Position numbers and translations under genes: made by a program
The notes under the pieces: generated by a model
Databases searched by the model: none
What the model was told of the DNA's origin: nothing
The model's input: the letters and a program-made list of their open reading frames with translations, nothing else
From: a virus
Virus record (IMG/VR): IMGVR_UViG_3300021960_000356
Span: 1 to 29,248 of that record
DNA length: 29,248 nucleotides
Reading direction: 5' to 3' (one strand)
Part shown: piece by piece, positions 1-29,248 of the stretch
Position numbering within the stretch: position 1 is the first letter of the stretch
Layout: every line of letters starts with the position of its first letter

Positions 1-64
1 TGATAGGGTCGCGACCGACTAGATCGAGGGTTCCCCTATCGCGGTTGATGGGTCTGCTGCCCTT

Positions 65-120
65 GGACACTAGGCCAAGGGTGCAGGGTGCATGGTTCAG
101 GGATCGGGGTGCATGATCCC
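65..120 (+). repeat. Degenerate heptanucleotide repeat, locus 1
   Basis: Eight consecutive 7-mers in phase: GGACACT, AGGCCAA, GGGTGCA, GGGTGCA, TGGTTCA, GGGATCG, GGGTGCA, TGATCCC. The consensus is roughly GGGTKCA. The same kind of 7-bp periodicity recurs at 1314-1362, 6043-6077 and 28441-28461. The function is unknown. Confidence 0.6.
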
Positions 121-216
121 ACTTCTTAGCATTTTCTGCTTTCATTACTTCAGATAAACCTGCCTTTCACAGGGGAGCCGCCCCAACTGAGGGGCGCAGT
201 TATAAACTCCATCCCA

Positions 217-258
217 TGGTGAATCTGAGTTGCAACATGTTACAACTCAGTTTCACCA
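217..258. repeat. 42-nt imperfect palindrome containing the GAGTTGCAAC dyad
   Basis: Two 21-nt arms (217-237 and 238-258) pair at 19 of 21 positions with no spacer. The core is GAGTTGCAAC-AT-GTTACAACTC. It lies 12 nt beyond the stop codon of the minus-strand gene 270-671, so it could act as a 3' hairpin, although no T-tract follows on that strand. It could equally be a dimer binding site. Related dyads lie at 705-726, 760-791 and 1243-1268. Confidence 0.6.
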
Positions 259-269
259 CGGACTGGGGC

Positions 270-671
270 TTACTTAAGAAGGGCGATCAGTTCTTTTGCT
301 TCCGCCCCCGTCATGCCGTCCTTGATAGCGACGTTGACTGCTTGCTTCGCTCGCTCGAATGGAGTCACCGTCGCAGGCTTTTTGAAGTAGCCTAACACTC
401 GAGACAGTGCCATCCTCGCACTTCCGGCGCGCTTTCCTACCATCTTGAGACCTTGCCGTCCCTCTTCCAACGTGCAGCCGTAAGCTTCTGCTATGACTGG
501 AAGCAGGTCGGACTTCATCGTTTCTAGCTTCCGATTAGAAGCGAATTCGTCCTCTTTCAATTTGTAATCAGAACGAATCATTTTTGATAGCCTCTCGTTT
601 GAGCGGCGAGCGGCATCGTTCTTTTTGAGATTCGCTTTGAGTTCGACAGTTGTTTGTTTTGATATTGACAT
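270..671 (-). CDS. Hypothetical protein, tandem paralogue 1 (133 aa)
   Basis: I do not recognise this family. The protein is basic and mostly helical in appearance, with a charged N-terminus (residues 1-45, rich in K, R, E and N), a middle stretch containing GCTLEEGRQG and VGKRAGSARMALSRVL, and a C-terminal helix ending in AKELIALLK. It is almost identical to the neighbouring minus-strand gene at 810-1211, differing only at residues 46 (N/T), 59 (V/I) and 112 (V/I). Both start with MSISKQ and share their upstream sequence. GAGTTGCAAC dyads lie just upstream (705-726) and just downstream (217-258), so autoregulation or DNA binding is a reasonable guess but is not shown. The gene is transcribed away from the structural arm. 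Confidence 0.7.
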   Translation of the reverse strand: MSISKQTTVELKANLKKNDAARRSNERLSKMIRSDYKLKEDEFASNRKLETMKSDLLPVIAEAYGCTLEEGRQGLKMVGKRAGSARMALSRVLGYFKKPATVTPFERAKQAVNVAIKDGMTGAEAKELIALLK

Positions 672-704
672 AACTTTACTTTCTATTTTTGGATTTCAGT
701 TTGT

Positions 705-726
705 GAGTTGCAACGTGTTGCAACTC
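705..726. repeat. Perfect 10-2-10 dyad GAGTTGCAAC
   Basis: GAGTTGCAAC, a GT spacer, then GTTGCAACTC: both 10-nt arms match perfectly. It lies 34 nt upstream of the start codon of the minus-strand gene 270-671, where an operator could sit. There is no adjacent T-tract, so a terminator is less likely. Confidence 0.65.
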
Positions 727-759
727 GTTTTGATACTAAGTTTTATAGCACCACTGCAA

Positions 760-791
760 CTTGCGAGTTGTAACGTGTTGCAACTCGCAAG
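760..791. repeat. 32-nt extended dyad CTTGCGAGTTG
   Basis: The 15-nt arms CTTGCGAGTTGTAAC and GTTGCAACTCGCAAG flank GT, with a single G-T mismatch. It lies 18 nt beyond the stop of the minus-strand gene 810-1211, mirroring how the 217-258 dyad follows the other copy. Each copy of the duplicated gene is therefore bracketed by dyads. Confidence 0.65.
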
Positions 792-809
792 CTGTATGTG
801 GGAATATAT

Positions 810-1211
810 CTACTTAAGGAGGGCGATCAGTTCTTTTGCTTCCGCCCCCGTCATGCCGTCCTTGATAGCGACGTTGATTGCTTGCTTCGCTCGCTCGAAC
901 GGGGTAACCGTCGCAGGCTTTTTGAAGTAGCCCAACACTCGAGACAATGCCATCCTTGCACTCCCGGCGCGCTTGCCTACCATCTTGAGACCTTGCCGTC
1001 CCTCTTCCAACGTGCAGCCGTAAGCTTCCGCGATGATCGGAAGAAGATCGGACTTCATCGTTTCCAGCTTCCGAGTAGAAGCGAATTCGTCCTCTTTCAA
1101 TTTGTAGTCAGAACGAATCATTTTTGATAGCCTCTCGTTTGAGCGGCGAGCGGCATCGTTCTTTTTGAGGTTCGCTTTGAGTTCGACAGTTGTTTGTTTT
1201 GATATTGACAT
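810..1211 (-). CDS. Hypothetical protein, tandem paralogue 2 (133 aa)
   Basis: This is the second copy of the gene at 270-671, with 130 of 133 residues identical, and it is also unrecognised. The ATG is followed by the same MSISKQTTVE start. The upstream dyad (1243-1268) is more degenerate than the one upstream of copy 1. I see no Shine-Dalgarno sequence; the leader is A/T rich. The pair could encode a small abundant DNA-binding or counter-defence protein, but nothing in the sequence settles this. Two nearly identical genes kept side by side in a genome this small suggests selection for dosage, or a very recent duplication. Confidence 0.7.
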   Translation of the reverse strand: MSISKQTTVELKANLKKNDAARRSNERLSKMIRSDYKLKEDEFASTRKLETMKSDLLPIIAEAYGCTLEEGRQGLKMVGKRAGSARMALSRVLGYFKKPATVTPFERAKQAINVAIKDGMTGAEAKELIALLK

Positions 1212-1242
1212 AACTTTATTTTCTATTTTTGGATTTCAGTTT

Positions 1243-1268
1243 GTGAGTTGCAACTTGTGGCAGCTCAC
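1243..1268. repeat. Degenerate GTGAGTTGCAAC dyad
   Basis: GTGAGTTGCAAC, TT, then GTGGCAGCTCAC: the arms pair at 10 of 12 positions. It lies 32 nt upstream of the minus-strand gene 810-1211, in the position that the dyad at 705-726 occupies for the other copy. Its left half is part of the 540-bp duplication. Confidence 0.5.
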
Positions 1269-1313
1269 TACATACCCATGGAATTCCCTAGAAAATCGCG
1301 TTCATCCGATCAC

Positions 1314-1362
1314 GGACCGCCGGACCTCGGACCATGGCCCCAGAATCAGGATTCGGGACGCC
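1314..1362 (+). repeat. Degenerate heptanucleotide repeat, locus 2
   Basis: Seven 7-mers in phase between the minus-strand paralogues and the plus-strand gene at 1459: GGACCGC, CGGACCT, CGGACCA, TGGCCCC, AGAATCA, GGATTCG, GGACGCC. The stretch 1212-1425 is otherwise non-coding as far as I can see. Confidence 0.5.
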
Positions 1363-1425
1363 ACGGGTGGGGGGCCACCTTTGTCGCCGCCGTCCCCCTA
1401 TACAATAGCCCCTCTGTGAAAAAAT

Positions 1426-1453
1426 TTGACAGATCCCATCCGGTCAGTATTGT
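1426..1453 (+). promoter_or_regulatory. Candidate sigma70 promoter TTGACA-16-TATTGT
   Basis: A perfect -35 hexamer (1426-1431) is followed after 16 bp by TATTGT (1448-1453). Transcription would start close to 1460, that is, at or next to the ATG at 1459, giving a leaderless or nearly leaderless message. This also argues against using the TTG at 1426 as the start codon. Confidence 0.4.
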
Positions 1454-1458
1454 CTGGC

Positions 1459-1710
1459 ATGGCAAAGAAAAACAAACCAAAGGAGTCATATTACGAGCGC
1501 AATCGTAGACAGCGTCTAGCTTACCAGAAATCCTACTATTGGAGGAACAAGGAGAAGATTATCGAGAAGCGCAAAAACAAAGAAAAAAATGACCCCGAAG
1601 AAATCCGAAAGAAGAAAGAGTATGCAGCGGCATATTACAGAAAGAACAGAGAGCGGATTTTCAAAAAACGAGCGGAAACGAAGCAAAGGCGGTTAACCAA
1701 TCAAAAGTGA
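1459..1710 (+). CDS. Small, highly basic coiled protein (83 aa)
   Basis: The protein is dominated by repeats of the type Y-x-R-N-R/K-E-K/R-I (YYERNRRQR, YYWRNKEKII, YYRKNRERIF), about 24-30 residues apart. In phage and giant-virus proteins such Tyr/Asn/Lys/Arg repeats often precede HNH endonuclease cores, but no HNH core follows here, so it is either a truncated relative or a stand-alone nucleic-acid-binding protein. I chose the ATG at 1459 over the in-frame TTG at 1426 because that TTG overlaps a -35 element. The gene ends about 45 nt before the left inverted-repeat module. Confidence 0.55.
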   Translation: MAKKNKPKESYYERNRRQRLAYQKSYYWRNKEKIIEKRKNKEKNDPEEIRKKKEYAAAYYRKNRERIFKKRAETKQRRLTNQK

Positions 1711-1774
1711 GCGGTAAGATCAGTTTACGCGCATAAAAGAGTCCAAGCGGTCACAATATAATTTCCACAAAAAC

Positions 1775-1783
1775 TGATATAAT
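1775..1783 (+). promoter_or_regulatory. Extended -10 promoter in the left module (TGATATAAT)
   Basis: TG-n-TATAAT, the extended -10 form, with no recognisable TTGACA 17 bp upstream. The predicted start near 1790 would place the palindrome 1818-1849 at about +28 to +59. The promoter faces the structural arm beginning at 1898. The identical element in the other module faces left at 28634-28642. Confidence 0.6.
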
Positions 1784-1817
1784 ACACCACCCCCTTTTTA
1801 AACCTTGTGCGAAAGTA

Positions 1818-1849
1818 TGGTTACCCTGTTTATATAAACAGGGAAACCA
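1818..1849. promoter_or_regulatory. 32-nt palindrome TGGTTACCCTGTTTA (left copy)
   Basis: The 16-nt arms of TGGTTACCCTGTTTAT pair with one mismatch; the centre is TATATA. The right copy (28568-28599) has perfect 15-nt arms around TG. Downstream of the module promoter it could be a repressor site or a leader hairpin. There is no T-tract, so it does not look like an intrinsic terminator. Confidence 0.6.
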
Positions 1850-1852
1850 GTA

Positions 1853-1858
1853 TATAAT
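1853..1858 (+). promoter_or_regulatory. Candidate -10 (TATAAT) upstream of the gene at 1898
   Basis: TATAAT lies within AGTATATAATAAAG, right after the palindrome and 40 nt before the ATG at 1898. There is no good -35, and the element is absent from the right module. It could give a second, palindrome-independent start for the structural arm. Confidence 0.35.
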
Positions 1859-1897
1859 AAAGACTTTTTAATAGGGGGGTTCGGAAATCTAAACTTT

Positions 1898-2374
1898 ATG
1901 AGTAAAAAGTCCAACCAAGACATGAAATCCGTCAACGGGCTACCCCAGTATCTGGTTACCCCTGACGATTACGTTTATTCTAAAACGTCTTGCCGGAAGG
2001 TGAAGAGACGTTGGTATAACCAGAAGTGGCACTCCCCTATACGATATAACGGGAAAACCTACGTTGTGGGCCATGACGACCTGATATCACCTCTGTTTGA
2101 TGTGACGAAGCTCGAAGAGGCTCCCGTAGACCCGAGGAGCTATACGGAGATGCGAGAGATACCCGGATTCCCAGCATACGCTGTCAGCAAAGAGGGCGTA
2201 GCGTGGCGAATGAAACCATACAAAGGAAACCGCAGAGGCCGTAAAACCCCTTTTCAGTTGAAGGAAAGGATGCATCACGGGAGTACCTACTACAAGCTCA
2301 CGAACGAAGACGGCAAAACGTCTATCAAACGGGCTGTTAGAATACTCGAAGAAACGTGGGGAGAACTGCCTTAA
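1898..2374 (+). CDS. NUMOD4-like repeat protein (158 aa), first gene of the structural arm
   Basis: Two successive stretches resemble the NUMOD4 motif found next to HNH homing nucleases. Residues about 16-40 contain LPQYLVTPDDYVYSK, and residues about 87-107 contain REIPGFPAYAVSKEGVAWRM, the form I/PGF-x-x-Y-x-V-S-x-x-G. The C-terminus (KRAVRILEETWGELP) resembles the segment that usually follows the motif. No HNH or GIY-YIG catalytic core is visible, so the protein is more likely a DNA-binding relic or regulator than an active nuclease. It is the first gene after the left module and precedes the portal gene by 38 bp. No Shine-Dalgarno sequence is close to the ATG; an AGGGGGG run lies too far upstream, over 20 nt away. 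Confidence 0.6.
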   Translation: MSKKSNQDMKSVNGLPQYLVTPDDYVYSKTSCRKVKRRWYNQKWHSPIRYNGKTYVVGHDDLISPLFDVTKLEEAPVDPRSYTEMREIPGFPAYAVSKEGVAWRMKPYKGNRRGRKTPFQLKERMHHGSTYYKLTNEDGKTSIKRAVRILEETWGELP

Positions 2375-2412
2375 ATTTTTGACAAGACAGAAAACTTAAA
2401 CTACCCTCCGTG

Positions 2413-4653
2413 ATGCTAAACAAAAAGCCCACCGAGGTTGACGCTCTAGATCTGGAGAATCTGGACGACAAGGGTAAACCTGTCGAGACTCGTCTCCGAG
2501 ATGTTAAAAGCGCGTTAGCGATTTACGCCACCTTGAGAAAGGCTGATGAGAAGTCGGCGGTGAACCGCGCTCGCATTGACGCGATGTTTGACGGAGCCGC
2601 CCCGTATAACGACGATAAACTACGAGCGAGCGGTCAGTCTCTTAAAACCAACCTCAACTTTGGTGAAGCCCAGCGTTTTCTAGACATCTCGTTGTCTGCT
2701 TATGTTGACCTGTATTCTAGCTTAGAGACCCTCGTTGAAGTCAAAGGGACTCTTGGTGAGGCTTCCGAGGTTCAGGAGATGGAAAGCATCGTAGCCGAAG
2801 AACTGACCCACATGATGCGTTCTTGGCCCGAGTTTCACAGTAGCTATCTGCGGCTTTGCACGACTTTCATCAAACACGGTGTGGGTGTTGCTTATTTCGA
2901 CTCACCCGAAGACTGGCGGTTCCGAGTCGGTGGTTTTACTGACTTGCTCATCCCACGACAGACACCCTCTTCTGAGGATGCCGTAGACATTGCTGTTGGT
3001 CGTCGGGACTACCTAGTTCATGAGTTATACCGCTTCATCAAGAATGAGAAAGCGGCTAAGACTGTTGGTTGGAACGTCGATGAAGTTAAGCGCGTCATCA
3101 AGAAGAACGCGAAGACGACAGGCCGAGGCCACATAGACAGCGGGTCCATGTATACCGACTACGAAGCGATTCAGTCGGAACTTAAAAACAACGACCTCTA
3201 CACAGGTATTCAAAACCCCAAAGTTCCTGTCCTCCACTTCTGGGTTCGCGAGATGGACGGAACAGTCAGCCACTACATCTCCGCTGAAGATAACCCTAAA
3301 GATTTCCTATACAAAAAGGTTAGCAGGTTCGATGCCCCCGAGCAAGCCTATGTCATGTTCACCTATGGGGTGGGAAGCAACGGAACCTACCACAGCATTA
3401 GGGGTCTTGGTCAGAGGATCTTCTCCCACATCCAGACCTCTAATCGCTTGCGGTGCCAGCTAGTGGATGGAGCTATGCTTGGGTCTGCTGTAATGATCCA
3501 GCCTGAGAGCCAGAGAGCTTTGGATGAATTGCAGTTCACTTACTATGGAGCCTATGCCATCCTAAGCCCCGGCGTTAACATCGTAGAGAAAGCCATCCCC
3601 AACCTTGGCAATGCTGTTATCCCAGCCCTTAACGATCTTACCACGCAGCTACAGCAGAACACAGATACCGTGTCCACTTATGGTCCGGGCCAGAGTTCAC
3701 CATACAGGAATCAGATGCAAGTCGCTTCTGACATCGACATCAACACAAGGCTCTCTGGTGCTTCGTTGAACTTGTTCTACTCATCTTGGACCCGACTCAT
3801 GCGGGAGATCGTCAGGCGGGTCGCTACAAGCAAGAAGAATGACCCTGCTGTTAAAGACTTTTTCCGCCGATGCACTGAGCGTGGTGTTGATGAGAAGTTT
3901 GTTCGAAGCCTCGACCTTACCAAAACACGAGCAGTCCGCTCTGTAGGTAACGGATCTAAGGCGGGACGACTCGTCGCACTCCGTGAACTTCAAGGAATGT
4001 ATGGGCGACTCGACGAAGTAGGTCGCCGGAACTTAGATCGAGATGTCATTTCTTCGAGTGTGGGACACGAGATTGCTAACCGCTACCTCCCAGCGTCTAC
4101 TGAACCGAGGACGACCGTTGATAACAAGATCGCGTTTCTTGAAAACCAGCAACTTAACCAAGGCTCTCCTGTTCCTGTTTTGTCTACCGAGATGCATGGA
4201 ACTCACTTGCAAACCCACGTTCCAGCCCTCGCTCAGTTGATCGAGGCTCTTAACACAGGTCAAGCCGACCCAATGCAAGCGATTAACATCCTACAGGCTT
4301 TTTACCAACACATCTCAGAGACGCTCCAGTTCGCCGCCGCTGACCCGTCGCTAGAGGCTGATGTGGCCTCTGCCAATCAGGTCATGCAGTTTGCCGAAGA
4401 GGCTATCAACAACACGATGAAGTCAATCCAGAAGCAGCAGCGAGAAGCGGCGCAGCAGGAAGGTGACCCACAAGAAGGCGACCAAGGACTGACCCCCGGA
4501 CAAATGAAGATGCAACAAGCGCAGATTCAGATGCAAATTGCTCAAATGAAAGCCGAGCAAGAGATGGAATTAAAGCAGAAAAAGTTTGACCAAGAGCAAG
4601 CTATGCGCGATGCAGAGGCAGCCCTAAAGTTCAGGGAAGAAAATCCTATTTAA
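2413..4653 (+). CDS. Portal protein (746 aa)
   Basis: This is the dodecameric ring at the capsid vertex through which DNA enters and leaves. The call rests on length (P22-class portals are about 700-750 aa), on position directly before an acidic scaffold and the capsid gene, and on overall character: a helical N-terminus, a mixed central domain with aromatic-rich strands (about residues 270-345, including VPVLHFWVREMDG), and a long C-terminal helical barrel rich in Gln. From about residue 675 the sequence is an almost uninterrupted Q/M/K/E helix (QMKMQQAQIQMQIAQMKAEQ), as in barrel-bearing portals. The codon before the ATG is GTG (2410); the ATG at 2413 is preferred. There is no Shine-Dalgarno sequence. 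The next gene starts 4 bp after the stop. Confidence 0.85.
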   Translation: MLNKKPTEVDALDLENLDDKGKPVETRLRDVKSALAIYATLRKADEKSAVNRARIDAMFDGAAPYNDDKLRASGQSLKTNLNFGEAQRFLDISLSAYVDLYSSLETLVEVKGTLGEASEVQEMESIVAEELTHMMRSWPEFHSSYLRLCTTFIKHGVGVAYFDSPEDWRFRVGGFTDLLIPRQTPSSEDAVDIAVGRRDYLVHELYRFIKNEKAAKTVGWNVDEVKRVIKKNAKTTGRGHIDSGSMYTDYEAIQSELKNNDLYTGIQNPKVPVLHFWVREMDGTVSHYISAEDNPKDFLYKKVSRFDAPEQAYVMFTYGVGSNGTYHSIRGLGQRIFSHIQTSNRLRCQLVDGAMLGSAVMIQPESQRALDELQFTYYGAYAILSPGVNIVEKAIPNLGNAVIPALNDLTTQLQQNTDTVSTYGPGQSSPYRNQMQVASDIDINTRLSGASLNLFYSSWTRLMREIVRRVATSKKNDPAVKDFFRRCTERGVDEKFVRSLDLTKTRAVRSVGNGSKAGRLVALRELQGMYGRLDEVGRRNLDRDVISSSVGHEIANRYLPASTEPRTTVDNKIAFLENQQLNQGSPVPVLSTEMHGTHLQTHVPALAQLIEALNTGQADPMQAINILQAFYQHISETLQFAAADPSLEADVASANQVMQFAEEAINNTMKSIQKQQREAAQQEGDPQEGDQGLTPGQMKMQQAQIQMQIAQMKAEQEMELKQKKFDQEQAMRDAEAALKFREENPI

Positions 4654-4657
4654 TCTG

Positions 4658-4960
4658 ATGTCTAAAAACAAGAAAACCCTTCCAGTTGATCTGGATGCGT
4701 GGTTCAATGATATATCCTCTGTGGAAGAGCTACGAGAGATCGTAAACTCCGAAACCTTCCAGAAAGCTGCCGCCACTTTGAAAGAAGCTGCCGGACCAAG
4801 CTTTTCCAGTCTCGCACAAAACCCCGAGCAAAATGCTTTACGAATGGCTTGGTATGCGGGATATCGAGATGCTTTTACTGACTTAGCCAAGATGACTAAG
4901 TTCCCAGTTAGTAAAAACAAAGCCCCCGAAGAGTGGGATCACGTAACCCTAAATAACTGA
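4658..4960 (+). CDS. Hypothetical protein between portal and scaffold (100 aa)
   Basis: I do not recognise the family. It is a small soluble-looking helical protein, with an acidic first half (residues about 10-30, DLDAWFNDISSVEELREIV) and a conserved-looking aromatic stretch RMAWYAGYRDAFTDLAKM (residues about 68-85). It is packed between portal and scaffold with gaps of 4 bp and 1 bp, so it is co-translated with them and is probably an assembly or minor head protein. That role is inferred from position only. Confidence 0.65.
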   Translation: MSKNKKTLPVDLDAWFNDISSVEELREIVNSETFQKAAATLKEAAGPSFSSLAQNPEQNALRMAWYAGYRDAFTDLAKMTKFPVSKNKAPEEWDHVTLNN

Positions 4961-4961
4961 T

Positions 4962-6152
4962 ATGAGCGAGCCAGAAGCCGTTGCCGAGCCTGTGGTTGAA
5001 GAGACCCCTGCTGTAGAGCAACTACCAGAAGAAACACCCATCGAGAATAGTTTCGGAGATGCCATTGACCGAGCTATGGATAGCTTGGACAAAGACATCA
5101 GCGGTGAAACCCAAGAAGCTGAGCTTGAAGCCGAGGTGATAGAGGAGGGGAACGAAGAGTCTCCCGAGTCTTATGATGAACCACTACCGGGTGATGACCT
5201 CGATTCAGAACTCACTGACTGGACTCCCAAAGCCGCCAAGCGATTCAAGCAACTCAAGGAGGAGCGGAAGCAATATCGGTCTGAGTTAGACGATCTTCGG
5301 CAGAAGACCAACCACTACGAGACCAAGATTCGAGAGTTGAGTGGTGGGGAAGATTCGATTGAAGCTCTTCAGGAGCGCATTGCTGAATATGAAAATGATC
5401 GAACGATTAATAATCTTGAGAAGTCATCAGCTTACCAAGAAGTCATTGATATCCCCCTTCGCGAGACTGTGGCGTCTATCGAAGCTCTAGCTACCCAGTA
5501 TGACTTAGATGCGGACGAGATCATAGAGCTTGTTTCAGAGGAGAACGTAGAGGAACCACCTGAGACTAACCCCGACGGCAGTCGTTACGTCACAAAGGAC
5601 GAGCGATTAGAGTCTCTGCTCGCTACAGCACCTCTTCGTGTACAGGCTGAGTTGCTAAATCAAGTCAAGTATGTTGATGAGATCTTTGATCGACAAAGAG
5701 AATTGTTCCAAAACGCCGAAGAAGCCCTTAGAGAAGCTGAGCTTGTTGAAGAGGAGCGGAGGAATTATGAAGCTTCTCAAAGGGCACAAGAGCGTTCTAT
5801 CGTGACTGAGAACGTGCTGGGGCGAATCCAAGAGAAGATCCCTTTCATAAAAGACATGGATGGGGTGGACATGGAAGCCCTTACCAAGGAAGTAGCCTCT
5901 GTTGATCCATTGGATGCCCACTTAGTGGACCAGCAATACGCTTTTGCTGTGTCGAAGCTATTCCCTTCCGTGGTCCGTGAATACTTGTCCCTGCAACGTG
6001 AACTAGAGACCGTGACCGACCGACTCAGTGACTATGAGGACGCGGAACCGGGATCAGGGTCCACGGTTCGGGGTTCAATGCCCAACAGTAACCCATCGTC
6101 GAGAGGCGAAGGTGGGTTCCTTGATCGGGTCAACGCCGCACTTGGTGGGTAG
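4962..6152 (+). CDS. Scaffolding protein (396 aa)
   Basis: The protein is strongly acidic and helical. Residues 1-90 are a Glu/Asp-rich low-complexity region (runs such as EPVVEETPAVEQLPEE). It then has predicted coiled coils (about 95-150, with KRFKQLKEERKQYRSELDDL; and about 235-275, with EEALREAELVEEERRNYEAS) and a Gly/Ser-rich tail. This composition between portal and capsid genes is typical of internal scaffolds that shape the procapsid and are then lost. The last codons contain five in-phase DNA heptads (6043-6077), which encode the GSGSTVRGS stretch of the tail. An intrinsic terminator follows at 6203-6244. Confidence 0.8.
   Translation: MSEPEAVAEPVVEETPAVEQLPEETPIENSFGDAIDRAMDSLDKDISGETQEAELEAEVIEEGNEESPESYDEPLPGDDLDSELTDWTPKAAKRFKQLKEERKQYRSELDDLRQKTNHYETKIRELSGGEDSIEALQERIAEYENDRTINNLEKSSAYQEVIDIPLRETVASIEALATQYDLDADEIIELVSEENVEEPPETNPDGSRYVTKDERLESLLATAPLRVQAELLNQVKYVDEIFDRQRELFQNAEEALREAELVEEERRNYEASQRAQERSIVTENVLGRIQEKIPFIKDMDGVDMEALTKEVASVDPLDAHLVDQQYAFAVSKLFPSVVREYLSLQRELETVTDRLSDYEDAEPGSGSTVRGSMPNSNPSSRGEGGFLDRVNAALGG
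6043..6077 (+). repeat. Degenerate heptanucleotide repeat, locus 3 (inside scaffold gene)
   Basis: CGGAACC, GGGATCA, GGGTCCA, CGGTTCG, GGGTTCA in phase, within the coding sequence for the disordered tail of the scaffold. Three heptads make 21 nt, so the repeat can grow by threes without breaking the frame. Confidence 0.55.
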
Positions 6153-6202
6153 TATTTTTCATACGTTGAGTCCGACTTAAAAGGATTCGCTACCCCAAAC
6201 CA

Positions 6203-6244
6203 AAAATACCCTCTAAGGCTTAAGTCTTAGGGGGTATTTTTTTT
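6203..6244 (+). terminator. Intrinsic terminator after the scaffold gene
   Basis: A 15-bp stem (6203-6217 with 6226-6240; one G-T pair) closes an 8-nt loop and runs into an 8-T tract (6237-6244). It should end most transcription from the portal-scaffold genes, so the capsid gene downstream needs its own promoter. Confidence 0.85.
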
Positions 6245-6464
6245 ATTGACTCTTGTGCTAAATAGTGATTTATTCCTTAACATCGAGATAGATTGTCAGG
6301 TTGCTCTAGCCACAAAATAGTTCTATTGACTTACTAACTCTAAAACTCGTCGAAGACTTTCCGGTTGCTCTAGCCTTATAAGTAGTTCTAAAACGGTCAA
6401 AGACGGTCCTAGAACGCTATTGTATTACTCACTAGCACATCTAAACCATACCCCGTTTTATATC
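6245..6464 (+). promoter_or_regulatory. Untranslated region upstream of the capsid gene with two direct repeats
   Basis: The stretch is non-coding. Two copies of GGTTGCTCTAGCC followed by a TAGTTCTA element lie at 6299-6325 and 6363-6390, 64 bp apart. No good sigma70 -35/-10 pair accompanies them. As capsid genes need strong late expression and a terminator lies just upstream, these are candidate activator or phage-specific promoter sites. This is inference from position. Confidence 0.5.
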
Positions 6465-7772
6465 ATGTCAACATTTGACCTCGGTTCCGCAGGAACCACC
6501 GCAATTAACACGATTCTGGCTGAAGAAGCCAACCGAATCAACCAAGACGTATACACCCGGACTGTCCACACTTCTGCGTGGATGGATCTGATGAAGCAGA
6601 CTGCCTTCCCAGACGGGATGGGTTATCAACTCAGCACCCTCGTTTATGATCGGGCTATCCCGACTACCGACTCTGCTGGTGATACTGCTGGTGTTAACTG
6701 GTCTGCACTCGGAACTCTGAACGCATCCGGTAACTCGTTTGACACCTCTGACCTCGGACAGCCCCTCAAGGACGCTGCCGATGATGTTCAGGGTGGTCGC
6801 GGAACTGGTGGCCCCGGTGCTGCCGTGGATAACCGTTCGTATGTTCAGTTCTCCAAGCAACTCAAGAAATACAACATCGACCGGGCAGTGATCGAGTCTC
6901 CCCGCATCTCGCTGGAAGACCTCCGTTTCGCCGCTCACCGTCAGGAACAGCTTCGTGCCATCATGGACAACATGGCTGAGTCTACCCGATACACTTGGGA
7001 GAATCGCTACCGTGATGAGTTCTCGAAAGTATCTGACAGCTATATCGGTGCTGTTGCTTCTGGAACTGCTATTCAGTCCGGTTTTGAAGGCACTGAGCTT
7101 GTTGGCACTGTCGATCTCGGCACTGCTGGTTCTTTCACTGTCCCAACGAGCAACATCTCTAACGCTCTCCTCGATAAGTCTTACTTCAACCTCGTCCGCA
7201 AGGGTGCAGGTAGCGAGGCTTATGGTCGTGAGAACGGTCGCCCTGTGTTTGGCCTTGTGCTGAGTTCTGAGGCTTCCTACCAGCTTCAGACTGAAGCAGG
7301 TTTCCGCGACGACGTTCGTTACAACAACAGCAAGGTCAGTGACCTCATCGCACCTCTCGGTGTTGAGAAATCCTTCCGTGGTTTCTATCACCTTGTCGAT
7401 GACCTCGCTCCTCGCTTCACTCTGGCGAACACGGATCAGATTACCCGCGTTCTCCCTTACACGGTTTCCAGTGGTGTGACCACTCCAAACAGTGCTTACG
7501 AGTCTGCTGAATACGAAGCAGCTTTCGTGATCCACCCACACGTTTGTGAGGCTCAGATCCCGAATCCGTTCAGCGGAGCGCAAGGTATCTCCTTCGATCC
7601 TGTTAGCTACCGTGGTGACTTCAAGTGGTCGAACATCCCCAACGAGATCACCAACCCTGATGGCACTATCGGTTTCTTCCGTGGCGTTCTCGCCAGCGCG
7701 ACGAAGCCAATCAAGACCGACTTCGGTTTTGTCGTCTTGTTCAAGCGGACATCCACAACTCCCGCTGCGTAA
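6465..7772 (+). CDS. Major capsid protein (435 aa)
   Basis: The call rests on position after scaffold, on length, and on a residue content typical of HK97-fold capsid proteins: few Cys, many small residues, with an N-arm (residues about 1-45, including TINTILAEEANRINQDVYTR-like helical sequence) and an E-loop-like Gly/Ala-rich region near residues 85-125. The gene has its own upstream regulatory region and the most even, C/G-ending codon use in the window, as expected for a highly expressed product. I prefer the ATG at 6465 (MSTFDLGSAG) over an in-frame TTG at 6420, which would add 15 unlikely residues. The start has no Shine-Dalgarno sequence. I could not place the protein in a named capsid subfamily. 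Confidence 0.85.
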   Translation: MSTFDLGSAGTTAINTILAEEANRINQDVYTRTVHTSAWMDLMKQTAFPDGMGYQLSTLVYDRAIPTTDSAGDTAGVNWSALGTLNASGNSFDTSDLGQPLKDAADDVQGGRGTGGPGAAVDNRSYVQFSKQLKKYNIDRAVIESPRISLEDLRFAAHRQEQLRAIMDNMAESTRYTWENRYRDEFSKVSDSYIGAVASGTAIQSGFEGTELVGTVDLGTAGSFTVPTSNISNALLDKSYFNLVRKGAGSEAYGRENGRPVFGLVLSSEASYQLQTEAGFRDDVRYNNSKVSDLIAPLGVEKSFRGFYHLVDDLAPRFTLANTDQITRVLPYTVSSGVTTPNSAYESAEYEAAFVIHPHVCEAQIPNPFSGAQGISFDPVSYRGDFKWSNIPNEITNPDGTIGFFRGVLASATKPIKTDFGFVVLFKRTSTTPAA

Positions 7773-7787
7773 TAACCCGCTTAGTTT

Positions 7788-7814
7788 GAGAGGGGTGGTA
7801 ACCCCACCCCTCTC
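7788..7814 (+). terminator. GC-rich hairpin after the capsid gene
   Basis: An 11-bp perfect stem (GAGAGGGGTGG with CCACCCCTCTC) closes a 5-nt loop 16 nt after the capsid stop. The following sequence is only weakly T-rich, so it may be a leaky terminator or an mRNA-stabilising 3' hairpin that raises capsid expression over the genes downstream. Confidence 0.55.
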
Positions 7815-7841
7815 TTGCTATAACCAACCCCTAAGTATGCC

Positions 7842-8030
7842 ATGCCTACTCTAGACGACGCACCAACCATCGAAACCCTTGCGGGTGACGACCTCACAAC
7901 CGCTGACGTTTCAGACACCGAGAAAATTGCGCGAGCAGACCTCGTTCAAGTTTTTGATGTTTCTGAGCAGAAGGTTAAGACCATCTCTGTCCAAGAGCTT
8001 GGAGAAGCCCTTGGTGTAACATTCAGCTAA
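7842..8030 (+). CDS. Small acidic protein, putative head-associated (62 aa)
   Basis: A short acidic protein of the form ...DLTTADVSDTEKIARADLVQVFDVSEQKVKTISVQEL... The segment 'lvpvfd...qkvktitvqel' recurs in small proteins encoded next to phage capsid genes, where such proteins are often capsid decoration or fibre-base components. I infer that role from position and general likeness, not from a defined domain. It is flanked by two hairpins (7788-7814 and 8040-8069), so it may be made from a discrete processed transcript. Confidence 0.6.
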   Translation: MPTLDDAPTIETLAGDDLTTADVSDTEKIARADLVQVFDVSEQKVKTISVQELGEALGVTFS

Positions 8031-8039
8031 AACATTTTT

Positions 8040-8069
8040 ACCACACCGTCTGCTTCATGGCGGTGTGGT
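8040..8069 (+). terminator. Hairpin ACCACACCG/CGGTGTGGT
   Basis: A 9-bp perfect stem with a 12-nt loop lies 9 nt after the stop at 8030. No T-tract follows, so termination is uncertain; it may act as an RNA-processing or stability element. Confidence 0.45.
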
Positions 8070-8090
8070 ATCATAACTAAACATTTTATT

Positions 8091-8915
8091 ATGTCCGACG
8101 AAGATAACAGACAGAGGCGTAGAGCGCGACGAAGAGAAAAGCGTCAGATGGGTCAGTCAAAAAAAAGTCAAAGAGGCAGAAAGGGGAAAGAGGATTCCGC
8201 CAACTTCATCGACTCAGTAGAAGCTGCCCTTGGTAAAGCAGCACTTATGACTAACCCAGCTTACTTAGCGATGAAGCCAGCGACATCTGCTGCTCGAGCT
8301 ATATCTGAAAATCCAGAGGCAGCCCGGAGAGCGGTGAGAAAAGCGGGGGGAGCTACACAACGTAGCCTCGAAACCGTTAGTAAATTTACGCCTCCCGCGT
8401 TAGTGGCCCGTGGGTTCGATGCCGTCAGTAAAGCCACGCCTTCCGCGGTAGCGGCCAGACTACTCGATAAAGTCCTCGGGGACGACGAGCAGGAAGAGGA
8501 TGTATCTCGCAGTAAAGGAGATAGACGCGCCAGAGCCGACAAGAAAGAAGCACGAGAGGTGGCTGGGCAGCAGGGGGATCTTACGGCAGACTTGGTAGAC
8601 TCTTTTGGGCAGGGCGGCCTTGAGGACGGCCTTGAGGGAGCCTTGGCGGGGGGAGCTGATCAGGAAGAACCATTGATTATCGATGACTCTCAATTTGAAG
8701 AGCCAGAGGAAGTAGATATTGATGTATCAGAGACCGCCCCCGAAATGGATGAAAAAGAGTCCGGTCGCCTGTTTAAGATGATCATGGGCAGTTCCTTCGA
8801 TCCCGTGTCTAGTATGGATAAAGGCAAGATGGATATTTTGAAAAAAGCGAAAGCTGAAAACCCTGATCTCTCAGACAACCAGCTAGCCCTTAAAATTTAC
8901 CGGGATTATATGTAA
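8091..8915 (+). CDS. Putative internal or minor virion protein (274 aa)
   Basis: No recognised family. The architecture is distinctive: an extremely basic N-terminus (residues 1-35, RRRARRREKRQ), an Ala-rich helical section with an internal near-duplicate of about 16 residues (VSKFTPPALVARGFDA then VSKATPSAVAARLLDK, about 100-131), an acidic Gly-rich linker (about 160-225), and a C-terminal helical segment (SSMDKGKMDILKKAKAENPD). A DNA-contacting basic arm with amphipathic helices in a head-gene cluster suggests an internal virion or ejection-type protein. This is inference. Its stop overlaps the next start as TAATG (8913-8917), so the two are translationally coupled. Confidence 0.65.
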   Translation: MSDEDNRQRRRARRREKRQMGQSKKSQRGRKGKEDSANFIDSVEAALGKAALMTNPAYLAMKPATSAARAISENPEAARRAVRKAGGATQRSLETVSKFTPPALVARGFDAVSKATPSAVAARLLDKVLGDDEQEEDVSRSKGDRRARADKKEAREVAGQQGDLTADLVDSFGQGGLEDGLEGALAGGADQEEPLIIDDSQFEEPEEVDIDVSETAPEMDEKESGRLFKMIMGSSFDPVSSMDKGKMDILKKAKAENPDLSDNQLALKIYRDYM

Positions 8916-9244
8916 TGAGTTGCGGAATGAATAAGGAGACCGGGGACGCCAAGGACTTGGAAATGGCGGGGCAACAGCTTCGCAATATCCATGCTAACGT
9001 CATGGACCTCCTAAAACATTTAGAGGAATGTCCTAGCTGTCCCTTGCTCTCACAGGCGTGGGTTCAGTCGAAAGTGACCATGTCTAACGCTTACGTTGAC
9101 TCAGTCCGAGACTATGTGATTAACGGGCAAGAAGAAGGTCCGGGGTCTCTTGAGTCTATGGAAGACGACGACGGAGTATACGACAGCGACGACGGTCCTA
9201 TGGGCTTCCTTATAGCTGTTGAAGAAGGTGCATCAAAGTATTAA
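8915..9244 (+). CDS. Hypothetical virion-cluster protein (109 aa)
   Basis: Begins at the TAATG overlap with the previous gene. A helical N-terminal part contains Cys at residues 3, 38 and 41 (EECPSCPLLSQAW), followed by a helix (KVTMSNAYVDSVRDYVING) and an acidic tail. The family is not recognised. Similar small helical-acidic proteins occur between capsid and tail genes in marine phages, but I cannot assign a role. Confidence 0.65.
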   Translation: MSCGMNKETGDAKDLEMAGQQLRNIHANVMDLLKHLEECPSCPLLSQAWVQSKVTMSNAYVDSVRDYVINGQEEGPGSLESMEDDDGVYDSDDGPMGFLIAVEEGASKY

Positions 9245-9255
9245 GTCTAGATACC

Positions 9256-9519
9256 ATGACAAACGACATCGAAAAACAATCAGCAGGTAGGGGCGGCGCA
9301 ACTTTCGTTAGCACGACGGGAAGCCCAGTCAGTGGAGAATACTGCGCTATTCAGTGTGTCACCAGTAACACCAAGTTTACCTCTATTACGATGGATGCGC
9401 TCGATGGAGACACCATTGACTCCGACGCCCATTTCCCCGCTGGTTTTACTATCTTGGGGAGCATCAAGTCCTTCACCGTCCACACTGGATCAGTGATTGC
9501 TTATAAGTCGGTAACCTAA
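9256..9519 (+). CDS. Small beta-rich structural protein (87 aa)
   Basis: The whole protein looks like a short beta-sandwich: alternating hydrophobic strands (GATFVSTTG, YCAIQCVTSNTKFTSIT), a PAGFTILGSI turn and a C-terminal strand GSVIAYKSVT. This layout (FPAGxTxxGxxxSxTxxSGxVIAYK) is common in small phage proteins encoded among virion genes and thought to be capsid or tail accessory subunits. Role inferred. Confidence 0.65.
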   Translation: MTNDIEKQSAGRGGATFVSTTGSPVSGEYCAIQCVTSNTKFTSITMDALDGDTIDSDAHFPAGFTILGSIKSFTVHTGSVIAYKSVT

Positions 9520-9531
9520 CCTAGATTCAGG

Positions 9532-9834
9532 ATGAGTTGGGCACAAGCCATATCAGAAGTTAAACCTGAGTTGCTTCGGTGGGCTGTAAACTACTTTGGC
9601 CTAGCTATCGTTCTGGGAGTCTGCTCTTGGCTTCTTTGGGGTGAGTATCAAGATCAGATCGATGCTAGGTTCGCATCTATTGAGCGCGAACTGACCAGTT
9701 ACAAAGACCGAGTCGGGTTCTTGGAGGAGGATGCCCTCCATCGTAGGACTATTGAGGCAGAGGAGCAAAAACAACGGGCTGAATTGTTCTCAGCCATTGA
9801 GCGACATTTAGATTCGATCAGCCGTTCAAACTAG
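9532..9834 (+). CDS. Single-span membrane protein with coiled coil (100 aa)
   Basis: Residues about 16-37 (WAVNYFGLAIVLGVCSWLLW) form one transmembrane segment. The rest is charged and helical with heptad spacing (about 40-98), ending on the inside or in the periplasm. Such an arrangement suits a holin-like or spanin-like accessory, or a small virion membrane protein. It is distant from the lysis cassette at 15017-16332, so a lysis role is only possible. Confidence 0.6.
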   Translation: MSWAQAISEVKPELLRWAVNYFGLAIVLGVCSWLLWGEYQDQIDARFASIERELTSYKDRVGFLEEDALHRRTIEAEEQKQRAELFSAIERHLDSISRSN

Positions 9835-9870
9835 CTTGAACCTGTTATTTTTCTCTCTACCATATCCTGT

Positions 9871-10608
9871 ATGAGAAAGATAAAATTTGCAGGAACACGA
9901 AGAAGCGGTAACCACGCGGTTCTGGCGTGGATAGCTGAACGATTACCGGAGGGCAACACCTTCTTTATAAACGATGTACGTTTCGGCTCGAATTACTCCG
10001 ACAAGAAAAAGTCAGACCGGCTCCCAACTAAAAGGATATGTCGGAGAGGAAAAGCGAGCCTGATCCTAACTAGCTATGAAGACAGGAGTTTACCATTAAT
10101 CAACAACCACGAGCCATTAGTTGATGTGTTACACACTAGTGAAAAGAAGGTTCTAATTTTAAGAGACGCGTTCAATAATTTCGCTAGTAGGTTGAGATAC
10201 CGAAAGAATGGAAAACGTTTTAAGGAAGATGACCCGACAAATGGGCCACCCGATTCGTCTAAGATATGGGTGGAGTATGCTAAAGAGTATATAGGGGTGA
10301 CCGAAGCACTAAAGGGCGACGTAGTTAAGGTTAACTACAATTCTTGGTTTTCCGATCCAGACTACAGAGTATTAGTAGCGAACTCTCTGGGGTTGGCCCC
10401 TTCACCAGAGCCATTTGAAAGAGTGCCCGGATATGGGTTTGGGAGTTCATTTAGTAATACATGCAGAGACGGTAGGGCATCAAAAATGCGTGTCCTAGAC
10501 AGGTGGAAATTGTTTTCCAAAGACCCCGATTACCTTGAATATTTTAATGAAGAAGTAATAGAGCTGTCTAGAGAAATATTCCCCGAGATACGAGGGCCGT
10601 TCGATTGA
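9871..10608 (+). CDS. Sulfotransferase-family protein (245 aa)
   Basis: Transfers a sulfuryl group from PAPS to an acceptor such as a glycan. The N-terminus has the 5'-phosphosulfate-binding loop (AGTRRSGNHAVLAWI, residues about 7-21), and residues about 95-108 contain ILRDAFNNFASRL, the 3'-phosphate-binding type segment (R-D-x-x-x). A C-terminal basic region (TCRDGRASKMRVLDRWK) completes the fold's usual layout. It lies between virion genes and just before the first polyserine gene, with 36 bp before its start. A phage sulfotransferase could modify host surface sugars or virion glycans; the acceptor is unknown. Its codons are more A/T-ending than those of the structural genes, hinting at acquisition. 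Confidence 0.75.
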   Translation: MRKIKFAGTRRSGNHAVLAWIAERLPEGNTFFINDVRFGSNYSDKKKSDRLPTKRICRRGKASLILTSYEDRSLPLINNHEPLVDVLHTSEKKVLILRDAFNNFASRLRYRKNGKRFKEDDPTNGPPDSSKIWVEYAKEYIGVTEALKGDVVKVNYNSWFSDPDYRVLVANSLGLAPSPEPFERVPGYGFGSSFSNTCRDGRASKMRVLDRWKLFSKDPDYLEYFNEEVIELSREIFPEIRGPFD

Positions 10609-10682
10609 TCAGGATTGAGCAGACGACCCACATTTGAACTTGCACTCCGCATAGAATAGAAGGAAACTGGACGTAACGAGAA

Positions 10683-10889
10683 ATGAAGTTAACTATAGCA
10701 AATACCTTGTATGGGACCAACAACCCCGTGATAATCGGAAATGCGGGGGCGGGTGGATCGTCGAGTTCATCTAGCTCAACGAGTTCTTCGAGTTCAACGA
10801 GTTCTTCGAGTTCAATGAGTTCTTCGAGTTCAACGAGTTCTTCGAGTCCCATGAGTTCATCGAGTTCGTCGAGTTCATCACAACCTTAA
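10683..10889 (+). CDS. Short protein with polyserine tail (68 aa)
   Basis: The first 24 residues (MKLTIANTLYGTNNPVIIGN...) could be a small beta hairpin or an anchoring segment. The remaining 44 are almost all Ser with scattered Thr, Met and Pro. The DNA is an 18-bp repeat of the type AGTTCTTCGAGTTCAACG, using TCT, TCG, TCA, AGT and AGC in turn, so the serine run is not a simple triplet expansion and is likely selected as protein. First of three serine-rich genes in 2.3 kb. No function is known to me; a flexible or glycosylated stalk is possible. Confidence 0.65.
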   Translation: MKLTIANTLYGTNNPVIIGNAGAGGSSSSSSSTSSSSSTSSSSSMSSSSSTSSSSPMSSSSSSSSSQP

Positions 10890-10901
10890 TATCGATCTGA
10901 T

Positions 10902-12149
10902 ATGCCAATCAATTTTGGAAACCAACCTACCCCGAAAAGGCAGAGGGTTCTTACCTTTGTCAGTCCGAACGTAGGTGACATATTATTCTATGAGACGGTC
11001 GATACTCAGAGAGTAAAAGAGAACATACCCTCTTACGGAACGGCCCACCCAGATACAGCTAACTGGCCCAACCATGAGCTTGTCTATGTGCAGCAGGACA
11101 GCCCAGAGGGTCAACTTTACCGTTACTACTATGCCGCTAACCGAGCATCCCAAGACGACTACAACTACGAGTTACGAGATGGCTCTGAGCTTACGCGGAC
11201 TTACATCGTAAAGAGAAGTGAGTATCCATCTAGCTTAACTCCACCTGCTGGGGGAACCCTTGACAGTGTATTCACAGACTATGGATTCGTAGGTGATACT
11301 ATTAAAAGTGTGGGTGATCCTCTGTCTGGAGTTTATATAGCAGTCCAAAGAAGATTTGTAGTTCCTCAAACGGTTGATTACGTGTATGATGCGAACCTAG
11401 AGGGAAATATCAAGGTAACTAAGACCATCGTCCCTTCGGGGTATACCCTTGAAGGAGCGGGGATCACTAACTCCTCAGGAGACACTAATGAAGTAAGACA
11501 CGGAAATAATTTCCACGATGTACTTATTAATCAGACTATTAAGAATGACGGCGGGACCATTGACGACAGAGATCTGGATACTGTTTACGGATCACAAAAG
11601 TATGACGGGATACCTCAGAGACTAGACTCAGTTGTGTTTGATTATGTTTCGGCGTTTGTTGAGTCAACTGATTCCGAGGGTAGAACGACAGGCACTTATG
11701 CCGAGGATAATACCGCTGAGTTTGGAGTTACCGCCCCTTCATCTGGTCCTTTTAAGACAAAAATACAGAGGACTCTAACATCCAACCCCGAAACAAAAGT
11801 AGATTCTATATTGTCTTCCGCTACGCAGCTTCCCCGACCAAAGCGAGAAGATGTTTCTTTAAAGTTCGTGGCTTACAGCACTAACCCCCCAGTAGCCAAA
11901 GCGTCTGCCAGACAGTATACTCTACCTGCGGCTATTCACGGGGTTGTTACGCCTAGTGTAGATGGAGTGGTTAATGGCTCCTTGTCCGTCAGTCGCGTTA
12001 TCAAACCAACCTCACTGTCCACGACTCCCGGCTTCAACGGGTCTGATTTATCTGGAGACTACTTGATAAACGTGACTGTGCGCCAAACTAGCCTTGATTT
12101 ATTTATCGTGGAATCTACGGAGCTTCAACTCAACGGGGTTTATTCATAG
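10902..12149 (+). CDS. Putative tail or adsorption structural protein (415 aa)
   Basis: A beta-rich protein with no Cys and many Tyr, Thr, Ser and Gly, typical of virion fibre or tail proteins. Recognisable strand-like stretches include residues about 60-110 (ELVYVQQDSPEGQLYRYYYA, TRTYIVKRSEYP) and a C-terminal domain (DYLINVTVRQTSLDLFIVES). The N-terminus (MPINFGNQPTPKRQRVLTFV) may attach it to the particle. It lies between two polyserine genes and 4 bp before the next one, so the group is probably translated and assembled together. The subfamily is not identified; a receptor-binding role is inferred. Confidence 0.65.
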   Translation: MPINFGNQPTPKRQRVLTFVSPNVGDILFYETVDTQRVKENIPSYGTAHPDTANWPNHELVYVQQDSPEGQLYRYYYAANRASQDDYNYELRDGSELTRTYIVKRSEYPSSLTPPAGGTLDSVFTDYGFVGDTIKSVGDPLSGVYIAVQRRFVVPQTVDYVYDANLEGNIKVTKTIVPSGYTLEGAGITNSSGDTNEVRHGNNFHDVLINQTIKNDGGTIDDRDLDTVYGSQKYDGIPQRLDSVVFDYVSAFVESTDSEGRTTGTYAEDNTAEFGVTAPSSGPFKTKIQRTLTSNPETKVDSILSSATQLPRPKREDVSLKFVAYSTNPPVAKASARQYTLPAAIHGVVTPSVDGVVNGSLSVSRVIKPTSLSTTPGFNGSDLSGDYLINVTVRQTSLDLFIVESTELQLNGVYS

Positions 12150-12153
12150 ACCA

Positions 12154-12789
12154 ATGGCCGAAGATTTTCAGTATTCTCAACTTAATGTTTCTCCTTCAGA
12201 AGAGACTTTTGGGAACTTAGCGGGTGTGGAGGTTCAGACTCCTAACCCAGATCTGGTTTATGGACCACTAGAGGTAGGTGCATGGCCTGATAACCCAATT
12301 GAGGACTTTCCCCCCATTGGGCTGTATACGGAAGACCAGTCCCCCAAGTATTCCGCAGGAAGTAGCTCTAGTTCTAGTTCTAGTAGCAGTTCTAAGTCTA
12401 CAGCCATTGTCCCATGCTCTTGGAACGAAACGGGGTATACCGCGTTATTTATCGCGGAGATGCCAGAAGTCAGATTCGACGACCACGTTGAAATATCTCC
12501 TACCAAAAGGTTCAGTAAGACCCCCATAGACTTTAAGTTTTTAGAGGTCTGTGAACCGGACTCAGTTAAAGTGATTTCAGCTATAGGCGACACGGGTAGT
12601 GTACGTTATGCTAGAGTTGAGGGACAAGAAATAATCTTGTCTCTGCCTCTGTTTATGAGACCCAAAAAAGTTTTTGTTCGACTAAGCGGGATACGTCGCG
12701 GTTTCCGAAATCTTAGATTTCCAGATAGGACAGAGAACCAGTTCAATCACAACGAGAAATTTATTAACTCGGCATATCCAGATAAATGA
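12154..12789 (+). CDS. Structural protein with internal polyserine linker (211 aa)
   Basis: Two parts joined by a run of 11 Ser (residues about 69-79). The N-terminal part (about 1-66) is acidic and Pro-rich. The C-terminal part (about 84-211) is a beta-rich domain with VPCSWNETGYTALF and FLEVCEPDSVKV. The linker DNA uses AGC, TCT, AGT and TCC mixed. The start at 12154 follows the upstream stop by 4 bp; an in-frame extension would overlap the previous gene and is rejected. The 1-bp gap to the next gene implies coupling. Probably a virion protein; function inferred from context. Confidence 0.65.
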   Translation: MAEDFQYSQLNVSPSEETFGNLAGVEVQTPNPDLVYGPLEVGAWPDNPIEDFPPIGLYTEDQSPKYSAGSSSSSSSSSSSKSTAIVPCSWNETGYTALFIAEMPEVRFDDHVEISPTKRFSKTPIDFKFLEVCEPDSVKVISAIGDTGSVRYARVEGQEIILSLPLFMRPKKVFVRLSGIRRGFRNLRFPDRTENQFNHNEKFINSAYPDK

Positions 12790-12790
12790 C

Positions 12791-13018
12791 ATGAGTTCAA
12801 GTAGTAGTTCTCTTGGTAGCCCCAGTAGTTCAAGTAGTGTGGGGGAAAGCAGCAGTAGTAGCAGTAACAGTAGCAGCAGTAGTAGTAGTAGTAGTAGTAG
12901 CAGCAGCAGTTACGGATCTCCAAAGTCCTCTAGTTCTGTTTCTTCTTCGGCGGGTTCTTCTTCGGCGGGTTCTTCTTCGGCGGGTTCTTCTTCGGCGGGT
13001 TCTTCTGGGACTCCTTAA
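12791..13018 (+). CDS. Polyserine protein (75 aa)
   Basis: About three quarters of all residues are Ser, the rest mostly Gly, Ala and Pro. The C-terminal third is four copies of SSAG encoded by GGCGGGTTCTTCTTC-type repeats, while the middle uses AGT and AGC runs. There is no hydrophobic core, so it must be disordered or extended. It follows its neighbour by 1 bp with a good ATG, which supports it as real despite low complexity. It ends 4 bp inside the convergent glycosyltransferase gene, which makes serine O-glycosylation an attractive but unproven idea. Confidence 0.6.
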   Translation: MSSSSSSLGSPSSSSSVGESSSSSSNSSSSSSSSSSSSSSYGSPKSSSSVSSSAGSSSAGSSSAGSSSAGSSGTP

Positions 13019-14016
13019 GTAAGGTATTGCTTTATATTTGACCAGATTATCTCATTTACGGTGGGCGAAGCTCCCCCATCAATGTATTTCCTGATCGCTA
13101 TAACTACGTCGTCCGGGGTGATCATATCCATGCACTTCGGGATGGCTACCCCACTACCAGATGTTACAGGCATACTACAAAGGCTAGAATCTTGCCCTGA
13201 CCCGTCATTTCTAGGTTCGACTCTCGACTTCCAACAACCCCCTGATCGGCAACAGGGAAGCATACCTTGTGTATGGAGGAACTGGTGGCTGGGATAATGT
13301 TCCCAAGAAACAGGTTCGCGACCCCCCGCAATAACTACACACGGCCTAGCTGGAAATTCACTGTTTTTAGTTGGTATCGCCGCAGCCATGTGCATAATAC
13401 CTGTTACGGGACAGACTACCCCCGAGCTATGGTAAACTAACCGCACGAGTTGTCGGTTGTCTGTCTTACCTCGCAAATCGATTGCACCTTTTAAAGGAGG
13501 GTGGTGATGGTCATTAGCTCCGACTTGAACAAATAGGATCTCCCCTTTCAAGTCATCGACAACTTTTTGATACTTTTTATTGTCCCACCACTTACAGGTA
13601 AAGTCGTATTTGCCCCCAGATACGATGATCCAGAAAGGGACTTCATATTTTGTTATGCTTTGAACTTGGTTTGTCCATTGTTTCTCCTCATCAGATAAGT
13701 GTATGTCCCCCTTGAACTCCGTCACAGGTATGGGCATATTCAGCTTATCTGAAAGAAATTCGTGGTAAGCTTCTATGAAGTGCCTAATCCTCCAGTTACT
13801 TTCGTGGATCGCTGGATACTTTAAGGTGATCATCTCGGCCTTCTCGGTTGGGCCAAACTTATGAATATTTGGGTTGTGGTCGAATATCTCAGATGCAGTT
13901 CCCCGGTAGTCTAGCTGAAACTCCCCCGGATACTTTCTGTGGATGTCTCGAAAAACTGCCGTGCTAACCACCACATCCCCCAGACTTAGTTTATTTTCTA
14001 GAATTATCTTACGCAT
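13015..14016 (-). CDS. Glycosyltransferase family 9 (heptosyltransferase-like) (333 aa)
   Basis: The GT-B fold is seen in the N-terminal LGDVVVSTAVFRDI (residues about 12-25), the C-terminal nucleotide-binding region with FVQVGANDHHHPPLKGAIDLRGKT-like sequence (about 160-185), and VVCPVTGIMHMAAAIP (about 200-215), the position where family 9 enzymes bind ADP-heptose. An unusual Cys-rich stretch follows (PCCRSGGCWKSR, with two further Cys, about 255-295), which could bind a metal. It is the only minus-strand gene inside the structural arm, with its own divergent region at 14017-14068, so it is a moron-like insertion. Likely roles are modifying host lipopolysaccharide to block other phages, or glycosylating virion proteins. 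Confidence 0.75.
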   Translation of the reverse strand: MRKIILENKLSLGDVVVSTAVFRDIHRKYPGEFQLDYRGTASEIFDHNPNIHKFGPTEKAEMITLKYPAIHESNWRIRHFIEAYHEFLSDKLNMPIPVTEFKGDIHLSDEEKQWTNQVQSITKYEVPFWIIVSGGKYDFTCKWWDNKKYQKVVDDLKGEILFVQVGANDHHHPPLKGAIDLRGKTDNRQLVRLVYHSSGVVCPVTGIMHMAAAIPTKNSEFPARPCVVIAGGREPVSWEHYPSHQFLHTQGMLPCCRSGGCWKSRVEPRNDGSGQDSSLCSMPVTSGSGVAIPKCMDMITPDDVVIAIRKYIDGGASPTVNEIIWSNIKQYLT

Positions 14017-14068
14017 AGAGTCATCTTTTTTAATATTGAAATTGCATCTTAATACACTACTTTAGGAC

Positions 14069-14656
14069 ATGGCTCAAACTGTCGCTTCTTTATCGACATC
14101 ACTGTCAACTTACATACCTCCGGGTGAAACTTTTGTCAATTACTTGAACTTGGCTTTGCCGAGGCTCTACTCTATGGGTTACTGGCGAGATCTCATGTAT
14201 GAATACACGATCTCGACTACGAACGATTACTTCGCGCTTCCATATGAAGCTGAGTCCGTAGTCTCTGTAGTGGTTGACGGTTTCCCTGTTGATATGAATG
14301 CGAGGTGGCAGGATTACCGCACGAGCGGTCGTTTTGTGAACAGCCCTGATGAAATATATGGGGTCGTCGATGATGGGTTACACCCTACCAAGGTTGATCT
14401 GAACACAACCAAGAGATATCAGATTAAAGTCGAACCAATATCTCCTAGAACTACCCTCCCTAGTGACGGGTCTGTGTTTGTTACTTACGTCCGCTCAGAC
14501 GGCACGAAAGTGGAACACGAATTCAATTTGGACGGCACGGCTTCTATGGCAACCAGCGAGACATACGACAACGGAGCTACTTCTGTTGATGTTATCCGGT
14601 TCGATGGGGTTCCAGACTTTGTGGAGGTAAAAGCAACAGAAATTTCACTAATTTAA
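14069..14656 (+). CDS. Head-to-tail connector protein, N-terminal ORF (195 aa)
   Basis: The N-terminus is helical (VNYLNLALPRLYSMGYWRDL, residues about 28-47) and is followed by beta strands (YFALPYEAESVVSVVV, NDYFAL-type), a pattern of connector or adaptor proteins in marine phages. The next ORF, beginning 4 bp later in a different frame (+1), looks like the remainder of the same protein in other phages I recall. The neck role is inferred from this likeness and from position, with moderate confidence. The ORF may be a real separate subunit or one half of a split gene. Confidence 0.6.
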   Translation: MAQTVASLSTSLSTYIPPGETFVNYLNLALPRLYSMGYWRDLMYEYTISTTNDYFALPYEAESVVSVVVDGFPVDMNARWQDYRTSGRFVNSPDEIYGVVDDGLHPTKVDLNTTKRYQIKVEPISPRTTLPSDGSVFVTYVRSDGTKVEHEFNLDGTASMATSETYDNGATSVDVIRFDGVPDFVEVKATEISLI

Positions 14657-14660
14657 CCAT

Positions 14661-15017
14661 ATGGAAACACTGACTCTCGCAAAAGGACGGGGAAGCGACG
14701 TATCTCGATATCGGAGGTTCCGTCTTGCTAACTCACGGGCTACGCAGAAGCACATCGCGCTCCTGTTGAAGCGAAGGTTTTTTCCTCTTCTCGACAACAC
14801 TGATATAGTTAATCTATCTAATATAAATGTCGTAAAGCACTCCTTGCTAGCGACGGTGGCTGAAGACAACTCCGACACAGAGAGATCCAACTTTCATTGG
14901 GGTATGTGTAAAATGATCCTCGACGAGGAAAAAGATGCATACCGTGGTATGGCTAAACCTAAAGTTAATCTTGACCCCTCGGGACAGTCGGGTCATAGTA
15001 TTAGGAACATTTTGTAA
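14661..15017 (+). CDS. Head-to-tail connector protein, C-terminal ORF (118 aa)
   Basis: Basic N-terminal stretch KGRGSDVSRYRRFRLANS (residues about 8-25), then a helical region (NVVKHSLLATVAEDNSDTER, about 56-75) and LDEEKDAYRGMAKPKVNLDP. The 'yRRFRl...lKrrf.pl.d.tDiv.l.ni.alKh.lla..aEDn.D.er' layout normally sits at the C-terminal end of a longer connector protein. Here it starts with its own ATG 5 nt after the previous stop. Its stop overlaps the holin-like start as TAATG. Confidence 0.6.
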   Translation: METLTLAKGRGSDVSRYRRFRLANSRATQKHIALLLKRRFFPLLDNTDIVNLSNINVVKHSLLATVAEDNSDTERSNFHWGMCKMILDEEKDAYRGMAKPKVNLDPSGQSGHSIRNIL

Positions 15018-15190
15018 TGACTATGAATAAAGAATCCATCCTCGGAGTAGTAAGACACATTTTGACTTTTGGCGGCGGACTGCTTGTGTCGAAAGGTGCG
15101 CTAGAAGAGCCTATGATGCTTGAAGCAGTTGGTAGTGTTATCACACTGATTGGTATTATTTGGTCTGTTCGACAGAAAGCTAAAAAGTAG
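15017..15190 (+). CDS. Putative holin (57 aa)
   Basis: A very small membrane protein. Residues about 8-26 (LGVVRHILTFGGGLLVSKG) and 36-52 (EAVGSVITLIGIIWSVR) are two hydrophobic segments joined by a short acidic loop, with a Lys/Arg tail (RQKAKK). This is the layout of class II holins, which form the membrane lesion that times lysis. It starts at the TAATG overlap with the connector ORF and lies immediately before the spanin and amidase genes, which supports the call. Confidence 0.7.
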   Translation: MTMNKESILGVVRHILTFGGGLLVSKGALEEPMMLEAVGSVITLIGIIWSVRQKAKK

Positions 15191-15193
15191 TAG

Positions 15194-15448
15194 ATGGGGG
15201 CAGTCCTGTCAGCAGTCACATCAGCATTATCTGCCGTTGCCTCATACTACAAGTTTGTTTTTCCTCTTCGGGAAATGCGCTCGATACAGCGAGAGATCCA
15301 TAAATATGAAGATGAAATTTATCGTCTCGGTGATCACGCTACCCCTGCTGACAAGTTGCGTATCGAAGTCATCGCTAGAAGAAAGCGAGACGCAGAAGAA
15401 CAACTCCGCACTTTACGATCCACCTACTCTGACTCTGATAAAGGGTAA
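15194..15448 (+). CDS. Inner-membrane spanin (i-spanin) (84 aa)
   Basis: A weakly hydrophobic N-terminal segment rich in Ala and Val (AVLSAVTSALSAVASYYKFV, residues about 3-22) is followed by a long periplasmic coiled coil (about 28-80, EMRSIQREIHKYEDEIYRL). This is the Rz-type arrangement. The outer-membrane partner is encoded in the +1 frame from 15306, inside this gene, as in Rz/Rz1. The two subunits fuse inner and outer membrane at the end of lysis, so the host has an outer membrane. It starts 3 bp after the holin stop. Confidence 0.7.
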   Translation: MGAVLSAVTSALSAVASYYKFVFPLREMRSIQREIHKYEDEIYRLGDHATPADKLRIEVIARRKRDAEEQLRTLRSTYSDSDKG

Positions 15449-15557
15449 ATCCTACCAGTTCAAGGAGGGTGTATTAAAGGGCCGGGGCCAAAAGTTTCAC
15501 TCCCACTACAGCTATGTAATGGCTTTACTAACCGGAAAACCGTATGGACAAGAATGA
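15306..15557 (+). CDS. Outer-membrane lipoprotein spanin (o-spanin), overlapping gene (83 aa)
   Basis: A lipoprotein signal: MKMKFIVSVITLPLLTSC, with a lipobox ending at Cys18, then a short periplasmic part (YDPPTLTLIKGKSYQFK, KFHSHYSYVMALLTGK). It begins inside the i-spanin gene and runs past its end, in a different frame. It overlaps the amidase start by 14 nt. Another possible start is the ATG at 15312. The lipobox and the position make this a confident Rz1 analogue. Confidence 0.75.
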   Translation: MKMKFIVSVITLPLLTSCVSKSSLEESETQKNNSALYDPPTLTLIKGKSYQFKEGVLKGRGQKFHSHYSYVMALLTGKPYGQE

Positions 15558-16332
15558 TCTATATACGCTCCGGTGGCATCTCAAAAATTGGACAAGTGAC
15601 AGCCACGCCAAAGCCCTGAGAGTTGTCAACCGATTGTTGGGCGAGTCTGCGGCAGTTGATCGAGAACACTCTCCCTCGTCAAATAATAGCTCTAGTAAAA
15701 GATCCAACCAGCGGTCTCTGTGGTATTCTCAAGCAGAGACAAAGTTCCCCTCATCTAAGACAAGAGGGAGGTATCCAAGTGGTGGGCCAGAGGGCGCAAT
15801 CGTCCACTGGACGGCTGGTAGAGAAAACCAGAGCCTAAAGTCCGCTTTGTCTTATCAGGCAAGGCAGGGGTTCACCTATTTTGTAATCGACGAGGATGGT
15901 AACGTAGGGCAAAACTTCCCGCTGAATCAGTGGGGTTACCACGCGGGTAAGAGTTACTATGACGGCTTGGGGTCATACGTTTCCAACAGAGTGGTCGGCA
16001 TAGAAGTCATATGTCCGGGTCATTTGGACAAACGCAGGACCGCTTGGTTCGACCGGACTGAACCATACCCTGAAGGTAAGTGCCGCCTAGAAGTAAGGAA
16101 AAACAAAAATATCGCCCCCGGTTACTATTACAAGTTTACCAACGAGCAGGAAAACAGCTTAATAAAGCTGCTGCTTTGGTTGTGGGATCAATACGACTGC
16201 TTCCAAGTTCCTTACATCCTCGGCCATGATGAAGTTTCGCCCGGAAGGAAAGTAGACCCCGGCGGCTCCTTATCGTATACTATGCCAGAGTTCCGGTCTA
16301 AGATTAGTAAGTTAGTTAACGAAACCCTCTAG
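15544..16332 (+). CDS. N-acetylmuramoyl-L-alanine amidase, endolysin (262 aa)
   Basis: Cleaves the lactyl-L-alanine bond of peptidoglycan. It belongs to the amidase_2/PGRP family: zinc ligands are probably His88 (AIVHWTAG), His228 and Asp238 (GHDEVSPGRKVDPGG), with Lys236 as a catalytic residue. His133 (WGYHAGKS) is the conserved substrate-side histidine. The first 80 residues form an extra N-terminal segment with a Ser/Asn-rich linker (SPSSNNSSSKRSNQRS), which could be a cell-wall or export element. There is no clear signal peptide, so it depends on the holin. It overlaps the o-spanin end by 14 nt. Confidence 0.88.
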   Translation: MDKNDLYTLRWHLKNWTSDSHAKALRVVNRLLGESAAVDREHSPSSNNSSSKRSNQRSLWYSQAETKFPSSKTRGRYPSGGPEGAIVHWTAGRENQSLKSALSYQARQGFTYFVIDEDGNVGQNFPLNQWGYHAGKSYYDGLGSYVSNRVVGIEVICPGHLDKRRTAWFDRTEPYPEGKCRLEVRKNKNIAPGYYYKFTNEQENSLIKLLLWLWDQYDCFQVPYILGHDEVSPGRKVDPGGSLSYTMPEFRSKISKLVNETL

Positions 16333-16336
16333 TGAT

Positions 16337-16414
16337 ATGAATTATCTTAAAAAACCAGATCGCAAAGCAACGGTCAAGAAGGCTAAGAAAAGTAAACCCA
16401 CTAAAAAATACTAA
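16337..16414 (+). CDS. Very small basic peptide (25 aa)
   Basis: The ORF MNYLKKPDRKATVKKAKKSK... starts 4 bp after the amidase stop and ends 4 bp before the next ATG. It is nearly all Lys, with a Lys/Ala repeat like those of its two neighbours. It could be a DNA-neutralising peptide packed in the virion, or chance. Tight spacing in a compact cluster is the main support. Confidence 0.4.
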   Translation: MNYLKKPDRKATVKKAKKSKPTKKY

Positions 16415-16418
16415 AATC

Positions 16419-16595
16419 ATGCCCCGAGGCAAGACATCGCGACGAGCTAAAGTAAAGAAAGCTAGGAAAGATGCCTGTTACCACAAGGTAAAAGGGCGTT
16501 ATAAAGTGTTTCCATCCGCATACGCTAGTGGAGCTATAGCCAAGTGTCGTAAAGTTGGGGCTAAAAACTGGGGGAATAGCAATGCCTCCAGTTAG
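16419..16595 (+). CDS. Small basic protein with PSAYASGAIAKCRK motif (58 aa)
   Basis: The N-terminal third is Lys/Arg-rich (RRAKVKKARKD). The middle is CYHKVKGRYKVFPSAYASGA and the end is KCRKVGAKNWG. Proteins with 'kvfPSAYASgaivkCRk.gakNWg' recur in marine phages and algal viruses; I know of no biochemical function. The two Cys (residues about 20 and 43) with basic residues could bind DNA or a metal. It overlaps the next gene by 14 nt. Confidence 0.6.
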   Translation: MPRGKTSRRAKVKKARKDACYHKVKGRYKVFPSAYASGAIAKCRKVGAKNWGNSNASS

Positions 16596-16890
16596 GAAAA
16601 CAAAAGAAGGCGCGAACCTGAAGAGGTGGTTCAAAGAGAAGTGGGTGGATGTCCGCACGGGGAAGCCGTGTGGTAGGGGAGAAGGCGAAAAAAGAGGGAC
16701 TCCGTATTGCCGACCTTCGGAACGAGTGAGCCGGGAGACTCCGAAAACTTCTAAGGAGGTGACAGCATCCGAGAAGCGGAGCAGGATTAGCCAAAAGAAG
16801 AAGCTAGGGCAACCTGCTGGAAAGCCCCGTAGGGTAGACCCCTTACGTCGGAGAAAACGTAAGAGGTCTATCAAGAAAGCTAGATCGTAG
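16582..16890 (+). CDS. DUF5872-like basic protein (102 aa)
   Basis: It resembles DUF5872 proteins as I recall them: LKRWFKEKWVDVRTGKPCGR near the start, a CRPS-type second Cys (YCRPSERVSRETPKTSKE, residues about 40-57), and a Lys/Arg-rich C-terminus (LRRRKRKRSIKKARS). Such proteins are widespread in aquatic viruses and are suspected virion proteins. The start at 16582 is preferred over an in-frame start at 16555 inside the previous gene. The stop codon lies 11 bp inside the convergent primase-helicase gene, so the two arms of the genome meet here with no intervening terminator. Confidence 0.6.
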   Translation: MPPVRKTKEGANLKRWFKEKWVDVRTGKPCGRGEGEKRGTPYCRPSERVSRETPKTSKEVTASEKRSRISQKKKLGQPAGKPRRVDPLRRRKRKRSIKKARS

Positions 16891-19054
16891 CTTCGATGAC
16901 ATTCTGGGCAATGTCGTAGCATTCAGCCACTCCAACAGTCCAGATCTTGCCACCCCCGCTCCCTATAGACTTAACGGGCCGTAGCTTTTTGTTACTCTTG
17001 TGGGCTTCTTCCATAGCAGCCATGCCTCGACGGACGAATTCTAGATTAGAAGACTGACCAACGTGTCTACCGTTGTTATACTCTTGGACGAGGACTTGGA
17101 ACTGAGTCACAGTCCCTTTCCACTCTACTGCGCTGCTCGCGGATCTGTGGTGGATCGCGAAGAACTCTACAAGTTCTGCGATAGAGGATCTACTTGAGTT
17201 GTCATACGCTGCGCTTGCGATGGCTTCATCAATGTAACTCTCGATACCAAACCGCGAATAGACCTCGATGTCTTGGGGCACTTTCCAGTCGAGGATGTAT
17301 CGACAGAAGTGAGGTAACTCCTTATCTATGGTCTTCTCCACTACGTGGTTTGGTGGGAACTTGCTAGTTGCGGAGTCGCTGATAAGTAACGCCAACAGCT
17401 TATCGCGGTTCGATGAATCGAGGGCGGGGATTACAGACAGGCTGTTCGCGTCCATATTCAGAGACATTATAACTCTGCCCGTCCAAGGAATGTTCACAGC
17501 ATCGACATATTTAGCGTGATACTCGATTCTCGGGTTAGCCACAGCCCTCTTGATTAGTTCAGTGGCCTTCCTTTGGTCTGAGAAGTTAGCGGCTGACACA
17601 GTGTCATCAATTACCCACGCGGGGAAACGAGCCAAGTCCTTGTTAAATTTAGTTTGTCCCGACAAATAATCCGAAGCGTCTGCGAGACCTCCGACCATAG
17701 CCGAGATCACCTTGTTCGATAGGAGTGACTTCCCTTTGTTGGTTGGTCCAACAAGCAAGAGTGCTTGCCCCTGACAGAACCGCCTGTCCAAAACCGCGTT
17801 GTAGAACCTCTTGAGCCACGCATACAAATAGTCTGTAGCGGGTCTAGGGTTACCAGAAGAATCTGTTGCGGTGGAAAACATCTGAGACAACCACTCGTTG
17901 ATGAAGGGCCATAGAGCAGGGTCGCCATCCTCGTCGGGTTCAACGGGGCTAATTGAAGCACTGTTAAGGATTCGATGTCCGTTGTGTATGACGATTCTGT
18001 CCTTCGAGAAGACTACAGGAGCAATCTCGTCTACACGGTTCTGGTTTGAGATGGCTAAGATTGCATTGTCCATCTCTGAGAGGTTCTGCCCTTTCTTAGG
18101 TTTGGTCGAAAAGTTTGCGGCCCTCAACTCTAGTATCAGTTGGTCTTTAGGTATAGATACTGACATCCCATTCAGGACTTTGAAGAATGACTTGCCGTTG
18201 AACCAGTATTCCCCGAGGAGGTTGCCCATTTTCTTTTGCTCGTATTTCTCTACGAACTTTCGGCCAAGTATCTCACGCCATGTGAAGAAGCCTTTACCTC
18301 CCCTATCAGAATAACAGATAACTCCATCATCCGAGATCTGACACCCTTCTCGATCTACGCCGTCGTTGATCCAGAACAGAGGTCCGCGAGAACCCACCTC
18401 GAAGTCACCTAACCACCGTCCGGGGAATGAGTTCTCAACCTCTTTGGCGATCTCTTCCATCGGTATAGTTGTGTCTGTCGATTCTGGGGGCCGATTACTG
18501 GCCGCTTTCATCAGCGCAGCCCTAACAGTGTCACTACTTACATCACCTCCTGTCAAGATCCAGTCGCTACCTATTTCAAAATACTGGTTAGGTTTATAGC
18601 TGGCTTCATCAAACCCTGCGATGGCTTTGGGGGCTTTGATCACGCGAGCCACTTCTTTTATGAATGGGTCATATAGGGACGGGTCGATTGGCAAGGTATC
18701 CTCGAACTTCCAGATAAAACGAGCGTAGCCACTGAATGTTTTGCTCACCCAAGTCGGTGCGATGGTGAAGGCGGCGTTGGCGATAGCCTCGATACTCGAC
18801 CAGTCTAAAGGGGCGTCGTAGTCAGCAATAAAACCAGAACACTTATTAACGGGGTTACTGTTCGATATTCTCTGCGACGGTGCGTCACCTTCGCAATAAG
18901 AAATGAATAGATGGTCCGTATTTGCATTCGCACACCAGTCTCTGAACTCAGCCTTTGAGTCAAACTTAGGTTTCGCTTGTGCATTTTTAGCTTTCTTCTC
19001 TGGGTTGCTGAGTTTCTTGGCTTCGTTGCTTCTAAGGTTTCTTATGTATCTCAT
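16880..19054 (-). CDS. Primase-helicase (archaeo-eukaryotic-type primase plus superfamily 3 helicase) (724 aa)
   Basis: Makes primers and unwinds the replication fork. The N-terminal half looks like an AEP-type primase: FIADYDA (Asp78 and Asp80), SGYARFIWKFE (about 109-119) and FDEASYKPNQYFEIGSDW (about 148-165). The C-terminal half is a D5-like SF3 helicase: Walker A GPTNKGKS (436-443), Walker B AWVIDDT (479-485) and sensor SLNMD (531-535), followed by a long C-terminal domain with a winged-helix-like finish. I chose the ATG at 19054 because it overlaps the polymerase stop as TAATG; an upstream in-frame start (19111) would add 19 residues inside the polymerase gene. It is the last gene of the minus-strand replication arm. 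Confidence 0.8.
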   Translation of the reverse strand: MRYIRNLRSNEAKKLSNPEKKAKNAQAKPKFDSKAEFRDWCANANTDHLFISYCEGDAPSQRISNSNPVNKCSGFIADYDAPLDWSSIEAIANAAFTIAPTWVSKTFSGYARFIWKFEDTLPIDPSLYDPFIKEVARVIKAPKAIAGFDEASYKPNQYFEIGSDWILTGGDVSSDTVRAALMKAASNRPPESTDTTIPMEEIAKEVENSFPGRWLGDFEVGSRGPLFWINDGVDREGCQISDDGVICYSDRGGKGFFTWREILGRKFVEKYEQKKMGNLLGEYWFNGKSFFKVLNGMSVSIPKDQLILELRAANFSTKPKKGQNLSEMDNAILAISNQNRVDEIAPVVFSKDRIVIHNGHRILNSASISPVEPDEDGDPALWPFINEWLSQMFSTATDSSGNPRPATDYLYAWLKRFYNAVLDRRFCQGQALLLVGPTNKGKSLLSNKVISAMVGGLADASDYLSGQTKFNKDLARFPAWVIDDTVSAANFSDQRKATELIKRAVANPRIEYHAKYVDAVNIPWTGRVIMSLNMDANSLSVIPALDSSNRDKLLALLISDSATSKFPPNHVVEKTIDKELPHFCRYILDWKVPQDIEVYSRFGIESYIDEAIASAAYDNSSRSSIAELVEFFAIHHRSASSAVEWKGTVTQFQVLVQEYNNGRHVGQSSNLEFVRRGMAAMEEAHKSNKKLRPVKSIGSGGGKIWTVGVAECYDIAQNVIEATI

Positions 19055-20832
19055 TATTTTTCGTATTGGTCTAAAACTTTCCCTTTGGCTTCTAATGGCA
19101 GGTCGATCCAATCTGGGGCCGTGGACATTATCTCTGTCGTCCTTTTCAAAATGTCATCTGCGTCACTCTTGTCGGCTTCCAAGACGACTTCGTCGTGGAC
19201 ATGGAAGAGGATCTTAAATCCTTCTTCGTTCAGTCGCAACAAATGGTGTGAGAAAATATCTCTAGCTAGAGCTTGAGAAGCGTTCTCCGCTAGGACGCCG
19301 CCCCAGACCCTAGCCTTAGAACGTGTCGCGCCATACAGTCGATCAACAACGCAGTGTCTTCTCCCGTTAGAGTCTATATTAAAAGAGATATTAGAATACT
19401 TCAGGGATCTACCAGAAGGGAGGGTGAGATCCCATTTCCGCTTCGACCCAACTGTCTGGAACGCAGTATACAGAGAATTGTCATATTGCCCCCACAGACC
19501 CACAACTTTGGGTAGCTTGGCTCGATAGAGGTTAACGGCCTCGAAAGATTCCGATAGGCTCATTCCCGCGAAGTCCGCGAACTTTTTAGCTCCAGCACCA
19601 TAACCACACCCGAGGACAATTGCTTTGACCTTGTGCCTCAACTGGGGGTCTTCCTCTTCGAGGACTCCCTTAGCTCGATCCCATAACCCAAAGCGGACCG
19701 CAAAGGTTTCATAAATGTCGTCACTCTGTGAAATGTCTTTAATCAACTCGTCGTCACCTGCTAGGTAAGCTAATGTTCTAACTTCAATTTGAGATAGGTC
19801 AACAGCTACTAAGGCTTTACCTTCTGGCGCACTGAATAGCGACCTAACATTGACCCCAAACATTTCCGCTCTAGGGAGGTTCTGGATGTTAAACGCCCCG
19901 CCAGACCCGCTGAATCTTCCGGTGTGCGCTCCGAAATACAGAGTCCCGATATAGCATCTCCGGTTGGCTACTGTGGAAAGACAGATCGACTCTATCTTTT
20001 TCTTAAGTGAATTTATTCTTCTCCAGTTACGCACCGCACCCACCCAAGCATACTTCTTACCATTTCTGCGGACCCATTCGTCGGCGTCGGGGTTGTTGAT
20101 CGCGAGGCTTGCTGGTGGCTCAATACCTTCTTCTCGGCACTTGTTGTTAAAAGCCTTGCGGCTGAGAATGGATGAGTCTTCTGACCACGGCACGGCTGAC
20201 TCAAGATCGAAGAGTTGCTCGTTCAGAGTTTCTTTAGCTTTCTTCAGACCAGCCACATCTACGTGAATCCCGTGCTGGAGAATAACGCGGTTCATCCTAC
20301 TAATATCGCGCTCTACTTGGGGCCACTTGTGAGAGACCTTCTCCCACAGGCGAAGACAGAGAACACTATCTTGGACAGCATAAGCCGATACTTCCTCTCG
20401 AAAATCGTCGTCCATTTCGTCCCAGTTCAAACCTTTCATGTTGTCACGGGTATCTTTTGATATGGTGATACCTAATACTTCTTCACACGAGTTTGCGAGG
20501 GATCGTCGATAACCGCAGTAAGCGACCATGTCCGCAGTGCAGTGCCATTCCTTTGGTATGGGGCCATCCCACCAACCGTTCTCTAGACCTTCAAGGTAGA
20601 GCAACTCGTCGAACGAGGCATTGTGCGACAAGGCTATATTGCCTTCGAGAAAAGACCAATCGAGGTCTTTAGGGTTACCTACAAATTCATACTTACCTTC
20701 GTCATCTTCTGCATAGACGGTAACCATGTATGGATCGAACTGTGGGTGGTTGAAGTATCCTTTCCACCCCAATTTAGTTATGCTGACCTCTTTATCGTAG
20801 TAGGTCTCAAAGTCTATGGCGAACACACGCAT
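19054..20832 (-). CDS. polA: Family A DNA polymerase (592 aa)
   Basis: The replicative polymerase with 3'-5' exonuclease. The exonuclease motifs are FAIDFETYY (with Asp and Glu), SHNASFDELL and AVQDSVLCLRLW. The polymerase motifs are A: LVAVDLSQIEVRTLAYLA; B: RHKVKAIVLGCGYG; C: FHVHDEVV. In motif B the position equivalent to E. coli Phe762 is leucine (Leu409 when numbered from the upstream GTG, Leu407 from the ATG used here). No 5'-nuclease domain is present, so it is T7-sized. I prefer the ATG at 20832, with AGGAAAA about 9 nt upstream, over the GTG at 20838. The stop overlaps the primase-helicase start. Confidence 0.92.
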   Translation of the reverse strand: MRVFAIDFETYYDKEVSITKLGWKGYFNHPQFDPYMVTVYAEDDEGKYEFVGNPKDLDWSFLEGNIALSHNASFDELLYLEGLENGWWDGPIPKEWHCTADMVAYCGYRRSLANSCEEVLGITISKDTRDNMKGLNWDEMDDDFREEVSAYAVQDSVLCLRLWEKVSHKWPQVERDISRMNRVILQHGIHVDVAGLKKAKETLNEQLFDLESAVPWSEDSSILSRKAFNNKCREEGIEPPASLAINNPDADEWVRRNGKKYAWVGAVRNWRRINSLKKKIESICLSTVANRRCYIGTLYFGAHTGRFSGSGGAFNIQNLPRAEMFGVNVRSLFSAPEGKALVAVDLSQIEVRTLAYLAGDDELIKDISQSDDIYETFAVRFGLWDRAKGVLEEEDPQLRHKVKAIVLGCGYGAGAKKFADFAGMSLSESFEAVNLYRAKLPKVVGLWGQYDNSLYTAFQTVGSKRKWDLTLPSGRSLKYSNISFNIDSNGRRHCVVDRLYGATRSKARVWGGVLAENASQALARDIFSHHLLRLNEEGFKILFHVHDEVVLEADKSDADDILKRTTEIMSTAPDWIDLPLEAKGKVLDQYEK

Positions 20833-20863
20833 ATTCACTTTTCCTAGTCTATTTTACAGGAGT

Positions 20864-20907
20864 TAAAAAAATCCCCCTCTTGGGCACAGTTGTGCCTAGA
20901 GGGGGAT
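20864..20907 (-). terminator. Intrinsic terminator between the ssDNA-binding and polymerase genes
   Basis: On the minus strand, the hairpin AATCCCCCTCT...AGAGGGGGATT (stem of about 17 bp with one unpaired position, 20870-20907) runs straight into seven T (20864-20870). It would separate the upstream genes from the polymerase-primase pair, so partial read-through, or a promoter near 20840, must express those two. Confidence 0.85.
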
Positions 20908-20920
20908 TCTATAAGGTTAT

Positions 20921-21538
20921 TTAAGAAGAGATAGTCTGAATGAACTTCGCGATATCTTCCTTAACAGGTTCCGCCGTCGGTTTGAGAGACGGGGCATACC
21001 AACTATGCGGACCTCGCTGGAGTAGTCCGCTCTTGAAATCCCATTCGACTGAGCTAACGCTCTTGTCTGGGTTTCCTGCGGCCCAAGTCGCCAGCACCTT
21101 ATATGTCTGTCTGTATGCGTCCTTATGGACATGAATCTTCCCAAGAGCGCAGAAATCGTCACCCAAAGGGAGGGGAAATGCCGCTGGGTCAGGCTCCTCT
21201 TGGTTCGAGCGGAAGAGAAAAGTGAGTTCAGCGAACTCAATAACTTTAAACTCAGAATCTTTTCTAAGTTCTTCTGCTTCGGATTCTGTGTTAACCATAC
21301 GGGCCATTGTTTCTGAACCGTATGGTATATCTTCCTTCCACCCCTTGGTAGGGTTGATTACCGCAGCGCGGATAGGTTCATCAGCCTCGGACAGGGTGAA
21401 CTCTTTGCCAAGGACGATAGCACCTACAGGTGCATCGATGGATGAAGTCTTCTGGACTACGTTAATGCGTGGGATGTCGATGTCTGATGCGGAGATCAGA
21501 AATCCCGACTCGTTTGGTTTGCTTAGTTCTGTTGACAT
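20921..21538 (-). CDS. Putative single-stranded DNA-binding protein (205 aa)
   Basis: The family is not certain. The N-terminal half (DIDIPRINVVQKTSSIDAPVG, residues about 20-40) leads a beta-rich domain (IRAAVINPTKGWKEDIPYG), followed by an aromatic-containing segment (YKVLATWAAGNPDKSVSSVEW) and an acidic tail. The order exonuclease, this gene, DNA polymerase, primase-helicase matches many phages and prophages in which this slot holds an ssDNA-binding or annealing protein. The call rests mostly on that synteny. It ends just before the terminator at 20864-20907. Confidence 0.5.
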   Translation of the reverse strand: MSTELSKPNESGFLISASDIDIPRINVVQKTSSIDAPVGAIVLGKEFTLSEADEPIRAAVINPTKGWKEDIPYGSETMARMVNTESEAEELRKDSEFKVIEFAELTFLFRSNQEEPDPAAFPLPLGDDFCALGKIHVHKDAYRQTYKVLATWAAGNPDKSVSSVEWDFKSGLLQRGPHSWYAPSLKPTAEPVKEDIAKFIQTISS

Positions 21539-21587
21539 AGCTTCTATTGTTTATTGTTTATTGTTATGTTAGGTCAAAGGGACTCGA

Positions 21588-22448
21588 TCACGATAAGGTG
21601 AACCTCTCCTCGGACGGCGTAAGAATAGACTCCTTATCGAGGCTGTCAAGAAATTCAATTCTTTTTTCTTTCTTTGAACCCTTATCCGCCTTTTGCTCAA
21701 TCTTTTTAGTGAGCCTACCAATAGGGATACTAGCAATCTCCAGTATGTCTCCCTCGTCTACTCCGAAGTCTTGGGCCACTGAGACCAGTGCCCCGTTGTC
21801 GTTACATTTCTTGGGTGTGCCCATCGACTTGAGTCGGAGACTTGGAAGAGATACGTCTCCATCTTTCACCTTTTCTACAAGGTTCTTTCGGAAGGCGTTA
21901 GCCCAGTTGGTCACAACCTTGGCGATAGACCAAAGTGCCTCCAAGTCCTCGGGGTCATCATTACCAGATATCTCTGGGACCGAGGAACCCAACTTGTCGG
22001 CCACCTCTAAAATCATCCCGCCGAGTGCAGGACACGAATCCTCGTAGTGGCAGAACCGACAGTTTTGGTTAGGGTTCAGTTCTTCGAGTGATGGCGACCC
22101 GGACGACCACTTGGATCTGACGTAAGTGGCTCTAGCGACTACTCGGCTTACCTCTTCTCTAATCTTCGCAAGGTCGTCGCGATGAAAAGTATAGTTAGGC
22201 GTGTCGTTATAGAACGGGATGTAGAATACGAAAGTCACCTCGTCGATCTCGGGAAACTTATCAAACACGCCGATTGTATATGCTTTCGATTGCCAGTTCT
22301 CGGACGGGTGGTCAATCTGCGATACCCCCGTTTTGTAGTCGGCGAGTAAAGCTTTTTTTCCTTTTATTGTTAATCTATCGCACGTACCAAACGTGGATAG
22401 CCCGTAGTTCAGTTCTATGTTTAGACGTATCTCGTTGTAATCAGTCAT
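21588..22448 (-). CDS. PD-(D/E)XK exonuclease, C-terminal catalytic fragment (286 aa)
   Basis: RecB/Cas4-like nuclease core: GTCD (Asp24), ADYK (Asp37, Lys39) and NWQSKAY (Gln53, Tyr57), then three cysteines in the C-x2-C-x5-C pattern (Cys130, Cys133, Cys139) that in this family complete a 4Fe-4S cluster with an N-terminal Cys. That N-terminal Cys and the first helix are missing here and are found in the separate ORF at 23713-23967. The ORF starts with its own ATG, overlapping the previous stop by 8 nt; an in-frame stop lies 15 nt upstream, so it cannot be a simple readthrough extension. Likely role: end resection in recombination-linked replication. Confidence 0.8.
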   Translation of the reverse strand: MTDYNEIRLNIELNYGLSTFGTCDRLTIKGKKALLADYKTGVSQIDHPSENWQSKAYTIGVFDKFPEIDEVTFVFYIPFYNDTPNYTFHRDDLAKIREEVSRVVARATYVRSKWSSGSPSLEELNPNQNCRFCHYEDSCPALGGMILEVADKLGSSVPEISGNDDPEDLEALWSIAKVVTNWANAFRKNLVEKVKDGDVSLPSLRLKSMGTPKKCNDNGALVSVAQDFGVDEGDILEIASIPIGRLTKKIEQKADKGSKKEKRIEFLDSLDKESILTPSEERFTLS

Positions 22449-22668
22449 CGTTTTGTATTCTTAGTGTTTTTTCAAATTGTCTGACAGTGTCTTTGGTCAC
22501 CCTCTTCCATTCGCACTGGTGGAAATCTTTGCAGAATGCACCATAAAGCTGCCCCAGCGTGTCGTCATCCCAACTCTCGAAAGAGCCGGAATGCTCCCGA
22601 AGGCTCTTAATGTCCTTTAACATCATCAAGTCGAACCAGCCTCCTATATCTTCTGAGTGCTTATTCAT
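22441..22668 (-). CDS. Hypothetical protein in the exonuclease insertion (75 aa)
   Basis: A small acidic helical protein, DDDTLGQLYGAFCKDFHQ near the middle and a helical end. It starts at the ATG at 22668, overlapping the winged-helix gene's stop by 8 nt, and its stop overlaps the next start by 8 nt. A longer in-frame ORF reaches 22854 but only by crossing that gene. The family is not recognised. It is one of the genes separating the two exonuclease fragments. Confidence 0.6.
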   Translation of the reverse strand: MNKHSEDIGGWFDLMMLKDIKSLREHSGSFESWDDDTLGQLYGAFCKDFHQCEWKRVTKDTVRQFEKTLRIQNDD

Positions 22669-22915
22669 TTCTTTCCAACCACCAGATAGTGCCTTTGTTC
22701 GCGTTGTTGAACTTTTTTCTTCGTAGCCTCCTAGAGTCACGAGATATGGTAAGTTTTTCTTTAACCTCCATGAGTGTTTTCGAGATACTTGTTGTGGTGG
22801 GCCACTCCAGTTCTTTCTCAATCTCTGAGATATGCCTTTCCTTGCCGTCGGCAAGCAGCCCTAGTATCTTGTCTCGGAGCGCAGGTCTATTTCCGTATCT
22901 CATTTTTATTTCCAT
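22661..22915 (-). CDS. Winged-helix DNA-binding protein (84 aa)
   Basis: Residues about 12-50 (LRDKILGLLADGKERHISEI, then WPTTTSISKTLMEVKEKL) form a winged-helix fold: helix, loop, recognition helix, then a basic wing (SRDSRRLRRKKF). Probably a small transcriptional regulator or DNA-binding accessory. The ATG at 22915 lies in the second of two near-identical 21-nt segments. It could alternatively begin at the ATG at 22903. First of the overlapping small genes inside the exonuclease gap. Confidence 0.65.
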   Translation of the reverse strand: MEIKMRYGNRPALRDKILGLLADGKERHISEIEKELEWPTTTSISKTLMEVKEKLTISRDSRRLRRKKFNNANKGTIWWLERNE

Positions 22916-22952
22916 AATGTCCTATATATCGCAATTTTATTTTCATAATGTC
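22901..22952 (-). repeat. Duplicated 21-nt start region
   Basis: 22932-22952 and 22901-22921 match at 19 of 21 bases on the minus strand (GACATTATG followed by A-rich sequence). The downstream copy supplies the ATG of the winged-helix gene. The upstream copy has a matching ATG, so an upstream mini-ORF could exist. Confidence 0.5.
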
Positions 22953-23044
22953 TTTATATTTAGAGGTTGCTGGGCGGACATCTATGCTATCTCATTTAAA
23001 ATTGGGAGCTTTCGACCCCAATCCCCAGCTAAAATTAGTCTACT

Positions 23045-23701
23045 TCACTCAACTACGGTGAACCCCCAGCGATGCTCGACTTGGTATATATCTAGGCCGA
23101 GATCTTCATGTATCCGGTCAGGAGAATCTTTATGTTTCACTTGGTGAAGGTCATCAAGAATCAAACATCTTACGTTGTTATATTCTTTTATGGCATCCAA
23201 AGCCACTGTCATTTCTTTTTGTCCGATAGCCCCACCCGAATCTAAGCTTAGTAAGATTCTCTTATCCTTTTTGGCAAGTAGGGTTTTAGCTAACCAGTTT
23301 TGCTCTTTGGCTATGTTTTCGACTTGTATTTTCTTAACTAACTTTGCAGGTAAATCTTTTCGATCTGTCGAGTTCGCGTGGTTGAGGAAAACATGAGGCA
23401 GGTAACCTATGTTCTCTGTGGCCTTTTTGTAGGAGACTCCGTTAGACTCACAAGAGTGGACTTCTACCCCAGTAAATGCGTAGGACTTCGTAGTCCCTCT
23501 GCCCAGAAAAGTTCCCGTCTCAATGATGCAGTCTATGTTATACTTATCAACTAGAAGGCAAGCAACTTCTGATAGCCTCGGGGAATTGAGGGCCATTAAA
23601 GTATGCTTTTCTTTTTTTTCAGATTTAAGAGTGTCTACTCCTAATATAGACCTAAACGGTTTTGAAATAGTGTGATTATTTTTTAGAATATTTACTATCA
23701 T
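23045..23701 (-). CDS. Class I methyltransferase-like protein (218 aa)
   Basis: Rossmann-type features: residues about 56-72 (NIDCIIETGTFLGRGTT, motif I-like, with E-T-G-T instead of the classical Gly-rich loop), VHSCESN (post-I acidic residue, about 80-86), and RILLSLDSGGAIGQKEM (motif IV-like, about 148-164), then a region with NVRCLILDDLHQV. It resembles SAM-dependent methyltransferases found as accessory genes in phages; substrate unknown (sugar, lipid or nucleic acid). It starts 11 nt after the stop of the exonuclease N-terminal ORF and lies inside the exonuclease gap. Between it and the winged-helix gene (22916-23044) I see no gene. Confidence 0.6.
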   Translation of the reverse strand: MIVNILKNNHTISKPFRSILGVDTLKSEKKEKHTLMALNSPRLSEVACLLVDKYNIDCIIETGTFLGRGTTKSYAFTGVEVHSCESNGVSYKKATENIGYLPHVFLNHANSTDRKDLPAKLVKKIQVENIAKEQNWLAKTLLAKKDKRILLSLDSGGAIGQKEMTVALDAIKEYNNVRCLILDDLHQVKHKDSPDRIHEDLGLDIYQVEHRWGFTVVE

Positions 23702-23712
23702 AGTGTGTCTAG

Positions 23713-23967
23713 TTAATTGTTTGACTCGAAGTCTGCCATGAACTCAAACTCCATCTGGACGATCTTCTCATAGATCTCGACCTCCTCTTCATCGTGGAGC
23801 GCACTTGGGTCGTGGACCTCTAACGCTTCGTGAATCCTAGTTCCTTTCTCCGCCGCTTCAGAGGTTCCTTCTTTGCCTTTGAAGCCGGGGCAAGCCTTGA
23901 CATACTTTAGTCCGCTAGGTCCAAATTCTGCGTGGGCGCGTTCGCTGTGGTTTACGTTATCTGCCAT
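23713..23967 (-). CDS. Exonuclease N-terminal fragment, Cys-bearing (84 aa)
   Basis: Residues about 16-50 contain the N-terminal signature of DUF2800/AddB-type nucleases: a segment SGLKYVKACPGF with Cys26, then AAEKGTRIHEALE, including the conserved His of the first nuclease motif. Cys26 would be the first ligand of the 4Fe-4S cluster that the C-terminal ORF completes at Cys130/133/139. The rest is acidic and helical and ends abruptly at FESNN, where longer homologues would continue into the catalytic domain. It overlaps the helicase stop by 11 nt. Its function depends on whether it pairs with the 21588-22448 product. Confidence 0.75.
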   Translation of the reverse strand: MADNVNHSERAHAEFGPSGLKYVKACPGFKGKEGTSEAAEKGTRIHEALEVHDPSALHDEEEVEIYEKIVQMEFEFMADFESNN

Positions 23968-25300
23968 TGTTTAATGTATCTATGTTGTTGATTTTAGTTT
24001 TAAGAGATTTGATAACCGACTCTTCTATCGTCTTGTCGGCATAAAGAACTTTTTGGATCGCGTCTGATTTAGCACCGTTCCTGTGGATTCGACCCAGACA
24101 TTGAAGGTGGTCCTTGGCTACGTAGGTGGGAGATATTATGGATACACGCTGTCGTTCTCCTCGAACGTCATGTAAAGAAACGCCCGTGCCTCCTGCGGCT
24201 ATGTTGACAACGAGGGCATTCTCTTCGTCCTTCTGGAACCTGTCAATAGCTTCTTGTCTCTCTGCCGAGTTTTGTCTTCCATCGATCTTAAGACATTTAA
24301 GTCTCTCGACCAGCGCATCAACTGTCTGGGTGAAGTTAACAAACACCACTACACTCTTTCCTTCTAGGATTAAATCTTCCGCCATCTCGGCTATGTCAGG
24401 AGCTTTGAGAGACTCTGATAACTGCCTAGCCCTTAGTATGTTAACTAGAACTATGTTGTCCGAGTTTTCCACCGTGCCATTCTCGATGTAATCGGTCAAG
24501 ATGTCGGGGGTGATATCCAACTCTTTGAATGCTTTCTCGATCTGCTTTGCTTTCGTAAACTGAACAGGCTCGTAGAATACCATGTTTTCTCGGAATGAGT
24601 CAGGGAAGTCTGATGTCTTTAATCGACAAGCTCTTGCACCCTGAGACCGGAACAGAGTGTCGTGCATTTGGGTTAACTTTGGGTTTACACCGGACCTAGC
24701 TCGACAGAAGTCCCACTTGCCCCAATCGTCTAGAAAACATCCGTTCTGTTTCATCCAGCCATAGAAGGACCGTTTGGCCCCCTTGGATTTATTGAGTGCG
24801 TGAAGCCCAAGGGCGAAACCCAGACCCCGCATTTCAGTAGGGTTCTCCGCTGCCGTTGCAGACATGGCGTGAGTGGTAAAACCTTGGAGCGTTAAAGAAA
24901 TATATAGCTGGGCATTTTGTGTGTATGGCCCCTTGCACTTATGGACTTCATCCAGCAGAACGAGGGTGTTCTTTGGAATCTTCCAGTTCATAATAGACTT
25001 CCCAACTTTGGTCATGTAGGGAGTCCGCCCACCTCGTATCTTCTCGTAGTTGAGAATGAACAGAGGCTCGACACCTGTCTCGGATAGTTCCCTTTCCCAT
25101 GAGGGGACCACTGCCTTCGGGCAGAGAACCGCTACTGGACCGCCCCAGTGCTTTGCGAGGTGCGCCGCCACAACGGTCTTACCTGTTCCGGTGGCACTCG
25201 CATCCAGAGTGTTGAACCCTGAATCTATCTTACTGGTAAAAAAATCTAAGGCTTCTGATTGCTTCGGATATAATTGCTTCATTCGGCGGGATACTCTCAC
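23957..25300 (-). CDS. SNF2-like superfamily 2 DNA helicase (447 aa)
   Basis: ATP-dependent DNA translocase. In order: Q-like segment, Walker A ATGTGKT (36-42), motif Ia CPKAVVPSW, motif II DEVH (117-120), motif III SAT (147-149), motif V region VVNIAAGGTGVSLHDV (about 364-379) and motif VI QCLGRIHRNG (400-409). In phages such helicases sit with recombination nucleases and a RuvC-like enzyme, as here. The GTG at 25300 has GGAAAC upstream; an ATG at 25282 is the alternative. It overlaps the next gene by 11 nt. Confidence 0.88.
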   Translation of the reverse strand: MRVSRRMKQLYPKQSEALDFFTSKIDSGFNTLDASATGTGKTVVAAHLAKHWGGPVAVLCPKAVVPSWERELSETGVEPLFILNYEKIRGGRTPYMTKVGKSIMNWKIPKNTLVLLDEVHKCKGPYTQNAQLYISLTLQGFTTHAMSATAAENPTEMRGLGFALGLHALNKSKGAKRSFYGWMKQNGCFLDDWGKWDFCRARSGVNPKLTQMHDTLFRSQGARACRLKTSDFPDSFRENMVFYEPVQFTKAKQIEKAFKELDITPDILTDYIENGTVENSDNIVLVNILRARQLSESLKAPDIAEMAEDLILEGKSVVVFVNFTQTVDALVERLKCLKIDGRQNSAERQEAIDRFQKDEENALVVNIAAGGTGVSLHDVRGERQRVSIISPTYVAKDHLQCLGRIHRNGAKSDAIQKVLYADKTIEESVIKSLKTKINNIDTLNNGR

Positions 25301-25315
25301 GTTTCCGAAATAGAG

Positions 25316-25846
25316 TCAATTATTTTTTTCCTTTAAATCAGAAAAGGCTGATTTTTTCCTCCAATATTCAGCAATCAGATAAGCATCGATCATCCCGTCG
25401 TGGGGAACCACGGCCCTCTCTGATCGAGTCCAGTCTTCACCCGGACATAGCATCATTGCTATGTCCTTCGCCACTTCCTTTGTTTTTCCCTTGGGGACAG
25501 TTCCCAGCATTTCCTTCTGCCACTCCCTGACTGTTATGGGGTTGACTTCCCACATCCGCATCTCGCAAGCCCCTAACAGTTTACCAAAGTTTATCGCCAT
25601 AGAACGAACAGCTTGGGAACTCTTGGCATGGTGCAGTGGTTCCTCAATCACGAAACAGGGTTCAGTGTTCAGTTCGTTTACCCACTCCTTCACAGCCATC
25701 AGGTCGATCTCGCTTTTACCGTTCCGCTTCAGCGTCGGCATTACCATCTTGGAGATTACACAGCCTCGACATCTTGAGATCGCGCATAAGCCACCGTCGA
25801 TACCGTTATCGACGCCGACGATCATCTGAGAGTATGTGGTATTCAT
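25316..25846 (-). CDS. RuvC-like Holliday junction resolvase (176 aa)
   Basis: An RNase H-fold nuclease that cuts branched DNA during replication or packaging. Catalytic acidic residues: Asp13 (IVGVDNGIDGG), Glu68 or Glu69 (FVIEEPLHH), Asp150 and Asp154 (HDGMIDAYL). The layout and the length match phage RuvC-type enzymes. It starts 5 bp after the DUF3310 gene and precedes the helicase by 15 bp, so these genes form one transcription unit with the recombination/replication set. Confidence 0.85.
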   Translation of the reverse strand: MNTTYSQMIVGVDNGIDGGLCAISRCRGCVISKMVMPTLKRNGKSEIDLMAVKEWVNELNTEPCFVIEEPLHHAKSSQAVRSMAINFGKLLGACEMRMWEVNPITVREWQKEMLGTVPKGKTKEVAKDIAMMLCPGEDWTRSERAVVPHDGMIDAYLIAEYWRKKSAFSDLKEKNN

Positions 25847-25851
25847 CGCGA

Positions 25852-26106
25852 CTACAACTCGGTTCTTTCAGGAGGGTTTTCCTGAAGACGTCGGACCTCT
25901 CGGGTGATATACCACTGAGCCTTTTTTAGGTCTTCGAGTTTTGCTCCCTTGTGATCAGCACGTAGGATATACTTAACAGCGTTACCTAAACAAAAGTTTA
26001 GATGCTCTGTGATCTCGATGACCTCCACGCCGGAGGGGTGTGAGCGGTAGTGGGGCGGGTAGTTGACCATGTCCCCGTTATTTTTTATCTTGGTCTGGTT
26101 CTCCAT
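25852..26106 (-). CDS. DUF3310-family protein (84 aa)
   Basis: The core NYPPHYRSHPSGVEVIEI, then FCLGNAVKYILRADHKG and LKKAQWYITREV, is the signature of DUF3310, a small family common in phages and annotated as a putative nucleotide kinase-like protein, though the biochemical role is unclear. I chose the ATG at 26106; longer in-frame starts lie inside the upstream gene. It overlaps the small terminase gene by 29 nt. Confidence 0.8.
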   Translation of the reverse strand: MENQTKIKNNGDMVNYPPHYRSHPSGVEVIEITEHLNFCLGNAVKYILRADHKGAKLEDLKKAQWYITREVRRLQENPPERTEL

Positions 26107-26725
26107 CGTGTTCTTCTTTTTTGTTTTCAACGGCATCGCTAACATCAATGACATGACCTGATGTTTTAACCGCGCCACCATTAAGGGCTGTTTTGGTGTT
26201 CGTCAATATTGAAACGTCGATGGACAACTTGCTCCCAGCAGCCCCGCCTTTGGCGTCCAACCCAAAGTTCCGTCGAATGATTTGGTCTAGTTGGTCTAGT
26301 TCGCGTATTGTCTTCGCAGGTCGGATCAACTTGAGGCTGTCGCGCATCAGCTTGACCGCGCTCGCTGTGACGTAGCTTTGGTATTTTTCTGCGGGGGTCG
26401 TCTGGACTTCAGCGTGGTCCATGATCGCTTTGTCTTCTTCGGCGCGTAACCTGCCTTTCTCAATCTTGATGGCGTCTTTGATCGTCGAGGAAAGGTTTTC
26501 TTCCAACGCATCCTGAACCCTATCTTTTACTTCAGTAACTTTGTTAGGCTCATGCCTGTGCCTTTTTGGCGGGATTTTCATCTCCCGCAGCCATCGACGG
26601 AGCGTTGAATCGCCGATACCAATCTCTTGTGCAATGCGGACTTGTGGCATACCGTCATTATACATATCAAGGGCCATCCTCTTTAGCTGATCTTTTTGCT
26701 TCTGGTTTCTTGAGTTACCTGACAT
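26078..26725 (-). CDS. Putative terminase small subunit (215 aa)
   Basis: The N-terminus has a helix-turn-helix (DMYNDGMPQVRIAQEIGI, then DSTLRRWLREM, residues about 20-50), as used by TerS to bind the packaging site. A central helical region (about 70-145) would form the oligomer, and the part around LDQLDQIIRRNFGLDAKGG resembles small terminases. The position 18 bp from the large terminase ATG supports the call, although the two are on opposite strands, which is unusual; a regulator is the main alternative. It is the first gene of the minus-strand arm. Confidence 0.55.
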   Translation of the reverse strand: MSGNSRNQKQKDQLKRMALDMYNDGMPQVRIAQEIGIGDSTLRRWLREMKIPPKRHRHEPNKVTEVKDRVQDALEENLSSTIKDAIKIEKGRLRAEEDKAIMDHAEVQTTPAEKYQSYVTASAVKLMRDSLKLIRPAKTIRELDQLDQIIRRNFGLDAKGGAAGSKLSIDVSILTNTKTALNGGAVKTSGHVIDVSDAVENKKEEHDGEPDQDKK

Positions 26726-26743
26726 ATCTATACTGAGTTGTTT

Positions 26744-28525
26744 ATGGCTAAGAAAAGAACTAACAAACTAGAGCCAGTCATTGATCCCAAAACGAAGATG
26801 ATGAGGGTAGGCTCGTTTACCATCCCACCGTCTACTATTATTACGGGGCTTTTGGTGGGTTTCGCTCACCATACTAAAGTTCGTGATAGGGAATATTATT
26901 TCTGGAGAATCTGTGATGAGCTATGGAACAACTCAGATTTACCAGAGCCGCTAATGGTTAAGCACCCTTGGGCCGAGTTGATGGTCAGGGAAGCTCTTAA
27001 AAACAAATACCTCGCAATCGGGGGTGCTGCAAGTTCTAGTAAAAGCCACACTATGGCTGCCTTTGGTATTGTCTGCTGGTTAGCTAGGCCACACGAGACT
27101 CTAGTTCTAATAACTTCGACAACCCTAAGAGAAGCTAGAAAACGAATTTGGGGTTCGGTCATCTCACTCATGTCGGTCATCGAAGGCGCACCCTGTAAGA
27201 TTCGCGACTCCATTGGTAATATCGCATATGTTAACGAAAATGGAACCCTGTTCGAGAGAGCTGGTTTGTCCCTGATTGCAGCCGAGAAATCAAAGACTCG
27301 TGAAGCTGTTGGTAAGTTTATCGGTATCAAACAGAAACAAGTAATCCTTATCGGGGATGAGCTTTCGGAACTTAGTGAGGCTATTCTGAATGCTGGTTTG
27401 TCTAACTTATCCAAGAACCCTGAACTTAGGATTATTGGAATGTCGAACCCTGCATCCCGTTTCGATGCATTTGGAGTCTGGTCTGAACCAAAAGATGGAT
27501 GGGATGCCGTGGCTACCCAGACAGACGACTCTTGGAAAACCAAGTGGGGAGGCAACTACATCAGGTTAGATGGTGAACGGTCCCCGAATCTGGGTGCAGG
27601 GTTCGATAAGTATCCGTTCCTACCCACGCAGGAGAAACTGGATGAAGACAAGGCTATTCTGGGCGAGGAGTCCCGTGCCTATATGCGAATGGTCCGCGCT
27701 GTCTTCTTCGACGGGGATGAGGATGAGACTATCTACAGCGAGCAAGAACTCGTCCGACACGGTGCGACACAAAAAGCCGACTGGCAAGGTAAGCCTATGG
27801 TGGTTGCAGGACTCGACCCAGCCTTCACTAACGGCGGTGACCGGACTGTGTTATATCTAGCGAGGGTGGGTTATACCAACGATGGCGATTATTGTATCGA
27901 ATTCGGCGAATCGTTTATGATCCGTGACGACGCTTCAAACAAAGCCATCCCGAGAACGTATCAGATCGTGACCAAGGTCATTGAGTTGTGTAAGAAACAT
28001 AAGGTTAGTGCAGATAACCTAGCCGTCGATGCCACAGGTGCTGGTGCGCCTTTCTGCGATGTTCTGGCTGGTGAATGGTCTAGTGGGTTTCTCAGGGTAT
28101 CCTTTGGTGGGAAGCCATCTGACAAGCGAGTAGGGGCGAATAGCAAGCTGACAGGGGTAGACCTTTACACGAACCGTGTATCTGAACTCTGGTTCGTGGG
28201 CAAGGAGTTGATGCGAACGAGACAACTGCGCGGGGTCGATGCTGATCTGGGCAAGGAGATTTGTGCCCGGAACTATGAACTTGTGAAAGCAGGAACCCTG
28301 AAAGTGAAGATTGAATCCAAGGTCGATTATAAATCGAGGATGGGTCGAAGCCCTGACTTGGCTGACGCAGCCTTCTTGGCTCTCGACTGCGCCCGTCAGC
28401 GTATGGGACTCGTGGCTGTGGAACCAGTAGAGAAGGCAGAGGGTTCAGGGTTCAGGGTTCCTCAGAGGAAGACGATCAAAAGTCTGTGTGGGTCTCTTGA
28501 TAACTCAGAAGGCTCCCTGTCCTAG
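26744..28525 (+). CDS. Terminase large subunit (593 aa)
   Basis: Packaging motor ATPase and nuclease. Walker A variant GGAASSSKS (residues 93-101), Walker B VILIGDEL (200-207), then the RNase H-fold nuclease with Asp358 (VVAGLDPAFTNGGD), Asp429 (LAVDATGAG) and Asp538/Asp541 (SPDLADAAFLALD). The length is usual for TerL. The ATG at 26744 is preferred over the TTG at 26738. It is encoded opposite to its presumed small subunit and to the replication arm. The C-terminal coding sequence contains three GGGTTCM heptads (28441-28461). Confidence 0.92.
   Translation: MAKKRTNKLEPVIDPKTKMMRVGSFTIPPSTIITGLLVGFAHHTKVRDREYYFWRICDELWNNSDLPEPLMVKHPWAELMVREALKNKYLAIGGAASSSKSHTMAAFGIVCWLARPHETLVLITSTTLREARKRIWGSVISLMSVIEGAPCKIRDSIGNIAYVNENGTLFERAGLSLIAAEKSKTREAVGKFIGIKQKQVILIGDELSELSEAILNAGLSNLSKNPELRIIGMSNPASRFDAFGVWSEPKDGWDAVATQTDDSWKTKWGGNYIRLDGERSPNLGAGFDKYPFLPTQEKLDEDKAILGEESRAYMRMVRAVFFDGDEDETIYSEQELVRHGATQKADWQGKPMVVAGLDPAFTNGGDRTVLYLARVGYTNDGDYCIEFGESFMIRDDASNKAIPRTYQIVTKVIELCKKHKVSADNLAVDATGAGAPFCDVLAGEWSSGFLRVSFGGKPSDKRVGANSKLTGVDLYTNRVSELWFVGKELMRTRQLRGVDADLGKEICARNYELVKAGTLKVKIESKVDYKSRMGRSPDLADAAFLALDCARQRMGLVAVEPVEKAEGSGFRVPQRKTIKSLCGSLDNSEGSLS
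28441..28461 (+). repeat. Heptanucleotide repeat, locus 4 (inside terL)
   Basis: GGGTTCA, GGGTTCA, GGGTTCC in phase, 21 nt, so the reading frame is kept. It encodes part of a GSGFRVP stretch in the C-terminal tail of the large terminase. It matches the heptads at 6043-6077 and 65-120. Confidence 0.6.
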
Positions 28526-28567
28526 CTGTGTCCCACCCCCCTACTATAAAAAGTTCTTATTTTGTAC

Positions 28568-28599
28568 TGGTTACCCTGTTTATGTAAACAGGGTAACCA
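28568..28599. promoter_or_regulatory. 32-nt palindrome TGGTTACCCTGTTTA (right copy)
   Basis: Perfect 15-nt arms around a TG centre. Relative to the inward promoter at 28634-28642 it lies at about +28 to +59, the same distance as in the left module. It also lies 43 nt after the terL stop, so as an RNA hairpin it could mark the 3' end of terL mRNA, though no T-tract follows. Confidence 0.6.
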
Positions 28600-28633
28600 C
28601 CCTAATGCACGAGTTTTAAAAAGGGGGTGGTGT

Positions 28634-28642
28634 ATTATATCA
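28634..28642 (-). promoter_or_regulatory. Extended -10 promoter in the right module, facing left
   Basis: TGATATAAT on the minus strand, identical to the left copy. Transcripts would run antisense across terL (26744-28525) and then sense into the replication arm starting at 26725, so it could supply early transcription of that arm. No -35 match is evident. Confidence 0.55.
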
Positions 28643-28682
28643 GTTTTTGTGAAAATTATAATATGGCGCGAGCCTTATTCTC

Positions 28683-28691
28683 TGGTATAAT
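28683..28691 (+). promoter_or_regulatory. Extended -10 (TGGTATAAT) before the gene at 28703
   Basis: TG-n-TATAAT ending 11 nt before the ATG, so the message would have a leader of only a few nucleotides. No -35 is clear. Confidence 0.5.
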
Positions 28692-28702
28692 AGAAGATAT
28701 TT

Positions 28703-28996
28703 ATGGCTTCCAAACGCTTTAAGAGACTCCCCGGTGGGGGTATCAAGTATATGGGCGAGCGTTTCGCTGGCTTTAACAAACCAAAACGCGCCCCTAAATC
28801 TTCTAAGAAAAAGTTTGTTGTTCTCGGTAAGGAGGGTGACAAAATCCGTAAAGTATCTTATGGTCACCGAGATTACCAAGATTTCAGACAACATAAGGAC
28901 TCTAAGCGCAGAGCAAATTTTCGGTCACGACACAACTGTAAAACTGCTAAAGATAAAACCACGGCCCGTTACTGGGCTTGCAAACACCTCTGGTAA
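28703..28996 (+). CDS. Small basic Cys-bearing protein (97 aa)
   Basis: Lys/Arg-rich throughout, with a C-terminal segment RRANFRSRHNCKTAKDKTTA followed by RYWACKHLW. The 'fRaRHnC....dktTaRYWsCk.W' ending recurs in proteins of marine viruses and phages; I recall no established function. Two Cys (residues about 79 and 93) and the aromatic/basic residues suggest metal- or DNA-binding. Expressed from the extended -10 directly upstream, and followed after 2 bp by a repeat-containing gene. Confidence 0.6.
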   Translation: MASKRFKRLPGGGIKYMGERFAGFNKPKRAPKSSKKKFVVLGKEGDKIRKVSYGHRDYQDFRQHKDSKRRANFRSRHNCKTAKDKTTARYWACKHLW

Positions 28997-28998
28997 CT

Positions 28999-29248
28999 AT
29001 GCCTCCGGAAAACAAGAAACGCAGACAAAACCGCGAGCAAAACGTAGACAAAGCTCGTAATCAAGGAGGGGGTGGAGGTAACACTGCAAACCCTAATGCT
29101 ACGGCGGGTGCTGGTCGTGGGAATAGAGGTACAAACACGGCAAACCCTAATGCTACGGCGGGTGCTGGTCGTGGGAATAGAGGTACAAACACGGCAAACC
29201 CTAATGCTACGGCGGGTGCTGGTCGTGGGAAGAGAGAGACAAAAACAG
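28999..29248 (+). CDS. Repeat protein rich in Gly, Ala and Asn, 3'-incomplete (at least 83 aa)
   Basis: Begins MPPENKKRRQNREQNVDK, then a Gly-rich spacer, then three 18-residue repeats of the form ANPNATAGAGRGNRGTNT. The last repeat changes to KRETKT and the window ends before a stop. The 54-bp DNA period is in frame. It looks intrinsically disordered and Arg/Gly-containing, compatible with nucleic-acid or RNA contact, but I do not recognise a family. The sequence ends exactly at a repeat boundary, so the true copy number may be different. Confidence 0.55.
   Translation, partial: MPPENKKRRQNREQNVDKARNQGGGGGNTANPNATAGAGRGNRGTNTANPNATAGAGRGNRGTNTANPNATAGAGRGKRETKT
29087..29248 (+). repeat. 54-bp tandem repeat, three copies, at the window end
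   Basis: Copies at 29087-29140, 29141-29194 and 29195-29248. The first two are identical; the third differs in its last 18 nt. It codes for the repeat protein above. Confidence 0.9.

Follow-up and report, generated by a model that had tools for sequence, protein, structure and literature searches.

Genes in pieces have been described for NrdA of Aeromonas phage Aeh1, the gene 60/39 topoisomerase of T4, and gene 43 of Aeromonas phages 25 and 44RR, and the pieces of the split NrdA of Aeh1 and of gp43A/B of phage 25 make active enzyme (PMC2988022). Here we analyzed a viral record of 29,248 bases (the window, meaning the whole stretch of DNA), in which a predicted exonuclease is encoded by two ORFs. 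As in the T4-type cases, a phage replication gene appears to have been cut by insertion into two cistrons. The inserts differ, however. In the T4-type genes, homing endonucleases or an untranslated element interrupt the sequence (PMC2988022), whereas the nuclease is divided by a winged-helix gene and changing cargo. The split nuclease also differs from these cases in being a predicted Fe-S enzyme with Cys ligands in both pieces.

Single-chain DUF2800/phrog_69 exonucleases (PMC8093625) have the same domain, motifs, and gene neighborhood as the split enzyme. These relatives are made from one gene as one chain, whereas the split clade has two genes with others between them; a single continuous chain is a usual, not strictly defining, trait of DUF2800/phrog_69 that is absent here. 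In structures of Cas4/AddB/AdnA-type Fe-S nucleases, the nuclease domain is uninterrupted, within a single chain. These nucleases (9iac, 9iab, 4ic1, 6ppu, and 4ceh) match the fold of a single-chain homologue and share with the split nuclease a set of four conserved Cys, of which one lies close to the N-terminus and the other three follow the core.

The two nuclease ORFs and their neighbors

The nuclease ORFs and the genes around them are as follows.

23957..25300, minus strand: helicase, immediately upstream of the N-half (profile match)
23713..23967, minus strand: N-half of the exonuclease, 84 aa (profile matches, motifs, alignment)
22449..23712, minus strand: gap dividing the nuclease gene, 1264 bp
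21588..22448, minus strand: C-half of the exonuclease, 286 aa (profile matches, motifs, alignment)
20921..21538, minus strand: p205, downstream neighbor of the nuclease, kept in split and single-chain phages
19054..20838, minus strand: family A DNA polymerase, third gene of the module (profile match)

The sequence-only reading had placed an N-terminal and a catalytic segment of a nuclease in two ORFs; both were found at those positions, on the minus strand and 1264 bp apart, and the motifs that it listed were all present as described. The 84-aa ORF contains SGLKYVKACPGF with Cys26, the predicted first Fe-S ligand, and GTRIHEALE with His46 on the motif-I helix. The 286-aa ORF contains GTCD (D24), ADYK (D37 and K39), and QxxxY (Q53 and Y57; QSKAY), followed by the Cys triad C130-x2-C133-x5-C139. 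In profile searches, the 286-aa ORF matched DUF2800 (E 8.9e-18, profile positions 113-341 of 368, above the gathering score) and the phrog_69 exonuclease (E 4.7e-27, positions 193-435 of 501), a sequence homology far exceeding chance. The 84-aa ORF matched positions 1-66 of DUF2800 at E 0.023, under the Pfam cut-off, and positions 80-154 of phrog_69 at E 5.6e-05. The two ORFs fall on adjacent parts of the same profiles. Judged from these matches, the 84-aa ORF encodes the N-terminal part and the 286-aa ORF the C-terminal part of a single DUF2800/phrog_69 PD-(D/E)XK exonuclease.

The upstream helicase gene overlaps the N-half: its 3' end covers the N-half ATG. On the downstream side, p205 occupies the Gp2.5/SSAP position of the duf2800-gp2.5-polA module, in which the Gp2.5/SSAP gene lies next to the DUF2800 nuclease (PMC8093625). 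No profile match to Gp2.5/DUF2815 was obtained for p205, and a weak Pam3_Gp34 match was seen in 7 of 15 relatives. By analogy with this module, the role of the exonuclease is likely to be DNA end processing.

Single-chain relatives and ancestry of the split

A search with the concatenated halves, which the sequence-only reading had advised as a way to find single-chain homologues over the junction, matched 249 phage records; the 60 matches listed all ran across the junction in one piece and in one frame. With p205 as bait, 65 viral loci were collected, and the C-half as query added more. In most loci, the nuclease was one ORF of ~370 aa directly upstream of p205. The alignment comprised 78 distinct chains (71 single and 7 split). 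The 71 single-chain phage homologues aligned end to end, and the joined split chains crossed the junction with no missing block relative to them. All 71 uninterrupted relatives adjoin the same p205 gene, and many adjoin the same helicase too. Just a few single-chain relatives were found in bacterial genomes, all of them metagenome-assembled. Flyfo podovirus, Morganella phage Henu15, and Brevibacillus phage Emery seemed to have natural splits too, but these were rejected as boundary effects: each phage has one DUF2800 gene, and the false splits came from two annotated features under one match.

In the alignment, the two halves meet in a length-variable loop, flanked on one side by the motif-I helix and on the other by the strand beginning with NEI or HEI. 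The model of a single-chain relative (L016; mean pLDDT, 83) has a helix at 63-80, a loop at 81-87, and a strand at 88-98 at the split point, so that the cut is predicted to lie in a loop of a confidently modeled chain. This model matched structures of the Cas4 family (9iac, 9iab, and 4ic1), RecE, AdnAB, and AddAB.

The split nuclease is carried by 18 viral contigs including the window: the window with L002-L005; L006; L011/L012/L014 with L013/L015; L085; L165/L166/L168/L169/L170; and the recombinant L159/L167. Both halves were present and intact in all 18. Loci with a C-half and no N-half were contig-end cuts or distant phages beyond the reach of the N profile. The split chains formed one clade on the tree (support 100/98), and when the split types found later were added, a branch again separated them from the other chains (SH-aLRT 99). 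Because the split chains are monophyletic, the tree places the split as a single event in the ancestor of this phage group. By sequence divergence the split is old, persisting down to 52% amino-acid identity between C-halves.

Cys26, His46, D24, D37, K39, Q53, Y57, C130, C133, and C139 were identical in the 11 distinct split chains and were kept in nearly all of 122 single chains. The PD-(D/E)XK motifs H, GxxD, DxK, and QxxxY were thus unchanged in every split chain, and 11/11 had the four-Cys pattern of Cas4/AddB-type nucleases, one N-terminal and three C-terminal. By the Nei-Gojobori method, dN/dS over both halves ranged from 0 to 0.15. The value for the C-half was 0-0.15; that for the N-half was 0.025-0.12 where amino-acid changes exist, and is imprecise because the N-half has only 84 codons and some dS values between the window and L006 are saturated (above 1). 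These results indicate that both halves are under purifying selection, which for the N-half would also be expected if it had taken a new separate role.

Genes and recombination within the gap

Three genes had been reported between the halves, and ORFs of 218, 84, and 75 aa were found there, together with a recombination scar.

23045..23701, minus strand: 218-aa cargo gene (methyltransferase-like by eye)
22970..23041, minus strand: recombination scar that directly follows the 218-aa gene, a 72-bp remnant of the other split lineage (98.6% identity with L159/L165-type sequence)
22661..22915, minus strand: small winged-helix protein (wH), 84 aa (predicted topology, presence in split contigs)
22441..22668, minus strand: p75, a 75-aa protein with no function assigned

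The wH gene is the only insert gene present in every split contig and lies directly upstream of the C-half or of p75. Its product is called a winged-helix protein mainly from its predicted topology, H-H-H-E-E, which supports the earlier naming of a winged-helix gene; Foldseek matches to winged-helix proteins were weak, with none below E 0.001 in the PDB. A relative with 54% identity was observed at L142:4980-5222, in a phage contig with no nuclease nearby, indicating that the gene occurs beyond the nuclease locus. In L085, another winged-helix gene (L085:3818-4216) overlaps the start of the N-half; its product is Cys-rich at the N-terminus. In the window, p75 overlaps the wH gene and, by 8 nt (ATGACTGA), the start of the C-half; it is limited to part of the split clade (the window, L006, and the L011/L013 groups). 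The 218-aa gene was found only in the lineage of the window and its recombinant. The idea that it is methyltransferase-like gained no support from profile searches, and no match to its product was obtained in solved structures, Pfam, PHROGs, or NCBIfam; from its distribution it is a putative mobile cargo gene with no family match. A copy with 64% identity is present at L160:1527-2228, in the late region of contig 3300040960_002552, beside a sulfotransferase-looking ORF. The gene at 9871-10608 of the window was checked for paralogy to the 218-aa gene, with a negative outcome. No endonuclease profile matched wH, p75, or the 218-aa protein, and the predicted wH fold is not that of an endonuclease either, so that none of the three is recognized as a homing endonuclease.

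Between ORF boundaries, the gap measured ~0.45 to 3.2 kb across the split contigs, and its gene content varied. The gap of L085 contains a weakly matched SprT-like protein and other ORFs. In L169, the region between the halves (1848-4420) encodes nucleoside 2-deoxyribosyltransferase, PTPS/QueD-like, and radical-SAM/QueE-like genes, which by sequence make up a 7-deazaguanine-type set. The gap of L165 contains a 104-aa Gly/Ser/Thr-rich repeat ORF (3844-4158), which is missing from its close relative L166. Purifying selection acts on most of the insert genes too. Because gene content differs between split lineages, the gap is read as a landing site for cargo genes. The sequence-only reading had the nuclease split by insertion of all three genes. 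Inserted genes do divide it; a joint arrival is not borne out, as wH is constant, p75 partial, and the 218-aa gene restricted. By this distribution the three genes did not come in as one insert, the 218-aa gene being a later addition.

The gap is also a point of exchange in contig 3300040960_002552 (L159/L167). Up to where the 218-aa gene ends, this contig is 99.5% identical to L156, a member of the window lineage; over the next 6.9 kb it is 100% identical to L166. Its N-half is 98% identical to that of the window and its C-half 55%. Because identity switches from L156 to L166 after the 218-aa gene, the contig is by sequence a natural hybrid, with the N-half of the window lineage and the C-half of another split lineage. 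The junction between the two lineages (L159:3244-3262) is also found in the window, with a deletion. An assembly chimera is an unlikely source of the L159 recombinant because this unusual junction is shared by the separately assembled window. Outside these regions, the contig is related to the window in a mosaic fashion. Furthermore, between the window and L006 the block from N-half to C-half (21588-23967) showed higher synonymous divergence than the helicase and p205 genes on its flanks, a pattern suggesting that phages may have exchanged this block.

A proposed two-chain enzyme and its alternatives

We consider it highly probable that the gene was split once into separate cistrons whose products form one two-chain Fe-S nuclease. 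In this proposal, a single-chain Fe-S PD-(D/E)XK exonuclease would have been split once in the ancestor of the phage group, probably when the wH gene entered the loop that links the motif-I helix to the first beta strand of the core. The pieces would now be separate, tightly packed cistrons of one operon, probably translationally coupled. Their 84-aa and 286-aa products would bind non-covalently to give one active nuclease, as conservation and selection suggest, with a 4Fe-4S (or 2Fe-2S) cluster held, by analogy with Cas4, by Cys26 of the small chain and Cys130, Cys133, and Cys139 of the large one. Because Cas4-family nucleases possess a four-Cys Fe-S module (PMC5704561), the cluster is expected to have one of its ligands on the small chain and the other three on the large chain. 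The two-chain nuclease may work beside p205, a candidate annealing protein, and the polymerase in phage recombination and replication, and the gap would later have gathered cargo genes and recombined. Assembly of the two products around a shared cluster, already raised in the sequence-only reading, is the best reading because the gene is split, single-chain homologues span the junction, and all Cys and catalytic residues are kept; by analogy, the enzyme is best likened to those that T4-type phages encode as genes in pieces, NrdA or DNA polymerase. We lean, with less assurance, toward the fuller statement that this is an obligate two-chain exonuclease with one Fe-S cluster ligated across both chains, and that the gap is a recombination and cargo site at which phages swap halves and so give natural hybrids.

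Gene organization bears on how the halves could be expressed. In L011-type phages, the N-half overlaps the wH gene, and p75 overlaps the C-half, by ATGA; in L159, the wH gene overlaps the C-half by ATGA. Both pieces are intact, maintained, and separately translatable, as in a gene in pieces. The tight start/stop overlaps probably reflect translational coupling of separate genes, as was suggested for mobE after nrdA (PMC2988022). The sequence-only reading had also considered removal of the insert at the RNA level, by a group I/II or other intron, to give a single-chain protein. The joined halves do read as a complete protein, and phages often carry introns, but such removal is now very unlikely because stop and start codons of neighbors overlap at both gap ends, the gap varies in size and content, and no intron family was matched; in addition, the insert genes are mostly under purifying selection. 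The intron covariance search that had been advised was made with Rfam, at a lax threshold on the window (one unrelated chance match, no intron) and at the gathering threshold on six relatives (no intron match). Split inteins and translational bypass both occur in phages, and the bypass in T4 gene 60 covers 50 nt. That either process unites the halves during or after translation is scarcely credible here: the N ORF stops where the nuclease segment stops, the C-half begins at its own ATG, and the joined chains leave no room for an intein, while the gap far exceeds the T4 bypass and carries genes.

The remaining alternatives concern the N-half and the enzyme as a whole. The C-half contains the D / DxK / QxxxY core and the N-half is only 84 aa, so that the C-half alone might be the working nuclease and the N-half a remnant or re-purposed. 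We regard this as improbable, since the N-half is intact in all split contigs with low omega and with Cys26 and His46 kept, is present again in the L159 recombinant, and would supply the fourth Cys of a Cas4-family module (PMC5704561) of which the C-half has three. It is very doubtful that the nuclease is decaying and non-functional in the lineage of the window. The split itself, and the greater divergence of the N-to-C block than of its flanks between the window and L006, would fit decay; yet there are no internal stops, the catalytic residues are invariant, omega is low, the split persists down to 52% identity, and the extra divergence includes synonymous sites, as in a recombined block.

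Phage genes in pieces are already known, and no earlier report of this split was found in the open literature (most subscription journals lie outside that coverage). What is unusual here is that no homing endonuclease is recognized, the predicted ligands stand astride the cut, the split is old, and halves have been exchanged. The best studied genes in pieces are those of T4-type phages with homing endonucleases, and the split seen here was not made by a recognizable one. Annotation is likely to list such halves as two unrelated small proteins. The gap in the gene appears to have turned into a cargo site, which in one relative holds genes of a 7-deazaguanine-type pathway. The metal cluster of the cut enzyme is predicted to need both pieces, and with the natural split pair and natural hybrid one could ask if two nuclease chains can be held together by an Fe-S cluster.
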